This document shows positions 1-64,000 of a stretch of 64,000 bases of DNA, one piece after another. Origin of the DNA: Natronococcus occultus SP4. GTDB taxonomy: Archaea > Halobacteriota > Halobacteria > Halobacteriales > Natrialbaceae. The stretch lies in the NCBI RefSeq assembly GCF_000328685.1, contig NC_019974.1:62001-126000 (forward strand), given 5' to 3'. Position 1 is the stretch's first letter, and every line of letters begins with the position of its first letter. Made by a program: the position numbers and the translations under genes. Under the pieces are notes generated by a model, which saw nothing but the letters and a program-made list of their open reading frames with translations, did no database searches and was not told the origin of the DNA.

Positions 1-1005
1 CCGAACGTCGTCGACACGCTCGGCGAGGAACTGGTCACCGATACGGCGATCTTCACGATGCGGTCGAACGTCGCCGTCCTCTTTTTCATCGGCGGCGCGC
101 TGTTCGTCGGCAACTACGCCGGCGTGCCCGCCTCGACGTCGATGACCGCCGTCGGGGCAATCGCTGCGCTCGGTCTCGCGACCGGCGAGCTCGACTTCGC
201 CGTCCTCGGGGAGATCGTCGTCTGGTGGATCGTCGCTCCGATCATCGGATTCTGGGTCGCGGGCGTTGTCGGCCGGTACTTCTATCCGCGAATCAACGAG
301 CGGATCGCCATCGAAGGCAACCGCGAAGGTCGCGAGATGATCACGCTCGATCGTTCGAGAACGGTCCCCCGTCTACAGTTCGGTGAGGGGGCCAACCGCC
401 GCGAGATCACCGGCGCGTTCGTCGTCGTCGGGATCGGCTGTCTGATGGGCTTTTCCTCTGGGACGAGCAACATCGCGAACGCAATCGCCCCGATCTACGG
501 TACCGGTGACGTCGACATGATCCCGCTGATCCTGATCGGGTCGGCTGCCGTCGCGGTCGGCTGTTTTACCATCGCCCGACGAACGCTCGACACGCTCGGC
601 AACGACATCACCAACCTGCCGCTGACGGCCGCGATCGTGGTCGCGGTCATCAGCTCAACGATCGTCGTCGGCCTCTCCTGGATCGGTATCCCCGCTAGCT
701 TCGTCGTCATCGCGACGATGAGTATTATCGGGCTCGGATGGGGCCGAGCCTCACGGACGACGACGATTTCGGACGCACGAGAGGGCGAAGAGACCCACGT
801 CTCGGTTGGTGCACTCGCCGCAGAAGAGGAAGGCGAACAGTCACCAGAGATCGGCGAGGAAAACCCTGAGGATATCCCGAAAGCGTCGGATCTGTTCGAC
901 CCCTCGACGACAGCGCGAGTGATCCTCATGCAAAACGTCGTCCCGATCATCTCGACGGTCGGTGCCTACCTCACGTTTCGGTTTATTCCCGTGTTCGGGC
1001 TGTGA
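1..1005 (+). CDS. PiT-family inorganic phosphate transporter, C-terminal part (5' end outside window)
   Basis: The reading frame is open from the first base, so the gene starts upstream; about 334 residues are visible. It encodes a membrane permease of the PiT family, which couples phosphate uptake to a cation gradient. Hydrophobic segments alternate with short loops. The motif GTSNIANAIAP near codon 155 matches the family signature GxNDxANAxxP, with Ser where Asp is usual. The stretches GNYAGVPASTSM and GIPASFVVIATM look like the two inverted-repeat PVS-type hairpins. An acidic loop (codons about 255-295) separates the last helix, which ends at FGL. The Asp-to-Ser change in the signature leaves some doubt about the exact ion or substrate. 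Confidence 0.85.
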   Translation, partial: PNVVDTLGEELVTDTAIFTMRSNVAVLFFIGGALFVGNYAGVPASTSMTAVGAIAALGLATGELDFAVLGEIVVWWIVAPIIGFWVAGVVGRYFYPRINERIAIEGNREGREMITLDRSRTVPRLQFGEGANRREITGAFVVVGIGCLMGFSSGTSNIANAIAPIYGTGDVDMIPLILIGSAAVAVGCFTIARRTLDTLGNDITNLPLTAAIVVAVISSTIVVGLSWIGIPASFVVIATMSIIGLGWGRASRTTTISDAREGEETHVSVGALAAEEEGEQSPEIGEENPEDIPKASDLFDPSTTARVILMQNVVPIISTVGAYLTFRFIPVFGL

Positions 1006-1137
1006 TGGGTTTCGATCGCTCGCCCGCGCCCGAGAACCGCCGATTTTGGTAACTGAGGGTACAGGATCCGGCGCTGAGACCCCGTTAGTCAGTAAGACGC
1101 CTGCAGTAGCCGGCAGCGGGTCGGAACGAACAGCAAG

Positions 1138-1143
1138 CTATAC
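1138..1143 (+). promoter_or_regulatory. TATA-like box of the ferredoxin gene
   Basis: CTATAC lies 27-32 nt before the ferredoxin ATG. This is the spacing expected for an archaeal TATA box driving a leaderless or very short-leader transcript. Confidence 0.5.
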
Positions 1144-1169
1144 CAAGGCGGGCCTCGAATCGCCGTGTG

Positions 1170-1559
1170 ATGCCCACGGTAGAATACCTCAACTACGAAG
1201 TGCTAGACGACCAGGGCTGGGAAATGGACGACGACGACCTCTTCGAGCAGGCCGCAGACGCCGGCCTCGACGAGGAGGACTACGGTACGCTCGACGTCGC
1301 CGAGGGCGAGTACATCCTCGAGGCCGCTGAGGCACAGGGCTACGACTGGCCCTTCTCCTGCCGTGCCGGCGCCTGCGCGAACTGCGCAGCGATCGTCTAC
1401 GAGGGCGAGATCGACATGGACATGCAGCAGATCCTCTCGGACGAGGAGGTCGAGGACAAGAACGTCCGTCTGACCTGTATCGGCTCCGCCGAGACCGACG
1501 AGGTGCAGATCGTCTACAACGCGAAGCACCTCGACTACCTGCAGAACCGCGTCATTTAA
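1170..1559 (+). CDS. fdx: haloarchaeal plant-type 2Fe-2S ferredoxin
   Basis: 129 residues including Met. It is a soluble one-electron carrier, known in haloarchaea as the acceptor of 2-oxoacid:ferredoxin oxidoreductases and a donor to assimilatory nitrate and nitrite reduction. The cluster ligands are Cys64, Cys69 and Cys72 (CRAGACANC) and Cys103 (LTCIG). The acidic N-terminal extension, rich in DDDD and EED, is the halophile-specific insertion of this family. The ATG at 1170 was preferred to the GTG one codon earlier because the mature protein of this family begins PTVEYLNY. It is monocistronic, with its own TATA-like box. It may serve the nitrite reductase further along the window, but no linkage is seen here. 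Confidence 0.97.
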
Positions 1560-1717
1560 CGACTCGGCCTCCGACTTTCCGTTTTGCTGTACGTGCCCGT
1601 AGCGGTGGTGCTCTCGTTCGACGAACCGGTCCCCTATACTTTCCTATGGGGAGAGTTTGGAAGCAACCTCTTCCGCGGCCGAAAAGATAACGCCGGAGCG
1701 CTCGAGAGTGGCGACCC

Positions 1718-2704
1718 GTGACACCGCTCGACGCCGCGACGGCTCCGGATCTGCTCAGGCTGTGTGCCGTTCCCGTCCTCGGCTGGGCCGCCGTGCGCGA
1801 CGTCAGAACCAGGCGGATCCCGAGTACGCTCTGGATCCCGCTCGCGCTGCTAGGAGCCGTGCTGTTGGTCTGGGACGGACTGCTAGCTCGCGGCGTTAGT
1901 TCAACGATCTGGCAGTACGAGTTTCTCGTCCCGGCGGCGATCAGCCTCGGGTTCGTCGTCCCCTTCGCGTACCTGTGCTGGTGGGTCGGCGGGTTCGGCG
2001 CCGCCGACGGGAAGGCGCTGCTGGTGCTCGCCTTGCTGTTCCCGACGGTACCGCAGTACGCGGTCGGCACCTGGTCGCTCCCGGTCGCGACGGCACCCCT
2101 CGGGGCGTTTTCGTTTACCGTTCTGACCAACGCCGTCCTCGTCGCGCTTGTGATTCCGCTCGTGCTTGCGGTCCACAACGCGGCTTCCGGACGGTTCACG
2201 CGGCTCATGTTCGTCGGCAGACCCGTCGCCTGGGACCGCGTACCGACGACCCACGGCAAGCTGCTGTCGGCGCCCGACGAGGACGCGGGTGGCGGCCTCG
2301 ACCTCGACGCCCTGCGGATGTACCTGCGCTGGCGCGGCCTGACGCTGGCCCAGCTTCGCGAGCGAGCCGACCGCGCCCGCGATCCCGCGACGCTGCCCGC
2401 GGAGCCGAATTCGCCGACCGACGGTGCCGTCGGCGCTCGTCCCCGCACCGACGGCGCCGGTGGGCTCGAGGACGCGGCCGACTCTCACGAGTACGACGAC
2501 CCCTGGGGCGCGGCGGCGTTTCTTGACGATATCGACGGAACGGCGTACGGAACGACCCCGGCGGAGCTGCGAGAGGGACTCGAGACGCTCGCCGTCCGGG
2601 ATCGGGTCTGGATTTCGCCGGGACTGCCCTTCCTCGTCCCGCTGTTTCTCGGGCTCGTGATCGCGCTCGTCTACGGCGACGTGTTGCTGGGAACCCTACT
2701 GTAG
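1718..2704 (+). CDS. pibD: archaeal type IV prepilin/prearchaellin peptidase (A24 family)
   Basis: 328 residues with a GTG start. This membrane aspartyl protease removes the class III signal peptide from type IV pilins and archaellins on the cytoplasmic side. The two catalytic aspartates of the A24 family are visible: Asp28 in RDVRTRRIP and Asp97 in the GAADGK motif. There are about four hydrophobic segments in residues 10-160. A long hydrophilic acidic region (about 165-285) and a final helix (WISPGLPFLVPLFLGLVIAL) follow, so the protein is longer than the compact FlaK enzymes. No pilin or archaellin gene is adjacent. Its 3' end overlaps the convergent downstream gene by 9 bp. Confidence 0.85.
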   Translation: MTPLDAATAPDLLRLCAVPVLGWAAVRDVRTRRIPSTLWIPLALLGAVLLVWDGLLARGVSSTIWQYEFLVPAAISLGFVVPFAYLCWWVGGFGAADGKALLVLALLFPTVPQYAVGTWSLPVATAPLGAFSFTVLTNAVLVALVIPLVLAVHNAASGRFTRLMFVGRPVAWDRVPTTHGKLLSAPDEDAGGGLDLDALRMYLRWRGLTLAQLRERADRARDPATLPAEPNSPTDGAVGARPRTDGAGGLEDAADSHEYDDPWGAAAFLDDIDGTAYGTTPAELREGLETLAVRDRVWISPGLPFLVPLFLGLVIALVYGDVLLGTLL

Positions 2705-2926
2705 GGACCGTTCGTAGACCGGGACGAGGACGGTCCAGAACAGAACGATCCCTGCTCCGATCACGACGACCGACAGCCAGGGCCACTCGGCGCCGATCGG
2801 GAGCCCGCCGAACAGGAGGGCGACGGTTCCGACGAGCAACAGCGCCGAGAGGAGGACGCTCGCGAGTTCGATCGTCGCCGCGACGGGGTTCGCTCGCAGG
2901 CGAGCGCCGACGTCGGGAACTGTCAT
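2696..2926 (-). CDS. small two-helix membrane protein of unknown function
   Basis: 76 residues. After a short N-terminus (MTVPDVGARLRANP) come two hydrophobic segments, about residues 18-42 and 48-70, and then a short charged tail. No motif was recognised. It converges on the prepilin peptidase gene, and the two stop regions overlap by 9 bp. A role in the same process is not supported by orientation. Its compact frame with an ATG start in a dense region suggests a real gene. Confidence 0.6.
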   Translation of the reverse strand: MTVPDVGARLRANPVAATIELASVLLSALLLVGTVALLFGGLPIGAEWPWLSVVVIGAGIVLFWTVLVPVYERSLQ

Positions 2927-2973
2927 ACCCGTAGCTCACACGGCAGGCCCAAAACCCTCACGGCGGTTCCGGA

Positions 2974-3393
2974 TCAGATTCGGGACTCGATGTCGTCGGC
3001 GATCCCGTCGAGTTCGTCGTCCGCGAGGTCGGGCGCCTCGCCCGCGACGCCGTGGATCGGGCCGCCGCCGTCGCCCTCGAAGCGGGGGACGATGTGGCAG
3101 TGGACGTGTGGCACCTCCTGACCCGCGGCCTCGCCGTTGTTGAAGGCGACTGTCGAGGCGTCGGCGTCGACGCTCTCCTCGACGGCCGGCACCAGCCGGT
3201 GGATCGTCGCGTACAGATCCGTCGCGACGTCCCCGGGGACGTCGTTGAGCCGCTCGTACTCGTCTTTCGGGATCACCAGGGTGTGGCCCGGCGCCAGCGG
3301 GTTAGCGTCGAGGAAGGCGACGGTGGTCTCGTCCTCGTAGACGATGCGGGCGGGGATCTCTCCCTCGACGATCTGCGTGAAGATCGTGCTCAT
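2974..3393 (-). CDS. HIT-family nucleotide hydrolase/transferase
   Basis: 139 residues. HIT proteins of this type (HinT/Fhit-like) hydrolyse or transfer nucleotidyl groups from dinucleotides or adenosine phosphoramidates. The histidine triad HVHCH sits at residues 96-100, with His98 the expected nucleophile. IFTQIVEGEIPARIVYED at the start and GHTLVIPK at about 36-43 are also typical. The ATG at 3393 was chosen because it gives the canonical family N-terminus; a longer frame reading to 3507 would add an unrelated extension running over a mobile-element hairpin. The physiological substrate cannot be told from sequence. Confidence 0.92.
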   Translation of the reverse strand: MSTIFTQIVEGEIPARIVYEDETTVAFLDANPLAPGHTLVIPKDEYERLNDVPGDVATDLYATIHRLVPAVEESVDADASTVAFNNGEAAGQEVPHVHCHIVPRFEGDGGGPIHGVAGEAPDLADDELDGIADDIESRI

Positions 3394-3440
3394 ACGCCAG
3401 TGTGTGTCGGCTCGCCGTAAGAAGGTTACCGCTGAACAGC

Positions 3441-3476
3441 GTGAAAGCCCACGACTTCGGTCGTGGGAGGACGTCA
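3441..3476 (+). repeat. solo right-end hairpin of an IS200/IS605 (IS1341-type) element
   Basis: The sequence GTGAAAGCCC is followed by an 8-bp perfect stem CCCACGAC / GTCGTGGG (3448-3455 and 3460-3467) with a TTCG loop, then AGGACGTCA. The TGAAAGCCC-hairpin-GTCA layout is that of the right end of haloarchaeal TnpB-type elements and matches the remnant at 21.57 kb in form. No transposase sequence is nearby. It sits between the divergent HIT and histidine kinase genes. It may also work as a terminator or a small structured RNA. Confidence 0.55.
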
Positions 3477-3647
3477 GGATCCGTTGGTCGACACGGAGCG
3501 TATTCAACCCTGATTCTTATCACCCTGTGTTTGTTCCTTCCCGACACCGATCGCGACCGCCGAAGTGGGTTCCGTTCTATCCCTCGATCGCCGTCTCGCA
3601 GCACGGACCCCGTCGAACCGCCGATAGACGCCGTCGTCGAACGCACC

Positions 3648-5585
3648 ATGAGCCACTTACCTAATCATGCGGACGATCTGGGGCTCGAGGACGGCCTCGA
3701 GGCGCTCCGTGCGGAGTCGGATTTCTCGGGCCCGATCGATCCGGCAGACGAGCACGACTCGTACGACCACCTCGCGCTCGTCCACGAGTCCCGCACCGAA
3801 CAGCTCTCGACGGTGATCCCGTTCGTCGAACGCGGCCTCGAGCGCGGGGAGCGGTGTGTGTACGTCGCGGACGAAACCGAACCCACGGCGATTCTCGAGG
3901 GACTCCGGGACGCGGGCGTCGACGTCGACGCCGCGCTGGAATCGGGTGCACTGGCGGTCCACACCGCGGCGGACTCGTTTCTCCGAAACGGGTCGTTCGA
4001 GCCGGACGACGCGATCGCCGTTCTCGAGGACGCCATCGCGAACGCCACCGAGGAGTACGACGGGCTCCGGATCGCCAGCGAGATGACCTGGGCGCTGCAC
4101 GACGCGTCCGTCGAGGCGCTCGTCGAGTACGAGAGTAAACTCAACCGTCTCCTGCCGAACGAGAACGGGATCGCGCTCTGTCAGTACGACCGCGAGCGGT
4201 TCCCGCCGTCGGTCCTTCGCGAGATCATCGAGACCCACCCTCATCTGATCTACGACGGAACGGTCTGTCAGAACTTCTACTACGCGCCGCCCGCGGAGGT
4301 TTTCGGCTCCGACGAGCCGGAGCGCGAGCTCGATCGAATGATGGGGACGCTGGTCGACCGCACCGAAGCCAGGGCCGAACTCCAGAAACGCCATCGACAC
4401 CTCGTGCGCCAGAACGAGATCACGGCCGATCCCGACGCCTCGTTCGGCGAGCAGCTCCAGCGGCTGTTCGACCTCGGCTGCGAGCGGTTCGACCTCGAAC
4501 TCGGCGCGATGGCCCGCGTCGATACCGAGCGCGACCGGTTCGAGGTCGAGTACGCCAGCGACGACCACGAGTATCTCGAGCCCGGCGTCGAGCTACCGCT
4601 CTCGGAGACGTTCTGTGCCGGCACCACCGGCGTCGAACCGTCGGAGTGTGTCGACGATCCGGAATCGGACGGGTACGGCGACGCGCGCGTCTACGAGGAG
4701 TTCGGGCTGCAGTCGTATCTGGGCACCTACGTCGAAACCGACGCCGGCGCCGACCGCACGTTCTTTTTCGTCTCGTCGGACTCGCGGGACCGTCCGTTCT
4801 CGGACGCGGAGCGGACGTTCCACCACCTGATGGCCCAGTGGATCGCCTACGAACTCGAGTACGAGGAGCGCGAGCGTGCACTCCAGGCGTCGAACGAACG
4901 GCTCGAGCAGTTCGCCTACGCGGCCTCTCACGACCTGCAAGAACCCCTGCGAATGATCACGAGCTATCTGCAGCTACTCGATCGCCGGTACGGCGACGAC
5001 CTCGACGAGGACGCCGAGGAGTTCCTCGCGTACGCGGTCGACGGCGCCGACCGAATGCGCGACATGATCGAGGGGCTACTCGCGTACTCCCGGATCGAAA
5101 CCAAGGGCGACCCCTTCGAACCCGTCGACTTGAACGCGGTGCTCGAGGACGTTCGCGAGGATCTCCAGCTCGCGGTCCGGGAGAGCGACGCCGAGATCAC
5201 GGCCGAGGAGCTGCCCCGCGTCGAGGCCGATCCGGGTCAGCTGCGCCAGGTCTTCCAGAACCTGCTGGACAACGCGATCACCTACAGCGGCGACGATCCG
5301 CCGCGGGTCCACGTCGACGCGAGACGGCGGGGTGAGCGGTGGGTCGTCTCGGTCCACGACGATGGGATCGGGATCGAGTCCGAGAACAGCGAGCGGGTGT
5401 TCACCGTTTTCGACCGCCTGCACAGCCACGAGCAGTACGAGGGAACGGGGATCGGGCTCGCGCTCTGTCAGCGGATCGCCGAACGCCACGGCGGCGAGAT
5501 CTGGGTCGATTCGGAACCCGGCGAGGGGGCGACGTTCTCGGTCGCGCTGCCCGCTGTCGGGGAGTCGCCGACCCCGTCGCGCTGA
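3648..5585 (+). CDS. sensor histidine kinase: MEDS - GAF - HisKA - HATPase
   Basis: 645 residues, soluble. Residues about 30-225 form a MEDS domain (DcmR-like sensory domain; YDHLALVHESRTEQ, VIPFVERGLERGERCVYV). A GAF-type domain follows at about 275-410. The HisKA dimerisation helix has phospho-acceptor His428 (AASHDLQEPLRM), and the HATPase has N-box NLLDNAITYS, G1 DDGIGIE and G2 GTGIGLALC. It should autophosphorylate in response to an unknown intracellular signal. The ATG at 3648 was chosen over a GTG at 3402 because the upstream frame crosses the mobile-element hairpin and is not domain-like. No response regulator is adjacent. Its kinase core is nearly the same as that of the protein at 58559-60190. 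Confidence 0.9.
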   Translation: MSHLPNHADDLGLEDGLEALRAESDFSGPIDPADEHDSYDHLALVHESRTEQLSTVIPFVERGLERGERCVYVADETEPTAILEGLRDAGVDVDAALESGALAVHTAADSFLRNGSFEPDDAIAVLEDAIANATEEYDGLRIASEMTWALHDASVEALVEYESKLNRLLPNENGIALCQYDRERFPPSVLREIIETHPHLIYDGTVCQNFYYAPPAEVFGSDEPERELDRMMGTLVDRTEARAELQKRHRHLVRQNEITADPDASFGEQLQRLFDLGCERFDLELGAMARVDTERDRFEVEYASDDHEYLEPGVELPLSETFCAGTTGVEPSECVDDPESDGYGDARVYEEFGLQSYLGTYVETDAGADRTFFFVSSDSRDRPFSDAERTFHHLMAQWIAYELEYEERERALQASNERLEQFAYAASHDLQEPLRMITSYLQLLDRRYGDDLDEDAEEFLAYAVDGADRMRDMIEGLLAYSRIETKGDPFEPVDLNAVLEDVREDLQLAVRESDAEITAEELPRVEADPGQLRQVFQNLLDNAITYSGDDPPRVHVDARRRGERWVVSVHDDGIGIESENSERVFTVFDRLHSHEQYEGTGIGLALCQRIAERHGGEIWVDSEPGEGATFSVALPAVGESPTPSR

Positions 5586-5595
5586 TCGGCGCCGA

Positions 5596-6030
5596 CTAGA
5601 ACTGGATGTGGGAGCTCGAGCTCGGCCCCTCGTCGCCGTCGTCGTCGCTCGTCCCGCCCTCCCGGAGGAAGCTGACGTCGTCGTCGGTTAGATACACCGC
5701 TCCGTCCTCGACGGCGATCTCGACGTCGACCAGCGTCGTGTCCGCCGCCTCCCCGTTGTCGCAGTAACCCGAGCAGGTCTCGAACATCGAGCCGTGTTTC
5801 GGGCAGACGATCTCCCCGTCGCGGATCACGGCGCCGACGTCCTCGCGGTGGAGTCGCTGGTCCTCGTGGGTACACCGGTTGATCCACGCCTCGACGGGCT
5901 CGCGGTCGTCGTCGTGACAGGGGACGAGGATTACTTCTTCCTCGTCGCCCCGACCGTCCCGCACCGTAAACAGCCAGGAGCCGTCTTCGAGAACCGTTTC
6001 GACGCTCGTCAGTCGGTGGCGAACCGCCAT
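5596..6030 (-). CDS. Rieske-type 2Fe-2S domain protein
   Basis: 144 residues. It is a small cytosolic Rieske ferredoxin-like electron carrier. The ligand boxes are Cys53-x-His55 (CTHEDQ) and Cys76-x2-His79 (CPKHGSMF), with the usual GSMFE after the second box. The C-terminal tail is acidic and serine-rich and probably disordered. There is no membrane anchor, which argues against a bc1 subunit. It lies tail to tail with the histidine kinase and 24 bp downstream of the glycosylase gene on the same strand, so the two may be co-transcribed. Partner enzymes are not identifiable. Confidence 0.9.
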   Translation of the reverse strand: MAVRHRLTSVETVLEDGSWLFTVRDGRGDEEEVILVPCHDDDREPVEAWINRCTHEDQRLHREDVGAVIRDGEIVCPKHGSMFETCSGYCDNGEAADTTLVDVEIAVEDGAVYLTDDDVSFLREGGTSDDDGDEGPSSSSHIQF

Positions 6031-6054
6031 ACCCTCGCTTGGACGGCGGGTGGC

Positions 6055-6774
6055 TTAGGCGTCGGGGCCGCTCTCGACGAGTTCCTCGAGCGTCGCGCCG
6101 ATTTCGGCGAGATACTCCTCGGGCTCGTACCCCATACGGACGATCCAGACGTCCTGATAGGACGGGTGGAGGATCGGAACGAGCCAGGTGTCGAGGGTCT
6201 CGCAGCGAACGGGCTCGAGGACGGCGTCGATGAACCCGTCGAGCACCCGGCCCTCGGCCGCCAGCACGGATTTCGTCGCGTGTTTGCCCGTCGCGAGGAC
6301 GACGTCGGGCTCGAGGGTCTCGACCTCGGTCACCAGGTGGGCCCGGCAGTTCGCCCGCTCCTCGTCGGTCGGCTCGCGGTTGCTGGCCGAGGCGTCCTCG
6401 CTCGCGGTTTCACCGCTTTCAGTCGAGGAGCGTGGCTCCTCGCTCGCGGGAAAACACTTCACGGCGTTCGTGTAGTAGGCGTCCTCGTCGTAGCCGACCG
6501 TCTCGAGCATCCGTCGGATCCGTCGGCCGGAGTGACGGGAGGTGTAGGCCTTGCCCGTCCAGTTGCCGCCCTTCCAGCGGTCGGCGTCGGGGTTTCCGGA
6601 GCCGGGTGCCTCCCCGACGACCAACACGTCGGCGTCGAGCGGTCCCGTTCCCCACGAGATGCAGTTGCGGTTCTCCGCGAGGGCGGGACACCGCCGACAG
6701 CCGGGCTCGATGACGTTTCTCGAGTCGGGAAACGGCGGCTCGACTGGTCCGGAGTCGTCGTTCGAAGCTGGCAC
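6055..6774 (-). CDS. Fe-S uracil-DNA glycosylase family protein
   Basis: 239 residues. It would remove uracil from DNA as the first step of base excision repair. CRRC at residues 26-29, together with the KCFPA and NCRAHL cysteines, fits the [4Fe-4S] cluster of family 4/5 enzymes. Motif A is GEAPGSGNPDADRW, followed by NWTGKAYTSRHSG, and motif B is HPSYQD. Features of both family 4 (GEAPG) and family 5 (TGK-x-SG) are present, so the exact class is open. Between KCFPA and RANCRAHL sits a Ser/Glu-rich insertion of about 25 residues whose DNA contains a perfect 8-bp palindrome. Confidence 0.87.
   Translation of the reverse strand: MPASNDDSGPVEPPFPDSRNVIEPGCRRCPALAENRNCISWGTGPLDADVLVVGEAPGSGNPDADRWKGGNWTGKAYTSRHSGRRIRRMLETVGYDEDAYYTNAVKCFPASEEPRSSTESGETASEDASASNREPTDEERANCRAHLVTEVETLEPDVVLATGKHATKSVLAAEGRVLDGFIDAVLEPVRCETLDTWLVPILHPSYQDVWIVRMGYEPEEYLAEIGATLEELVESGPDA
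6424..6442. repeat. short palindrome inside the glycosylase gene
   Basis: CGAGGAGC-gtg-GCTCCTCG is a perfect 8-bp stem with a 3-nt loop. It lies in the low-complexity, non-conserved insertion of the uracil-DNA glycosylase. Confidence 0.6.
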
Positions 6775-6864
6775 GGGTTCGCTCGGCGCTCGAGGGGGAT
6801 AGGCGAGTCGGATCGGAACGGGCGAGGGACAAGCTTACCTTCGTCAGGCGGCTCTCGGAGGATA

Positions 6865-7092
6865 ATGGCTTCCGAACTCGTTGCAGAATCGCTTTCGTTG
6901 CTACTGTACACCCTTGTTGCCGTCGTGCTCACCGCGGGCGGGCTCGCCGCCGAGTACGCGAGCGCCCAGCACTTCGGCTCCGGGGAGGCGATGGTCGCGG
7001 TCTGGCTCGCTGCCATCGGCGCGATCATGCTGTACGCCGGCGTCTACGGTATCGGCTATCAGAAGGTCCTGGCGTCGCTTCGTTCGAGCTAG
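6865..7092 (+). CDS. small two-helix membrane protein
   Basis: 75 residues starting at an ATG just after GGAGGATA. Two hydrophobic segments are visible, about residues 8-30 (LLLYTLVAVVLTAGGLAAEY) and 42-65 (MVAVWLAAIGAIMLYAGVYG), and the C-terminus is short and basic. The purine-rich GGAG five bases before the ATG looks like a usable Shine-Dalgarno site. The gene diverges from the glycosylase and converges with the next small membrane protein, overlapping it by 4 bp. No function is recognised. Confidence 0.65.
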   Translation: MASELVAESLSLLLYTLVAVVLTAGGLAAEYASAQHFGSGEAMVAVWLAAIGAIMLYAGVYGIGYQKVLASLRSS

Positions 7093-7376
7093 GCGGTGTT
7101 GGCGAGCGCGGCCGCGTCGTGGACGAGTTTTCCCAACAGCGCGAGTCCGCTCCCGTAGTAACAGATCGTACCGGCGACGACGGTGAGCGTGCCGATCCCG
7201 TCGGAGAGCGCACTCAGCAGGCCCGGCGACGCGACGCCTCCGCTCGCCGTCGTTCCCGTTTCGATCAGCCACCACCCCAGCACGACGAGGACGACGAGTT
7301 GCACCACCGCCCGATCGACCAGCAGGCCGATCGCGTCCCGTGCCGCGAGCGATCGGGGGGTCGGTTCAGTCGCCAT
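7089..7376 (-). CDS. small membrane protein of unknown function
   Basis: 95 residues. A basic N-terminus (TPRSLAARDAIGLLVDR) leads into a hydrophobic helix at about 23-42 (AVVQLVVLVVLGWWLIE), and a second hydrophobic segment lies at about 58-85. Its start overlaps the stop region of the upstream 49-aa gene by 11 bp, suggesting translational coupling. No family was recognised. Confidence 0.6.
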   Translation of the reverse strand: MATEPTPRSLAARDAIGLLVDRAVVQLVVLVVLGWWLIETGTTASGGVASPGLLSALSDGIGTLTVVAGTICYYGSGLALLGKLVHDAAALANTA

Positions 7377-7515
7377 CGGATCGCTCCCCCGGGACGTCCT
7401 CGTGGCTGGATCCCCAAATCGCGGCGTCCCGCATCGCGAGCCGGGTACCGACGTACGACGCCGCCGTCAGAACGGCGAAGACGAACGTGAGCCCGATCAA
7501 ACTGTTAATCGCCAT
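7366..7515 (-). CDS. 49-aa single-helix membrane peptide
   Basis: 49 residues. One N-terminal transmembrane helix (MAINSLIGLTFVFAVLTAAS) is followed by a hydrophilic acidic tail ending ERSDGD. It is the first gene of a probable two-gene unit with the 95-aa membrane protein, overlapping it by 11 bp. The ATG at 7515 was picked because the upstream frame is not hydrophobic and reads through the ileS promoter region. Unknown function. Confidence 0.5.
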   Translation of the reverse strand: MAINSLIGLTFVFAVLTAASYVGTRLAMRDAAIWGSSHEDVPGERSDGD

Positions 7516-7696
7516 GCGGAGTACAACAGTAATCCAACAGATAATATTTGTTCTACGTTCGGATGGCGAACGGAAAACCGACAGGGTCCGGAACGGACGC
7601 TTTCGCACCTCGCGTCGACGGTGACTGCGGGATCCGTCCTCGAGCTGGACCTGCAATATCGATTCCTCTTTACCGTCCCGTGCAATTACGTCTGGT

Positions 7697-10600
7697 ATGA
7701 GCAGGTTCGACGAGGTCGACGACCAGTACGACCCCCACACCCTGGAACAGCGGGTGTTCGACTACTGGGACGACGTCGACGCCTACGAACAGACGGTCGA
7801 GCACCGATCCGACGGCGAATCCTTCTTCTTCGTCGACGGCCCGCCGTACACGTCGGGGTCGGCCCACATGGGTACGACCTGGAACAAGACCCTGAAGGAC
7901 GTCTACATCCGCTTCCTGCGGATGCAGGGGTACGACGTCACCGACCGTCCGGGCTACGACATGCACGGACTGCCGATCGAGACCCGCGTCGAGGAACGGC
8001 TCGGCTTCGAGAACAAGAAGGACATCGAGGAGTTCGGCGAGGAGAACTTCATCCAGGAGTGTAAGGACTACGCCGACGAACAGCTCGAGGGACTCCAGCA
8101 GGACTTCCAGGACTTCGGCGTCTGGATGGACTGGGACGATCCCTACCGGACCGTCGAGCCCGAGTACATGGAGGCGGCCTGGTGGGGGTTCTCGAAGGCC
8201 GCCGAGCGCGGCTTAGTCGAGAAGGGCCACCGCTCGATCTCGCAGTGTCCCCGTTGTGAGACCGCTATCGCGAACAACGAGGTCGAGTACGAGGACGTCG
8301 AGGACCCCTCGGTCTACGTGAAATTCGACCTCACCGACCGGGAGGGGTCGGTCGTCATCTGGACGACGACCCCGTGGACGATCCCGGCGAACACGTTCGT
8401 CGCGGTCGACCCCGATCTGACCTACCAGGGCGTACGCGCCGAGAAAGACGGCGAGGAGGAGGTCATCTACGTCGCCGAGGACTGCGTCGAGGGCGTCCTC
8501 AAGGAGGGCCGCTACGACGACTACGAGGTCGTCGAGGAGTGCTCGGGTGAGGAGATGATCGGCTGGGAGTACGAACACCCCCTCGCCGAGGAGGTTCCCG
8601 GCCACGTCGACGTCGACGACGCCCTCCAGATCTACGACGCGGAGTACGTCGAGGCCGACCGCACCGGGCTCGTCCACTCCGCGCCCGGCCACGGTGAGGA
8701 GGACTTCCAGCGGGGACGCGAGCTCGGCTTGCCGATCTTCTGTCCGGTCGCCGGCGACGGCGTCTACACCGAGGACGCCGGCAAGTACGAGGACCAGTTC
8801 GTCAAAGAGGCCGACGAGGAGATCATCGCCGACCTCGAGGACAACGGGGCGATGCTCTCGGCCGACACCGTCCACCACAGCTACGGCCACTGCTGGCGCT
8901 GCGATACGGGGATCGTCCAGATCGTCACCGACCAGTGGTTCATCACGATCACCGACGTCAAAGAGGAGCTGCTTTCCAACATCGAGGACAGCGAGTGGCA
9001 CCCCCAGTGGGCACGGGACAACCGGTTCCGGGACTTCGTCGAGGACGCCCCCGACTGGAACGTCTCCCGCCAGCGCTACTGGGGGATTCCCCTCCCCGTC
9101 TGGACGCCCGAGGACCGGGACGACGACGAGGACATGCTCGTCATCAGCGACCGCGAGGAGCTCGTCGAGCGGGTCGACCAGGAGATCGAGTACGATTCGG
9201 TCGACCTCCACAAGGACACCGTCGACGACCTGACGATCACCGAGGACGGCAAGACCTACACCCGCGTTCCCGACGTCTTCGACGTCTGGCTGGACTCCTC
9301 GGTAGCCTCCTGGGGAACGCTGAACTATCCCTCGGACGACAGCCGGTTCGACGAGCTCTGGCCTGCCGACCTCATCCTGGAGGCTCACGACCAGACCCGG
9401 GGCTGGTTCTGGTCCCAGCTCGGGATGGGCACCGCGGCGATCGGTGAGAGCCCCTACCAGGAAGTGCTGATGCACGGCCACGCGCTGATGCCCGACGGCC
9501 GCGCGATGAGCAAGTCCAAGGACATCCTGATCGACCCCCACGAGGCGATCGACAGCCACGGCCGGGACGTGATGCGACTGTTCTTGCTGTCGAACAACCC
9601 GCAGGGCGACGACATGCGCTTCTCCTGGGACGGGATGCAGACGATGGAGGACAACCTCCGGACGCTGTGGAACGTCTTCCGGTTCCCGCTGCCGTACATG
9701 CGTCTCGACGGGTTCGATCCCGGCGTTGCGACGGAGTCGCAACGAGGCGAAGGCGGCGAAGCCGCCGGAGCGACGACCCTCGAGGACGTCGACGACGACC
9801 TCGAGCTGATCGACGAGTGGGTGTTGGCCCGGCTGCAGTCGACGAAAGCCGAGATGACCGAGAGCTTCGAGGTGTACCGCCAGGACAAGGCCCTCGACGC
9901 GCTCCTCGAGTTCGTCGTCGAGGACGTCTCCCGCTTTTACGTCCAGGCGGTCCGCGAACGGATGTGGGAGGAAGACGACAGCGCCTCCAAAGAGGCCGCT
10001 TACGCGACGATCTATCGGGTCCTGCGGGAGACGGTCGCGCTGCTCGCCCCCTACGCCCCCTTCGTCAGCGACGAGATCTACGGCACCCTCACGGGCGAGG
10101 CCGAGCACGACACCGTCCACATGTGCGACTGGCCCGCCGTCGAGGAGTACTGGGTCGACGACCAGCTCGAGGACGACGTCGCCTTCCTGCGGGCGATCGA
10201 GGAGGCCGGCGCCAACGCTCGCCAGCAGGCCGGCCGCAAGCTGCGCTGGCCCGTCCCGCGGGTCGTCGTCGCTGCCGACGACGAGCGCGTCCTCGAGGCC
10301 GTCGAGCGCCACGCCGGCCTGCTCGAGGACCGGCTCAACGCCCGCGAGATCGAGCTCGTCTCGCCCGACGACCGCTGGGGTGAGCTGAACTACAGCGCCC
10401 AGGCCGACATGAGCGAGCTGGGTCCCGCCTTCGGTGACCGCGCGGGCCAGGTGATGAACGCGCTCAACGAGGCCCGGATCGACGAGCCCGACCTCGAGGC
10501 CCTCGAGGCAGCCGTGAACGACGTCCTCGAGGACGACGAATCGATCACCGAGGAGATGGTTTCGTTCGTCACCGAGACCCCCGAGGGCGTCGCGGGCACC

Positions 10601-10942
10601 GCGTTCTCGCTGAACGGCGACGACCGCGGGGTGGCCTACGTCGACGCCTCGCTGACCGACGACATCGAAAGCGAGGGGTACGCCCGCGAGGTCATCCGCC
10701 GGGTCCAGGAGATGCGCAAGGAGCTCGATCTGGACGTCGAGGAGCGGATCGTCCTCGACGTTGAGATCGACGACGACCGCGTCGCCGACCTCGTCGCCGA
10801 GCGCGAGGGCCTGCTCCGCGAGGAGGTTCGGGCAGACGAGCTCCGGACCGTCGAGGACGGCCACCGCAAGGAGTGGGAGGTCGAGGGCGTGACGATGGAG
10901 ATCGCCGTCGAACCGGTTGCGGCGGCGGAAGCCTCGGGCTGA
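7697..10942 (+). CDS. ileS: isoleucyl-tRNA synthetase
   Basis: 1081 residues, full length for the archaeal/eukaryal-type enzyme. It charges tRNA-Ile with isoleucine. The class I signatures are present: HIGH variant HMGT at 57-60 (PPYTSGSAHMGT) and KMSKS variant AMSKSK at about 603. The editing (CP1) domain covers roughly 200-420 and includes WTTTPWTIPAN. The CPRC site near 184 may bind zinc. The C-terminal anticodon-binding region is complete. At about residues 676-692 there is a Gly/Glu/Ala-rich insertion encoded by two consecutive DNA hairpins. A TTTAC box about 27 nt upstream of the ATG is a candidate promoter. Confidence 0.98.
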   Translation: MSRFDEVDDQYDPHTLEQRVFDYWDDVDAYEQTVEHRSDGESFFFVDGPPYTSGSAHMGTTWNKTLKDVYIRFLRMQGYDVTDRPGYDMHGLPIETRVEERLGFENKKDIEEFGEENFIQECKDYADEQLEGLQQDFQDFGVWMDWDDPYRTVEPEYMEAAWWGFSKAAERGLVEKGHRSISQCPRCETAIANNEVEYEDVEDPSVYVKFDLTDREGSVVIWTTTPWTIPANTFVAVDPDLTYQGVRAEKDGEEEVIYVAEDCVEGVLKEGRYDDYEVVEECSGEEMIGWEYEHPLAEEVPGHVDVDDALQIYDAEYVEADRTGLVHSAPGHGEEDFQRGRELGLPIFCPVAGDGVYTEDAGKYEDQFVKEADEEIIADLEDNGAMLSADTVHHSYGHCWRCDTGIVQIVTDQWFITITDVKEELLSNIEDSEWHPQWARDNRFRDFVEDAPDWNVSRQRYWGIPLPVWTPEDRDDDEDMLVISDREELVERVDQEIEYDSVDLHKDTVDDLTITEDGKTYTRVPDVFDVWLDSSVASWGTLNYPSDDSRFDELWPADLILEAHDQTRGWFWSQLGMGTAAIGESPYQEVLMHGHALMPDGRAMSKSKDILIDPHEAIDSHGRDVMRLFLLSNNPQGDDMRFSWDGMQTMEDNLRTLWNVFRFPLPYMRLDGFDPGVATESQRGEGGEAAGATTLEDVDDDLELIDEWVLARLQSTKAEMTESFEVYRQDKALDALLEFVVEDVSRFYVQAVRERMWEEDDSASKEAAYATIYRVLRETVALLAPYAPFVSDEIYGTLTGEAEHDTVHMCDWPAVEEYWVDDQLEDDVAFLRAIEEAGANARQQAGRKLRWPVPRVVVAADDERVLEAVERHAGLLEDRLNAREIELVSPDDRWGELNYSAQADMSELGPAFGDRAGQVMNALNEARIDEPDLEALEAAVNDVLEDDESITEEMVSFVTETPEGVAGTAFSLNGDDRGVAYVDASLTDDIESEGYAREVIRRVQEMRKELDLDVEERIVLDVEIDDDRVADLVAEREGLLREEVRADELRTVEDGHRKEWEVEGVTMEIAVEPVAAAEASG
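9724..9744. repeat. perfect palindrome inside ileS
   Basis: CGTTGCGAC-gga-GTCGCAACG is a 9-bp perfect stem with a 3-nt loop. It encodes part of a non-conserved insertion in IleS and is followed 8 bp later by a second palindrome. Confidence 0.7.
9752..9766. repeat. second palindrome inside ileS
   Basis: GGCGGC-gaa-GCCGCC is a 6-bp stem with a 3-nt loop directly after the 9-bp palindrome. Both lie in the same low-complexity insertion. Confidence 0.55.
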
Positions 10943-11024
10943 TCGCCGTCGGAGACCGGTGTGAGAGGATAGCTACACCGCGTTTTTTCCGTCCGCGTTC
11001 GTCGTCGAAGCCGTTCGAGAAACC

Positions 11025-11882
11025 CTACAGCTCGGCCGCAATCGAGGGCGCGACCGAGACGGCGCTGTACTGGCGCTCGATCGTGTCGGTGCCGTAGATC
11101 GACTCGACGCCGGCCCGGGAGAGCTTCGTGACGGCGTTGCGAGCGAGCAGCGGGTGGACGCAGGTGACGAACACCCGGCCGACCCCCCGGTCGCCCAGCA
11201 CGCCGACCGCCTCGCTCATCGTCGACCCCGTCGCGATGATGTCGTCGGCGACGACGACGTCCCGGTCGGCGACGGTGACGTCGCTGGGCGAAATCTCGAC
11301 CTCGGTGCCCGAGAGGCGGTTCTTCTCGAAGTAGTCCACCTCGCCGGTTCCGTAGGCGTCCCGGACCGTCTCGGCGAGCTCGATCGCGCCGGCGTCGGGC
11401 GAGAGGAAGACGGGATCCGTAAGATCCTCGGGAAGGGGTTCGGCCAGCCGATCGGCGGCGTCGACGGCGGTCGCAGCGGGCTCGAAAAAGTCACAGATCG
11501 CGTCCTCATGTGGGTTGACGGTGAGCACGCGATCCGCTCCGGTCGAGACGGCGCGGGCGACCGCCCGCGCGGAGACCGGGTGGCCGGGTTCGAACGCCTC
11601 GTCCTGGCGGCCGTAGCCCATGTACGGCAGGACGGTTACGACCTCGTCGGCGCCGGCCTCCTGGACGGCGTCCTGGAGCTGGAGCACCTCGAGATGGGCG
11701 TCGCTCGAGGTCGTCGAGGCGACGACGATCGCCCGGTCGATGTCGCGGTCGGCGACGTCGGGAGCGGCCGCGAGCAGTTCGCCGTCGGGAAACCGGTCGT
11801 ACTCGACGGTAGCGAGCGGTTCCTCGAGTTCGCGAGCGAGGACGCCGGCGAGCGCCTGTGAGGTGGATCCGCTGACGATCAT
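11025..11882 (-). CDS. prs: ribose-phosphate pyrophosphokinase
   Basis: 285 residues. It makes PRPP from ribose 5-phosphate and ATP for nucleotide, His and Trp synthesis. The type I phosphoribosyltransferase fold is clear: YDRFPDGELL near the N-terminus, PYMGYGRQDEAFEPG (flexible loop and ATP site), and the PRPP-binding loop VVVADDIIATGSTM at about 205-220. The ATG at 11882 (MIVSGSTSQ) is preferred to a GTG four codons upstream because it gives the usual N-terminus and lies 22-28 nt after a GTTTACC box on this strand. It is convergent with ileS. Confidence 0.96.
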   Translation of the reverse strand: MIVSGSTSQALAGVLARELEEPLATVEYDRFPDGELLAAAPDVADRDIDRAIVVASTTSSDAHLEVLQLQDAVQEAGADEVVTVLPYMGYGRQDEAFEPGHPVSARAVARAVSTGADRVLTVNPHEDAICDFFEPAATAVDAADRLAEPLPEDLTDPVFLSPDAGAIELAETVRDAYGTGEVDYFEKNRLSGTEVEISPSDVTVADRDVVVADDIIATGSTMSEAVGVLGDRGVGRVFVTCVHPLLARNAVTKLSRAGVESIYGTDTIERQYSAVSVAPSIAAEL

Positions 11883-11903
11883 ACGTATCGCCACAGTGCG
11901 GCG

Positions 11904-11910
11904 GGTAAAC
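11904..11910 (-). promoter_or_regulatory. TATA-like box of prs
   Basis: GTTTACC on the minus strand lies 22-28 nt before the prs ATG. Confidence 0.45.
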
Positions 11911-11992
11911 CCGTTTTCGTTCTCCGTGTCGAATCCACCGATGGCGCGGCAGGATCCGAACGGCTACGGACGGGCCCGTCGTAGCCCCCCGT

Positions 11993-12913
11993 ATGGCATC
12001 CGACGCGGTCGCCCGCATCGTCGAGGACGCCCTCGGTGCCGAACTGCGCGCGAGCAGCCGTCCCGACCAGGGGTCGGTCGCCGAGACGGTCGTTCTCGAA
12101 CTCGCCGACGAGCCCGGGCGCGCGGTCTGCAAGCGCGGCGGCGCCAGCGTCTGGACGGGTGACGTGATCGAGCCGTCCGTCGTCGCTCGTGTCGGTCGCG
12201 AGACCCCGCTCCCGGTCCCCGACGTCCTCGCGTCGGGGACGCTCGCGGGCGGCCCCGACGAGCCGACGAACCGGTGGGCCCTCTACGAGTTCCTGCCGGG
12301 ACGGAATCCGGGACTCGAGTACGCGACCCTCGAGCCCGCCGTTCGCCGACGCCTCGTCCGGGAGGCCGGCGAGCTGCTCGGCCGACTCCACGCGACGTCC
12401 TCGCTCGCGTTCGACCGCGTCTGCGGGCTCGCCCGCGAGGACGGGCGGCTTCGACCGCGCGAGCCCACAGGTTGGCACGCGATGGATCCGGGACCGGTGC
12501 TCGACGGGCTCCCGGTTCCACTCGCCGGGGATCCGGACTGTCGCCCGGTGTTGACCCACGGCGACTACCAGCCCTCGAACCTGCTGGTCGAGGACGACGG
12601 ATCGATCGTCGGCGTCCTCGACTGGGGGAACGCCCACGTCACCCACGCCGAGTACGCGCTGGCCCGCGCCGAGGCCCGGTTTGTCGACGTGCACGCCCGA
12701 GCTCTCGATCGCGACGAACGCGCGCGACTCCGGACTGCGTTCCGGACCGGATACGCTCGCGAGGCTCGCCTCGAACCGGACGCGACGCGTCGACTCCGAA
12801 CCTACAAGCTGCTCTGGCTCGCCCAGTCGGCGGCGAACTACGGGCGAATCGCTCGCGACGCCCGGGGGCGACGACAGCTGCGACGCCAGTGGCGGCGGCT
12901 GCTCGAAGGGTAG
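11993..12913 (+). CDS. aminoglycoside phosphotransferase (APH)-family small-molecule kinase
   Basis: 306 residues. It is a protein-kinase-like fold enzyme that phosphorylates a small molecule; the substrate is unknown, and antibiotic resistance should not be assumed. The catalytic loop is THGDYQPSNLLV (Brenner motif, HGDxxxxN) at about 187-198, followed by the metal-binding VLDWGNA. The ATP lobe is weak, as usual in this family, with KRGGA likely carrying the conserved Lys. It is upstream of the SpoIIM-like gene on the same strand with a 43-bp gap. Confidence 0.85.
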   Translation: MASDAVARIVEDALGAELRASSRPDQGSVAETVVLELADEPGRAVCKRGGASVWTGDVIEPSVVARVGRETPLPVPDVLASGTLAGGPDEPTNRWALYEFLPGRNPGLEYATLEPAVRRRLVREAGELLGRLHATSSLAFDRVCGLAREDGRLRPREPTGWHAMDPGPVLDGLPVPLAGDPDCRPVLTHGDYQPSNLLVEDDGSIVGVLDWGNAHVTHAEYALARAEARFVDVHARALDRDERARLRTAFRTGYAREARLEPDATRRLRTYKLLWLAQSAANYGRIARDARGRRQLRRQWRRLLEG

Positions 12914-12956
12914 CTCTGTCGGCGGATTTATCCGTAATTTGCCCGAAGGGAGAGGT

Positions 12957-13940
12957 ATGAACGATCGACGGACCGACGACCAAACGGTCGAGTCGACCGA
13001 CACCGAGCGGTCGGCGCGGACCGAGGAGTCGGCCACCGAGCGACGCGCTCCACGCGAGTCCGAGGCCGAGGACGTCCCCTCGAGCCAGCCGCCGGATCGC
13101 GACCCCCAGCCGTCAGGGTCGGGGCCAGGACCGAGCGCCGATCCGGGTCGGGGGTGGGCGACCCTCGCGTTCGCGCTGGCGCTGGTCTCGCTGGTGACGG
13201 CGGGAGCGACGGCCGCGATCCACGAGCTGACCGTCGCCGCGACCGGCGCCGCCGTCCTCGGGATCGCGTTCGCCGCACTGGGGGCGGTTGCGCTGACCGA
13301 CGGCAGCGGCGTGGCCGCGGGGCTGTCGGAGGGGTGGGCCGAACACCGGCTCTACGTCTGGTTCGCGACGGCGCTGTTCGGCGGGGGTGCCCTCCTCGGG
13401 GCCGCCCTCGTCGCCGCGGGGATCGACCTCTCGGAGCTGTTCCTCGAGCTCCTGACCGAGGAGTTCGGCGAGGAAGAGTTCGTCGACGACGAGCTCGCCG
13501 AGGGCGGCGGGATCGAGCTCTCGGCGACGTTCTTCCTCGTCCAGAACACGCCGCCGTTTCTGGCGGCGATCTTCGGCGCGCTCACGCTCGGGCTGGTGAC
13601 GACGATCATCATGGTGTTTAACGGGATCATCGTCGGCAACATCGCGGTCGTCACCGGGCTCGAGGTCGGGTTCGGCCCCATCGTTGCCCTGCTTGCCCCC
13701 CACGGGATCTTCGAGCTGCCCGCGCTGTTTATCGCCGCCGGCGTCGGCTTCCGGTTTCTCCACCGGGCCGGCCAGCGGCTCGTCGGCTCGCGCGAGTCGC
13801 TGTTCACGAAGGCGTACGTCTACCGGACGACGCTGCTGGTCGCGTTCGGCTGGCTGTTGCTCGCGCTGGCGGCGTTCGTCGAGGCGTACCTGACGATCGT
13901 CATCGCGGAGGCGCTGTTCCCGGAGCTGGCCGAACCGTAG
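12957..13940 (+). CDS. SpoIIM/DUF95-family integral membrane protein
   Basis: 327 residues. About 60 hydrophilic, highly charged N-terminal residues (Asp/Glu/Arg/Ser-rich, with PSGSGPGPS) precede about six hydrophobic segments. The family signature region is FFLVQNTPPF, LGLVTTIIMVFNGIIVGN and APHGIFELPALFIAAGVGFR, typical of stage II sporulation protein M homologues. In archaea these proteins have no sporulation role. The ATG at 12957 was chosen as the first Met after a plausible ribosome site (GGGAGAGGT). Function unknown. Confidence 0.85.
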   Translation: MNDRRTDDQTVESTDTERSARTEESATERRAPRESEAEDVPSSQPPDRDPQPSGSGPGPSADPGRGWATLAFALALVSLVTAGATAAIHELTVAATGAAVLGIAFAALGAVALTDGSGVAAGLSEGWAEHRLYVWFATALFGGGALLGAALVAAGIDLSELFLELLTEEFGEEEFVDDELAEGGGIELSATFFLVQNTPPFLAAIFGALTLGLVTTIIMVFNGIIVGNIAVVTGLEVGFGPIVALLAPHGIFELPALFIAAGVGFRFLHRAGQRLVGSRESLFTKAYVYRTTLLVAFGWLLLALAAFVEAYLTIVIAEALFPELAEP

Positions 13941-14005
13941 CCGTCGCTCGGCGGACGAAGATCGGCCTCGAGGACGGAACCGAGAACTGGGTCGAAAACG
14001 AACGG

Positions 14006-15013
14006 TTAGTCGACGAACTCGATCGCGTCGCCGAACTCGAGCGGGACCGACCCCTTCCGGTAGCCCTCGACGTAACCGTCGGGACGGGCGCGGTAGACGA
14101 CTGCGGGACGGTGACGGAGGTCGGGCCGTTCGCCTCGCACGGCGGCCCAGGCGTCGTCCCGGAAGCTCGAACAGTCGACGAACAGGACGGCACCGCCGCC
14201 GTGTTCGGCGAGCTGGCCGTCGGTCTTCGTCTCGGCGGTGTCGCGGACGGCGGCGACGGGACCGGCCGCGACCCGGTTGGCCGGCGGCTGGGGACGGGTC
14301 ACCTCGACGAGGCGGTTCGTCTCCTCGTCTTCGGCCCGGTAATCGAGCGAGTGTCCGGTCGTCACCTCGATCTCCGGAGTGACCTCGTAGCCCGCGTCGG
14401 TGAGGATCTTCGCGGCGATGAACTCACCCATCGCGGCGCTCATCCGAACGCGGTCGACGTGGTCGCTGGTACCGAGCTTCCCCGCCATGACGGACCGATA
14501 CTCGTCTAACACGCCGGTCTTGAGAAACTCCTCGAAGAATCGCGTCGTCTCGCGACGGCCGGCGTCGGGGAAACCGGCGCCGTGTTCGCGGAAAAAGGCC
14601 CGCGTCGACTCGCGGCCGTCCTTGGACATGAAAACGGGCAGGAAGAACCACGAGAGGTACGGGTAGTCCTCGAGCCAGGGGTCGGTCTCGTGTAAGGTTG
14701 CGAGCAGCTCCCGCTGGCTCCACCGGGCGACGTGGTAGGGAATTTCCTGCCAGCCGAACTTGTCTGTCTTCCACAGCGCCGAGGGAGTCTCAGTGTTGCC
14801 CATCCAGTAGGCTTCCTCGCCGTTGCGAGCAAACAGTGCGAGGTCGCCGTTTTGCATCTCGAAGCGGTGTGTCTCCCAGTCCGCACCGATGTCGAATCGC
14901 GGGGCGACCGCCCGAGCACCGATGTTCGAGCGAAGCGGCCCCAGTATCTCCTGTCGAACTCGTTGCTCGCTCCAGCGGGCGGGCGAGTAACGAAAGCGAA
15001 GCGGCCGTGCCAC
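14006..15013 (-). CDS. conserved haloarchaeal protein, DUF5784-like
   Basis: 335 residues, soluble. From memory it resembles the haloarchaeal DUF5784 family, which has no assigned function. The N-terminal half is aromatic-rich (RFRYSPARWSEQRV, GDLALFARNGEEAYW). The region GEFIAAKILTDAGYEVTPE, then GHSLDY, then LVEVTRP has the layout of a PD-(D/E)XK nuclease core, but the lysine of ExK is Thr, so catalysis is doubtful. It is monocistronic, between SpoIIM (convergent) and the DUF5786 gene (divergent). Confidence 0.7.
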   Translation of the reverse strand: MARPLRFRYSPARWSEQRVRQEILGPLRSNIGARAVAPRFDIGADWETHRFEMQNGDLALFARNGEEAYWMGNTETPSALWKTDKFGWQEIPYHVARWSQRELLATLHETDPWLEDYPYLSWFFLPVFMSKDGRESTRAFFREHGAGFPDAGRRETTRFFEEFLKTGVLDEYRSVMAGKLGTSDHVDRVRMSAAMGEFIAAKILTDAGYEVTPEIEVTTGHSLDYRAEDEETNRLVEVTRPQPPANRVAAGPVAAVRDTAETKTDGQLAEHGGGAVLFVDCSSFRDDAWAAVRGERPDLRHRPAVVYRARPDGYVEGYRKGSVPLEFGDAIEFVD

Positions 15014-15123
15014 GTCGATAGGTTGTGGCCGGGTGGGTATATACTGTTCGCTGACGGGACGACCGGGGTGTGGGTCACCGTTACATTGATAAGCGTCAGC
15101 TGCCTACAATGTGTATACTTACC

Positions 15124-15297
15124 ATGTCAATGGGTGCCTATGATGAGGACGAACACGAGCGGCGCGAGGAGCAGGCCTCGCGGGTGGACGCGGATTTCGA
15201 CGACGAGCGGACGATCTACCACGGAAAAGTCGAGTACGACGCCGGCGAATCCGCCGAGGAGCTGCTGAACAAGTTCGAGGAGATCAAGTCGGATTAG
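15124..15297 (+). CDS. small acidic protein, DUF5786 family
   Basis: 57 residues, strongly acidic (MSMGAYDEDEHERRE, ESAEELLNKFEEIKSD). It matches my recollection of the haloarchaeal DUF5786 family, which has the same MSMGAYDEDEHERRE start and KSD ending. The ATG at 15124 was selected for that reason; an in-frame GTG lies 18 codons upstream. No function is known. Its stop overlaps that of the convergent membrane-protein gene by 4 bp. Confidence 0.85.
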   Translation: MSMGAYDEDEHERREEQASRVDADFDDERTIYHGKVEYDAGESAEELLNKFEEIKSD

Positions 15298-16019
15298 CGG
15301 ATCGACCGGTCGCTCTCCTTCCTGGACCGTCGCTGGAGCAGTACCGACAGCGTCGCCACCGCGACGACGGCGATCACGTGGCCGACCAGCGCGGCGACCA
15401 GGATCGGGTGGTCGAGCACGAACGGGACGAACAGGAGCTGGACGCCCGCGAACGCCACATTGAGTCCGTCGATGCGGGCGTACTCCCGAGTCGTTTCGGG
15501 GCCGAACTCGTAGACGACCGCCCGCCAGAGTCCGGCGACCGTCGCCCACCAGCAGGTACCGATCCGGTAGACGACGTCCCACAGGATCAGCAGTAACAGG
15601 GCGACCGCCAGCGACGGCGGCTCGGGACCGAGGATCTCCGTCAGCAACGGCTGGTCGCTGGTCCGGGGGTCGGTGACGAACAGGTACGTAACCAGGAGCA
15701 CGAACGATACCACCCCGAGGACGACCTCAATGTTCGAGCCGAACAGCACGCGCCGGTAGCCGTCGGGCGAGCGAAGCGCCCGAACCGAGCGGCTGTACCG
15801 GAGCATGAGCCAGCTGCCGACCGCCGCGACGAGGACGGCGACGGTCCCCGGAACGACCGCGTCCCACAGCCCATAGACGGCCGCGACGGCCAGCAGGGCG
15901 CCCTCGAAGACGGTAAACTGAATCCCGATCGCGAGCCGGTCCGAGAGCTCGACGCCCGGCAGCGCACCGACGATGCTCTCGTAGACCCACGTCTCCCCGT
16001 ACTCCGGAGTCCGGCTCAT
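15294..16019 (-). CDS. polytopic membrane protein of unknown function
   Basis: 241 residues with about six hydrophobic segments (for example AIGIQFTVFEGALLAVAAV, VEVVLGVVSFVLLVTYLFV-like, LAVALLLLILWDVVYRIG, LLFVPFVLDHPILVAALVG). The DLA loop and a basic C-terminus (QRRSRKESDRSIR) are visible. The ATG overlaps the stop of the upstream NmrA-like gene (ATGA-type 4-bp overlap), indicating translational coupling. No family was recognised. A small perfect palindrome lies within it at 15763-15783. Confidence 0.75.
   Translation of the reverse strand: MSRTPEYGETWVYESIVGALPGVELSDRLAIGIQFTVFEGALLAVAAVYGLWDAVVPGTVAVLVAAVGSWLMLRYSRSVRALRSPDGYRRVLFGSNIEVVLGVVSFVLLVTYLFVTDPRTSDQPLLTEILGPEPPSLAVALLLLILWDVVYRIGTCWWATVAGLWRAVVYEFGPETTREYARIDGLNVAFAGVQLLFVPFVLDHPILVAALVGHVIAVVAVATLSVLLQRRSRKESDRSIR
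15763..15783. repeat. short palindrome inside the membrane-protein gene
   Basis: TCGGGCG-agcgaag-CGCCCGA is a 7-bp perfect stem with a 7-nt spacer. Confidence 0.5.
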
Positions 16020-16975
16020 TCCTCGAGCGGGCGCCCCTCGTCGGGCAGCCCGCTCTTGAGAGTGTCCCCGTCGAGGGTTCCCTCCTCGGCGAGCGCGCTG
16101 CGGACGGCGTCTTCGAACGGCGTCGGATCGACGCCGACGAGCTCCCGCAGCCGGTCGTCCTCGACGACCACCGGGTTGACCATCCCCTCGATCAGCCGGT
16201 GGGCGACCTTCGGGTCGACGTCCGTCACGAGGTCGACCCAGTACGCCGACAGCGTCGGCGTCAGTACCGGGACCGGGACGATCACCGGCTCCCAGCCCCT
16301 CGTGATCCTCGCGGTCGTCCGGAGCATCTCCCCGTAGGTGAGGACGTCCGGGCCGCCGATCTCGTAGGTCTCGCCCGCGGTCTCGGGACGCTCGAGGACG
16401 GCGAGCAGGTACGCGATCACGTCGTCGATGGCGATCGGCTGGCAGTCGACGTGGACCCACCGCGGGGTCACCATCACCGGGAGCCGCTTTGCGAGCTGGC
16501 GGACGATTCGGAAGCTCGCGCTCTCGGCACCGATGATGATCGCCGCCCGGAGCACGGTCACGTCGGCGCTGCCGGACTCGAGCTCGGACTCGACGAGTCG
16601 CCGGGAGGCCAGGTGTTCCGAGAGCGCCTCGTCCTCGTCGCCCAGCCCGCTGAGGTAGACGATCCGATCGAGGGCGGCGTTGGTCGCCGCCCGTTCGAAG
16701 TTCCGTGCGGCGCGGCGGTCCTGCCCGATGAGATCATCGTCGCCGCTCCCCATCGTGTGGATCAGGTAGTAGGCGGCGTCGATCCCCTCGAGGGCGTCCT
16801 CGAAACTCCCCTTCTCGAGGACGTCGCCCTCTGCGACGGTGATCCCGTCGTCGGGCGGATCGTACTCCGCGGCGTCCCGAACGAGTACCGTCACGTCGTG
16901 GTCGGTCAGCGTACGCAACGCGGCGACGAGCCGACTGCCGACGAAGCCGGTCGCGCCCGTTACGAGGACGTTCAT
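16016..16975 (-). CDS. NAD(P)-dependent epimerase/NmrA-like SDR protein
   Basis: 319 residues. It has a Rossmann-fold extended or atypical SDR N-terminus with the GATGFVGSRLV dinucleotide-binding motif at residues 7-17. Later come AYYLIHTMGSG and LSGLGDED in place of the strict YxxxK pair, which places it with the NmrA-like or complex-I NDUFA9-like atypical SDRs. Residues 210-310 form the substrate or C-terminal domain. It is first in a two-gene unit with the coupled membrane protein. The substrate is unknown; in plants and archaea relatives act in lipid or isoprenoid metabolism or as NADPH sensors. Confidence 0.85.
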   Translation of the reverse strand: MNVLVTGATGFVGSRLVAALRTLTDHDVTVLVRDAAEYDPPDDGITVAEGDVLEKGSFEDALEGIDAAYYLIHTMGSGDDDLIGQDRRAARNFERAATNAALDRIVYLSGLGDEDEALSEHLASRRLVESELESGSADVTVLRAAIIIGAESASFRIVRQLAKRLPVMVTPRWVHVDCQPIAIDDVIAYLLAVLERPETAGETYEIGGPDVLTYGEMLRTTARITRGWEPVIVPVPVLTPTLSAYWVDLVTDVDPKVAHRLIEGMVNPVVVEDDRLRELVGVDPTPFEDAVRSALAEEGTLDGDTLKSGLPDEGRPLEE

Positions 16976-17042
16976 ACTGGTTCTACGATCGATCGCTTCT
17001 TAACCGATCGCGTTGCAGGCCCGTCGGCGTGCGGGAGGGGAC

Positions 17043-18008
17043 TCACTCGAGGCCATCCCAGCCCGGCGTCCCGGGGGCGCCCCGCTGCTCTTCGATTCCG
17101 TGAGCGATCGACGGCGACGGCACCGAGCCGTCGGCGTTCGCTCGCCGACGTTCCCAGGCCTCGATCGCGGGGCCGACCCAGGCGTCCTCGCCGCCGTCAT
17201 CCGCGCTTTCACCGTCGCTTTCGCCGGAGAGGGACTCGAGGGCTCGTTCGTACCCCCACTCGTAGTGGTGGTCCGACGTCGCGAGGGTGCCCGGACTGGA
17301 GGCAGCGGCGACGGCCAGACACTCCGCGCGGTCTGTCGCCCGCAGCTCGCCCGTGGCGAGCCGATCGAGGACGTCCGCGAGCTCCTCCGGGCGCGGGTGA
17401 CAGAACAGCTTCGCGCCGACCGCCTGGGGGCCAAACAGGAGCTTGTCGGCGTCGCGGTGGGCCCGATCGAGCAGACGCTCGCCGTCGAACGCCGACTCGA
17501 CGCGCTCACACTCCGTTTCCGCCCCGAGCGCGAGGTTACGCTCGGGGTAGACGCCGCACTCGTCGGGGTACCGGTCGGTACCGTGGATCCGACACTGCAG
17601 CGTCGTCGGATCGAGGAAGACGCAGGTCGGCAGCCAGGTCGCGTCCTCGCGACCGAAGGGCGCGACGGGTTTGGGCGGCTTCCGGAGCCCGACGAAGAAG
17701 GCGGGTCGACCAGCGACCGCGGCGACCCGGTGGTCCCCGACCGCGACGCCCTCGTCCTCGCCGACCGTCCAGAACCGCGGCGTCAGCGCCGCAGCTGCGC
17801 CACGCTCGAGGAAGGTTCGGACCTCGTCGCGGGTGAGCGCGGCGAAGTTGTAGCCGTCGTCGATCGGGCTGGGGTCGACGGCGGACCCCGCGTCGGGACC
17901 CGACCTGGCCGCTTGGCGTCCGTGGTCCGGATCGCTCCCGACGTTCTCGTCGAGCAGCGATCGCCAGTCGAGACAGCAGCTGGCACAGTCCTCGCAGTGC
18001 ACCTCCAT
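17043..18008 (-). CDS. YkgJ-family cysteine-cluster protein
   Basis: 321 residues. The N-terminus MEVHCEDCASCCLDW carries Cys5, Cys8, Cys11 and Cys12. The second half of the cluster is CVFLDPTTLQCRIHG followed by RYPDECGVYPERNL at about 130-160, a pattern of the zinc/iron-chelating YkgJ (UPF0153) domain. The long C-terminal part (170-321) is specific to haloarchaea and acidic. Family members are presumed to bind Fe-S or Zn, but no activity is established. It diverges from the small zinc-finger gene that follows. Confidence 0.8.
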   Translation of the reverse strand: MEVHCEDCASCCLDWRSLLDENVGSDPDHGRQAARSGPDAGSAVDPSPIDDGYNFAALTRDEVRTFLERGAAAALTPRFWTVGEDEGVAVGDHRVAAVAGRPAFFVGLRKPPKPVAPFGREDATWLPTCVFLDPTTLQCRIHGTDRYPDECGVYPERNLALGAETECERVESAFDGERLLDRAHRDADKLLFGPQAVGAKLFCHPRPEELADVLDRLATGELRATDRAECLAVAAASSPGTLATSDHHYEWGYERALESLSGESDGESADDGGEDAWVGPAIEAWERRRANADGSVPSPSIAHGIEEQRGAPGTPGWDGLE

Positions 18009-18086
18009 AGCCCCGGTACCGTCGGCGCGCCAATAACGGCTGTGCCGAGGGGAACGACTTTCACCGCGCGGGACCGATCGTCACGT

Positions 18087-18332
18087 ATGGCGCGGGATAC
18101 CTGCGACGGCTGCGGCCGAACGGTGACGGTCGCCGGCGGCATCGCCAACCTCTGGACGTTCGGCGAGGACGACGGCAGCGAGGGGACTGCGATGACCCTG
18201 GAGTTCGAGAACGGCTCGGACCATCTGTTGTGTTACCCGTGTATCGCGGCGTTGCCCGACGAGCCGACCGACGCGGACGTCGCGCGGCTGGAACAGGTCG
18301 ACGAGGAAACGTCGCGACTCGAGTCGAGTTGA
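18087..18332 (+). CDS. small zinc-finger-like protein
   Basis: 81 residues. CDGCG at 6-10 and CYPC at about 50-53 make a four-cysteine zinc knuckle. The core between them is GGIANLWTFG and MTLEFENG, and the tail is acidic. It occurs widely in haloarchaea as an uncharacterised family. The ATG at 18087 gives the compact form. No functional clue comes from its neighbours. Confidence 0.75.
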   Translation: MARDTCDGCGRTVTVAGGIANLWTFGEDDGSEGTAMTLEFENGSDHLLCYPCIAALPDEPTDADVARLEQVDEETSRLESS

Positions 18333-18415
18333 GTTGAGGCGGCGCCGGAGGACGAGGGGAAGCGAGCGTGTGACACACCACCACGACCGCGATCGTTCGT
18401 GCCGGCGCCGCGAGC

Positions 18416-18503
18416 GGAAGGGGTGGGAATTGAACGCCACGAGGCACGATGGCCGCCGCGGGCCTGGCGGCGCCGCGGTGCTCTACCGCTGAGCGACCCT
18501 TCC
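18416..18503 (-). pseudogene. degenerate tRNA-like element
   Basis: On the minus strand a perfect 7-bp acceptor-like stem (GGAAGGG / CCCTTCC, extended by GC on both sides) is followed by T8, C9 and a textbook D-arm GCTC-AGCGGTA-GAGC. The 3' side has GTGG-C-G-TTCAATT-CCCAC, a T-arm with the normal TTCAATT loop but one extra C in the stem. The middle lacks a proper anticodon loop: the stem CCGCG / CGCGG encloses 13 nt with no U33. A short variable-arm-like GGC-CATCGT-GCC follows. It cannot be a standard tRNA. It is either a decayed tRNA gene or a tRNA-like integration site. Confidence 0.4.
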
Positions 18504-18669
18504 GCACTCGAGGTCGACGGGCGGATCCGTATTCGTAACCGACCCACTACTGGTTCCGTATCGCCTGCCTACGCCCCGATAGGCGGCGCCTTCTCGGGTT
18601 GTGGATCGCGAAACCGACGGCGGCTGCGGCATGCGAGACGGTTCGTAGCCTTTAGGACGCGACCGACCC

Positions 18670-20514
18670 GTGGGACGAACGGTGAACCCCGAGCGGATCT
18701 TCGAGGCTTTCCCCGCCCCGAGCTACCGCGGTGCCCAGGAGCAGGCGCTTCGCGACATCCGGGACGCGTTCGCGGCCGACAACGACGTCGTGCTGGTGCG
18801 GGCGCCGACGGGCAGCGGCAAGTCCCTGCTTGCCCGCGCGGTCGCCGGCTGCGCGCGGACCGTCGACGAGGCCGAGCCCAGCGAGGCCGCGGGCGCGTAC
18901 TACACGACCCCGCAGGTCTCCCAGCTCGACGACGTCGCGGCCGACGACCTGCTCGCGGACCTGAACGTCATCCGCGGGAAGTCCAACTACACCTGTATCC
19001 TCCCTGAGGAGCGCGACACGCCGGTCAACCAGGCCCCCTGCGTCCGCGAGCGGGGGTACGACTGCTCGGTCAAACACCGGTGTCCGTACTTCTCCGACCG
19101 GGCGATCGCCTCGAACCGGAAGATTGCGGCGATGACGCTCGCCTATTTCATGCAGACCGCCGGCAGCGAGGTCTTCCGGCAACGCGACGTCGTCGTGGTC
19201 GACGAGGCCCACGGGCTCGCCGAGTGGGCCGAGATGTACGCGACGATCCAGCTGGGGCCACGGACGGTGCCGTTCTGGGACGAGCTGCGCGTCCCGGAGA
19301 TCGACGGGCTCGACCGCGCCGCCAGGTACGCCGAGAACGTCGCCCAGATCTGCACCCGACGAAAGGACGAGCTGCTCGCCGAGGAGTCGCTCACCCCGCG
19401 GGAAGTCCGTCAGCGCGACCGACTCCAGGAGCTGATCGGCGAACTGGACTGGTTCGTCTCGGACTACCGGGATCCCGAGAGTCCGACGACGTGGCTGGTC
19501 GACCAGTCGGAGCCGCGTTCCGACACAAACGGACGCAACGGCGACGATTCCGGCAAGAAGCTCGGCGGCCCCCTGACGATCAAACCGATGAACCCCGAGC
19601 GGTACCTCCGCCACACGGTCTGGGACCGCGGGAACAAGTTCGCCCTGCTGTCGGCGACCATCCTGAACAAGGCGGCGTTCTGTCGGCAAGTCGGCCTCGA
19701 TCCCGCCGATGTCGCGCTGGTCGACGTCCCTCACACCTTCCCCGTCGAGAACCGCCCGCTGTACGACGTCACGCAGGGAAAGATGACCTACGAACACCGA
19801 TCGGAGACGACGCCGAAGCTCGCCCGGACGATCGTCCGGCTCATGCAGAAACACCCCGACGAGAAGGGATTAGTCCACGCCCACTCGTACGCTATCCAGG
19901 AGCGGCTGGTCGACCTGCTCCGGGATTTCGGCGTCGGCGAGCGGATCCGCGTCCACGACCGGGACGACCGCGACGCCATCTTGGAGGAGTGGAAAGCGAG
20001 CGACGACCCGGAGCTCTTCCTCTCGGTGAAGATGGAGGAGGCGCTGGATCTGAAAGGCGAGCTGTGTCGCTGGCAAGTGCTGTGTAAGGCGCCGTTCCTC
20101 AACACCGGCGACTCGCGGGTCGCCCACCGCCTCGAGGACGGCCAGTGGGCGTGGTACTACCGGACCGCCCTGCGGACGATCATCCAGGCCTGCGGTCGGG
20201 TCGTCCGCGCGCCCGACGACCACGGCGCGACCTATCTGGCGGACGCGAGCCTCCTCGATGTGTTCGACCGCGCCCGAACCGACATGCCTGATTGGTTCGC
20301 GGCCCAGGTCGATCGGATGGAGCGCCCGGTGCTGCCGGCGTTCGACCCGAACGCGGCCGTCGACGGCACGGGCTCGGGCGGTCACTCCTCGAGGACTCGA
20401 TCCGGCGATGGCTCGAGCGCCCGTTCGAACGGCAACCGCGGCAGTTCACGGTCGCGATCCCGACGAGCGTCGGGATCGAGCCCGCTGGCGGACGTCTGGG
20501 AGACGGACGGGTAA
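18670..20514 (+). CDS. Fe-S superfamily 2 DNA helicase, Rad3/XPD/DinG type
   Basis: 614 residues. Walker A is APTGSGKS at about 46-53, and the DEAH box (VVDEAHGLAEWAE) lies near 177-181. Four cysteines between them, Cys109, Cys124, Cys132 and Cys138, match the [4Fe-4S] domain of XPD and DinG. Motif VI is QACGRVVRAPDDHG. The C-terminal about 60 residues are Ser/Arg/Gly-rich and look disordered. It should unwind DNA 5' to 3' in repair or R-loop removal. The start is GTG at 18670, with a second GTG four codons later. A CTTTAG box about 20 nt upstream could be its promoter. Confidence 0.9.
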   Translation: MGRTVNPERIFEAFPAPSYRGAQEQALRDIRDAFAADNDVVLVRAPTGSGKSLLARAVAGCARTVDEAEPSEAAGAYYTTPQVSQLDDVAADDLLADLNVIRGKSNYTCILPEERDTPVNQAPCVRERGYDCSVKHRCPYFSDRAIASNRKIAAMTLAYFMQTAGSEVFRQRDVVVVDEAHGLAEWAEMYATIQLGPRTVPFWDELRVPEIDGLDRAARYAENVAQICTRRKDELLAEESLTPREVRQRDRLQELIGELDWFVSDYRDPESPTTWLVDQSEPRSDTNGRNGDDSGKKLGGPLTIKPMNPERYLRHTVWDRGNKFALLSATILNKAAFCRQVGLDPADVALVDVPHTFPVENRPLYDVTQGKMTYEHRSETTPKLARTIVRLMQKHPDEKGLVHAHSYAIQERLVDLLRDFGVGERIRVHDRDDRDAILEEWKASDDPELFLSVKMEEALDLKGELCRWQVLCKAPFLNTGDSRVAHRLEDGQWAWYYRTALRTIIQACGRVVRAPDDHGATYLADASLLDVFDRARTDMPDWFAAQVDRMERPVLPAFDPNAAVDGTGSGGHSSRTRSGDGSSARSNGNRGSSRSRSRRASGSSPLADVWETDG

Positions 20515-20637
20515 CGGTAGTTGGGTTGGAACCGGATCACGGAGCGGGAGCGGAGAGCGGCGTTTGGCTGATCGCTAGCTCGCCGCTGCATTAGCTTCCC
20601 GGCACGTGTTTGTTGGCAGGTCAGGGCAAGTATCAGC

Positions 20638-21300
20638 ATGAGCATCGTCGCCGAGTTTTCGATAAAATCCGACGACTTCGCGCTGTGTCATTCCCTCACG
20701 GAAGCCCCGCAGATGATCGTCGAAATCGAGCAAGTCGTGGCGACGATGGAAGACAGAGTGATGCCGTACTTCTGGGTGAGCGGCGGCGACCACGCGGAGT
20801 TCGAGGACGCGTTCCAAAACGACGATTCGGTGACCGATATCGCCCGTATCGATCGAGCGGACGACGCCATCCTGTATCGCGCCGAATGGACGGAAAACGT
20901 CGAAACGATCGTGTACGCGTACGTCGAGCTCGGAGCGTCGATCCTGCAAGCGGTCGCGAGGGACAGAAACTGGGAGATACGGATGCGGTTCGACGACCGA
21001 GAGGGTCTCTCGCAGTTCGAAGACTACTGCGAGGAGAACGACATCTCGTTCGAACTGAACCAGCTGCAAGAGCAAGAACAGCCGATGGCGAGCGCACAGT
21101 ACGATCTCACGACGAAACAGCGCGAAACCCTGGTAACCGCACTCGAGGAAGGCTACTACGAGGTTCCACAAGAGATCTCGATGCGCGAACTGGCGGACGA
21201 TATGGGCGTCTCTCAGCAGGCCCTCTCGAAGCGCTTTCACGCTGCGCACAAGAACCTCATCACGAGTACGTTGACCTTCACCCATCCGGACGATCAGTAG
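20638..21300 (+). CDS. HTH-10 (bacterio-opsin activator-type) transcriptional regulator
   Basis: 220 residues. The N-terminal 150 residues resemble the Bat/HTH-10 amino-terminal ligand or sensor domain (MSIVAEFSIKSDDFALCHSL). The C-terminal HTH_10 follows the family pattern LTTKQRETLVTALEEGYY, PQEISMRELADDMGVSQQA and LSKRFHAAHKNLI. It would be a DNA-binding regulator; targets are unknown. It lies just upstream of the mobile-element remnant, and the DNA here is noticeably less GC-rich than in housekeeping neighbours, which suggests an accessory segment. Confidence 0.9.
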   Translation: MSIVAEFSIKSDDFALCHSLTEAPQMIVEIEQVVATMEDRVMPYFWVSGGDHAEFEDAFQNDDSVTDIARIDRADDAILYRAEWTENVETIVYAYVELGASILQAVARDRNWEIRMRFDDREGLSQFEDYCEENDISFELNQLQEQEQPMASAQYDLTTKQRETLVTALEEGYYEVPQEISMRELADDMGVSQQALSKRFHAAHKNLITSTLTFTHPDDQ

Positions 21301-21324
21301 TCCGTTCTGCGATTCGAGAACGAC

Positions 21325-21582
21325 GTGGTCAATACAACCTGCGATGCTTTCCGTCAGAGATATCTCTATACTCGTGTGACTACTCCCCGGCAAACGCAGG
21401 AAACCGACGCCGACGGGACCGAGAGTCGGACGAAAGTAGCCGCACGGTGTAGCGAGTGCGGGAGCGTCTACTCGGCATGGATGTTTTCCGATAACACGGT
21501 CCAACCCATCGGTCTGCCGAGCGGCTGTGAGTGTGGCGCCTCCGAGTTTGAACCGATTTCGAAGTCAGCTACCCACGAGTAA
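21325..21582 (+). CDS. zinc-ribbon protein whose stop codon lies in a mobile-element hairpin
   Basis: Up to 85 residues from a GTG at 21325; a GTG at 21376 would give 68 residues. A rubredoxin-like zinc ribbon is visible: CSECGSVYSAW followed by CECGASEFEP. The last codons (SATHE and TAA) fall inside the right-end hairpin of the IS1341-type remnant, so the original C-terminus has probably been replaced. It may be a truncated gene. It is downstream of the HTH-10 regulator by 25 bp and could be co-transcribed with it. Confidence 0.5.
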   Translation: MVNTTCDAFRQRYLYTRVTTPRQTQETDADGTESRTKVAARCSECGSVYSAWMFSDNTVQPIGLPSGCECGASEFEPISKSATHE

Positions 21583-21696
21583 ACTCGCGGGCTTCAGCGT
21601 GGGACTCCCAGTGGAGCGGTGCGGGGAGTGAGCAGGGGAGTTCTCACGCCACACGAGGTGGCTTCAGTACCAGTTGTACCCTGTCTCGCGGACAGG
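21572..21696 (-). ncRNA. omega-RNA-like structured right end without a nuclease
   Basis: On the minus strand three helices follow each other. First is CCTGTC / GACAGG at 21680-21696 with a 5-nt loop. Second is GCGTG-aga-ACTCCC pairing with GGGAGT-cc-CACGC, with outer limits 21597 and 21649. Third is the terminal hairpin CCCGCGAG / CTCGTGGG (21572-21591, one G-T pair). This fits the scaffold of TnpB guide RNAs, where the bases beyond the right end form the guide. Here the guide would be the minus strand below 21565, inside the zinc-ribbon gene. Expression is not shown by sequence. Confidence 0.5.
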
Positions 21697-21727
21697 TTCG
21701 GAACGTCCCTCCTTTCGTCCCGTCACG

Positions 21728-21976
<249 letters not shown>

Positions 21977-22175
21977 GGATCCCGTATTCGGGAGGTAGCT
22001 TTCGAGCGGTACAGGACGGATCAGTGTACTCCCCTGTTCCCCGCACCGACCGCGAGTTTCATGGGTATCGCTGAACGGCGAAATTTCATTCCCGTCCCGA
22101 GAGCGGTTCGCCGTGAACCGTTCCGTGGGTTCGATCCGCGCTGGAAGGGTTCACGCCGACAGCCGCGCGCGGCCG

Positions 22176-22262
22176 TCAGAACGCCGCCGTCGCGCCCCAG
22201 GCGACCATCGAGGTCACCATGAGGACGACAAACAGGAGCGCGATAATCTGGTTTCGGTCCAT
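22176..22262 (-). CDS. 28-aa single-span membrane peptide
   Basis: The 28-codon frame runs from ATG at 22262 to TGA at 22176. It reads MDRNQIIALLFVVLMVTSM and continues VAWGATAAF, a short polar start followed by one hydrophobic helix. I recall closely similar very short proteins in other haloarchaea, usually unannotated or listed as hypothetical. It stands alone between the mobile-element remnant and the taw2 gene. Function unknown; possibly a membrane regulator of a larger complex. Confidence 0.6.
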   Translation of the reverse strand: MDRNQIIALLFVVLMVTSMVAWGATAAF

Positions 22263-22327
22263 ACGTACGCGCAGTCAGCCCGACAGTAAGAATGTCACGC
22301 CCGGCTCACTCGCCGAACCGCGTTGAC

Positions 22328-23605
22328 TCACGCCTCGTCGCCGAACCGCGCGTCGACGACGACGTGGGCGACGCCCGCGCTGTGACTCTTGACGCGTCGC
22401 GTGTCGAGCACCTCGAGCTCCCGGCCTGCGTCCTCGGCGGCCCCCTCCAGGCGCTCGAGCGGGCGCTCCCACAGCCGCGATTCGGGGGTCGCTTCGTGGT
22501 AGTGGACAACCCCACCGGGTACGAGCGCCTCGAGGGCGTCGGGGAGGAACTCGTGGGCCTCGTCGGCCCTGGCGCCGTTACCGTCGTCCGCCTCGGCGTC
22601 GTCAGCCGCGCGTCCGTAGTACCCCATCACAACCCTGTCGGCCTCGATCTCGCTCGCGACGTCCCGGCAGTCGGCCATGTAGGCGTCGACCCGGTCGTCG
22701 ACGTCGTTCAACACGGCGTTTTCGAGGAGGTAACGGAAAGCGGTCGGGTTCAGCTCGGTCGCGGTCACCCGCGCGCCGGAGCGGGCCATCGGGAGCGTGA
22801 AGTAGCCGATGCCGGCGAACATGTCGAACACGTGCTCGTCGGGTGACCCGTTCGACTCGTCCGCTGATCGTCGATCCGCGCTCACGACCTCGCCCATCCG
22901 GACTCGTTCGGCCTGGTTACCCGGCGAGAACATCACCCTCGAGGGGTCGAGTCCGTAGCGGGTGCCGTGCTCGGTGTGTACCGTCTCGGTGTCCGTCTCG
23001 CCCGCGAGCAACCGAGTCCGGGGTTCGCGGTAGGTGCCCGCCGTCCCCTCGTTGGCGATCCCCTCGTCGGCCAGTACGCTGTCGGCCTCGCCGTGAAGCT
23101 CGAGCAAGGCCTCCGCGACGTCGGTCTCGTCGGGGCACTCGGTCGGGATCGTCACGAGGACGACCGAGCCGATCACAGCCCAGGAGCCGGGCGCGGCCTC
23201 GAGGTCGGCGTCGCTCCAGCCCCGCTCGGCCAGCAGGTCCTCGAGGTCCCGGCTCCGGAACTCGGGCTCGAGCTGGCGGACGACCTCGAGGACGCGGGTG
23301 TCGGTCGGTGGGTCGGTGATCGGGAGCGCGATCCGCTCGGGGACGTCGTCGTCGGCCGTCTCGCCCGCAGTGGAAGCCGTCTCGCTCCCGGTCCGACCCC
23401 TCTCGGCCGCATCGTCGACGCGCTCACCGTGGTCTCGGACCACGCCGCTGACCTCCTGGACGCGCCGGGAGTCGTCGTAGACCCCCTCCGCGCGCAGCGA
23501 CTCGATGGCCGTCTCCGCCCGCTCTTTCTCGACGACGGCTGCCAGTGGCGCGTCGACACGCTCGAGCGACTCCGCCGCCGCGGTCGCGTCCGGGTCCTCA
23601 GGCAT
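22328..23605 (-). CDS. taw2: Trm5/Tyw2-family SAM enzyme, probable wyosine aminocarboxypropyltransferase
   Basis: 425 residues. It has a class I SAM-binding core with motif I FDMFAGIGYFTLPMA, then TATELNPTAFRYL and YMADCRD. Motif IV is VVMGYYG rather than the NLP of Trm5 methyltransferases, and GGVVHYHE follows; this favours the TYW2/Taw2 branch, which transfers the aminocarboxypropyl group of SAM to the G37-derived base of tRNA-Phe. VKSHSAGVAHVVVD ends the core. Acidic Glu/Asp-rich insertions are halophilic decorations. Its start overlaps the end of the NMD3 gene by 8 bp, so the two are one operon. Trm5-type m1G37 activity cannot be excluded. Confidence 0.8.
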   Translation of the reverse strand: MPEDPDATAAAESLERVDAPLAAVVEKERAETAIESLRAEGVYDDSRRVQEVSGVVRDHGERVDDAAERGRTGSETASTAGETADDDVPERIALPITDPPTDTRVLEVVRQLEPEFRSRDLEDLLAERGWSDADLEAAPGSWAVIGSVVLVTIPTECPDETDVAEALLELHGEADSVLADEGIANEGTAGTYREPRTRLLAGETDTETVHTEHGTRYGLDPSRVMFSPGNQAERVRMGEVVSADRRSADESNGSPDEHVFDMFAGIGYFTLPMARSGARVTATELNPTAFRYLLENAVLNDVDDRVDAYMADCRDVASEIEADRVVMGYYGRAADDAEADDGNGARADEAHEFLPDALEALVPGGVVHYHEATPESRLWERPLERLEGAAEDAGRELEVLDTRRVKSHSAGVAHVVVDARFGDEA

Positions 23606-24782
23606 CGTCCTCGTAGGGATCGTAGTATCCGTCGTCGTCCTCGTCGCCCGTGTCGGGGTCGGGATCGGGCAGGATGTGAACCCCCTCGCGGCTCTTCAGG
23701 ACGGGGACGGTCTCGGCCGCCGGCTCGAAGTACTCCGGCCGAGCGACGGTCTTGGCCTGGAAGGTGTCGGGATCGAGGACCTGGACGGCGTTGTCGTCCT
23801 CGACGGTGACGACGGTCGTCTCGACGGCCTCGCTGCGCTCGCCGAGCTTGCGGGCCTCCGGGGAGGCGCCCTCCTCGTAGTCGGCCTCGTAGCGCTCGCC
23901 CGTGGTCACGCGGATCCCCTTGAGGTTCCCGTGGGCGCTGCGGACGAGGACGGGTCCGCCATCGTCGTTCGCGAGGTCGATGATGTCGCCCGGCCTGTAC
24001 GGCGGGAGTCGGATGGCGAAGGTGACCCGATACACCTCGTTGCCGTCCTCGTCCTCGGTGACCAGCGTCTCGGCGTCGTTGACGGTGCCCCCGAACTCCT
24101 CGACGGCCTTGTTGGCGATCTTCTTGCCGATCTTGTTGGTCGAGACCTTGATGTCGAGCCCGTCGTCGGTCTCGCTCATTTCGGTGACGAAGGCGTTGCG
24201 GTCGCCCGTCGCCTCCATGTCGGCGACGACCACGTTCGCGATCTCCTTGACCCGCTCGATCTCCTCGTCGGTCGGAGTCCGGTCCTCGGCGCGCAGCTGG
24301 ACGATGCTGGCGTAGTAGTCGCCGGCGATCCGACCGCAGCGCTTGCAGGTCTGGCGGGCGATCTTCACCGGCACCATCACCTGCTCCTCGACGGGGGTCC
24401 CGCGGACGACCCCCGTGAAGTAGGCGTGCATCCGAATCGTGTTCTCGCCGACCTGCTCGGGGTCGACCTGCCAGGCGACGTCCTCGACGTCGACGTGGAC
24501 CGCCAGCGCCTCGCTGACCTCCTCGATGGCGATGTCGGTGTAATCCTTCGCGCCGACGTCGACCCAGCGGTTCCCCCGGTGGACGGCGCCACAGCGGGCA
24601 CAGACCTGCACGTCGATCCGGTCGGGTGCGTCGATGAACTCGAAGTCCTCGAAGTAACAACTATCGCAGAGCTCCACGTCGGCCCCGGGGCGGAGCGGAT
24701 CGGTCGCCGCCTCGGCGTCGCTCGCCGATCGGTCGGGAACCGGATCCCCGCAGCGGGGACAGAACGCACGCGACTCACTCAT
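23598..24782 (-). CDS. NMD3-family ribosome-associated protein
   Basis: 394 residues. It is the archaeal homologue of eukaryotic Nmd3, the 60S export adaptor; in archaea, which lack a nucleus, it is thought to act in large-subunit maturation. The N-terminal zinc region has paired cysteines (CPRCG, LCDSCYFEDF, VCARCGAVH, CKRCGRIAGDYY). Later come the OB-like and SH3-like parts (RPGDIIDLANDDGGPVLV). The tail is acidic and Tyr-rich. The ATG at 24782 gives the canonical MSESRAFCPRCG start. It is the first gene of an operon with taw2. Confidence 0.92.
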   Translation of the reverse strand: MSESRAFCPRCGDPVPDRSASDAEAATDPLRPGADVELCDSCYFEDFEFIDAPDRIDVQVCARCGAVHRGNRWVDVGAKDYTDIAIEEVSEALAVHVDVEDVAWQVDPEQVGENTIRMHAYFTGVVRGTPVEEQVMVPVKIARQTCKRCGRIAGDYYASIVQLRAEDRTPTDEEIERVKEIANVVVADMEATGDRNAFVTEMSETDDGLDIKVSTNKIGKKIANKAVEEFGGTVNDAETLVTEDEDGNEVYRVTFAIRLPPYRPGDIIDLANDDGGPVLVRSAHGNLKGIRVTTGERYEADYEEGASPEARKLGERSEAVETTVVTVEDDNAVQVLDPDTFQAKTVARPEYFEPAAETVPVLKSREGVHILPDPDPDTGDEDDDGYYDPYEDDA

Positions 24783-24837
24783 TGTCCCCGCTTGGGGAGT
24801 GAGGATGTTAAGCGGTCCGCTCTTCGTACGGTCGCTG

Positions 24838-26283
24838 CTACTCCTGCTCTCGCTCCGAGACGGACTCGTCGACGGCGGTTCGTCGCAGCCACTCGAGGAC
24901 GACGGCACCGCCGGCGATCCCCGCGCCCGTCGTGAAACCGGGTATCTCCTCGTCGTCGTCGTCGCCGAGCACCTCGTCGACGTCCTCGGGTTCGCCGTTG
25001 CCGTTTCCGTCGTCGGTGTCGTTCCCGCCGTCATCGCCCACGTCCTCGGGATCCCGGGTTTCGAACGTGTCGTTGCCGTTCTCGGGCTGGGTGACGTTGT
25101 CGCCGTCGGTCTCGTTTGCGTCGACGTCGTCGAACGCCGACTCGGCCCGGATCGCGAGCAGCCCGTCGGCGACGGCATAGAGGGTGTCGTCGGCGATCGC
25201 GAGATCGTGCGGGTGGGCCTCGGTCTCGATAGACCACTCGAGGATCCCGTCCTCGAGATCGAGCGCGACGATCCCGGCGTCCCCGTCCGGACTCCGGATG
25301 CCGACATACAGCTTCTCGTCGTCGGCGACGGGGGGACCGTAGATCGCCGACTCGAGCCCGGGGCGCCACTGCTCGTCGCCGCTTTCCCGATCGTAGCCGA
25401 CGACGGCGTTCTCGGCCAGCGTGTAGATCCGGTCGTCGGTCGCGAGCGCCGGGGCGTACCCGTCGCCGATCCAGCGAAGGTCGCCGGTTTCGGTCTCGTA
25501 GACCGCGACCTCGTCGAGACCACCGACCTGGACCGCGACGGCGTCGTCGGTCGCGACGATGACCTGGTCGCGGAACCCGCCGTCGGCGGTAGCCCACCGG
25601 TCGGTACCGTCGTTGGCCTCGAGTGCGTACAGCGACCGCCCGTCGGTCGTGAAGACGGCACCGTCGGCGACAGCGACCGATTGGCTCACCAGCTTCCGTT
25701 CGTCGGGGCTGCGGCTCCACAGCCGCGCCCCTCCCTCGGTGTCGACTGCGTGGAGCGCGCCCTCGGAGACGACGAACGCCCGCCCGTCCGCGACGATCGG
25801 CTCCGAAACGTCGCCGTCGAACCCCTGTTGCCAGACGGTTCCGACCTCCCCCTCTCCGTCGACGAACTCGTCGCTTTCGAAGGCCAGGAGGTTCTCGCCG
25901 CCGACGTAAATCCGCCCATCGGCGATCGCCGGCGCCCCGGCCGCACCGACGTCGTCGCTCTCCGCGATCGGGTCGCCGTCCTCGGTGCTGAACGCATGGA
26001 CAGCGCCGTCGATCGTCCGGTAGATAACGCCGTCGGCCACCGCGATCGACCCGCCGGCACCGGCCTGCTCCCAGTCGACGACGGCGGGGTCTTGCGGACC
26101 GCTCGTTCCGGCACTGTACCCGGTGTTTCCGGGGGTTCCGCGGCGAGCGGTCCAGCCTCGATCCGTCGACTCGCCTCGGTGCGTCCTCGTCCTGTCGTCG
26201 GCGGTTGCCGATCCCGACGCGAGGACGCCGGCGGCGACGAACCCGCCCGCCTGCAGCACCCGTCGTCTCCCATACCCCGTCAT
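24838..26283 (-). CDS. Tat-exported PQQ-type beta-propeller protein with PGF-CTERM anchor
   Basis: 481 residues. The N-terminus GRRRVLQAGGFVAAG is a twin-arginine signal with an ASGSATA cleavage region. Residues about 60-385 contain at least six propeller blades of the PQQ/WD-like kind, each with a repeat of the form ADGxIYxxxDGxxxA. A Asn/Asp/Gly-rich linker (about 390-440) leads to EIPGFTTGAGIAGGAVV plus a basic end, a PGF-CTERM signal for archaeosortase processing and lipid anchoring. It should therefore be a surface protein. No catalytic residue is evident. It diverges from htpX. Confidence 0.85.
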   Translation of the reverse strand: MTGYGRRRVLQAGGFVAAGVLASGSATADDRTRTHRGESTDRGWTARRGTPGNTGYSAGTSGPQDPAVVDWEQAGAGGSIAVADGVIYRTIDGAVHAFSTEDGDPIAESDDVGAAGAPAIADGRIYVGGENLLAFESDEFVDGEGEVGTVWQQGFDGDVSEPIVADGRAFVVSEGALHAVDTEGGARLWSRSPDERKLVSQSVAVADGAVFTTDGRSLYALEANDGTDRWATADGGFRDQVIVATDDAVAVQVGGLDEVAVYETETGDLRWIGDGYAPALATDDRIYTLAENAVVGYDRESGDEQWRPGLESAIYGPPVADDEKLYVGIRSPDGDAGIVALDLEDGILEWSIETEAHPHDLAIADDTLYAVADGLLAIRAESAFDDVDANETDGDNVTQPENGNDTFETRDPEDVGDDGGNDTDDGNGNGEPEDVDEVLGDDDDEEIPGFTTGAGIAGGAVVLEWLRRTAVDESVSEREQE

Positions 26284-26568
26284 ACGTGACAGTTAGTATC
26301 GATGCTCCGTCCCTATAAACCCGATCGCATCGATTCCGGGAAGACACCGTCCTCGGATCGATCGTTCGGGGACGGCGGGCGTCTGACGCCGCCGAACCGT
26401 CGCTCGGCGACGTCGGCGACGAGCCCGGCTCGTCGGAACGACCACGACGCCGCCTGGTGGTTTCCACGCGAAACGGAGGGGTTGGGACGGCGACCCGTGA
26501 GGATCGTCGACGCGTGCCGACTACTGACATCGGTGATACTTATTTCGCCGGAGGCCCTCGGATCGGGT

Positions 26569-27447
26569 ATGGACTGGCAGCCGGACTGGGGGCTCCGCGC
26601 GCGGATGTTCGTGACGATGTTCTTACTGTTCGCGCTGTACATCGTCTTCGCCGGGGTGCTCACCGCCTACATGCAGGGCGGAATCGTGCTGTTCGCCCTC
26701 TTCTTCGGCGGGTTTTCGCTCGTACAGTACTACTTCAGCGACACTCTCACCTTGAAGAGTATGGGTGCGAAGACGGTCTCGGCCGACGAGTACCCGCAGC
26801 TCCACTCGTCGGTCGAACGGCTCTCCCAACAGGCCGATCTCCCGAAACCGAAGGTGGCGGTCGTCGACTCGAAGGTACCGAACGCCTTCGCGACGGGTCG
26901 GAACCAGAAAAACGCCGCCGTCGCGGTCACGTCGGGACTGCTGAACAGCCTGAACCAGGAGGAGCTCGACGGCGTCCTCGCCCACGAACTGGCCCACGTC
27001 AAGAACCGCGACATGATGGTGATGACGATCGCCTCCTTCCTCTCGACGATCGCGTTCATGATCGTCCGCTGGGGAGCCTTCTTCGGAGGCGGGGGACGAA
27101 ACAAAAATCAGGGCGGGGTCATGGTCGCCATCCTCGTCTCGCTGGTCGTCTGGATCATCAGCTACCTCCTGATCCGGGCGCTGTCGCGGTACCGCGAGTT
27201 CGCGGCCGATCGGGGCGCCGCGGCGATTACCGGCAACCCCTCGGCGCTGGCCTCCGCACTGATGAAAATTTCGGGCGAGGTCGACAAGGTGCCCGACAAG
27301 GACCTCCGGGAGGAGGCCGAGATGAACGCCTTCTTCATCATCCCGATCAAGTCCGGGATCGTCGGCCAGCTGTTCAGCACCCACCCATCGACGGAGCGCC
27401 GAGTCGAGCAGCTCCGTGACCTCGAGCGCGAGATGGAGGGATTCTAA
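26569..27447 (+). CDS. htpX: HtpX-like membrane zinc metalloprotease
   Basis: 292 residues, M48B family. Two N-terminal helices precede the catalytic HELAH at 139-143 in GVLAHELAHVKNRD, with the third ligand near Glu210 in SRYREFAADR. A second pair of helices lies between them. It degrades or clips misfolded membrane proteins on the cytoplasmic face. The ATG at 26569 was chosen as the only Met giving a normal N-terminus. pspAB follows after 24 bp, and this pairing is recurrent in haloarchaea, suggesting one membrane-stress unit. Confidence 0.95.
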   Translation: MDWQPDWGLRARMFVTMFLLFALYIVFAGVLTAYMQGGIVLFALFFGGFSLVQYYFSDTLTLKSMGAKTVSADEYPQLHSSVERLSQQADLPKPKVAVVDSKVPNAFATGRNQKNAAVAVTSGLLNSLNQEELDGVLAHELAHVKNRDMMVMTIASFLSTIAFMIVRWGAFFGGGGRNKNQGGVMVAILVSLVVWIISYLLIRALSRYREFAADRGAAAITGNPSALASALMKISGEVDKVPDKDLREEAEMNAFFIIPIKSGIVGQLFSTHPSTERRVEQLRDLEREMEGF

Positions 27448-27471
27448 GAGGGCGCGCCCCTCACTCCGGGT

Positions 27472-28077
27472 ATGGGACTACTGGACGGGATCCGCTCGCT
27501 GCTGGGCACGCGCGCCGAGTCCGACGCGAAACGCGACGCCGATCCCGACGATCTCTTCGGGATGAGCACCGCCTACCTCACGATGGAGGCCGACCTGGGC
27601 TACGACTCCGCGGACGTCGGCGCGCTCTGTTTCTCCGGCGTCGACTCGACCAGCTTCCGCGAGGCCGTCGACGAGGTCGAGGCCATCCTCGAGGCGGGCC
27701 AGGCGGACACCGGCACCGAGTTCTCCGTCTCGGCGGACGACCACGGCTACCACTGGGTCGTCCTCGAGGACTCGGATCCGGAGGATCTGATCACCAGCCT
27801 CCACTTCGCCGCGGATACGTTCATCGAACACGGCTACGGCTCGCGGCTGCTCGCGGCAGTGTTCGCCTACCGAAACGAGGACGGCCCGGCCTACTGGATC
27901 TACTCGTTCCGCCGGGGTCGGTTCTACCCGTTCGCACCCCGTCCCGGTCGGGAGCGGGATTCGAACGCGGAGTTCAAACTCGAGGCAACCCTCGACGGTG
28001 AACTCGAGATCGAACGCGAGAAAGAGTACTGGTACCCGCTCTGGCCCAGCGAGGGCGGGACCCACCCCTGGGAGTGA
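27472..28077 (+). CDS. pspAB: PspA-associated protein PspAB
   Basis: 201 residues, soluble. The N-terminus MGLLDGIRSLLGTR, the middle GALCFSGVDSTSF and the end RGRFYPFAP plus KEYWYPLWPSEGGTHPWE fit the PspAB family. That family is named for its genomic link with phage-shock protein PspA and is common in archaea and actinobacteria. It probably works with HtpX, encoded directly upstream, in the membrane-stress response. No PspA gene is present in this window. A 7-bp terminator-like hairpin follows the stop. Confidence 0.88.
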   Translation: MGLLDGIRSLLGTRAESDAKRDADPDDLFGMSTAYLTMEADLGYDSADVGALCFSGVDSTSFREAVDEVEAILEAGQADTGTEFSVSADDHGYHWVVLEDSDPEDLITSLHFAADTFIEHGYGSRLLAAVFAYRNEDGPAYWIYSFRRGRFYPFAPRPGRERDSNAEFKLEATLDGELEIEREKEYWYPLWPSEGGTHPWE

Positions 28078-28093
28078 GTCCGTGGCGCCCGCT

Positions 28094-28111
28094 CCCCAAA
28101 TTTGTTTGGGG
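28094..28111 (+). terminator. hairpin after pspAB
   Basis: CCCCAAA-tttg-TTTGGGG is a perfect 7-bp stem with a 4-nt loop, starting 16 bp after the pspAB stop. Archaea do not rely on such hairpins, but the position suggests 3'-end formation or mRNA protection. Confidence 0.5.
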
Positions 28112-28264
28112 TCAACGGTATTGCGTTCTCTCCCGTATCCGTGAGTACGGCAGGACGCCACGCCAACTGCGCCATACACCAGTTGTCGTCTCCACTGCGC
28201 CATACACGTCCTGTCGCACTCCCCCTCTTCCGCTTCCGTTCCCCCCTTTCCCGTGTCGAACCAG

Positions 28265-28270
28265 TTATAG
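28265..28270 (+). promoter_or_regulatory. TATA-like box of the cytosolic beta-propeller gene
   Basis: TTATAG lies 25-30 nt before the GTG start at 28295. Upstream of it CTGCGCCATACAC occurs twice (about 28167 and 28194), the first copy inside an interrupted palindrome CAACTG-N10-CAGTTG, a possible operator. Confidence 0.5.
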
Positions 28271-28294
28271 GACCGGAATCGATACGCTCGATCC

Positions 28295-29374
28295 GTGAGC
28301 GACTGGAACCAGTTCAAACGGGATCCACAACACTCGGGTGTCCGACGCGACCTCGAGAGTCCTGACCGCGTCACGACGTCGTGGACGGTCGAACTCGCCG
28401 GGATGGCGGGCTCGCCCGTCCTCGACACCGACACCGTCTTCGTCGGGAGCGAGCGCGGTAACCTGTACGCGTTCGACCGCGAGACGGGACGCCGACGGTG
28501 GGTCTTCGAGGCGACCGACAGTATCGACGCGACGCCGGTCGTCACCTACGGCGGCGTCTACGCTGCGACCGACGACGGAACCGTTCACGCGCTCGATCCC
28601 GGCACCGGCGACCCGATCTGGCGAACCGAACTCCCCGCCGCGCTCGAGTCCGCCCTCGCGTTCGCGGACGGCCGTCTCTACGTTGCCCACGACGCGGGAC
28701 TGTCGGCCGTCGACGGCGAAACGGGTGCCCTCGCCTGGACCCACGACACCGACTCGGTCGCGGCTGCACCGGCGATCGACCCCGATCGGCGGCGGGTGTA
28801 CGTCGGGACCGACGACGGGCAGGTGTGCTGTCTCGAGGACGCGGGTGGCGAGGCCGAAGAGGCCTGGACCGCGCCGACCGACGGCGTCGTCGCGGCGCCC
28901 CCGACGATCGCCGACGGCCGCGTCTACACCGTCGACGACGACGGGACGCTGCTCGCGCTCGATACCGAAACCGGCCAGACCTGGTTCAGCTACGAGATCC
29001 GCGCGACGTTTACGTCCTCGGCGACAGTCCTCCCCGAGGAAGGGACCACCTTCGTCGGCGCCGACGACGGCTACCTCCACGTCACCGACACCCGCTTCGG
29101 TCGGCGCAAGGTTCGCGGCTGGCTGTTCTCGAAGAAGGGGATCGAACTCGACGGCGACGTCCTCGCGAGCCCGGTCGTCGCGGGCGACACCGTCTGCGTC
29201 GCCGACGCGACGGGATCAGTGTACGGCGTCTCAGCGACCGACTACGACCTCCTGTGGTACGTCGACGTCGAGGACCAGGTCGCGAGGACGCCCGCGCTGG
29301 CCCCGAACCGGCTGTACGTTCCCGCCGACGATCGACTGCTCTGTCTCGAGTGGTCGACCGACGAGTCGCGCTAA
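28295..29374 (+). CDS. PQQ-type beta-propeller repeat protein, cytosolic
   Basis: 359 residues with a GTG start and no signal peptide. It opens with SDWNQFKRDPQHSGVRRD, the usual start of haloarchaeal PQQ-binding-like repeat proteins. About seven blades follow, with tandem motifs such as GNLYAFDRETGRRRWVF, GTVHALDPGTGDPIW and GTLLALDTETGQTWF. PQQ binding itself is unlikely to be general in this superfamily; a scaffold role is more likely. Together with the exported propeller it flanks htpX-pspAB. The gene has its own TATA-like box. Confidence 0.85.
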   Translation: MSDWNQFKRDPQHSGVRRDLESPDRVTTSWTVELAGMAGSPVLDTDTVFVGSERGNLYAFDRETGRRRWVFEATDSIDATPVVTYGGVYAATDDGTVHALDPGTGDPIWRTELPAALESALAFADGRLYVAHDAGLSAVDGETGALAWTHDTDSVAAAPAIDPDRRRVYVGTDDGQVCCLEDAGGEAEEAWTAPTDGVVAAPPTIADGRVYTVDDDGTLLALDTETGQTWFSYEIRATFTSSATVLPEEGTTFVGADDGYLHVTDTRFGRRKVRGWLFSKKGIELDGDVLASPVVAGDTVCVADATGSVYGVSATDYDLLWYVDVEDQVARTPALAPNRLYVPADDRLLCLEWSTDESR

Positions 29375-29500
29375 CACACTCCGTGCGTCCTGTCGTCCCG
29401 TCCTCGTAGCCTGTTGCCTTCGCTTCTAAACTTTCACCCGGACTGTCCAGTCGACCCGGCGCCCGCCGGCACTTTCACTTTCACTTCCCTGTTAACGAGG

Positions 29501-29508
29501 CTTTATGG
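29501..29508 (+). promoter_or_regulatory. TATA box of radA
   Basis: CTTTATGG lies 25-32 nt before the radA ATG. A run of CTTTCA repeats stands immediately upstream (29472-29487). Confidence 0.6.
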
Positions 29509-29532
29509 GGCGTCCGCCACAACGGGTGAGTA

Positions 29533-30564
29533 ATGCCAGACGCAGACCTAGAGTCCCTCCCTGGTGTCGGACCGGCAACCGCAGACAAGCTCCACGAAGC
29601 GGGCTTCGATTCCTTCCAGAGCCTGGCCGTCGCCTCTCCCTCCGAGCTCTCGAACACGGCTGACGTCGGCGAGTCGACCTCGGCCGATATCGTCCGCGCG
29701 GCCCGCGACGCCGCCGACATCGGCGGCTTCGAAACCGGTTCGGCCGTCCTCGAGCGGCGCAACGAGATCGGCAAGCTGAGTTGGCACATTGACGAGGTCG
29801 ACGACCTGCTCGGCGGCGGGATCGAAACTCAGTCGATCACCGAAGTGTACGGTGAGTTCGGCTCCGGGAAGTCCCAGGTCACCCACCAGATGGCCGTCAA
29901 CGTCCAGCTTCCCAAGGAGGTCGGCGGCCTCCACGGGAGCGCGATGTTTATCGACAGCGAGGATACGTTCCGTCCCGAGCGGATCGACGACATGGTTCGG
30001 GGGCTGCCCGACGACGTCCTCCAGGCGACGATGGACGACCGCGAGATCGAAGGGACGCCCAGCGACGAGGACGCGATGGAAGAACTCGTCAACGACATCC
30101 TCGACAAGATCCACGTCGCGAAGGCGTTCAACTCCAATCACCAGATGCTGCTGGCCGAGAAGGCAAAGGAGCTCGCGGCCGAACACGAGGAGGCCGACTA
30201 CCCCGTCCGCCTGCTCTGTGTGGACTCGCTGACCGCCCACTTCCGTGCGGAGTACGTGGGCCGTGGTGAGCTCGCCGAGCGCCAGCAGAAGCTCAACAAA
30301 CACCTCCACGACCTCGACAAGGTCGGGAACCTCTACAACACGGCCGTCATCGTCACCAACCAGGTCGCCTCGAACCCCGACTCGTTCTTCGGTGACCCGA
30401 CCCAGCCAATCGGTGGCAACATCCTCGGCCACAAGTCGACGTTCCGGATCTACCTCCGGAAATCCAAGGCCAACAAGCGGATCGTCCGCCTGGTCGACGC
30501 GCCGAACCTCGCCGACGGCGAGGCGGTTATGCGCGTCGAGGACGGCGGTCTGAAGCCCGAGTAG
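29533..30564 (+). CDS. radA: DNA repair and recombination protein RadA
   Basis: 343 residues, normal length. It is the archaeal RecA/Rad51 recombinase that forms ATP-dependent filaments on single-stranded DNA for homologous pairing. The N-terminal helix-hairpin-helix ([15 protein letters not shown]) covers about residues 6-60. Walker A is GEFGSGKS at 107-114 and Walker B is LLCVDSLT at about 224-231. The linker [12 protein letters not shown] has the usual polymerisation region, and [19 protein letters not shown] is the C-terminal core. The gene is complete and followed by a 7-bp hairpin. There is no intein. Confidence 0.98.
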
Positions 30565-30607
30565 CGACTCCGAACGATCCTTCCGTCGACGTTCCGTAGA
30601 GCGCACA

Positions 30608-30624
30608 GGGAGCTTTCAGCTCCC
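30608..30624 (+). terminator. hairpin downstream of radA
   Basis: GGGAGCTTTCAGCTCCC is a perfect 7-bp stem with a 3-nt loop, 43 bp after the radA stop. A second stem CGACCGA / TCGGTCG with a 9-nt loop lies about 30 bp further on. Confidence 0.5.
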
Positions 30625-31017
30625 CCGAATCACGCAGCTCCTGTCTCCGGAGCGAACGACCGATTTCAGTAGTCGGTCGGACGATTCGGTAGTTATCGAG
30701 GAACGCGGTCAGAAATTCCCTGAGGTGGCTCCGGAGGTTCTGTCGGGCGGTCGGTGCCGGGAAGTGTGATCCGTTGTTCCCCGCTTTTCGAACGACAGAT
30801 TCCTCCCCTACTCATACGAACTGGTCGGTATCGGGCGCAAAACCGCTCAGTAACCGGATTGCGTACTGCCTCTTGCACGCTGCTTCTGACGACGGTTCGG
30901 GAGGTTGTCGCGTTGCGATACAGGGCAGGTGTTACGAGGACCCGGAAGCGCTGTTACGCCTCGGCTGTGCTGGATCGGTGACGGGTCCGAGCGAGGCCCT
31001 CGGGCGAGAAGCGAGCT
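30625..31017. other. 393-bp gap between radA and sufU without a convincing gene
   Basis: Apart from the second stem-loop near 30656-30678, nothing could be assigned. A 61-codon open frame on the minus strand (30693-30878) is Arg/Pro/Ser-rich and lacks the acidic composition of haloarchaeal proteins, so it is probably not a gene. The GC content is lower than in the flanking genes, which would fit an old insertion or a dispersed repeat. Confidence 0.5.
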
Positions 31018-31437
31018 TCAGTCCTCGGTCGAGGTCTTCTCCTTGTCGAGCTCGCCCCGGTAGATCTCCGCGCCGTCCTGGGCGACCTTCTCGGCCAGCA
31101 CGGCGCATTTGACCCGCATCGGGGAGATGTCGACGCCGAGCATGTCGATGACGTCGTCCCGATCCATCTCCAGCAACTCGTCGACGGTCTTCCCCTGGAG
31201 TTCCTTCGAGAGCATGCTCGCGGAGGCCTGGCTGATCGCACAGCCGTCCCCGGAGAAGGCGACGTACTCGATCGTCTCCTCGTCGTCCTTGAGCCTGACG
31301 TCCATCCGGATCTCGTCGCCACACATCGGATTCTCGCCGACGTGCGTGAAGGTCGGATCCTCGAGCTCCCCGTAGTTGCGGGGGTTCTTGTAGTGATCGA
31401 GGATCTGCTGTCGGTACATATCGGAGCCCAGTCCCAT
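31018..31437 (-). CDS. sufU: SUF-type Fe-S cluster assembly protein SufU/IscU
   Basis: 139 residues. It accepts sulfur from a cysteine desulfurase and acts as a scaffold or sulfur shuttle for Fe-S assembly. The three ligand cysteines and the Asp are visible: Cys39 and Asp41 in MCGDE, Cys66 in GDGCAISQAS and Cys111 in VKCAVL. The sequence YRQQILDHYKNPRNYG is the family N-terminus. The ATG at 31437 was chosen; the Met six codons later is possible. A GTAAAAGGG stretch 28-36 nt upstream is the likely TATA region. The partner SufS is encoded 7 kb away on the same strand. Confidence 0.95.
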   Translation of the reverse strand: MGLGSDMYRQQILDHYKNPRNYGELEDPTFTHVGENPMCGDEIRMDVRLKDDEETIEYVAFSGDGCAISQASASMLSKELQGKTVDELLEMDRDDVIDMLGVDISPMRVKCAVLAEKVAQDGAEIYRGELDKEKTSTED

Positions 31438-31464
31438 CGTTGGAAACGCGTACGGCTGTGGGTT

Positions 31465-31473
31465 GTAAAAGGG
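31465..31473 (-). promoter_or_regulatory. TATA-like box of sufU
   Basis: CCCTTTTAC on the minus strand lies 28-36 nt before the sufU ATG. Confidence 0.5.
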
Positions 31474-31555
31474 TTCCGGGGAGTCGAGAGCTGCCGCTAC
31501 GGAACTCGAGGACGTCGAAAACCGGATCGGATGCGAGAACATCCGGATCGTTCGG

Positions 31556-31834
31556 TCAGTTCGTCGGCGACCGTTCGTCGGGACCGTCGGTCGACCCCTG
31601 GTCGATCGGCGGGTTCAGGTAACAGACGTCGACGATGACGCCGACGCCGACGATCGCCGCGGCCGCGAGCGCGTACGGCACCGAAATGCCGAGTACGTTC
31701 GCGGCGACCAGCGCGATCACGAACGCGATCGGAATTCCACCGAGCGCGAGATCGTACCGGTTCGCCGCGGCGAGAACGTCGACCAGGGCGTCGAACGGAT
31801 CCCGTCCGGGACGGCCGATAGTACTCTCGTGCAT
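31556..31834 (-). CDS. small two-helix membrane protein
   Basis: 92 residues. A hydrophilic start (about 30 residues, DPFDALVDVLAAANRYD) is followed by two adjoining hydrophobic helices (LGGIPIAFVIALVAANVLG and VPYALAAAAIVGVGVIVDV), then a short acidic tail. No family was recognised. It is monocistronic, 118 bp upstream of sufU on the same strand. Possible coupling is not supported. Confidence 0.6.
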   Translation of the reverse strand: MHESTIGRPGRDPFDALVDVLAAANRYDLALGGIPIAFVIALVAANVLGISVPYALAAAAIVGVGVIVDVCYLNPPIDQGSTDGPDERSPTN

Positions 31835-31910
31835 TCGTTCTCACCTCGGCACCTTCCCGTACGTAATCCACTCTAAAAACACTTGGTGTGTTTTTTGTTG
31901 TTTCGTACCG

Positions 31911-32543
31911 TCACGCCTCGCCGACCGTTTCGGCCTCGAAGCGTTCGAGATACTCGCGAACGAACGCTGCTCGCTCGGCGGCGAGCTCCCGTCCCGCGTC
32001 GGTGTACATCCGCTCGGGAAGCTCGAGGATCTTCTTGTGGAAGTGGTTGTACTGGCTCCGGCCGGCCGTCGTCTCGTCCTCGGCGGGGGGGACGGCAGGA
32101 TCGTAGAGCGGACTTCCGATCACCGACCCGTGAGCGAACGCGCGGGCGATCCCGACCGCACCGAGGGCGTCGAGGTTGTCCGCGTCGGAGACGATCTCTG
32201 CCTCGATCGTCTCGGGCTCGACGTCGTTCGAGTACCGGTGAGCGCGGATGCAGTGTTTGGTGCGGTCGATCGTCTCCTCGCTTGCACCGACGTCCTCGAG
32301 AATCGCTTCTCCCTTTCGTGCGCCCCAGCGGGCGTGATCCTCGATCTCGCCGCGATCCTCGCGCTCGCGGCCGATGTCGTGGAGGGCGATGGCCAGCTGG
32401 ACGCTGCGTTCGTCGACGGAAGCGGACTCCTCCGCGACGAGGGTTTCGGCCAGCGCCGCGACCCGCTGGACGTGGTGCCAGTCGTGGGCTGGCGGCGCGT
32501 CCTCGAAGTACGGGCGGGCGCGGTCGCGGACGGTCTCGAGCAT
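31911..32543 (-). CDS. HD-domain phosphohydrolase
   Basis: 210 residues. The metal-dependent HD fold is shown by AHDWHHVQRV at 19-28, LHDIGRE with His55-Asp56, and SDADNLDALGAVGIARA at about 125-145. This is the pattern of the YedJ/HD superfamily of nucleotide phosphohydrolases. The substrate is not known; family members hydrolyse nucleoside mono- or polyphosphates. The TTATCAC box 25-32 nt upstream is the likely promoter. It is monocistronic. Confidence 0.9.
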   Translation of the reverse strand: MLETVRDRARPYFEDAPPAHDWHHVQRVAALAETLVAEESASVDERSVQLAIALHDIGREREDRGEIEDHARWGARKGEAILEDVGASEETIDRTKHCIRAHRYSNDVEPETIEAEIVSDADNLDALGAVGIARAFAHGSVIGSPLYDPAVPPAEDETTAGRSQYNHFHKKILELPERMYTDAGRELAAERAAFVREYLERFEAETVGEA

Positions 32544-32624
32544 ACCGTCGCCTTTCGCTGACGCCGTGATAAGATCGACGACCCGCTCCCGTCCGATCCG
32601 CGGGGACGAGGACGCACTCCGCCG

Positions 32625-33212
32625 TCAGAACGTCTTCGGGCGGGGGTTCTCCAGCGGATACTCGACGTCGTCGGGGTAGGCGCTCTCGTCGGTTGGCTGG
32701 AGTTCGAGAGCGATACAGAATCGATCGAGCCCGATCTCGAGGCTCCCGAACAGGAGGAGTTCGACGACCTCCTGCTCGGTGAACTCCTCGCCCAGCTCCG
32801 CGAAAAAGTCGTCGGAGAGCCTGTGGGGGTCCGTCGAGAGTCCTTCGGCCAGCGAGACCGCGAGATACTCCCGGCGGGAGAGCCCCTCGGGATCGATCTC
32901 GCCGAAGACGGCGTCCTCCTTCGGTGCGACCGCGTCGCGTACCTCGAGGGTCCGAACCGTCGCACAGTAGGCACACTGGTGGGTTTCGGCGACCTTGATC
33001 CGCATCAGCTCAAGCAGCTCGGTGTCGACGTTCGCTCCCTGCCCGAACGACTCGAACGCCGCCACGATGTGGTCGAACAGCTCCGGGCAGTGGGCCATCG
33101 CGCCGAAGAACGCACTGTCGCCGTACCAGCCCGTCTCGGCGTCCTCGAGCAGTTCTCGGGTCCGGTCGTCGTCGACGTCCGCCGGCTCGCGCGGCTCGGG
33201 TCGGAGTGGCAT
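32625..33212 (-). CDS. AhpD/CMD-like alkylhydroperoxidase-fold protein
   Basis: 195 residues. It belongs to the carboxymuconolactone decarboxylase/AhpD fold. The redox motif is CAYCATV (Cys-x2-Cys) in LMRIKVAETHQCAYCATV at about 85-102, where AhpD has the EExxCxxC and His proton relay. The region LSRREYLAVSLAEGLSTDP follows the usual helical pattern. It probably reduces peroxides, though it may be a decarboxylase relative. A TTATAT box at 33238 is positioned as its promoter. Confidence 0.85.
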   Translation of the reverse strand: MPLRPEPREPADVDDDRTRELLEDAETGWYGDSAFFGAMAHCPELFDHIVAAFESFGQGANVDTELLELMRIKVAETHQCAYCATVRTLEVRDAVAPKEDAVFGEIDPEGLSRREYLAVSLAEGLSTDPHRLSDDFFAELGEEFTEQEVVELLLFGSLEIGLDRFCIALELQPTDESAYPDDVEYPLENPRPKTF

Positions 33213-33237
33213 AGCCCGGAGTTACCTGCGTGTCACG

Positions 33238-33243
33238 TTATAT
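33238..33243 (-). promoter_or_regulatory. TATA box of the AhpD-like gene
   Basis: ATATAA on the minus strand lies 26-31 nt before the ATG at 33212. Confidence 0.6.
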
Positions 33244-33322
33244 CTTATCGTGGACAGCACACCTCTCCCCACCCGGCGAACGACGTGAACCACTAAGGGG
33301 GTCGCGGCAGTGGCGTCTACCG

Positions 33323-33586
33323 ATGACGTCCTCTCAACCCGACGGTTCGGCGGACGAGAACTCGCTTGCGCCCGCCGAGATCACGGAGCGGTTCGACGAA
33401 CTCGAGCCCGGCGACGCGGTGACGGTGAACAACCGCGACCTGATCTACGAGGTGGTCGAGACCGACGACTACGCCGTCGTCGCGGAGGCCCCCGACGGCC
33501 ACCGGGTGACGTTCTCCCAAAACCTCCAGTCGGGCGGCTGGACGGTCAACGAACCCGTCTTCGCCGTCGAACCCGTCGAGGAGTGA
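33323..33586 (+). CDS. 87-aa acidic haloarchaeal protein of unknown function
   Basis: 87 residues. The core ITERFDELEPGDAVTVNNRD, then YEVVETDDYAVVAEAPDGHRVTFSQNLQ, looks like a small beta-barrel. It has an ATG start and is preceded by a likely promoter in the divergent intergenic region shared with the AhpD gene. I do not recognise a named family. It is convergent with the next gene, with a 9-bp gap. Confidence 0.65.
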   Translation: MTSSQPDGSADENSLAPAEITERFDELEPGDAVTVNNRDLIYEVVETDDYAVVAEAPDGHRVTFSQNLQSGGWTVNEPVFAVEPVEE

Positions 33587-33595
33587 GGGAACCGC

Positions 33596-34204
33596 TCACG
33601 CCCGCTCGAGAAAGAGTTGGAACTCGAGCTCGTCCTTGTCGGCGCCGACGACGTCCGTCGACTCCTTCCGGAACGGCCTCTCGAGCGAGGTCTCGTCGGT
33701 GACCGACGACTCGCAGAGCCGATCCGCGAGTCGCTGGACGGCGCTTGCGCGCTCGCCGGGCGAGCGGAGGGCGACCCCGGCGTACTCCTCGAGCGGGAGC
33801 GCCGCGAGGCGTTCGCCGACCGCTTCGACCGTCGGGTCCTCGTCGACGGCGACACTCGCGAACTGCCGCGAGTCGTGGGTCAGCGTCTCGACTCCGTCCT
33901 CGGCGTGATCGGTCCCGCTCGTTCGGTCGAGCGCTGCCGCGCGGAGCCGCTCTGCGCGGTCGATCGCGTCCGATCGCCACTCCTCGATCGGTGCGTCGGG
34001 CTCGGCCCGTACCGCGTAGGCGCCGCGGTCGCCGTCGAACTCGAACAGTCCGTACGCGATCCCTAGTTCGAGCAGCCTCGAGGACGCCTCGCTCGACAGC
34101 TCCCGCTGTGCTTGCCCGAGGGTGAACGGCTCGCTCCCGTACCGATCGAGAGCCGCCGCGTAGAGCTCGAGGACGTCCTCGAGTCCCGGTAGCGTCCCCG
34201 TCAT
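33596..34204 (-). CDS. unknown protein translationally coupled to the chaperonin gene
   Basis: 202 residues, acidic, with helices and few hydrophobic stretches (LEDVLELYAAALDRYGSEP, QRELSSEASSRLLELGIAYGLFEFDGD). The first 60 residues resemble a winged-helix fold, but no motif was recognised. The ATG overlaps the TGA of the thermosome-like gene by one base (TGATGA), so the two are translated in sequence. It may be a dedicated cofactor of the divergent chaperonin. The family is unknown to me. Confidence 0.65.
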   Translation of the reverse strand: MTGTLPGLEDVLELYAAALDRYGSEPFTLGQAQRELSSEASSRLLELGIAYGLFEFDGDRGAYAVRAEPDAPIEEWRSDAIDRAERLRAAALDRTSGTDHAEDGVETLTHDSRQFASVAVDEDPTVEAVGERLAALPLEEYAGVALRSPGERASAVQRLADRLCESSVTDETSLERPFRKESTDVVGADKDELEFQLFLERA

Positions 34205-35886
34205 CAGTGTCCCATCGAGTGACCGACCGCCCACGGGTATCCCTCGGTGCTCCGTACCAGTCCGCCGGGGCCGTGATCGTGGTCGTGGTCGTGACCCGCG
34301 TCCTCGACCTGTGTGGCCATCGGAACGGCGTCGTCGATGCGGACGATCATGCTCGCGGCCTCGCCCGCGCAGGCGAGCGCCTGGCGCTTGACGTACAGCG
34401 GCTCGAGGACACCCTGGTCGGCCGCGTCGACGACGGACCCGGTCTCGAGGTCCAGCCCGGCCGTGTGGTTGCCGTCGTGGTGGGCGGTTCGCAGCTCCAG
34501 CAACGCGTCGGTCGGACGGATCCCGCTCGTCTCCGCCAGCGTCCGCGGGACCGTCTCGAGGACGTCGGCGAACGCCTCGACGGCGAGCTGTTCGGTTCCG
34601 TCGCGTCCGGCCGCGAACGACCGCAGCTCGCGGGCCAGCGCCACCTCGATGGCGCCGGCGCCGGGGACGACCGCCTCGTCCTCGACGGCGAGTTTGAGCG
34701 CGTAGAAGCAGGTGTCGAGGACGCGTTTCGTCTCGTCGGCGACGTGCTGGGTGCCGCCGCGGAACACGGCCGAGACCTGGCCGAGCTCCTCGAGGCCCGA
34801 GACGACCGTGACGTCGGTCGGTCCGAGCGAACGGCGCTCGACGCTCGCGGCCGTCCCGGTCGTCGCCCGCGTTAGGCTCCCGACGGGAACCGGTTTCCCG
34901 CCGGTGGCCCGCGCCAGCCGGTGGAGCTCGTCGCGCTGGGTTCGCTCGACCGCGAGGACGCCCTCCTCGGCGAGGCGGTACCGAACGGGGTCGTCGATCG
35001 CCTGCTGGCAGAAGACGACGTCGGCGCCAACACCGACGACGGTATCGACGTACTCCTCGTAGACGTCGCGTTCGTACTCCCTGAGCCGTTCGTACTCCTC
35101 GTAGGACTCGAGGTCGACGCGGCCGACGCCCTGCGGGGTGTCGATCGAGAGCGCCTCGTCGATCAGCGCGACCGTCGCGTCCCGGTAGCGGTTCGGGAGC
35201 GCTCCCTCGGGGGAGACGACGTCCGTCGAGGACGTCCCCATGTCGATCACGAGTCCGTCGATCACCGCCGAGTCGTAGAACGAACCACCCGGAATCGTCT
35301 TCCTGGTGAGTCGCTCGAAGCCGACGCGGCCGTCGCGCTCGATCGCCCGCACGGCCTTGACGGCCCGGTCGGCGACGAACGCGGTGCCCGACTCGTCCCA
35401 CTTGCCCGTGACGGTCGTGCTGGCGATATCGCGCAGTCGCTCGTCGTTCTCGAGGTCGACGGAAACGGTCAGCTCCGACAGAGTCTCGACAGCCCGGGAG
35501 ACCGCGAGGTGGTAGCCTTCGGTGATCTTCGCCGGCGAGACGCCCCGCTCGAGCAGCGACTCGGCCTCGTCGAGCAGCCCGCCTGCGAGGACGACCGCCG
35601 TCGTCGTTCCGTCCCCGACCGTGGTGTCCTGGCCCTGCGCAACCTCCAGAACGAGTGTGGCCGCGGGATGAGAGAGCGTCATCCGTTCGAGGATGCTCGC
35701 GCCGTCGTTCGTGATCGCTACCGTCCCGTCGTCGGTGATGAGCATCTTGTCCAGCCCGTTCGGTCCGAGCGTCGTCCGAACGATCTCCGCGAGGCGTTTC
35801 CCGGCCTCGAGGTTCTCCGCTCGGCTCGGGACGTCCTCGCGTTCACCCACCGCGAGTCGGTCGTGTGCCGCGTTACTCCCCGACAT
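34204..35886 (-). CDS. divergent thermosome-like group II chaperonin with His-rich tail
   Basis: 560 residues, normal chaperonin length. The ATP site is GDGTTT at 91-96, preceded by [12 protein letters not shown] and NDGASIL. It differs from the main haloarchaeal CCT subunits: the usual GGG-x-E region is [12 protein letters not shown], and the C-terminus is [12 protein letters not shown] plus a Ser/Trp-rich end rather than the acidic Gly-rich tail. The tail may bind metal. The ATG at 35886 was taken because the upstream frame runs through a promoter. A TTTATTA box lies 34-40 nt before it. Confidence 0.9.
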
Positions 35887-36051
35887 ATCGTATCCGATCG
35901 TGAGTACTGACCGAACCGTAATAAATGAACCCGCACCCGTTCCGGATCGCCGCAATCTCCGCGTCGCAATGCGACGCCGTCGTCCGACCCGGACCTATCA
36001 ACGACGCTGAATCAGCTATAACTGCGACCGAGACAATGGTGAACTCGTATC

Positions 36052-37311
36052 ATGCCGGAAACCGTCTTCGAGGTCGATACCGAGTCACCGCCGGACGAAC
36101 AGCCCGATCCGATCGTCAACCGCTGGCATCCCGACGTACCGCCGGTGTCGTCGATCGAACCCGGCGAGAAGGTTCGCGTCGAATGTCTCGACTGGACCGG
36201 CGGACAGGTGAACAACGACGACAGCGCCAACGACATCCGCGACATGGAGCTGGACCCGAACCACCACCTGAGCGGCCCCTTCGAGGTCGAGGGGGCCGAG
36301 CCGGGCGATATGCTCGTCGTCGACATCCTCGATCTGGGCGCCTTCCCCGACCACGAGTGGGGGTTCAACGCGATCTTCGACCGGGAGAACGGCGGCGGCT
36401 TTCTCACCGACCACTTCCCGGAGGCCCGCAAGAGCATCTGGGAACTCGACGGCGTCATGGCCAGCACGCGCCACATCGAGGACGTCCGGTTCCCCGGCTG
36501 TGCCCACCCCGGTATCCTCGGAACGGCGCCCTCCCACGAGCTGCTCGAGGAGTGGAACGAGCGCGAGCGGGCGCTCATCGAGCGCGGTCCAGACGACCCC
36601 ACCGCGGTCAATCACGAGACCGGCGAGGCGGAACCGCCGCTTGCACTCCCGCCCGAACCCAACGACGTCCTGCTGGGCGATATGGACGACGAGCAGGTCG
36701 ACGAAGCGGCGGAGAAGGCCGCGCGCACGATCCCGCCCCGCGAGAACGCGGGTAACTGCGACATCAAGAACCTCGGTCGCGGCTCGCGGGTCTACCTCCC
36801 GGTGTTCGTCGAGGGGGCGAACTTCATCGTCGGCGACCTGCACTTCTCGCAGGGCGACGGCGAGATCACCTTCTGTGGCGCGATCGAGTTCCCCGGCTGG
36901 ATCGACCTCAAGGTCGACGTCATCAAGGACGGAATGGAGAAGATGGGCACCGACTACGCCATGTTCAAGCCCGGCTACATGGATCCGGACTTCTCGAACT
37001 ACGTCGTCTTCGAGGGCTACTCCGTCGACGAGGACGGCACCCAGCACTACAAGAACGCCAACGTCGGGATGCGCCGGGCCTGCCTCGACGCCATCGACTA
37101 CCTGACGAACTTCGGCTACTCCCCCGAGCAGGCCTACATGCTGCTGAGCACGGCGCCCGTCGAGAGTCGGATCGCCGGCATCGTCGATCTGCCAAACACC
37201 TGCGTCACGGTGTCGGTCCCCCAGGAGATCTTCGAGTTCGACGTCGACCCCGATCGGCTGGCCGACGGCGGCCCCGACGAGAGCCGTGGCGACGTCGCGA
37301 AGACGTCGTAG
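36052..37311 (+). CDS. fmdA: formamidase/acetamidase
   Basis: 419 residues, full length. It hydrolyses formamide or short-chain amides to ammonia and the acid. The FmdA/AmdA family pattern is seen throughout: RWHPDVPPVSSIEPGEKVRVECLDW, then ANDIRDMELDPNHHLSGPFEVEGAEPGD, GCAHPGILGTAPS, ENAGNCDIKNLGRGSRVYLPV and HFSQGDGEITFCGAIE. The conserved Cys near residue 285 and the NCDIKNL block are kept. It diverges from the chaperonin gene and has a CTATAA box about 30 nt upstream. It probably serves nitrogen scavenging. Confidence 0.93.
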   Translation: MPETVFEVDTESPPDEQPDPIVNRWHPDVPPVSSIEPGEKVRVECLDWTGGQVNNDDSANDIRDMELDPNHHLSGPFEVEGAEPGDMLVVDILDLGAFPDHEWGFNAIFDRENGGGFLTDHFPEARKSIWELDGVMASTRHIEDVRFPGCAHPGILGTAPSHELLEEWNERERALIERGPDDPTAVNHETGEAEPPLALPPEPNDVLLGDMDDEQVDEAAEKAARTIPPRENAGNCDIKNLGRGSRVYLPVFVEGANFIVGDLHFSQGDGEITFCGAIEFPGWIDLKVDVIKDGMEKMGTDYAMFKPGYMDPDFSNYVVFEGYSVDEDGTQHYKNANVGMRRACLDAIDYLTNFGYSPEQAYMLLSTAPVESRIAGIVDLPNTCVTVSVPQEIFEFDVDPDRLADGGPDESRGDVAKTS

Positions 37312-37710
37312 CCGCGCCGTCCTCGGCGTTTCGATCGATTCCGCCGAGTAGATTGGGTGGGGCCCGTCTGTTCGTCGTCTAGCGCTCGCGTCTTCGGAAA
37401 TCCGTTCGGGAGCGGCGATCGAAGCAGCCCCTACTTAAACGAGTCACACGTGCAGCCGAAGAGTCGTGACCGTCCCGACCGACGTACCGAACGGCCGGCG
37501 GCGATCCACGCACTTCCGTGACACCGGACCCAGTGGTGAGTCGATCGCGCCGGCCCAACGACCACCATCGTTGTACTACCAGAGTCGTGGGTTGGACCCT
37601 CCAACCTACTCACTTTCTCGCGTCCGGAGCGTTCTCCTCGTCGAGGCCGGGATCGCCGGCGTCGTCGCGCGCGTCGACCCGGTGAGTGCGGCGACCGTCT
37701 GGACGGCCGT
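37312..37710. other. 399-bp gap between fmdA and the winged-helix gene
   Basis: Nothing gene-like was recognised. It contains a small stem GTTGGA-ccc-TCCAAC near 37586 and a CTTAAA box at about 37434. No open frame here has the acidic composition typical of the organism. Confidence 0.45.
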
Positions 37711-38043
37711 TCACTCCGATTCGCGCTCGAAGAGCTTGTCGGAGAGCCGTCGAATATCGTCGACGATCTCGTCGTCCTCGTCGAGCTTGTAGGTCACTCG
37801 GTCCTCGAGTTCGTCCGTCTCGACGACGACACCGTACGCGACGAGATCCGCCACGTGATCCTCGACCGAATCGGTCTCGACGCCCGCGATCCGGCTGATC
37901 TCGTTCACACTGAAGTGGGTGGTGGGGTCTTCCTCCTCGGTCAGCAGCGTTCCGATGATCTTGGTCTTCGGGTGGGATCCGAACACGTCGGTTAGCGGGA
38001 TGTTCGTAACGATCGACTCGGGATCGCTGGAGTTCGTCTCCAT
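37711..38043 (-). CDS. winged-helix transcriptional regulator
   Basis: 110 residues. An N-terminal region (PLTDVFGSHPKTKIIGTLL) leads into a winged helix-turn-helix: HFSVNEISRIAGVETDSVEDHVADLVAYGVV. A wing-like beta segment (DRVTYKLDEDD) follows. It is the small one-domain regulator type common in haloarchaea. It sits in a gap-rich area; a perfect TATA region lies 24-32 nt upstream. Targets unknown. Confidence 0.8.
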   Translation of the reverse strand: METNSSDPESIVTNIPLTDVFGSHPKTKIIGTLLTEEEDPTTHFSVNEISRIAGVETDSVEDHVADLVAYGVVVETDELEDRVTYKLDEDDEIVDDIRRLSDKLFERESE

Positions 38044-38066
38044 AGTCGGTGTGATGACAGATCGAT

Positions 38067-38075
38067 GGTTAAAGG
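38067..38075 (-). promoter_or_regulatory. TATA box of the winged-helix gene
   Basis: CCTTTAACC on the minus strand lies 24-32 nt before the ATG at 38043, well placed for a leaderless transcript. Confidence 0.6.
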
Positions 38076-38267
38076 TTGAGCGAGCGACTGCCGTCTCTGC
38101 TGGCATCCCCAGGTCGCAACCCTCCCGTGAGATCGGTGGATATCTGGGCTTTGTCCGCAGTCCGGTATCGCCCGACTTCGTCGGACGGAAAGGAGCTCCG
38201 TCTCTCGTTGCGCGAACTACCGTCTGGCCGTCGCTCGTTCACGTTGTTCGCTCGCGAGGACGTCGCT

Positions 38268-38302
38268 GAGGGCCGCGATCAGCTTGTCGACCTCCTCGCG
38301 GG
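38268..38302. repeat. tandem copy of the sufS 3' end (downstream copy)
   Basis: These 35 bp match 38347-38381, the last coding part of sufS, at 34 of 35 positions, 79 bp apart. In the sufS frame the downstream copy would encode REEVDKLIAALSDVLASEQ, a plausible alternative C-terminus. It is therefore a duplication or recombination scar rather than chance. Confidence 0.75.
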
Positions 38303-38319
38303 CGAAGCGACCGGTGATC

Positions 38320-39564
38320 CTACGCGAACAGCTGTCGGGCGTCGTCGAGGGCCGCGACCAGCTTGTCGACCTCCTCGCGGGTGTTGTAGACGTAGAACGA
38401 GGCCCGGGCCGAGGCTGCGACGCCGAGCTTGTCGTGGAGCGGCTGGGTACAGTGGTCGCCCGCCCGGATCGCGACCGTGTGGTCGTTCAGGATCGAGGTG
38501 AGGTCGTGGGCGTGGACGCCCTCGACGTTGAAGCTGACGAGTCCGCCGCGGTCCTCGCCGGGCTCGGGACCGTAGATCTCGACGTCGCCCTCGTCCTCGA
38601 GCTGCTCGTAGGCGTAGCGGGCCAGCTCCTGTTCGTGGTCCCGAATCCGGTCCATCCCGATCTCCTCGAGCCAGTCGACGGCGGCGTGGAGGCCGACGGC
38701 CTCGGCGATCGGCGGCGTCCCGGGCTCGAACTTCCAGGGGAGCTCGCCCCAGGTCGAGTCCTCGAAGGTGACCTTCCGGATCATCCCGCCGCCGTAGAGA
38801 TACGGCTCCATCGCCTCGAGCAGTTCCTTCTTGCCGTAGAGGACGCCGATCCCGGTCGGACCGGCCATCTTGTGACCCGAGAAGGCGTAGAAGTCGGCGC
38901 CGATCTCCTCGACGTCGACGGGCTGGTTCGGAACCGCCTGGGCGCCGTCGATAAAGGAGAGCGCGTCGTGTGTGTGGGCCAGCTCGGTCAGCTCGGAGAC
39001 GGGGTTGATCGTCCCCAGCGTGTTCGAGACGTGGACCGCCGAGACGATGGCGGTGTCGTCGGTGATCAGCTCGCGGGCGTGGTCCATGTCGAGGCGACCG
39101 TTCTCGTCGACGCGGATGTACTCGACGCTGGCGCCCGTTCGCTTGGCGATCTGCTGCCAGGTCACCAGCGAGGCGTGGTGTTCCATCTCCGTGAGGACGA
39201 CCTCGTCGCCGGGGCCGAGCTCGTTCAGCCCCCACGAGTAGGCGATCAGGTTTTCGCTTTCGGTCGTGTTCTTCGTGAAGATGACCTCCTCGCGGCCGCC
39301 GCTGGCGCCGATGAACTCCGCGACCCGGTCGTGAGCCGTCTCGTAGGCCTCGGAGGCCTCCTGGCTCAGGTGGTGGATTCCGCGGTGGACGTTCGCGTTG
39401 GACTCGCGGTAGTAGTCGCTCATCGCGTCGACGACCGGGTCCGGCGTCTGGGTCGTCGCCGCGTTGTCGAGATAGACGACCTGCTGGTCGTCGAACTCCC
39501 GCTGGAGAATGGGGAACTCGTCGCGGATGGCCTCGACGTCGAGCGCGAGGTTCTGGTGACTCAT
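38320..39564 (-). CDS. sufS: SufS-type cysteine desulfurase
   Basis: 414 residues. It is a group II PLP-dependent desulfurase that takes sulfur from cysteine, leaving alanine, and gives persulfide to SufU. The PLP lysine is Lys232 (FSGHKMAGPTG) and the active-site cysteine is Cys372 (AGDHCTQPLHDKLG). The N-terminal FPILQREF and YLDNAATTQ are typical. The C-terminus ends QLFA soon after the duplicated block, shorter than the sequence implied by the repeat downstream. Partner sufU lies at 31 kb; sufBCD are not in the window. Confidence 0.96.
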   Translation of the reverse strand: MSHQNLALDVEAIRDEFPILQREFDDQQVVYLDNAATTQTPDPVVDAMSDYYRESNANVHRGIHHLSQEASEAYETAHDRVAEFIGASGGREEVIFTKNTTESENLIAYSWGLNELGPGDEVVLTEMEHHASLVTWQQIAKRTGASVEYIRVDENGRLDMDHARELITDDTAIVSAVHVSNTLGTINPVSELTELAHTHDALSFIDGAQAVPNQPVDVEEIGADFYAFSGHKMAGPTGIGVLYGKKELLEAMEPYLYGGGMIRKVTFEDSTWGELPWKFEPGTPPIAEAVGLHAAVDWLEEIGMDRIRDHEQELARYAYEQLEDEGDVEIYGPEPGEDRGGLVSFNVEGVHAHDLTSILNDHTVAIRAGDHCTQPLHDKLGVAASARASFYVYNTREEVDKLVAALDDARQLFA

Positions 39565-39677
39565 TACCTGTAGACTGGGTTCCCAGACAAAACACTCCTT
39601 CGGTCCGCCGACGCGACGGCGCGGCCGCTGGTCGGTTCTGGGTTCGAAGGGAAAGGGTGGGTGGTGGGTGGTGTGTC

Positions 39678-39732
39678 ACGACAGGGAACGACTCTGGTGT
39701 GTGACTCTGGTGTGGTGGTAGGGCCCTGTCGT
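39678..39732. repeat. 9-bp inverted repeat in the 298-bp region upstream of sufS
   Basis: ACGACAGGG (39678-39686) and CCCTGTCGT (39724-39732) form a perfect stem around a 37-nt loop. The loop holds GACTCTGGTGT twice (39690 and 39703). It lies about 115-170 nt before the sufS ATG, so it may be a 5'-leader structure or a small RNA. The remaining gap (39565-39862) shows no gene; a TAAATA box at 39755 could act on the plus strand, and its complement TATTTAC on the minus strand could give a leader containing the stem-loop. Confidence 0.45.
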
Positions 39733-39862
39733 ATTTCCACGTAGGACCGCCCCGTAAATACCGCTGACCCCAACACAGTTTGGTATCGGCCCGAACCGGT
39801 ATCTGCTTGGCGCGTCGCGATCCCCCATCGAGAAGCCGTCAGCGGGTTCTTCGAGCCGATCG

Positions 39863-40153
39863 CTACATCCGCAGCAGCTGCGCGTGTCTGGTCTCGCCGA
39901 CCTCGAGGACGTTCGCCTCGTCGATAAACCCCTCCTCGAGGGCGAGTTCGACGGCCCGCGTGCCGACGATGTTGGCGACGGTCGCCCGCGAGAGGCTGTC
40001 GACGGCCGCCGTCTCGTCGACGGCGTCGCCGCCGTAGAACTTCTCGGTGACTGTCAGGGTGATCTCGTCGCTCTCGAAGGTCTCGCCGAGGACGTCGGCG
40101 TCACAGACCGTCACGAGCAGCCCCTCCTGGGTCTCGCGTTCGTTGACGATCAT
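39863..40153 (-). CDS. DUF424-family protein
   Basis: 96 residues. The compact fold ITLTVTEKFYGGDAVDE, SLSRATVANIVGTRAVELALEEGFID and VLEVGETRHAQLLRM matches the archaeal DUF424 family of unknown function. It starts 3 bp after the stop of the TPR gene on the same strand, so the two form one operon. The conservation across archaea suggests a housekeeping role. Confidence 0.88.
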   Translation of the reverse strand: MIVNERETQEGLLVTVCDADVLGETFESDEITLTVTEKFYGGDAVDETAAVDSLSRATVANIVGTRAVELALEEGFIDEANVLEVGETRHAQLLRM

Positions 40154-40156
40154 GCC

Positions 40157-41008
40157 TCACTCGAGTTGCCACTCGTCGTCGGCCTCCGGCGCTCGACCGG
40201 GGTCGGTGACCTCGACGTCGTCTCGCTCGGGTGGACGGCGGCCACCCGCCTGCTGGCCGGTCATCTCCTCGCGCTCCTCCATCACGCGCTGTTCGGCCCG
40301 CTCGCGCATCTCGTTTGCCTCCTCGGCGATCTCCTCGGCCTCGTCGTACTCGCCGAGCTCCTCCAGGATCTCGGCCTTTTCTTCGAGGACCCGGGAGTTG
40401 CGCATCCCCAGTCGGATCGCGTTGTCGATACAGTGCAGGGCGTCCTCGGACAGCCCGCGCTCGGAGAGGAAAAAGGCGCGGTTGTACCACCCTTCGGCGA
40501 ACCGCTCGTCGATCTCGACGGCGCGTTCGGCGTGTTCTAAGGCCTGGGCGGTCTCGCCGAACTCCCAGAGCGCGTAGGCAAGGTTCGTCTCGGCGGTGGC
40601 GGCGTGTTCGCTCTCTTCCTCGATCGACAGCCCCTCGCGGTAGGCGCCTATCGCCTCGTCGTACTCCTCGAGTTCGGCGTGGGCGACGCCCTTGTTCGTC
40701 CACGCCTCCTGCTCGATACGGTCGTCCTCGGCGAAGCGAGCAGCCCGCTCGAAGGCCTCGGTGGCCTGCTCGAAGCGGTTGATCTGCATGTAGTTGAGCC
40801 CGACGTCGAGCAGCTCGCTCGCGTCGACCTCGTCGCTGTCGACGCTGTGGCGGTCGAGCGTGTCGGTGACGACCCGGGAGTCGACGGGATCGACCTTCGC
40901 GGGGTCGACGCCCAGTTCGGGCGGGTCGAGGTCGAACTCGTCGTAGGCGTCGTCGAACCCCTCGCCTTCGGAGAACGGATGGTCGCGCTCGCCCTCTCGA
41001 TCAGTCAT
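40157..41008 (-). CDS. tetratricopeptide-repeat protein
   Basis: 283 residues. After a hydrophilic acidic N-terminal region (to about residue 70) come about five TPR units, including LNYMQINRFEQATEAFERA, VAHAELEEYDEAIGAYREG and YALWEFGETAQALEHAERA. A charged tail (ERDDVEVTDPG) ends the protein. It should be a protein-interaction scaffold. It is first in an operon with DUF424. Partner unknown. Confidence 0.85.
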   Translation of the reverse strand: MTDREGERDHPFSEGEGFDDAYDEFDLDPPELGVDPAKVDPVDSRVVTDTLDRHSVDSDEVDASELLDVGLNYMQINRFEQATEAFERAARFAEDDRIEQEAWTNKGVAHAELEEYDEAIGAYREGLSIEEESEHAATAETNLAYALWEFGETAQALEHAERAVEIDERFAEGWYNRAFFLSERGLSEDALHCIDNAIRLGMRNSRVLEEKAEILEELGEYDEAEEIAEEANEMRERAEQRVMEEREEMTGQQAGGRRPPERDDVEVTDPGRAPEADDEWQLE

Positions 41009-41083
41009 TAGTTGAACCAGGCGGCGACGACTGTTAAGGCCTGCGACCCGGCGACGGCCCCGCTCGGGCCCGCTCGCTCCCGG

Positions 41084-42499
41084 CTACCGGAGCGACCCCG
41101 ACAGCACTTTCGCCGCGACGAGGACGGGATCCCATGTCGTGTTAAACGGCGGTGCGTACGCCAGGTCGTAGTTCTCGAGGTCCTCGACCGCGGCGGCCTC
41201 GTGGATGGCCGCGACGACGGCGTGGCTGCGGTGGACCGCCCCCTCACCGTACTCGCTGACGAGGCTCGCCCCGAGCACTCGCCCGGTGTCGCGGTCGGCG
41301 GTCAACGTGACGGTGACGGTGCCGTCCTCGGGGTAGTAGCCCGCCCGCGAGTTCGCGTCGATCGTCTCCGTGACGGGGTCGAACCCGGCCGCACGGGCTG
41401 TCTCGTGGTCGAGGATTCCGGTTCGAGCCGCCTCGACGTCGAAGGCCTTGATCGCTGCCGTCCCCGCGACGGCCCCGCCAGTCGCCGGCTGTCCGGCGAC
41501 GGTCTGGCCGACCGCACGACCGTGACGGTTCGCGGTCAGCGCCAGCGGGACGTACGTCGGCTCGCCGGTGACGGCGTGGGTTGCCTCGGCACAGTCGCCC
41601 GCCGCGTAGACGTCGGCGGCGCTGGTCTCGCGGTAGGGGTCGGTCGCGATCGCACCCGTCGGTCCGAGCTCGATCCCCGCGTCCTCGGCCAGCTCCGTCC
41701 GCGGGCGAACCCCCGTCCCGAGCAGCGCCATCTCGACGTCGATCCGTTCGTCGGCGGCGACGACCGTCTCGATCGCGTCCTCGCCCTCGAGTTCCTCGAC
41801 TTCGCTACCGAGGTGGACGCGGACGTCCTGCTCGCGGAGATGGTCGGCGACGGCCTCGCTGGTCGCCTCGCTGAACGTCGGTAACAGGCGCTCGCCGCGC
41901 TGGAAGAGGTTGACCTCGAACCCGTTGGCAGCAAGCGCTTCGGCCATCTCGATGCCGACGTACCCGCCCCCGACGACCGCGACGGGACCCGTGCAGTCCT
42001 CGAGGTACCGGCATGCCGGCCCACGGTCGGGCTGCTGGAGCGTCTCGTCCTCGCGGGCTCTGGCGACGTACTCCCGGAGCTCCTCCCCGTCGCTCATCGA
42101 CCCCAGCGTGTAGACGCCCTCGAGATCGGTGCCCTCGACCGGGGGTTCGGTCGCCGCGGCACCCGTCGCGAGCAACAGGGCGTCGTACGACTGCGTGACG
42201 GTGCCGTCCTCGCTCTCGGCGGTGACGGTTCGCTCGTCGGGATCGATCGCGACGACCTCGTGGCCCGTTCGCAGGTCGATGTCCCGCTCCTCGCGGAACT
42301 GCTCGGGCGTGACCGAGACCAGGTCCTCGAGCGACTGGATCTCCCCCTTAACGTAGTAGGGGAGCCCGCAGGCGCCGTAGGAGACCCACTCGCCCTTCTC
42401 GAAGACGACGACCTCCAGGTCGGGATCGTCGCGTTTGGCCTTGCTCGCCGCTGCCATCCCGGCGGCGTCGCCGCCGACGACGACGAAGGTATCGGACAT
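41084..42499 (-). CDS. CoA-disulfide reductase/NADH oxidase-type flavoprotein
   Basis: 471 residues. FAD- and NAD(P)H-binding motifs are visible: VVVGGDAAGMAAASKA at about 6-21, then VAVVGGGYVGIEMAEAL at about 165. The single redox cysteine is Cys44 in SYGACGLPYYV, characteristic of the CoA-disulfide reductase/NOX branch rather than the CxxxxC disulfide reductases. The dimerisation domain is complete. It may reduce CoA or gamma-glutamylcysteine-type disulfides, or oxygen. A likely promoter is 26-35 nt upstream. Confidence 0.9.
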   Translation of the reverse strand: MSDTFVVVGGDAAGMAAASKAKRDDPDLEVVVFEKGEWVSYGACGLPYYVKGEIQSLEDLVSVTPEQFREERDIDLRTGHEVVAIDPDERTVTAESEDGTVTQSYDALLLATGAAATEPPVEGTDLEGVYTLGSMSDGEELREYVARAREDETLQQPDRGPACRYLEDCTGPVAVVGGGYVGIEMAEALAANGFEVNLFQRGERLLPTFSEATSEAVADHLREQDVRVHLGSEVEELEGEDAIETVVAADERIDVEMALLGTGVRPRTELAEDAGIELGPTGAIATDPYRETSAADVYAAGDCAEATHAVTGEPTYVPLALTANRHGRAVGQTVAGQPATGGAVAGTAAIKAFDVEAARTGILDHETARAAGFDPVTETIDANSRAGYYPEDGTVTVTLTADRDTGRVLGASLVSEYGEGAVHRSHAVVAAIHEAAAVEDLENYDLAYAPPFNTTWDPVLVAAKVLSGSLR

Positions 42500-42524
42500 G
42501 GCTCCCTGTTTCTCGCGCAGCCGC

Positions 42525-42534
42525 TTAAGTAAGG
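42525..42534 (-). promoter_or_regulatory. TATA-like box of the flavoprotein gene
   Basis: CCTTACTTAA on the minus strand lies 26-35 nt before the ATG at 42499. Confidence 0.5.
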
Positions 42535-42605
42535 ACCAGTCGCGGAATCTCGCCGCCTTCGGGGTGACCAGTAGCGTTGAGTACTGCCCCATCCAAACAG
42601 TGAGT

Positions 42606-43163
42606 ATGCGACTGTTCGTCAGCGTCGATCTCCCGGACGACCTCGCGGCACCGGTCGCCGACCTCCAGGCGGAGTTCGCCGAGGCGAGCGGACTGAACTT
42701 CACCGACCCCGACCAGGCCCACCTCACGCTGAAGTTCCTCGGCGAAGTCGCGGAGGACCGCGTCCCCACGCTCTCGCGGGAGCTGCGGGCCGCAGTCGAC
42801 GAGGCCGACGTCTCCCCCTTTACCGTTCGGTTCGACGGGCTCGGCGTCTTCCCCGATCTCGAGTACATCAGCGTCGTCTGGTTCGGTACCGAGGCCGGCG
42901 GGGCGGAGCTCACCCGACTCCACGAGGCGATCGAACAGCGAACGACGGCGATGGGGTTCGACGAGGAGTCCCACGACTTCACGCCCCACGTCACCCTCGC
43001 GCGGATGGAACACGCCGGCGGCAAGGAGCTGGTCCAGGAGCTCGTCAGCGAGCGCGACCCGACGATCGGCGAGATGCGCGTCGACGAGGTCCGGCTCACC
43101 GAAAGTACCCTGACCGAGGGCGGCCCCGAGTACGCGACCGTCGAGCGGTTTCCCCTCGAGTGA
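42606..43163 (+). CDS. thpR: RNA 2',3'-cyclic phosphodiesterase, ThpR/LigT type
   Basis: 185 residues. The two HxTx motifs of the 2H phosphoesterase fold are HLTLKFLGE at about 39-47 and HVTLARM at about 128-134. It hydrolyses 2',3'-cyclic phosphates at RNA ends, in tRNA processing or RNA repair. The ATG at 42606 gives [12 protein letters not shown], the usual N-terminus. It is divergent from the flavoprotein gene and upstream of the L39e cluster, from which it is separated by 68 bp with its own promoter. Confidence 0.92.
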
Positions 43164-43198
43164 GCCGGGACGGCGCCGCGTCCGGCGAGATGGACAAC

Positions 43199-43206
43199 AT
43201 TTTAAG
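43199..43206 (+). promoter_or_regulatory. TATA box of the L39e-L31e-eIF6 operon
   Basis: ATTTTAAG lies 26-33 nt before the L39e ATG, the expected position for a strong ribosomal-protein promoter with a minimal leader. Confidence 0.65.
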
Positions 43207-43231
43207 CCACCGCGGGCTACGTCCGGCTACT

Positions 43232-43384
43232 ATGGGTAAGAAATCGAAGGGCCAGAAGAAACGCCTCGCCAAGCTCGAGAACCAGAACAGCCGCGTGCCG
43301 GTCTGGGTCATGATGAAGACCGACATGGAAGTCACCCGGAACCCGAAGCGACGCAACTGGCGGCGCAACGACACTGACGAGTAA
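43232..43384 (+). CDS. rpl39e: 50S ribosomal protein L39e
   Basis: 50 residues, basic. It reads [20 protein letters not shown] at the start and ends [12 protein letters not shown], matching the universal archaeal L39e. It lines the polypeptide exit tunnel. It opens the L39e-L31e-eIF6 operon with 2 bp to the next gene. Confidence 0.98.
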
Positions 43385-43386
43385 CC

Positions 43387-43665
43387 ATGAGTGCAAGCGA
43401 TTTCGAGGAGCGGGTCGTCACCGTCCCGCTGCGTGACGTCAAGAAGGGCGCCAACCACGAGGCCGCGGACCTGGCGATGCGACTGGTCCGAGAGCACCTC
43501 GCGAAGCACTTCGCGGTCGACGAGGACGCCATCCGACTGGATCCCTCGATCAACGAGGAGGTGTGGTCGCGCGGTCGATCGAACCCGCCACGGAAGCTCC
43601 GCGTCCGTGCGGCTCGCTTCGACGAGGAGGGCGAAGCGGTCGTTGAAGCCGAGGTCGCCGAGTAA
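43387..43665 (+). CDS. rpl31e: 50S ribosomal protein L31e
   Basis: 92 residues. [40 protein letters not shown] and [10 protein letters not shown] are conserved L31e signatures. It is located near the tunnel exit of the large subunit. It lies 2 bp after L39e and 2 bp before eIF6, so the three genes are tightly coupled. Confidence 0.98.
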
Positions 43666-43667
43666 AC

Positions 43668-44333
43668 TTGCAACGACTCGCCTTCGCCGGATCGGCCTAC
43701 GTCGGGGTCTTCGCCCGCGCGACCGACTCCTGTGTCCTCGTTCGCCCCGACGTCGACGACGACACCGTCGCCGACCTGACCGACGAGCTCGAGGTCCCGG
43801 CGGTCCAGACGACCGTCGGCGGCTCCTCGACGGTCGGCGTCCTCGCGACGGGCAACGAGAACGGGCTGCTGGTCAGCTCGCGGATCCTGGAGTACGAGCG
43901 CGACCGGCTCGAGGACGAGATCGAGCTCCCCGTCGCCGAGCTGCCGGGTAACCTCAACGCAGCCGGGAACGTCGTGCTTGCCAACGACCACGGCGCCTAC
44001 GTCCACCCGGATCTGACCCGGGAGGCGATCCAGGTCGTCAAAGACACCCTCGAGGTCCCCGTCGAGCGGGGCGACCTCGCCGGCGTGCGAACCGTCGGGA
44101 CCGCCGCCGTCGCGACCAACAGCGGGGTGCTCTGTCACCCCAAGGCGACCGACGAGGAGCTCGACGTCCTCGAGGACGTCCTCGACGTCCGGGCCGACGT
44201 CGGCACCGTCAACTACGGCGCGCCGCTGGTCGGCTCGGGACTGCTGGCCAACGAGGCCGGCTACGTCGTCGGCGAGGAGACGACCGGACCGGAGCTCGGT
44301 CGGATCGAGGACGCCCTGGGCTATCTCGACTGA
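43668..44333 (+). CDS. eif6: translation initiation factor 6 (anti-association factor)
   Basis: 221 residues, the usual length, with five quasi-repeats of about 45 residues (pentein fold): [19 protein letters not shown], then [48 protein letters not shown] and [14 protein letters not shown]. It binds the large subunit to stop premature joining. The start is TTG at 43668, two bases after the L31e stop; no ATG or GTG is available. The rare start codon fits translational coupling. Confidence 0.96.
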
Positions 44334-44340
44334 CGGCGAC

Positions 44341-44661
44341 TCAGCTCGTTTTGTCGTACCACCGATATATCCAGCCCGTCAGCGTGAGCGCCACGATACC
44401 ACCGACCGCGACGGCGCCGCCGAACAGCCACTGTCCGGTAAAGATCACGAGCAACAGCCCGACGCCGGTCGCCAACAGCCCGACGTGGGCGAAAAGGAGC
44501 GCACTCACGAACGCGAGCAGCGTCTCCGATGACATGTCGCTGAACGCCTCCTGAAGCTCCTCGCTCTCGTCGTCGTCCGAGTCGGTCTCGAACGGCGACG
44601 GATCGTCCTCTTCGAACGGCGACGGATCGTCCTCTTCGAGTTTCTCGAGTGGGTTGATCAT
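44341..44661 (-). CDS. small membrane protein with an 8-residue tandem repeat
   Basis: 106 residues. The N-terminal half is acidic and contains EDDPSPFE twice in tandem, encoded by a nearly exact 24-bp DNA repeat at about 44586-44635. Two hydrophobic helices follow (ETLLAFVSALLFAHVGLLATG and QWLFGGAVAVGGIVALTLTGW). No family was recognised for certain. It is convergent with eIF6. Confidence 0.65.
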   Translation of the reverse strand: MINPLEKLEEDDPSPFEEDDPSPFETDSDDDESEELQEAFSDMSSETLLAFVSALLFAHVGLLATGVGLLLVIFTGQWLFGGAVAVGGIVALTLTGWIYRWYDKTS

Positions 44662-44701
44662 GGTACGTTGACCGACAGCCACGCGCACAGGGTTGCGTCG
44701 C

Positions 44702-45016
44702 TCATTCGACCGGCTCGAACTGATGACGAACGACCTCGCTGTCGTCGTCCCACTCGAAGTCGTCGTGGGCCCGTTCGAGCAGCTTCCGGTAGGCCTCGAG
44801 ATCGTCCATCCCCTCCGCGCGGGCGTCCTCGTCGGTGAGATCGCCCAGCGTCCGCTCGGTGACCTCCGTTACCTCGAAGGTCGTCTCCTCGATCGTGAAC
44901 GTATCGCCGTCCTCGGCGTACTGGTGACCGCGGTGGATCTGGGTCACCTCGCCCTCGAGGGCTTGCTCTTGCATCCGTTCGTTGGGCAACAGCTCGCCGG
45001 GATCGAGTTCTGTCAT
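44702..45016 (-). CDS. ASCH-domain protein
   Basis: 104 residues. VTQIHRGHQYAEDGDTFTIE and FEVTEVTERTLGDLTDEDARAEG are characteristic of the ASCH (PUA-like) domain, which binds RNA or modified bases. The ATG at 45016 gives MTELDPGELLPNERMQEQAL, the usual haloarchaeal start. It may contribute to translation regulation or N4-acetylcytidine metabolism, as do some ASCH proteins. The gene diverges from the DUF6159 gene. Confidence 0.88.
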   Translation of the reverse strand: MTELDPGELLPNERMQEQALEGEVTQIHRGHQYAEDGDTFTIEETTFEVTEVTERTLGDLTDEDARAEGMDDLEAYRKLLERAHDDFEWDDDSEVVRHQFEPVE

Positions 45017-45094
45017 GGTCGGGCGTACGCGAGCTCGAGTGAAACCGTTTGGCCCTTCGGAACCGTTGTCAGTATGAACAGTCTCCCTCAAGAA

Positions 45095-45120
45095 CTATAC
45101 TGCTGGCCGAACGATCGTTC
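45095..45120 (+). promoter_or_regulatory. TATA box and 12-bp palindromic operator candidate
   Basis: CTATAC at 45095-45100 lies 24-29 nt before the ATG at 45124. GAACGATCGTTC at 45109-45120 is a perfect palindrome between TATA and ATG, exactly at the expected transcription start. A regulator bound there would block initiation. Confidence 0.55.
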
Positions 45121-45123
45121 AGT

Positions 45124-46074
45124 ATGTTCGGCTCCGTTATCGACCGTGTTCGAACCGGCCTTCGGGTCGCGACGGCCTCGTTCGGCGTGCTCCGACGCGA
45201 GTACTGGCTACTCGTCTTTCCGGTGTTGTACGGACTCGCCTGGCTGATCGGTCTGGTCGGCCTGGTCGGCGGTCTCGTCGCCGCGCTGTTCGGGGTCGGC
45301 TACGGAATGGCGCTCGTCGAGGGGTTCGCGACCGTCTCGGAGGGCGAGGCAGAGACGATCCTTACCGGCGTCCTCGTCGCCGTCTCCGTGCTGTTCATGT
45401 TCGTCGCGACGTCCGTGGCGACGTTTTTCAGCGCGGCGCTGGTCCACTCGGTCGGCAGCCTCTTCGCGGGCGAATCGACGAGCGTTCGGGACGGGATCGC
45501 GGGTGCGTGGGACGCCAAGCGGACGATCCTCGCGTGGGGTGCCGTCGGAACGGTCGTCGGGCTGGTCTTTCGGGCCCTCGAGAGCCAGGAGGGGAAGCTC
45601 GCCCAGCTGGTCAGAGGGGTCGCGGGCTTCGCCTGGTTTGCGATGACGTTTTTCATCGTTCCCGTGATCGTCTTCCAGGAGGGTGGGGTCCGGGAGTCGA
45701 CGCGAAACAGCGTCGAGCTCTTCCGTGAGACGTGGGGCGAGGTCGGCGGAACGACGCTCGGGATCGGGCTCGTGATCCTCCCGCTTGCGGCGCTTGTCGC
45801 CGGGCTCGGGATCGGTGCTCCGCTGATCGCCCTCGAGGAGCCTGGCGGGGTGTTGCAGTACACGATCGTTCCGACGCTGCTGGCGATCGGCGCGCTCCTG
45901 GTGGTTCACAACGCCGCGACGGCAGTCGCGAAGACGGCGCTGTACGAATACGCGACCGACGGCGAGCTCCCGCCGGAGTTCGACGGCATCGACCCCGACC
46001 AGCTCGTCAAGCCAAAACGCGGCTCGCGGACGTCGATGACGGGACCGTCGGGGCGGGAGCCCGGACAGATCTAG
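45124..46074 (+). CDS. DUF6159-family polytopic membrane protein
   Basis: 316 residues. Six hydrophobic segments can be counted between residues about 25 and 285, with the N-terminal RVRTGLRVATASFGVLRREYWLLVFPVLYG and the conserved FFSAALVHSVGSLFAGE and FFIVPVIVFQEGGVRESTRNSVELFRETWG. It fits the uncharacterised DUF6159 membrane family. The gene has its own promoter with a 12-bp palindrome and stands between eIF6 and prefoldin, an unusual place. Confidence 0.85.
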   Translation: MFGSVIDRVRTGLRVATASFGVLRREYWLLVFPVLYGLAWLIGLVGLVGGLVAALFGVGYGMALVEGFATVSEGEAETILTGVLVAVSVLFMFVATSVATFFSAALVHSVGSLFAGESTSVRDGIAGAWDAKRTILAWGAVGTVVGLVFRALESQEGKLAQLVRGVAGFAWFAMTFFIVPVIVFQEGGVRESTRNSVELFRETWGEVGGTTLGIGLVILPLAALVAGLGIGAPLIALEEPGGVLQYTIVPTLLAIGALLVVHNAATAVAKTALYEYATDGELPPEFDGIDPDQLVKPKRGSRTSMTGPSGREPGQI

Positions 46075-46190
46075 TCGCGGTCAGCGGACACGTAGCGCGC
46101 CGCTCCCCCCGCTGTTCCCGCTGCTCCGTGTTCATGGACTGCTTTCGACGGAAGGGAAGATTCTTCCGACTGCCCGCCGCAAAGAGAGGC

Positions 46191-46640
46191 ATGGGACAAC
46201 AGCAACTTCAGCAGCTCTCACAGGAACTTCAGGAGATCGAAGAACAGATCGAGACGCTCCAGGAGAACGTCCAGGAGCTCCAGCAGGAGAAACACGACGT
46301 CGACGAGGCCATCGAGGCGCTCGACACCCTCGAGAGCGACGCGACCGTGCAGGTTCCCCTCGGCGGCGGCGCCTACCTGCGGGCGACGATCGAGGACATC
46401 GACGAAGTGATCGTCGACCTGGGCGCCGACTACGCCGCGGAGTTCGAGGAGGACGACGCCGTCGACGCACTCGAGAACCGCAAGGACCGTCTCGACGACC
46501 AGATCGAGGACGTCAACGAGGAGATCTCGGAGCTCGAGGCCGAGAGCAGCGAGCTCGAACAGCAGGCCCAGCAGCTCCAGCAGCAGGCGATGCAACAGCA
46601 GATGCAGCAGATGGGACAGGGGCAGGGCCCGGACGAGTAG
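46191..46640 (+). CDS. pfdA: prefoldin subunit alpha
   Basis: 149 residues. The long coiled coils (QQLSQELQEIEEQIETLQEN and the C-terminal QLQQQAMQQQMQQM) flank the beta hairpins VQVPLGGGAYLRATIEDID and VIVDLGADYAAEF. Prefoldin hands unfolded chains to the thermosome. The C-terminal Gln/Met-rich helix is normal. It lies 17 bp before ftsY, forming one operon. In many haloarchaea the upstream neighbour would be L18a (LX), which is not present here. Confidence 0.96.
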   Translation: MGQQQLQQLSQELQEIEEQIETLQENVQELQQEKHDVDEAIEALDTLESDATVQVPLGGGAYLRATIEDIDEVIVDLGADYAAEFEEDDAVDALENRKDRLDDQIEDVNEEISELEAESSELEQQAQQLQQQAMQQQMQQMGQGQGPDE

Positions 46641-46657
46641 TTTAGCGGGTCGTACCC

Positions 46658-47923
46658 ATGTTCGACAATCTGAAGGAGAAACTCGGAAGCTTCCGCAAGG
46701 ACGCCGAGGAAGCCGCCGAAGAGAGCGTCGAGGACGTCGAAACGGCCGAAGACGCCGAGGACCTCGAGACGGAGACCGACGCCGACCGGGACGGGACCGA
46801 GGCGCCGTCCGACGCAACCAGCGAGGCCACCGAACCGGAGTCGACGAGCGACGTCTCCGAACTCGAGGAGGAGCCATCCGAGAACGGCTCCGAGCCAGCC
46901 GCGGCCGACACTGACGTCGAGAGCGTCGAAACGGGTGCCCCTGCCGAGATCGACGACGCCGATACCGTCGCGGCCGACGCGGGCACCGACGGAACGGCGA
47001 CCGCGGATGTGGACGCCGAGCCGGACGACAGTGGCCTCGGGTTCGGTGCCAAGGCCCGGTCGCTGGTGAAAGGCGAGTTCATGATCGCCGAGGAGGTCCT
47101 CGAGGAGTCGCTCGAGGAACTCGAGATGGCGCTGCTCACGAGCGACGTCGAGATGGAGGTCGCCCAGGAGATCATCGACAACATCCGCAACGAACTGGTC
47201 AACGAGACCCGATCGTTTACCTCCTCGACCGAGGACGTCGTCGAGCAGGCACTTCAGGACGCGATCCGGGACGTGATCAGTGTCGGACAGTTCGACTTCG
47301 ACGAACGGATCGCCGCCGAGGACAAACCCGCCGTCTTACTGTTTACGGGGGTCAACGGCGTCGGGAAGACGACGACGATCGCGAAGATGAGTCGCTACCT
47401 CGAACAGCGGGGGTACTCGACGGTGCTTGCCAACGGCGACACCTACCGTGCGGGCGCGAACCAGCAGATCCAGGAACACGCCGACGCGCTCGATCGGAAG
47501 TGTATCAGTCACGAGCAGGGTGGCGATCCCGCCGCAGTGCTGTACGACGCGGTCGAGTACGCCGAGGCCAACGACACCGACATCGTGTTGGCGGATACGG
47601 CCGGGCGGCTCCACACGGACGAGGGGCTGATGGATCAACTCGAGAAGATCGATCGGGTCGTCGATCCGGATCTGACGCTGTTCGTCGACGAGGCCGTCGC
47701 GGGCCAGGACGCGGTCAATCGGGCACGCGAGTTCAACGAGGCCGCCGAGATCGACGGCGCGATCCTCACGAAGGCCGACGCCGACTCCAACGGCGGTGCG
47801 GCGATCTCGATCGCCCACGTCACCGGAAAGCCGATTCTGTTCCTCGGTGTCGGACAGGGGTACGACGATCTGGAGCGGTTCGACCCCGACGAGATGGTCG
47901 AGCGGCTCCTCGAGGACGAGTAA
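46658..47923 (+). CDS. ftsY: signal recognition particle receptor FtsY
   Basis: 421 residues. After an acidic N-terminal extension of about 125 residues comes the NG domain. The P-loop is GVNGVGKTTTIAKM at about 229-242, the G3 motif DTAGR is at about 311, and TKAD is at about 371. This GTPase receives the SRP-ribosome complex at the membrane. The long Asp/Glu/Thr-rich N-terminal A region is a halophile-typical membrane-association segment. It is directly downstream of pfdA. The stop is followed by an 11-bp inverted repeat. Confidence 0.97.
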   Translation: MFDNLKEKLGSFRKDAEEAAEESVEDVETAEDAEDLETETDADRDGTEAPSDATSEATEPESTSDVSELEEEPSENGSEPAAADTDVESVETGAPAEIDDADTVAADAGTDGTATADVDAEPDDSGLGFGAKARSLVKGEFMIAEEVLEESLEELEMALLTSDVEMEVAQEIIDNIRNELVNETRSFTSSTEDVVEQALQDAIRDVISVGQFDFDERIAAEDKPAVLLFTGVNGVGKTTTIAKMSRYLEQRGYSTVLANGDTYRAGANQQIQEHADALDRKCISHEQGGDPAAVLYDAVEYAEANDTDIVLADTAGRLHTDEGLMDQLEKIDRVVDPDLTLFVDEAVAGQDAVNRAREFNEAAEIDGAILTKADADSNGGAAISIAHVTGKPILFLGVGQGYDDLERFDPDEMVERLLEDE

Positions 47924-47939
47924 TCCGTCCTCGGCGCTG

Positions 47940-47991
47940 TCGTTTCTGGGGCCGTCGTGATCGCTTCTCGTATCCATCCTCCCAGAAACGA
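47940..47991. repeat. 11-bp inverted repeat after ftsY, within the 317-bp gap before nirA
   Basis: TCGTTTCTGGG (47940-47950) and CCCAGAAACGA (47981-47991) are perfect complements with a 30-nt spacer. It starts 16 bp after the ftsY stop. A long-stem terminator, a small RNA or an insertion trace are all possible. The rest of the gap holds a GTATACGTA box near 48144, a possible nirA promoter. Confidence 0.5.
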
Positions 47992-48240
47992 TTGCCGGCA
48001 TCTCCGACCCAGTTCGTCGCCCGGCGATCGAAAACTGCGACACTGGCTCCATACGTCAGGGACTCTCACACGTAGGTTGTCCTTCGGGGCAATCGTTGCC
48101 GGATCGAGCTAGCTCCGTCAGGGTTCGCCTGTTCGCGGAGCCGTATACGTATGGGATGTTACTACACGCCAAAGAATGGTTCCTCACGAGAGTCGAATCC
48201 GATCGCCGACTGGCGACACGTTCGTTCGAGGGTGGTCCGG

Positions 48241-49926
48241 ATGAACACGACCGAGCGGTACAAACAGCAGAAACATCCGCTGGATGTCGTCGACGACGTC
48301 TACGAGTACGCCGCAGACGGACTGACGTTCGAGGAAATCGAGGATCGTGGCGGCGACGGCGAGTGGGAGCGTCTGAAGTGGGCCGGAATGTACGCCCAGA
48401 AGCAGGAGGGCTACTTCATGATCCGGACCAAGGTCCCGGGTGGCCACCTCACGCCCGAGCAGGCCGAGGTGATCGGCGAGTGTGCCACCGACTACGCCGT
48501 CGCGCCCGAGGCGTACGGCGGCACGGAGCAGAACGAGCTCTGGGGCGACGCCTACGTCGACATCACGACCCGCCAGGACATCCAGAAACACTGGATCCGG
48601 GTCGAGGACGTTCCCGAGATGTGGGACCGGTACGACGAGGTCGGCTTGACGACGATCCAGGGCTGTGGGGACTCCGCCCGGAACGTCCTGGGCTGTCCGG
48701 CCGCGGGGATCAGCGACCACGAGTGTTTCGACGCCCAACCGGTCGTCGACGCCGTCTCGGACTTTTTCACTGAGAACCGCGAGTACGCGAACCTCCCGCG
48801 GAAGTTCAAGCTCACGATCACGGGCTGTGCTCACGACTGCGCGCAGTCCCAGATCAACGATGTCGGGCTCGTACCCGCCAAGAAGGAACTGGGCGGCCAG
48901 CAGCTCTACGGCTTCCACGCCCGCGTCGGCGGGGGTCTCTCGGACGGTCCACGGATGGCCTCGGAGCTCGACGTCTTCGTTCGCCCCGAGGACGCCGTCG
49001 AGTTCTGTCGCGCGATCGCACAGACGTTCAAGGAGCTGGGCGACCGGACGAATCGGGGCGTCTGCCGGATGCGGTATCTCGTCGAACAGCTGGGGGCCGA
49101 AACGTTCGAGGAGGCGGTCCGGGACCGCTGTACGGTCGACTTGCCCGATGGCGGCCAGAGCCTCACCGTCGGCTATCAGGGCGACCACGTCGGCGTCCAC
49201 GACCAGAAACAGGACGGTCTCAAGTACGTCGGCTTCAACGTGATCGCGGGTCGGATGGGCGGCGACGAGTTCGCCGCGGCCGCCCGCGCCGCGCGGGAGT
49301 ATGGCACCGAGGACGCCTCGGTGCGGCTCGCGACCGACCAGAACTTCCTGATTACCCACGTTCCCGAAGAGCACGTCGAGGACCTGCTGGCCGAGCCGTT
49401 CGCCCGGGAGTACCAGCCCGATCCCGGTCCGTTCGCGCGGGGTGCGGTCGGCTGTACGGGTAACGAGTTCTGCAACTACGCGATCATCGAGACGAAAAAG
49501 CGGACCAAGCGCTGGGCCCGTCGGCTCGACGAGCGCATCGACGTCCCCGACGATATCGAGGCGATCCGAATGCATATGTCGGGCTGTTCCGCGTCCTGTG
49601 CCCAGCCACAGATCGCCGACATCGGATTCCGCGGGGAGACGGTCAAGATCGACGACGAGGACGGGTCCGATATCGTCGAGGGGATGGACTTCGGCCTCGG
49701 CGGGTCGCTGGGATCGGACAACGAGTTCCTCGACTGGGTCGAGAGCGCGGTTCCGGCCCACGCCGTGATTCCGGCGCTCGAGGAACTGTTCGACGCCTAC
49801 GCGGCCGACCGCGAGGACGGCGAGCGGTTCTACGAGTGGTGTCGCCGCGTCGACAACGATCGCCTGCGGACGGTCATGCAGGGTGCCGAGGCGCCGGTTG
49901 CCGGAGGTGTTGCCCATGGGGACTGA
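48241..49926 (+). CDS. nirA: siroheme ferredoxin-type nitrite (or sulfite) reductase
   Basis: 561 residues. It contains the paired sulfite/nitrite-reductase halves. The siroheme-[4Fe-4S] ligands are CTGNEFC at about 405-411 and CSASC at about 448-452 (Cx5C-Cx3C). In the first half there are GCGDSARNVLGCP and TGCAHDCAQSQINDVGL. It reduces nitrite to ammonia (assimilatory) or sulfite to sulfide with six electrons. Assignment to nitrite rests on haloarchaeal family resemblance (MNT-start, KQQKHPLDVVDDVYEYA). The ATG at 48241 was chosen over one at 48151. Its end overlaps the next gene by 11 bp. Confidence 0.92.
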   Translation: MNTTERYKQQKHPLDVVDDVYEYAADGLTFEEIEDRGGDGEWERLKWAGMYAQKQEGYFMIRTKVPGGHLTPEQAEVIGECATDYAVAPEAYGGTEQNELWGDAYVDITTRQDIQKHWIRVEDVPEMWDRYDEVGLTTIQGCGDSARNVLGCPAAGISDHECFDAQPVVDAVSDFFTENREYANLPRKFKLTITGCAHDCAQSQINDVGLVPAKKELGGQQLYGFHARVGGGLSDGPRMASELDVFVRPEDAVEFCRAIAQTFKELGDRTNRGVCRMRYLVEQLGAETFEEAVRDRCTVDLPDGGQSLTVGYQGDHVGVHDQKQDGLKYVGFNVIAGRMGGDEFAAAARAAREYGTEDASVRLATDQNFLITHVPEEHVEDLLAEPFAREYQPDPGPFARGAVGCTGNEFCNYAIIETKKRTKRWARRLDERIDVPDDIEAIRMHMSGCSASCAQPQIADIGFRGETVKIDDEDGSDIVEGMDFGLGGSLGSDNEFLDWVESAVPAHAVIPALEELFDAYAADREDGERFYEWCRRVDNDRLRTVMQGAEAPVAGGVAHGD

Positions 49927-51625
49927 GGGTGAGGACGAACGGAGTGAGTCCTCGGAAATGCGAGCGGGAGCGGCGGGGACCGAACAAAGTGAGGGCCCCG
50001 ATGACGCGAGCCGCGAGAGGCCCGACGAAGCGAACGCTGACACCACGAACCGCGACGGTCGCGTCTTCCCCGGTGTTCCGGAGTCAGCGGACGACGACGA
50101 AGCCGTCATCGTCCCCGAGACAAGCGGCGCCGCGCCGCGCTCCCGAGAGGGGCTCGACCACGCCCGGGACGGCGCGATCGAGACCGCCGCGGGCGAGGGC
50201 TGTGGGCCCGACGCCTGTACGTGCGGCGAGAGGACCGCAACCGACGCCGACGATCGGTCCGTCGCGACCGACGGAGCGGGGGTCTCCAACGTCGACGAGA
50301 CGGGGAGTCTCGGCGATCTCGAGTTCACCGAGCCCGCCGAGGACGTCAGTCAGAACGTCGACGACGGCGAGCCGGACGTCCGCGTCGGCGTCCCCGAGGA
50401 CGTCGAGCTCGACACCCCGACGTACTCCATTCGCTCGGAGATGAACGACATCGAGACGCCCGACGAGAAGACCTGGTTCATGGAGCTCGACGAGGCGGTC
50501 ATCGACGAGGGACGGTGCATCCAGTGTGGCACCTGCGTCGCCGCCTGCCCCTCGGACTCGATCGGCGTCGGCGACGACGACCTGCCCGAACTCGTCAAAA
50601 TGTGTACGGGCTGTTCGCTGTGCTGGGACTTCTGTCCCCGTGGCGGGCTTCGGTACGAACGCCAGTGGGTGGTTACGGGCGGCGAGGACAACGTCAAAGG
50701 TGCCGGCGACCCGATCACGGAGTTCTCCGCGAAGGTCGAGGACGACTGGACCGACGCGGCCCAGGACGGCGGCGTCGTTACCGGGATGCTCGCATCGCTG
50801 CTTGAGGCCGGCGAGATCGACGGCGCCCTGATCGCGACCGAGAGCGAGGAGGAAGCCTGGAAGGCCGAGAGCTTCCTCGCGACCACCGAGGAGGAACTGA
50901 TCGAGAACGCCGGTACCGTCTACAACCAGACGCTCGCGCTCGGCAACCTCGACCTGAAACAGTGGGAGCACAAGCTTCCCGACGAGAAGGACTGGGACGA
51001 GTTGAGCCTCGCCCTGGTCGGCACGCCCTGCGAGATCGAGGGCATCCGCGCCCTGCAGGACTTCGACTGGGACTACCAGGGCCACGACGAGGGGATCGGC
51101 GCCGTCGAGTACACGATCGCGCTGATGTGTACGAAAAACTTTAACTACTACAGCCTCATGGGCGAACAGCTCGAGGACCAGCGGGGGATCTCTCCCGACG
51201 AGATCGGCAAGATGGACGTCCTCCACGGGAAGCTGATGGTCTACGACCACGACGGCGAGATGATCTTAGAGGAGGACATCGAGAACTTCCACGACGCCGC
51301 ACTCAAGGGCTGTGACGAGTGTGCGGACTTCACCGGATTCTGTGCCGACGTCACCGTCGGCTCGGTGGGCTCCTCCGACGAGTACTCGAGTGTCATCCTC
51401 CGGACCGAGCAGGGTGTGCGAGCCTGGGAACACACCGAGCCGAAGCTCGACTACCACGACTTAGAGGACAAGTCGGCGGTCGGCAAGCTCCAGGGCTGGG
51501 ACAAAAAGAAGGCCTTCGAGAGCCTCGAGCGCCCCTTCGACCCCGACGCGCCACGCTTTATCGACTACACGGACCACGCCGAGACCTACGGGACGGCGAC
51601 GAACCCCCACGACGAGGCTCACTGA
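49916..51625 (+). CDS. FrhB/F420-dehydrogenase beta-type Fe-S flavoprotein fused to a ferredoxin domain
   Basis: 569 residues. Residues 1-180 are acidic and probably disordered; the DNA there holds two short palindromes. Two [4Fe-4S] ferredoxin motifs follow at about 201-240 (CIQCGTCVAACP, then CTGCSLCWDFCP). The rest is an F420-hydrogenase beta (FrhB) N and C unit with GGVVTGMLASLLEAGEIDGA, VGTPCEIEGIRALQ and CDECADFTGFCADVTVGSVG. FrhB-type proteins bind FAD and oxidise reduced F420. The ATG at 49916 has a strong GGAGG site nearby inside nirA and overlaps its end by 11 bp, so they are translated together. It should supply NirA with electrons. Confidence 0.9.
   Translation: MGTEGEDERSESSEMRAGAAGTEQSEGPDDASRERPDEANADTTNRDGRVFPGVPESADDDEAVIVPETSGAAPRSREGLDHARDGAIETAAGEGCGPDACTCGERTATDADDRSVATDGAGVSNVDETGSLGDLEFTEPAEDVSQNVDDGEPDVRVGVPEDVELDTPTYSIRSEMNDIETPDEKTWFMELDEAVIDEGRCIQCGTCVAACPSDSIGVGDDDLPELVKMCTGCSLCWDFCPRGGLRYERQWVVTGGEDNVKGAGDPITEFSAKVEDDWTDAAQDGGVVTGMLASLLEAGEIDGALIATESEEEAWKAESFLATTEEELIENAGTVYNQTLALGNLDLKQWEHKLPDEKDWDELSLALVGTPCEIEGIRALQDFDWDYQGHDEGIGAVEYTIALMCTKNFNYYSLMGEQLEDQRGISPDEIGKMDVLHGKLMVYDHDGEMILEEDIENFHDAALKGCDECADFTGFCADVTVGSVGSSDEYSSVILRTEQGVRAWEHTEPKLDYHDLEDKSAVGKLQGWDKKKAFESLERPFDPDAPRFIDYTDHAETYGTATNPHDEAH
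49931..49953. repeat. short palindrome with GAACGGAGTGA core
   Basis: GAGGAC-gaacggagtga-GTCCTC is a 6-bp perfect stem. A second one with core GAACAAAGTGA follows at 49975-49999 (6 of 7 pairs). Both lie in the disordered N-terminal coding region of the FrhB-like gene. Confidence 0.6.
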
Positions 51626-51676
51626 ACTCGCCTCGACTCCCACGTATTTTGTACTCGCCGACCGGAGAGTCGAGCG

Positions 51677-51733
51677 ATGAGCGACCACGGGCGCCAGCAC
51701 GCAACCGATCTCGATCCGACGTTCCGTCGATGA
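51677..51733 (+). CDS. 18-aa upstream ORF overlapping the DUF418 start
   Basis: ATG at 51677 gives MSDHGRQHATDLDPTFRR and a TGA that shares bases with the DUF418 ATG (ATGA). A TATTTT stretch about 25-30 nt before 51677 suggests the transcript begins near this ATG. It could couple or attenuate translation of the membrane protein; the peptide may have no function of its own. Confidence 0.35.
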   Translation: MSDHGRQHATDLDPTFRR

Positions 51734-52941
51734 GCGACGAGGACGGCCCGACCGATCCGTCGGACCGCATCGTCGCCCTCGACGCGCTCCGCGGGTTCGC
51801 GCTGCTTGGCATCCTGATCATCAACATCCGGATCTTCGCGATGCCCGAGGCGACGCTGGCGAACCCGACGGCATACGGCGATTTCACCGGCTCGAACTAC
51901 TGGGCCTGGTTCGTCGGTCACGTCCTCGCCGAACAGAAGTTCATCACGCTGTTTACGATCCTGTTCGGCGGCGGCGTCGTCCTGTTTACGCGCAACGCCG
52001 CACAACGGGGGGACCCGGTCACGCAGCTGTACACCCGACGGTTCGGCTGGCTCGTCGCCATCGGCCTCGCCCACGCGTACCTGCTGTGGTACGGCGACAT
52101 TCTCGTCGCGTACGGGCTCTGTGCGTTCGGGGTCGTCCTCCTCCGGGACCTGCCCGCGAGGACGCTCGCCGTCGCCGGAGTCGGTCTGGTGGCGATCCCC
52201 TCGCTCACAGAGATCGTCTCCGGGCTCACGATGGATCCGGCGGCGATCGCCACCACCTGGCAGCCCCCTGAGTCCGCGCTCCGGGCCGAGATCGAAACGT
52301 ACCGCGGCGGGTGGGTCGAGCAGCTCGGACACCGGGTCCCGACGTCGCTCGAGCGCCAGAGTGTCGGATTCCTGGGCTACACTGCCTGGCGAGTGGCCGG
52401 AGCCATGCTGTTCGGGATGGCGCTGTTCAAGTGGGGGATACTGACCAACGAGCGGTCGTCGCGGCTCTACCGTCGGCTGATCGCGGTCGGCGCAGTCGGC
52501 GGGCTCGCCGTGATCCTCGCCGGCGTCTGGTACATCGAGGCCAACGACTGGGCGCCCGGGGCGGCGCTGTTCTGGCGCCAGTTCAACTACTGGGGGAGCT
52601 TTCTCCTCGCCGGCGCGTACCTCGGCGCGGTGATGCTGTACTGTCGGTGGCGTCCCGCGGGAATCGAAACCCGGGCGCTTGCGGCCGTCGGGCGGACCGC
52701 CTTCACCAACTACCTCCTGCAGACGGTGCTGGCCACGTTGATCTTCTACGGCCACGGGCTCGGGCTGTTCGGACAGCTGAGCCGCGTCGAACTGCTCGGG
52801 GTCGTCGCAGCCATCTGGGCGATCCAGATCTTCCTCTCGGTGCTCTGGCTTCGCTATTTCCGGTTCGGGCCGATCGAGTGGCTCTGGCGGACGCTCACCT
52901 ACCGGTCGCAGCAACCCCTTCGCCGCGACGGGGCTGGGTGA
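51730..52941 (+). CDS. DUF418-family polytopic membrane protein
   Basis: 403 residues. The N-terminus RIVALDALRGFALLGILIINI is the hallmark of the heparan-alpha-glucosaminide N-acetyltransferase/DUF418 acyltransferase-like clan. About ten hydrophobic segments follow, including NYWAWFVGHVLAEQKFITLFTILFG. The C-terminal DUF418 region has FTNYLLQTVLATLIFYG and GPIEWLWRTLTY. It may transfer acyl groups across the membrane or modify lipids, but no substrate is known. The start codon overlaps an upstream 18-codon frame. Confidence 0.88.
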   Translation: MSDEDGPTDPSDRIVALDALRGFALLGILIINIRIFAMPEATLANPTAYGDFTGSNYWAWFVGHVLAEQKFITLFTILFGGGVVLFTRNAAQRGDPVTQLYTRRFGWLVAIGLAHAYLLWYGDILVAYGLCAFGVVLLRDLPARTLAVAGVGLVAIPSLTEIVSGLTMDPAAIATTWQPPESALRAEIETYRGGWVEQLGHRVPTSLERQSVGFLGYTAWRVAGAMLFGMALFKWGILTNERSSRLYRRLIAVGAVGGLAVILAGVWYIEANDWAPGAALFWRQFNYWGSFLLAGAYLGAVMLYCRWRPAGIETRALAAVGRTAFTNYLLQTVLATLIFYGHGLGLFGQLSRVELLGVVAAIWAIQIFLSVLWLRYFRFGPIEWLWRTLTYRSQQPLRRDGAG

Positions 52942-52996
52942 GGACGGTCGCAGTGCGGTTCGGCGAGCTTATTTTTCGCGGGCCAAACCGCCGAGT

Positions 52997-53608
52997 ATGG
53001 AATCGCAGCTCCGCATTCGCGTCGCGACGCCCGAGGACGCGCTCGCCGTTCGCGAGATCTACGCGCCCTTCTGTGAGGCGACCGCGGTAACCTTCGAGGA
53101 GAGCCCGCCGACCGAGACCGAGCTGGCCGAACGAATCGCGTCGACGCTCGAGGACCACCCCTGGCTCGTCTGCGAGCGAGCGGGCGAGGTGGTCGGCTAC
53201 GCCTACGCCGGCCCGCTGCGGAAGCGTCGGGCCTACCAGTGGGTGGTCGAGCTGTCGGTCTACGTCGCCGAGGACGCGCGCCGAGCGGGAGTCGGCGAGG
53301 CGCTGTACGAGTCGCTGCTCGCCGTCCTCGAACGCCAGGGGATCCGCGACGCCTACGCCGTCACGACGCTGCCGAACCCGGCGACCGTCGGGTTCCACGA
53401 GCGACTCGGGTTCGAACGGCTGGTCGACTTCCCCAGAATGGGGTACGTCGAGGACGAGTGGCACGACGTCGCCTGGTGGCGTCGCTCGCTCGGGGAGAAA
53501 GCCGCCGACCCCGACCCGCCGCGTCCGTTTCCGTCGGTGCGCGAGGACGACGACTTCGAGGCGCTGCTGGCAACCGGGATCGAACGGCTCGCTTCGCGAG
53601 CCGACTAA
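52997..53608 (+). CDS. GNAT N-acetyltransferase, phosphinothricin-acetyltransferase-like
   Basis: 203 residues. IRVATPEDALAVREIYAPFC at the start, WLVCERAGEVVGYAYAGPL, VELSVYVAEDARRAGVGEAL (acetyl-CoA loop at about 90-110) and NPATVGFHERLGFERL are the Pat/Bar-type GNAT pattern. Relatives acetylate methionine sulfone or sulfoximine and other small amines. A perfect 8-bp palindrome (53585-53603) lies at the very end of the gene. It overlaps the convergent HAD gene by 4 bp. Confidence 0.88.
   Translation: MESQLRIRVATPEDALAVREIYAPFCEATAVTFEESPPTETELAERIASTLEDHPWLVCERAGEVVGYAYAGPLRKRRAYQWVVELSVYVAEDARRAGVGEALYESLLAVLERQGIRDAYAVTTLPNPATVGFHERLGFERLVDFPRMGYVEDEWHDVAWWRRSLGEKAADPDPPRPFPSVREDDDFEALLATGIERLASRAD
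53585..53603. repeat. palindrome at the 3' end of the GNAT gene
   Basis: CGGCTCGC-ttc-GCGAGCCG is a perfect 8-bp stem with a 3-nt loop, just before the stop. It may also serve as a bidirectional terminator for the two convergent genes. Confidence 0.55.
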
Positions 53609-54294
53609 GCTTCGAGGACGTCGGCCAGCTCGTCGAGCCCGCCGACGACGACGTCGGGATCGGGACCGAACGGCTCCTCGGGATCGCCCGTCCGATCGAG
53701 CCAGGCGCCGTTCATTCCAGCGTGGACGGCTCCCTGGACGTCGAACCACAGCGCCGAGACGTGGATGATCCCGTCGATCGGGGTCCCAGCCCGGCCCGCA
53801 GCGTGGCGGTAGAGCTCGGGCGCGGGTTTGAACGTCTCGAGCTCGTGGGCGCTGATCGTGTCTGCGAGCAGATCGCCGATCCCGGCGCCCTCGACCATCG
53901 AGGCGAGCATCTCGGGGTTGCCGTTCGAGAGGACGTAGCAGTCGTAGCCCGCCGCCCGGAGGCGCTCGAGACTCGCCCGGACGTCGTCGAACACCCGCAG
54001 ATCGTGGTACGCCGACAGGACGTCCTCGCGGGTGTCGGCGTCGCAGTCGGCGCCGTGGGCCGCGAGCGCGTACGTCAGGGCGTCGCGGTTGAGGTCGTAG
54101 AACGTGTCGTAGGCGTCGAGGTGGTTCGCGACGAGCGTGTACTGCATCGAGCGCTCCCGCCAGCTTCGGGAGATCGGCGTTGGATCGTCGACGGCCGTAT
54201 GCGTCTCGAGGGCGTCCTCGACGGCGTCGACGTCGACGAGGGTGCTGTAGGAGTCGAGGGTAACGGTGGCGACGGCGTCGGGATCGAGCGTCAT
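53605..54294 (-). CDS. HAD superfamily hydrolase, haloacid dehalogenase type II-like
   Basis: 229 residues. The motif I TLDSYSTLVDV at about 12-22 (nucleophile Asp), motif II VLSNGNPEML, motif III lysine in LETFKPAPELY and motif IV HVSALWFDVQGAVHAGMNGAW are all present. This layout is closest to type II 2-haloacid dehalogenases, although several such proteins are general phosphatases. The ATG at 54294 gives the compact form. It diverges from thiE and overlaps the GNAT gene by 4 bp. Confidence 0.88.
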   Translation of the reverse strand: MTLDPDAVATVTLDSYSTLVDVDAVEDALETHTAVDDPTPISRSWRERSMQYTLVANHLDAYDTFYDLNRDALTYALAAHGADCDADTREDVLSAYHDLRVFDDVRASLERLRAAGYDCYVLSNGNPEMLASMVEGAGIGDLLADTISAHELETFKPAPELYRHAAGRAGTPIDGIIHVSALWFDVQGAVHAGMNGAWLDRTGDPEEPFGPDPDVVVGGLDELADVLEA

Positions 54295-54432
54295 GCGTGT
54301 CACGTCGACAGCCAGTGGTATCACTGCTGGCCCCGCTCGATTCCTCGCCAGGTAGACACGAGCCCGTCGACCTGGTTCGGGAACGCCCCACGAACCGTCG
54401 TCTCTTTTGCCCGGAAGCGCCCAGTACCGACC

Positions 54433-55089
54433 ATGGATCCCTCGACCTGGCGCACCTACCTCGTCACGCAGGCGTCGCTCTCGGCGGAACGGTCGACACC
54501 CGAGATCGTCCGCGCGGCGATCGAAGGCGGCGTCGACGCCGTCCAGCTCCGGGAGAAAGAGACGAGCGCACGCTCGCGGTACGAGCTCGGCCGCGAGCTG
54601 CGCGAGCTGACCGCCGGGGCCGACGTCGCCCTGCTCGTCAACGACCGCGTCGACATCGCGCAGGCGATCGACGCCGACGGCGTTCACGTCGGCCAGTCGG
54701 ACCTTCCCGTCTCGGTCGCCCGCGAGCTACTCGGCCCCGAGGCCGTCGTCGGCTGCTCGACCTCGACCGTCGCGGAGGCCCGACGAGCCGAGGACGCGGG
54801 CGCCGACTATCTCGGGGTCGGCAGCGTCTACGGGACGTCCTCGAAGGACGTCCCCGACGCGGAGGACGGGGTCGGGCCCGAACGGATCACCGAGATTGCC
54901 GAGGCCGTCTCGATCCCGGTCGTCGGCATCGGTGGCATCACGGTCGATAACGCGGGTCCGGTCGCCGAGGCCGGCGCTGCCGGCGTCGCGGTCATCAGCG
55001 AGATCACGGCGGCCGAGGACCCGGCGGCCGCGACCACCGACCTCGTCGAAACGGTCGAAACCGCGAAGGGCATCGAGAGAAGAGAATGA
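54433..55089 (+). CDS. thiE: thiamine-phosphate synthase
   Basis: 218 residues. It joins HMP-pyrophosphate and thiazole phosphate to make thiamine monophosphate. The TIM-barrel signatures are VDAVQLREKETSAR, LLVNDRVDIAQAIDADGVHVGQSDL, GCSTSTVAEARRAEDAGADYLGVGSVYGT and PVVGIGGI. It is followed after 7 bp by thiM, so the two form a thiamine salvage operon. Confidence 0.97.
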   Translation: MDPSTWRTYLVTQASLSAERSTPEIVRAAIEGGVDAVQLREKETSARSRYELGRELRELTAGADVALLVNDRVDIAQAIDADGVHVGQSDLPVSVARELLGPEAVVGCSTSTVAEARRAEDAGADYLGVGSVYGTSSKDVPDAEDGVGPERITEIAEAVSIPVVGIGGITVDNAGPVAEAGAAGVAVISEITAAEDPAAATTDLVETVETAKGIERRE

Positions 55090-55096
55090 CAGAACC

Positions 55097-55927
55097 ATGA
55101 CGAGACACGACGCAACCGACCCGACGCTCGCCGACTCGCTCGACGTCCTCACCGAGACCGAACCGCTGGTGCAGTCGCTGACCAACGAGGTGACGATCAA
55201 CGACGTCGCGAACCTCACCCTTCACTGGAACGGGCTGCCCGTGATGGCTGACTCGCCCGGCGACGCCGGCGAGATGGCCGAGCTCGCGAGCGCGGTCCTG
55301 CTGAACATCGGCCAGATCCCCGACTCGAAGTTCGAGGCGATGCGCGAGGCGGCGCGGACGGCCAACGACCGCGGGATCCCGCTCGTCCTCGATCCCGTCG
55401 GGGTCGGCTCGACGCCGACCCGCCAGCGGATCGCGGAGGAGCTGCTCACCGAGTACGAGTTCTCGATCATCAAAGGTAACCACGGCGAGGTGAGCGCCCT
55501 CGCGGGCGTCGAGGCCGAGGTGCGGGGCGTCGAGTCGGTCGGCGACTACGACGCCATCGAGGAGACGACCCGCTCGCTCGCCGAGTCGACCGGTGCGGTC
55601 GTCGTCGCCTCGGGCACCGAGGACGTCGTGGCCGACGCCGACGGCGCGACCCGGATCACGGCGGGTCACGAGCGGCTGGGCGAGGTCGTCGGCACGGGCT
55701 GTATGCTCGGCGGGACGCTCGCGACGTTCTGTGGCGCCCTCGAGGACGCCCACAGGGCGGCGAGAGACGGGACGCTCGCGTTCGGAATCGCCGGAGAACG
55801 GGCCGCGGAGCTCCCTCACGAGGGGCCGGCGAGCTACCGGACGAACTTCCACGACGCCGTCGCCGGGCTCTCCGCCGAGGTCGTCTCGGAGTACGACCTC
55901 GCGTCCCGGCTCGAGCCGGTCGCCTGA
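55097..55927 (+). CDS. thiM: hydroxyethylthiazole kinase
   Basis: 276 residues. It phosphorylates hydroxyethylthiazole in thiamine salvage. The ribokinase-like fold has LVQSLTNEVTINDVANLTL, VMADSPGDAGEM, PLVLDPVGVGSTPTR and the anion-hole/ATP motif GTGCMLGGTLATF near 200. The substrate is made into the thiazole phosphate that ThiE uses, which explains the adjacent gene. It lies 7 bp after thiE. Confidence 0.97.
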   Translation: MTRHDATDPTLADSLDVLTETEPLVQSLTNEVTINDVANLTLHWNGLPVMADSPGDAGEMAELASAVLLNIGQIPDSKFEAMREAARTANDRGIPLVLDPVGVGSTPTRQRIAEELLTEYEFSIIKGNHGEVSALAGVEAEVRGVESVGDYDAIEETTRSLAESTGAVVVASGTEDVVADADGATRITAGHERLGEVVGTGCMLGGTLATFCGALEDAHRAARDGTLAFGIAGERAAELPHEGPASYRTNFHDAVAGLSAEVVSEYDLASRLEPVA

Positions 55928-55931
55928 GCGA

Positions 55932-56561
55932 TCAACAGACCGGTTTCGGGTTCGCGCCCAGCTCCTCGAGCGAGGCGACGTACTCGTCGTAGGCGGCCTC
56001 GATCGATTCGCCTGCGGCCTCGACGGCCCGCTCGCGATCGGCCTCGTCGGTACAGACCGCCTCGAGCAGGTCGGTCGCGCGCTCGAGCTGGTCGTCCAGA
56101 TCGTCGCCGAACTCCCGGAACAGTCCCGCCGTCTGTGGGTCGGCGTCGCCGACGAAGTAGCCGACGACCTGCTCCTTCGAGCGCTTGCTGGCGAGGATCC
56201 GACCGACGAACGCGCCAGTGCGCTCGACGGTGTCCTCGAGCCCGCGAAGGTGCTCGTGGAGGTTCGGTACTGTCTCGGGCTCGTAGCCGTCGAGCTTCTC
56301 GGCGACCGTCTCGTAGTGGTCCCGTTCCTCGGCGGCCGTCGTCTCGAAGGCCTCGCGGGCGGCGTCGTGATCCTCGTCGTTGGCCCAGCTCTCGAAGGTC
56401 CGCCAGGCGGCGTACTCGGCGTCGGCGGTCGCCCGCAGCACGGGTTCGGTGTCGATCTCGCCGCCCGTCTCGGCGTACAGCGACTTCGAGGAGCCGAGTC
56501 GCGACAGTTCGGTCTCGTTCTCCGCACGGACGGCCTCGAGGACGCCCTCGGTATCAGTCAT
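55932..56561 (-). CDS. ferritin-like (rubrerythrin-type) protein
   Basis: 209 residues, helical and acidic. Two helix pairs carry EYAAWRTFESWA and AAEERDHYETVA, a di-iron ExxH-type pattern at about 48-85. The C-terminal part continues with HLRGLEDTVERTGAFVGRIL. No rubredoxin cysteines are present, only a C-terminal Cys. Likely role: iron or peroxide handling, though it may be a non-metal four-helix protein. It is convergent with thiM. Confidence 0.72.
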   Translation of the reverse strand: MTDTEGVLEAVRAENETELSRLGSSKSLYAETGGEIDTEPVLRATADAEYAAWRTFESWANDEDHDAAREAFETTAAEERDHYETVAEKLDGYEPETVPNLHEHLRGLEDTVERTGAFVGRILASKRSKEQVVGYFVGDADPQTAGLFREFGDDLDDQLERATDLLEAVCTDEADRERAVEAAGESIEAAYDEYVASLEELGANPKPVC

Positions 56562-56574
56562 CGGAAACCGACCG

Positions 56575-57435
56575 TTACTCCCCGGTTTCGACCGGGGCGT
56601 TCACGAGGTTTCCCCACTCGGTCCAGGAGCCGTCGTAGTTGACGGCGTCCTCGTAGCCCAGCAGCTCGTGGAGCGCGAACCAGGCGACCGACGAGCGCTC
56701 GCCGATCCGGCAGTAGGCGACGGTCGTCTCGTCGCCGTCGATACCCTCCTCGGCGTAGAGCTCCTCGAGCTCCTCACGACTCTTGAAGGTGCCGTCCTCG
56801 TCGGTTACCGCGGACCACGAGATGTTCACCGCGCCGGGGACGTGGCCGCCGCGCTGGGCGGTCTCCTGCAGGCCCGGCGGGGCGAGGATCTCGCCGCTGA
56901 ACTCCTCGGGCGAGCGGACGTCGACCAGCGGCACGTCCCGCTCGATCGCCTTCTCGACGTCGTCGCGGTAGGCGCGGATCGTCTCGCGCGGGCCGCCGGC
57001 CTCGTAGTCGACCTCGGGAAACGACGGGACCTCCTCGGTCGTCGGGTAGTCGTTCTCGATCCAGTACTCGCGGCCGCCGTCGAGCAGGTAAACGTCGTCG
57101 TGGCCGTAGTACTTGAACTGCCAGTAGGCGTAGGCGGCGAACCAGTTTGCGTTGTCGCCGTAGAGGACGACCGTCGAGTCCTCGCTGATGCCGTGGCTCC
57201 CCAGCAGCGCCTCGAACTCCTCCTTGTCGAGGATGTCCCGTCGGGTCTGGTCCTGGAGCTGGGTCTCCCAGTTGAACCCGACCGCGCCGGGGGCGTGTTC
57301 CTCGTCGTACGATTCCGTGTCGACGTCGACCTCCACGAGCCGGAGACCGGGGTCGTCGGACTGGAACTCGCTGAGTCGGTCCTCGACCCAGTCAGCCGTG
57401 ACCAGAGCGTCGGTCGCGTAGTCGTTCGTTGCCAT
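56575..57435 (-). CDS. tandem-domain rhodanese (thiosulfate/3-mercaptopyruvate sulfurtransferase)
   Basis: 286 residues with two rhodanese domains. The N-terminal inactive half has VEVDVDTESYDEEHAPGAV and VVLYGDNANWFAAYAYWQ. The C-terminal half carries the active-site Cys242 in VAYCRIGERSSVAW, with VDVRSPEEFSG. It transfers sulfane sulfur from thiosulfate or mercaptopyruvate to thiols or cyanide. The ATG at 57435 was chosen for the normal start (MATNDYATDALV). It is 14 bp downstream of nothing on its strand and diverges from the second rhodanese gene. Confidence 0.93.
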   Translation of the reverse strand: MATNDYATDALVTADWVEDRLSEFQSDDPGLRLVEVDVDTESYDEEHAPGAVGFNWETQLQDQTRRDILDKEEFEALLGSHGISEDSTVVLYGDNANWFAAYAYWQFKYYGHDDVYLLDGGREYWIENDYPTTEEVPSFPEVDYEAGGPRETIRAYRDDVEKAIERDVPLVDVRSPEEFSGEILAPPGLQETAQRGGHVPGAVNISWSAVTDEDGTFKSREELEELYAEEGIDGDETTVAYCRIGERSSVAWFALHELLGYEDAVNYDGSWTEWGNLVNAPVETGE

Positions 57436-57706
57436 ATCCGACACGTGGTGCGACAGCCACATAGGGCCGCGCTAACCGGTCAATTCGGTCGTTGCTAGAC
57501 CGTTTCGGCAGTCCTTTCCGATATCTCGGTCGACCGCGACGTCGTCGTGGACTCGAGCCGACGTTCACGCGTCGAACGGGGGAACGTGTGCGGTGGCGAC
57601 GCCGCTCGGCCGGACGGGTGAAGCAAGTATTGCCACAGTCTCGGCACGACGGGGAGACGTGCCGGGACCGGTGGCTACTCCAGCCCGCCACGACAGGTCG
57701 GGAGTG

Positions 57707-58504
57707 ATGGACGAATCCGTCGTCGTCTCACCCGACTGGCTCGCGACCCGACTCGAGGACGCCGGCGTCGCGGTCGTCGACGTCCGGGACGCCTGGGAGT
57801 ACGACGGGATCGGTCACGTGCCCGGCGCCGTGAACGTTCCCTTCGAGAGTTACCGCGACGAAACCGCCGACGATCCCGGGACCCTCCCCGGACGGGCGGC
57901 GTTCGGGGACCTACTCGGCGAGGTCGGGATCGAACCCGAGGACACGATCGTCGCCTACGACGACAGCAACGGCGTCTTCGCGGCCCGCTTTCGGCTCACC
58001 GCGCTGGCCTACGGCCACGACGACGTCCGACTGCTCGACGGCGACTTCAGCGCCTGGAGCCGCGAGCGCGAGACCGAGACCGGGACGCCGTCGGTCGAAG
58101 CGACCGCCTACACCGCAGAACCCTTCTCGTTCGCCGAGAGCCCGTTCGTCGACCGTTCGGGCGTCGAGGCCGCTATCGAGGGCGACGCCGTCCTCGTCGA
58201 CACCCGCGACCGCGAGGAGTACGCCGAGGCCCACCTCCCCGGAGCCGTTCGGTTCGACTGGCGGGCGACCGTCGACGACGAGAGCCGACGGCTGAGACCC
58301 GTCGCCGACCTCGAGGAGCTGTTCGCCGACCGCGGGATCATCCGCGATCGGGAGATCGTCCTCTACTGTAACACCGCCAGGCGGATCAGCCACACGTACG
58401 CGGTCCTGGAGGCGCTTGGCTACGAGAACGTCTCCATCTACGAGGGGAGTCTCACCGAGTGGCTCGCGACCGACGGCGAGATCGAGACCGGGTCGCCGAC
58501 GTGA
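57707..58504 (+). CDS. second tandem-domain rhodanese
   Basis: 265 residues. It has the same two-domain design as its divergent neighbour, but is clearly diverged. The first half is VVDVRDAWEYDGIGHVPGAVN with VAYDDSNGVFAARF, and the second carries Cys221 in VLYCNTARRISHTY. The active loop CNTARRI differs from CRIGERS in the neighbour, which suggests another acceptor or donor. The ATG at 57707 is the first Met in a good family context. The two genes share a 271-bp divergent intergenic region. Confidence 0.92.
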   Translation: MDESVVVSPDWLATRLEDAGVAVVDVRDAWEYDGIGHVPGAVNVPFESYRDETADDPGTLPGRAAFGDLLGEVGIEPEDTIVAYDDSNGVFAARFRLTALAYGHDDVRLLDGDFSAWSRERETETGTPSVEATAYTAEPFSFAESPFVDRSGVEAAIEGDAVLVDTRDREEYAEAHLPGAVRFDWRATVDDESRRLRPVADLEELFADRGIIRDREIVLYCNTARRISHTYAVLEALGYENVSIYEGSLTEWLATDGEIETGSPT

Positions 58505-58558
58505 TCGGGACCCGGACACCGTCGTCCAGCCTCGGCACGATTGCAGTGGGCTGTGGCG

Positions 58559-60190
58559 TCAGGGAGCCGCACCCGAGGCGTCGGGCAGGGTGAGCCGGAA
58601 CGTCGTCCCCTCCTCCGGATCGGGCTCGATCCAGATCTCGCCGCCGTGGCGCTCGACGACCCGCTCACAGAGCGCGAGCCCGATCCCCGTCCCCTCGTAC
58701 TCCTCGTGGCTGTGCAGGCGCTCGAAGACGTCGAACACGCGCTCGCGGTCGTCGGGATCGATCCCGATGCCCGCGTCGCTGACCGAGATCACCCACTTCC
58801 CGTCACTGCGGGAGACGGATTCGGCAGCCTCCGGCGTCGAGCCACACGCGGTCTCTCGCTCGGCCGTGATCCGCACCGTCGGCGGCCCGTCGCCGCTGTA
58901 CTCGACGGCGTTCTCGAGCAGGTTCTGGAACACCTGCCGGAGCTGGTCGTCGTCGCCCTCCACCCGGGGGAGCGAGCCGATCGATATCGACGCGTCGGTC
59001 TCCTCGAGCCGGAACTGCAGGTCATCGACGACGTCCTCGAGGACGGCCTCGAGGTCGACGGGCTCGAAGGGATCGCCCTGGGTTTCGACCCGAGAGTACG
59101 CGAGCAGCCCCTCGATCATCTCGCGCATCCGCTCGGCGCCGTCGACCGCGTACGCGAGAAACTCTTGGCCGTCCTCGTCGAGGTCGTCGTCGTAGCGCCG
59201 CTCGAGAAGGGAGAGGTAACTCGAGACCATCCGCAACGGCTCCTGGAGGTCGTGGGAGGCTGCGTAGGCGAACTGCTCGAGTTGCTCGTTCGAGGCCTCG
59301 AGGCGCTCCCGGTAGCGCTGCCGTTCGATCTTGTACCCGACCCAGTTCGCGAGCAGTCCGACGAACGTCCGTTCCCAGTCCGAGAACCCGCCGGGACAGG
59401 GATCGCGGTCGTAGAAACAGAACGTGCCGTACACCGAGCCGTCGACGAAGATCGGCGTACCGAGATAACACTCGACCGCGGGCGCTCCGTTCGCCACCCC
59501 TTCGTCCGGTTCGGGCGCGTCGGAATCGGCTCCGACGTCGTCGATCGTGACCGTCCGTCCCGTGTCGACGACCCGCCGACAGTTCGTTCGATCGAGCGCC
59601 ACCGTCCGTCCCGCCTCGAGACCGATCCCCTCGGCCGCGTCGACGGCCTCCAGCGTGTACTCGTTGGTCCGCTCCTGTACCGACGAGAGTGTTCCACACT
59701 CGGTGCCGAGCGTCTCGCGGACGATACTCAACAGCCCCTCGATCTGCTTGGCGAGCGGTCGGTCGGCGTCTGCGAGAGCCTCGTAGGCGTCCTGGAGCGC
59801 GCGCTCGCGCCGCCGAATCTGATTCTCGCGCCGGACGCGGTCGGTTACGTCCCGGAAGTGAACTGTCACCGCTGATTCGCCGGGGTAAACCCGCAGCTCG
59901 TACCAGGCGTCCAGCGAGTCGAAGTACTCCTCGAACCTGATCGACTCCTGGGTTTCGAGGGCGTGTTCACACCCCTCGCGAACCGTCGCTCCGATCCCGT
60001 TCGGGACCGCCTCCTGAACTGCCGTACCCCGAAGGTTCGCCTCGCTGGCGTCCAGTACATCCTCGCCCGCAGCGTTACAGAACGCGATCCGAAACTCCCC
60101 GTCGAGCCCAACTACCGCGTCGGTGATCCGCTCGTACGTTCGTACCGCACCGTCGCCGCCCGGGGTCGTCGACCCCGATCGTTCACCCAT
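58559..60190 (-). CDS. sensor histidine kinase: PAS - GAF - HisKA - HATPase
   Basis: 543 residues, soluble. Residues about 15-115 form a PAS domain (ERITDAVVGLDGEFRIAFCN), about 135-290 a GAF domain (LGTPIFVDGSVYGTFCF). HisKA has phospho-acceptor His313 (AASHDLQEPLRM). The HATPase has NLLENAVEYS, DAGIGID and GTGIGLALCERVVERHGG. The ATG at 60190 gives the start MGERSGST. From the GAF C-terminus to the end it is a close paralogue of the kinase at 3.6-5.6 kb, but the first sensor domain differs. No response regulator is adjacent. Confidence 0.9.
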   Translation of the reverse strand: MGERSGSTTPGGDGAVRTYERITDAVVGLDGEFRIAFCNAAGEDVLDASEANLRGTAVQEAVPNGIGATVREGCEHALETQESIRFEEYFDSLDAWYELRVYPGESAVTVHFRDVTDRVRRENQIRRRERALQDAYEALADADRPLAKQIEGLLSIVRETLGTECGTLSSVQERTNEYTLEAVDAAEGIGLEAGRTVALDRTNCRRVVDTGRTVTIDDVGADSDAPEPDEGVANGAPAVECYLGTPIFVDGSVYGTFCFYDRDPCPGGFSDWERTFVGLLANWVGYKIERQRYRERLEASNEQLEQFAYAASHDLQEPLRMVSSYLSLLERRYDDDLDEDGQEFLAYAVDGAERMREMIEGLLAYSRVETQGDPFEPVDLEAVLEDVVDDLQFRLEETDASISIGSLPRVEGDDDQLRQVFQNLLENAVEYSGDGPPTVRITAERETACGSTPEAAESVSRSDGKWVISVSDAGIGIDPDDRERVFDVFERLHSHEEYEGTGIGLALCERVVERHGGEIWIEPDPEEGTTFRLTLPDASGAAP

Positions 60191-60222
60191 TTTGGATACG
60201 TAACGTGCGTATGATAAATAAA

Positions 60223-61695
60223 TCACTCGTCACCGACGTCTCGCCAGTCCGGTGCCGTCGAGTACGGCCGCGGGGACAGCTCGTCGAACGCCGCGTAGAC
60301 GACCTCCGAGAGCGCCGGGTGGACGTGAACCGGGTCCACGACGTCCTCGACGGTGCCACCGCCGTCCATCGCGACGACGACCTCCTGGATCAGCGTCGAC
60401 GCCTGCGGACCGACGATCTGACAGCCCAGGATCTCCCCGTCCGGCGCCGCGAGGACTTTGACGAACCCCTCGTCGGGATCGAGGATCAGCCCCAGCGGCG
60501 CGGCGTCGTAGCTCACGCTGGCCGACTCGTACTCCCGGCCGGCGTCCTCGAGCTCCGACTCGGTCCGGCCGACGCTCGCGACCTGCGGCGAGGTGAAGAT
60601 CGCGTGGGGCATCGTCCCGTAGTCGACGGTTCGCTCGACCGGCTCGAGGACGTTCGTCGCCACGATCCGCGCCTCGTAGTCGGCGGCGTGCTTGTAGGGC
60701 TCGTCGCCGAGGACGTCTCCCAGCGCCCAGATCCCGTCGACGGTCGTCTCGAGGGACTCGTCGACCTCGACGTGGCCGTTCTCGTCGGTCTCGACGCCGG
60801 CGTTCTCGAGTTCGAGGGTGTCGGTGTTGGGGCGGCGGCCCGCCGCGACCAGGACCTCGTCGGCCTCGAGCTCGACCGCCTCGTCGCCGCCGTCGTCGGA
60901 CGGCTCCGCGGCGACGGTGACCCGCTGGTCGTCCTCGCTCGCTTCGACGGCCTCGTAGCCCGTGTAGAGCTCGCAGTGGCGCTCGAGCCCGTCGGTCACC
61001 GCGGCGCTGACGTCGTCGTCCTCCCGCGGGACGAGCTGTTCGCTTCGGCCGACGATCGAGACGTCGGCGCCGAGCGCGCCGAAGAAGTAGCCCAGCTCGG
61101 CCGCGATGTACCCCCCGCCGATCACGACGAGTTCGTCCGGTCGCTCGTCGAGGTACAGGGCGTCGTCGCTGGTGAGGACGTCGACGTCCTCGAGGCCCTC
61201 GACCGGGGGCATCGTCGGGCGCCCGCCGACCGCGATGACGATCGCCTCGCCACGGATCCGTTCGGGGTCGCGGTCGTCAGCGTCATCCCCGTCCGCGGGC
61301 GCGCCGTCGCGGTCCGCGACGGGATCGATCTCGACCGTCCGCTCGTCGACGAACCGCCCCTCGCCGCGGTACCGCGTGACGCCTTCCGCGTCCTCGAGCG
61401 ACTCGGCTTGCCGCTCGGCCTTCCCGAAGACCGCCTCTTCGATCGAGGACGTGATCTCGTCGTAGGCGACGTCCTCGAGGTCGGCGTCGACGCCGAACCG
61501 CTCCGCGCGGCGGATCTCGTCGACGACGTCGGCCCGGTGGATAAGCGCCTTCGAGGGGACACAGCCCCTGGTGATACAGGCGCCCCCGAGCGGTCCGGGC
61601 TCGATCACGGCCGCCTCGAGTCCCTCGTCGGCCGCCGCGGTGGCTACCTGGCTTCCCGACCCGCCGCCGATGACGACAACGTCGAACTCGTTCAT
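60223..61695 (-). CDS. dihydrolipoyl dehydrogenase-family flavoprotein (pyridine nucleotide-disulfide oxidoreductase)
   Basis: 490 residues. The FAD motif is VVVIGGGSGSQVATAAADEG at about 6-25. The redox disulfide is Cys40-Cys45 (GGACITRGCVPSK). The NAD(P)H motif is VVIGGGYIAAELGYFFGALG, and the C-terminal active-site pair is HPALSE. Ser/Thr-containing ITRG differs from the usual LNVG loop of lipoamide dehydrogenases. In haloarchaea the bis-gamma-glutamylcystine reductase belongs to this superfamily, so that activity is a real alternative. An Asp/Ala-rich insertion lies near residues 130-150. No 2-oxoacid dehydrogenase genes are near. Confidence 0.87.
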   Translation of the reverse strand: MNEFDVVVIGGGSGSQVATAAADEGLEAAVIEPGPLGGACITRGCVPSKALIHRADVVDEIRRAERFGVDADLEDVAYDEITSSIEEAVFGKAERQAESLEDAEGVTRYRGEGRFVDERTVEIDPVADRDGAPADGDDADDRDPERIRGEAIVIAVGGRPTMPPVEGLEDVDVLTSDDALYLDERPDELVVIGGGYIAAELGYFFGALGADVSIVGRSEQLVPREDDDVSAAVTDGLERHCELYTGYEAVEASEDDQRVTVAAEPSDDGGDEAVELEADEVLVAAGRRPNTDTLELENAGVETDENGHVEVDESLETTVDGIWALGDVLGDEPYKHAADYEARIVATNVLEPVERTVDYGTMPHAIFTSPQVASVGRTESELEDAGREYESASVSYDAAPLGLILDPDEGFVKVLAAPDGEILGCQIVGPQASTLIQEVVVAMDGGGTVEDVVDPVHVHPALSEVVYAAFDELSPRPYSTAPDWRDVGDE

Positions 61696-61879
61696 ACCAC
61701 GCATCTAACGGCGAATGCGACCGTAAAACGGCGGGCTGCGCACGAAAACGGGGTCGCAAGACGCAAAGAACAGAGGGGAACGTCATTCGAGTCGTCGACG
61801 TCCTCGTCGGCGGATCCAGTCCGCTGTGGCGATCTCGCTACCCCCTTCCGACAGTAACGATCTCGCGTCTTCGGTGTCG

Positions 61880-62098
61880 CTACAGCCAGTCGTCGCCGGT
61901 GTCGTCCGACTGGCCGTCCGTGTAGGTGGCGACCGCCTCCGCGAGGTTGGCGATCGCCGCCTCCTCGGAGGGACCCTGGCTCGAGACTCCCGTCACCTCG
62001 TCGTCGGCGATGTAGAGGCCGTCCTCGGTTCGGATCGTCACGTCGGCGTCGGCCAGCGCGGGGTACTCGTCGGTATCGACGTCCGGTCTCGTTGGCAT
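61880..62098 (-). CDS. orphan HicB-like small protein
   Basis: 72 residues, acidic. [23 protein letters not shown] and [18 protein letters not shown] follow the HicB-type partial RNase H fold (short form without the C-terminal DNA-binding domain). HicB normally neutralises the HicA mRNA interferase, but no HicA-like gene (GWxxxRxxGSH) was found within the adjacent 180 bp on either side. It is either an orphan antitoxin or an unrelated member of the fold. It diverges from ffh. Confidence 0.7.
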
Positions 62099-62197
62099 GC
62101 TCGAACGTTGTCGGCGGACGGCTGAAATACTCTCCGACGCCGCCGCCGCACACACCGACGGCGGCGACGAGCGGGAGCATGGCGGTCGAGAAAAAGC

Positions 62198-62204
62198 CTT
62201 TAAC
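62198..62204 (+). promoter_or_regulatory. TATA box of ffh
   Basis: CTTTAAC lies 25-31 nt before the ffh ATG, preceded by a purine-rich AAAAAG stretch resembling a BRE. Confidence 0.6.
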
Positions 62205-62228
62205 GCTATCGCCACGTACACCGAGCAA

Positions 62229-63623
62229 ATGGTACTCGACGATCTCGGCACTTCTCTGCGGGGCACGCTGGACAAACTCCGCGGGAAGTCACGCATCAGC
62301 GAGGACGACATCGAGGAGATCGTCAAGGAGATTCAACGCTCCTTGCTTTCGGCCGACGTCGACGTCTCGCTCGTGATGGAGCTGTCGGACAGCATCGAGG
62401 AGCGGGCGCTGGAGGAAGAGCCTCCGGCCGGAACCCCGGCCCGGGACTTCGTCCTCCGAATCGTCTACGAGGAGCTGGTCGATCTGATCGGGGAGTCGAC
62501 GGATCTTCCCCTCGAGGAACAGACGATCCTGCTCGCGGGGCTGCAGGGATCGGGGAAGACCACCTCCGCCGCGAAGATGGCCTGGTGGTTCTCGACGAAG
62601 GGACTGCGTCCGGCAGTCGTCCAGACCGACACCTTCCGGCCCGGCGCCTACGACCAGGCCAAGGAGATGTGTGAACGCGCGGAGGTCGACTTCTACGGCA
62701 ATCCCGACGCCGACGACCCCGTCGAGATCGCCCGAAACGGCCTCGAGGAGACCAGCGAGGCCGACGTCCACATCGTCGACACCGCGGGTCGCCACGCCCT
62801 GGAGGACGACCTGATCGACGAGATCGAGCAGATCGAGGACGCGGTCGAGCCCGACAAATCCCTGCTCGTACTCGACGCGGCGATCGGTCAGGGTGCGAAA
62901 GACCAGGCCCAGCAGTTCGACGAGTCGATCGGCATCGACGGCGTCGTCATCACCAAGCTCGACGGGACCGCGAAGGGTGGTGGGGCGCTCACTGCGGTCG
63001 ATCAGACCGAGTCCTCGATCGCCTTCCTGGGAACCGGTGAGGAAGTTCAGGACATCGAGCGCTTCGAACCCGACGGCTTCATCTCGCGGCTGCTGGGAAT
63101 GGGCGATCTCGGCCAGCTCGCCGAGCGCGTCGAGCGGGCCATGCAACAGACCGACGTCGAGGAGGAAGAGTGGGACCCCGAGGACATGCTGACGGGGCAG
63201 TTCACCCTCAACGACATGCAAAAGCAGATGGAGGCGATGAACAACATGGGTCCCCTCGACCAGGTTATGGACATGATCCCCGGCTTCGGCGGCGGGATCA
63301 AGGATCAGCTCCCCGACGACGCGATGGACGTCACCCAGGAGCGGATGCGGGCCTACAGCGTCATCATGGACTCGATGACCGAGACCGAAAAGGAGTATCC
63401 GAAGGCGATCGGCGCGAGCCAGATCGAACGCATCGCCCGGGGCTCCGGGACCAGCGAGGACCAGGTCCGGGAGCTGCTCGAGCAGTACAAGATGATGGAA
63501 CGTACCATCAAGCAGTTCCAGGGGATGGGTTCGGACAAGGAGATGCAACGGATGATGCAACAGATGCAACAGCAGGGCGGCGGTGGCGGTGGTGGCGGTA
63601 TGGGCGGTATGGGTCCGTTCTGA
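62229..63623 (+). CDS. ffh: signal recognition particle 54-kDa protein Ffh/SRP54
   Basis: 464 residues. The NG domain has P-loop [14 protein letters not shown] at about 102-115, DTAGRH at about 183 and [11 protein letters not shown] at about 241. The methionine-rich M domain runs from about residue 300 and has the signal-peptide groove [17 protein letters not shown] and the RNA-binding region [14 protein letters not shown]. The tail is Gly/Met-rich. It binds the 7S RNA and emerging signal peptides and docks to FtsY, also encoded in this window. The ATG at 62229 has a TATA box 25-31 nt upstream. Confidence 0.98.
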
Positions 63624-63655
63624 GACCCGCGAGAACGACCCCGATCGATCGCCGC

Positions 63656-64000
63656 TCAGGCGTCGACTGGCCGTCCGTCCTCTGTCGGCGGCGCGATGTG
63701 ATCGACGTAGCTCTCGACGTCGGGCTCGCGGACGCGCACACGAACGGCGATCTCCCCGAGCTCGTCGGGTTCGCCGACCGAGAAGTTGACACGATCCTCG
63801 AACGCCGCCTGCTTTTTCAGCGCGAACGAGAAGGTATCGCCCTCGCGGTTCGCGAAGAACTCGCCGCGGGCGGTGTCGAGGATCTCCTGGCGGTGTAACA
63901 GTTCCGAGAAGTGATCCAGCGAGTGGGCCTCGCCCCTGATCTCGCCGAACTCCTCCTCGAGGTCGGCGTTAGGGAAGACATTCGTGACGGCGTCGGCGAC
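63656..64000 (-). CDS. UPF0201-family RNA-binding-like protein, C-terminal part (5' end outside window)
   Basis: 115 codons are visible, open to the right edge. The conserved blocks are VTNVFPNADLEEEFGEIRGE, SLDHFSELLHRQEILDTARG, FSFALKKQAAFEDRVNFSVG and VESYVDHIAPPT. This is the archaeal UPF0201/DUF54 family, sometimes fused to dephospho-CoA kinase CoaE. It is tail to tail with ffh. Its function is unestablished. Confidence 0.9.
   Translation of the reverse strand, partial: VADAVTNVFPNADLEEEFGEIRGEAHSLDHFSELLHRQEILDTARGEFFANREGDTFSFALKKQAAFEDRVNFSVGEPDELGEIAVRVRVREPDVESYVDHIAPPTEDGRPVDA

Follow-up and report, generated by a model that had tools for sequence, protein, structure and literature searches.

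In the methanogen enzyme Fsr, an FrhB unit and two ferredoxin clusters feed a siroheme center within a single chain (PDB 7np8 and 7npa). Susanti and Mukhopadhyay (2012) described the same modules as separate haloarchaeal subunits linked by genomic context, an aSir-type alpha and an Fsr-N-type beta, and proposed this pair, named "aFsr," as a putative F420H2-dependent sulfite reductase (PMC3448663). Heryakusuma et al. (2022) still call aFsr putative (PMC9295563), and we found no biochemical test of it in the literature searched, which includes few subscription journals. In FpoF/FqoF, the F420H2 input subunit of membrane complexes, the FrhB unit is likewise accompanied by two CX2CX2CX3CP motifs at the N terminus, and a siroheme fold with a doubled repeat is found in NasD, the ferredoxin-dependent assimilatory nitrite reductase of Haloferax mediterranei. 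According to a 2021 review, it is enigmatic how important F420 is to haloarchaea, for which a single F420-dependent reaction has been reported (PMC8305020).

We compared these systems with a gene pair from Natronococcus occultus SP4, located in a 64,000-nucleotide stretch of contig NC_019974.1 (positions 62,001 to 126,000), referred to here as the window. The pair combines an aSir-type siroheme subunit with a linked FrhB subunit that carries two N-terminal [4Fe-4S] motifs, in a haloarchaeal host, as described for aFsr; we found no functional difference between the two. The window pair is a further member of the predicted aFsr kind, with its probable main substrate revised from nitrite to sulfite. 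The 2012 proposal is the same pairing, reached independently, and the idea is not new; what is new here is the conserved gene overlap, the revision of the substrate, a paralogous rhodanese pair, and a copy in H. mediterranei.

Both genes lie on the plus strand of the window. The first (48241 to 49926) encodes the predicted aFsr-alpha, a 561-amino-acid siroheme/[4Fe-4S] reductase of the assimilatory (aSir/NirA) fold, assigned from Pfam domains, PDB matches, and invariant cysteines. The second (49916 to 51625, ending with the stop) encodes the predicted aFsr-beta, a 569-amino-acid FrhB/FpoF-type F420H2 dehydrogenase subunit, assigned from Pfam domains, a PDB sequence match, and a fold match. The ATG of beta lies inside the alpha reading frame, giving an 11-bp overlap (49916 to 49926), and a ribosome-binding site for beta, GGAGGTG (49903 to 49909), lies within alpha, 6 bases 5' of this ATG. 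An earlier note on this DNA had described the overlap, the internal ribosome site, and a second gene that joins two [4Fe-4S] motifs to an FrhB unit; the coordinates, the sequence, and the Pfam domains, respectively, bear out all three descriptions.

Alpha contains two copies each of the NIR_SIR_ferr and NIR_SIR domains and, by Pfam, no Fer4 domain. This two-repeat aSir type lacks the ferredoxin domain that is inserted in the Dsr-type siroheme half of Fsr, and its closest solved structures are plant nitrite reductase (NiR) and M. tuberculosis NirA. In a column check, the predicted [4Fe-4S]-siroheme ligands Cys405, Cys411, Cys449, and Cys453 are invariant. A comparison of four haloarchaeal siroheme families placed Arg111, Arg147, Lys188, and Lys190 (48571 to 48810) at the oxyanion site, a sulfite-type R, R, K, K set present without exception in the 17 type A proteins checked. 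The sulfite site of A. fulgidus DsrA is likewise R, R, Lys-x-Lys (Arg98, Arg170, Lys211, and Lys213; PMC9295563). By alignment, tobacco nitrite reductase carries Asn226 at the position of alpha Lys190. Replacement of this Asn by Lys shifts the tobacco enzyme toward sulfite; many siroheme sulfite reductases reduce nitrite as well.

The N. occultus genome encodes four siroheme reductases, types A to D. Type A is the window enzyme (PRKFK), and type B, on replicon C3, is a rhodanese fusion that also reads PRKFK; types C (PRKWK) and D (L087, PRKFN) are stand-alone proteins. At position 190, type D alone has Asn, and the other three types have Lys. Judged by sequence, relatives of type D lie in a nasA-nasB-nasC-nasD-like cluster (L114) and near nasA-like and transporter genes (L117); such a nas cluster arrangement has been described for H. 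mediterranei (PMC2483277). Type D, which is equated with NasD by gene neighborhood and not by the NasD sequence, stands alone and has Lys-x-Asn, whereas the window alpha has Lys-x-Lys and a beta partner, and it shows neither the Asn at the tobacco Asn226 position nor linkage to nasA, nasB, and nasC. Most simply read, type D would reduce nitrite and type A would reduce sulfite. These residues point to sulfite, not nitrite, as the main substrate of the window enzyme, a call that we limit to the main substrate because of the broad activity of many sulfite reductases. The name nirA, which the earlier note had given to alpha, is not borne out, and nitrite as its main substrate is unsupported and probably incorrect, since the site is R, R, K, K and a Lys-x-Asn paralogue with nas-linked relatives is the better candidate; we rank nitrite lower in view of Lys190 and the separate type D gene. 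Against the sulfite reading, Lys-x-Lys marks specificity but does not prove it, and the common ATP sulfurylase, PF01747, is absent from the N. occultus genome. This family is present in only 3 of 145 haloarchaeal genomes, and a genomic link to sulfate activation through it was dropped on account of this rarity and of that absence; the genome holds one CysH-like gene, which scores under the family cut-offs.

Beta is composed of Fer4 (residues 194 to 241), FrhB_FdhB_N (271 to 341), and FrhB_FdhB_C (365 to 512) domains. Its two CX2CX2CX3CP [4Fe-4S] motifs (Cys201 to Cys211 and Cys230 to Cys240; 50516 to 50635) are complete by Pfam and alignment, whereas motif B of Fsr lacks one Cys (PMC9295563), and the eight motif cysteines are invariant in 45 type 1 and type 2 beta proteins. 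A QDGG loop at residues 283 to 286 (50762 to 50773) aligns to the 24-QDGG loop that surrounds the FAD pyrophosphate in FrhB (PMC3930138). Cys372, Cys405, Cys466, and Cys469 (51029 to 51322), invariant among the relatives aligned, correspond to Cys104, Cys134, Cys192, and Cys195, the cluster ligands of FrhB (PMC3591093). Both the FAD loop and the cluster cysteines are thus kept in the alignment. The Ser209/Val210 loop of FrhB is also kept; FrhB Lys75, next to the FAD loop, is Val in beta, and conservation of the IGKGK turn is partial. In addition, the acidic and otherwise variable N-terminal extension of beta has a C-x4-C-x-C motif (Cys96, Cys101, and Cys103; 50201 to 50224), a possible extra metal site, of which the C-x3-5-C-x-C form occurs in 58 of 63 relatives scored; H. 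mediterranei has CGCG repeats in this region. A C-terminal extension (51452 to 51622) is conserved among type 1 relatives and may serve as a docking element for alpha.

The best PDB sequence match of beta is the N-terminal half of the F420-dependent sulfite reductase 7np8 (E value of 4e-39), followed by an F420-reducing CODH component (8riu) and FrhB. Foldseek placed 8riu_B, 7np8, and 4ci0 first and plant HCAR (5dqr) at weaker scores; the AlphaFold model searched is mediocre (mean pLDDT of 62.9, below 50 in the ferredoxin part), and its use was confined to fold matching. In a beta tree, the haloarchaeal proteins form their own clade (100/100), separate from FpoF/FqoF, which also serve another partner; the deeper part of the tree, which bears on the grouping of beta with FpoF/FqoF and FGltS(I)-alpha described for aFsr (PMC3448663), carries flagged long branches. 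The N. occultus genome also contains cofD and an npdG-type NADPH:F420 reductase gene. F420H2 is a likely electron donor on these comparisons, and beta likely binds F420, a grade that we do not raise because of the Val at Lys75 and the altered IGKGK turn.

When genome contigs were scanned with the beta protein as the query, 77 loci came back; the relatives are Halobacteria, the closest being Natronococcus. With loci cut at a contig end left out, only one (L051) is without a siroheme gene. Among the 60 haloarchaeal loci in which both ORFs could be scored, alpha and beta overlap by 11 bp in 39 and by 8 bp in 19 (58/60 together), and we take the overlap as nonrandom because of these frequencies; the ribosome site of beta is identical or similar in most of these relatives. 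The pair occurs across a class-wide sample of 145 haloarchaeal genomes with 58 beta loci, of which 57 have alpha directly upstream (56 by coordinates, on the same strand, and one [L107, genome G002] by sequence), and all 56 listed type A and type B alpha loci in this sample are paired with beta. The two FrhB-family genes of N. occultus, the only ones in its genome, each lie directly downstream of a siroheme reductase. A check for FrhB-like genes lying mostly away from the siroheme gene was therefore negative (57/58 adjacent), and the earlier note's picture of two separate, translationally coupled modules in the reverse of the Fsr order agrees with the overlap and with near-exclusive pairing; Fsr, by comparison, is one chain, and the window holds two overlapping ORFs.

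Clustering of neighboring genes recovered FtsY-like and prefoldin-like ORFs as recurrent upstream neighbors of the pair, with no recurrent nas genes and no further metabolic partner. In H. mediterranei ATCC 33500, the pair is carried on plasmid pHME505 as E6P09_RS15580 and E6P09_RS15575, with an 11-bp overlap in the gene table (L152:4756-8176; NZ_CP039140.1), and alpha is annotated "ferredoxin--nitrite reductase," a database name that could be masking a sulfite reductase that draws on another electron donor. Halopiger xanaduensis plasmid pHALXA01 carries, near the end of the record, an FrhB-like gene that the listed gene table omits (L154:5001-6143; NC_015658.1:435163-436305).

We consider it probable, from the sequence evidence, that the pair forms one two-subunit F420H2-dependent sulfite reductase of the assimilatory type, the predicted aFsr. 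In such a complex, the FAD of the beta FrhB unit would take up a hydride from F420H2 and release the electron pair as single electrons. Within beta, these would pass the FrhB cluster (Cys372/405/466/469) and then the two ferredoxin-type clusters (Cys201 to Cys240) before reaching the [4Fe-4S]-siroheme center of alpha (Cys405/411/449/453). At this center, Arg111, Arg147, Lys188, and Lys190 would hold sulfite, which would take up six electrons to give sulfide. Since the ferredoxin domain inserted in Fsr is missing from alpha, that of beta would probably dock on alpha itself in place of soluble ferredoxin, at the site that soluble ferredoxin uses in other siroheme reductases. The gene overlap would keep the two subunits in step.

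The pair might instead be an F420H2-dependent nitrite reductase, like FNiR of ANME-2 archaea, and we give this a small but real chance: such an enzyme exists in ANME-2c (PMC9295563), the H. mediterranei alpha bears a nitrite reductase name, and the best NCBIfam model of alpha is a nitrite reductase, although its score of 387 bits is far below the cut-off of 594. The frequent reduction of nitrite by siroheme sulfite reductases also speaks for it. Set against these points are the invariant Lys190, replaced by Asn in both nas-linked type D and tobacco NiR, the presence of a type D gene in the same genome, the lack of nas genes among the recurrent neighbors, and the fusion of the sister alpha family to rhodanese.

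A different question is whether beta is dedicated to alpha. It could be a general input module for F420H2 (or ferredoxin) that reduces ferredoxin or serves several partners, with alpha fed mainly by soluble ferredoxin, as NasD of H. mediterranei is ferredoxin-dependent (PMC2483277). Near-exclusive pairing and the conserved 8- or 11-bp overlap fit a fixed complex better, making this reading unlikely, and it draws its support from the betas at L108 and L051, which have no siroheme gene within the region examined (L108:5800-7083 and L051:5980-7395). The L108 copy is 72% identical to beta and adjoins genes resembling a flavoprotein dehydrogenase and an SDR, a setting that hints at further partners for beta. 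We regard it as very improbable that beta has stopped binding F420 and turned to a different donor, on the model of the HCAR branch within the FrhB fold. Plant HCAR is a relative of this fold that does not use F420, which counts against the F420 reading, as do the Val at Lys75 and the changed IGKGK turn; yet F420 enzymes are the closest relatives of beta by both sequence and fold, the Ser209/Val210 loop, QDGG loop, and cluster cysteines are kept, and the genome contains F420 genes.

As an aFsr, the pair would correspond to methanogen Fsr in split form, with an assimilatory-type siroheme protein as its base, and would bear on how electron-input modules joined siroheme enzymes. It offers a concrete, testable candidate user of F420H2 in haloarchaea, and the pHME505 copy makes the aFsr prediction directly testable because H. 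mediterranei is genetically tractable.

The second FrhB-family gene of N. occultus belongs to a paralogous pair. On the minus strand of replicon C3, a 799-amino-acid double-rhodanese siroheme reductase is followed directly by a 412-amino-acid FrhB-type protein (L088:5960-9598; G000:C3), and a rhodanese-siroheme gene with an FrhB-type partner occurs in 18 other sampled loci. Rhodanese-NirA fusions of Halobacteria have been noted earlier, in passages that make no mention of an FrhB-type partner (PMC11237513). In our trees, these type B fusions and the type A alphas are sister families (100/100), and their beta partners are likewise sisters (100/100); therefore, alpha and beta appear to have diverged together. 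Fusion of the paralogous alpha to rhodanese domains suggests sulfur chemistry. We tentatively raise the possibility, which we regard as less likely than its opposite, that haloarchaea have two paralogous F420H2-driven sulfite reductases, the second being a rhodanese-sulfite reductase with an FrhB-type subunit that would convert thiosulfate or sulfane sulfur to sulfite and then to sulfide. If true, this would assign F420 a definite function in halophilic archaea. Halomontanus rarus also has a rhodanese pair, P1Y19_RS22080 and P1Y19_RS22085, with the two genes annotated as touching, and there the pair adjoins a radical-SAM/SPASM cluster with a candidate RiPP precursor of the Htur_1727 family (L153:7520-10396).
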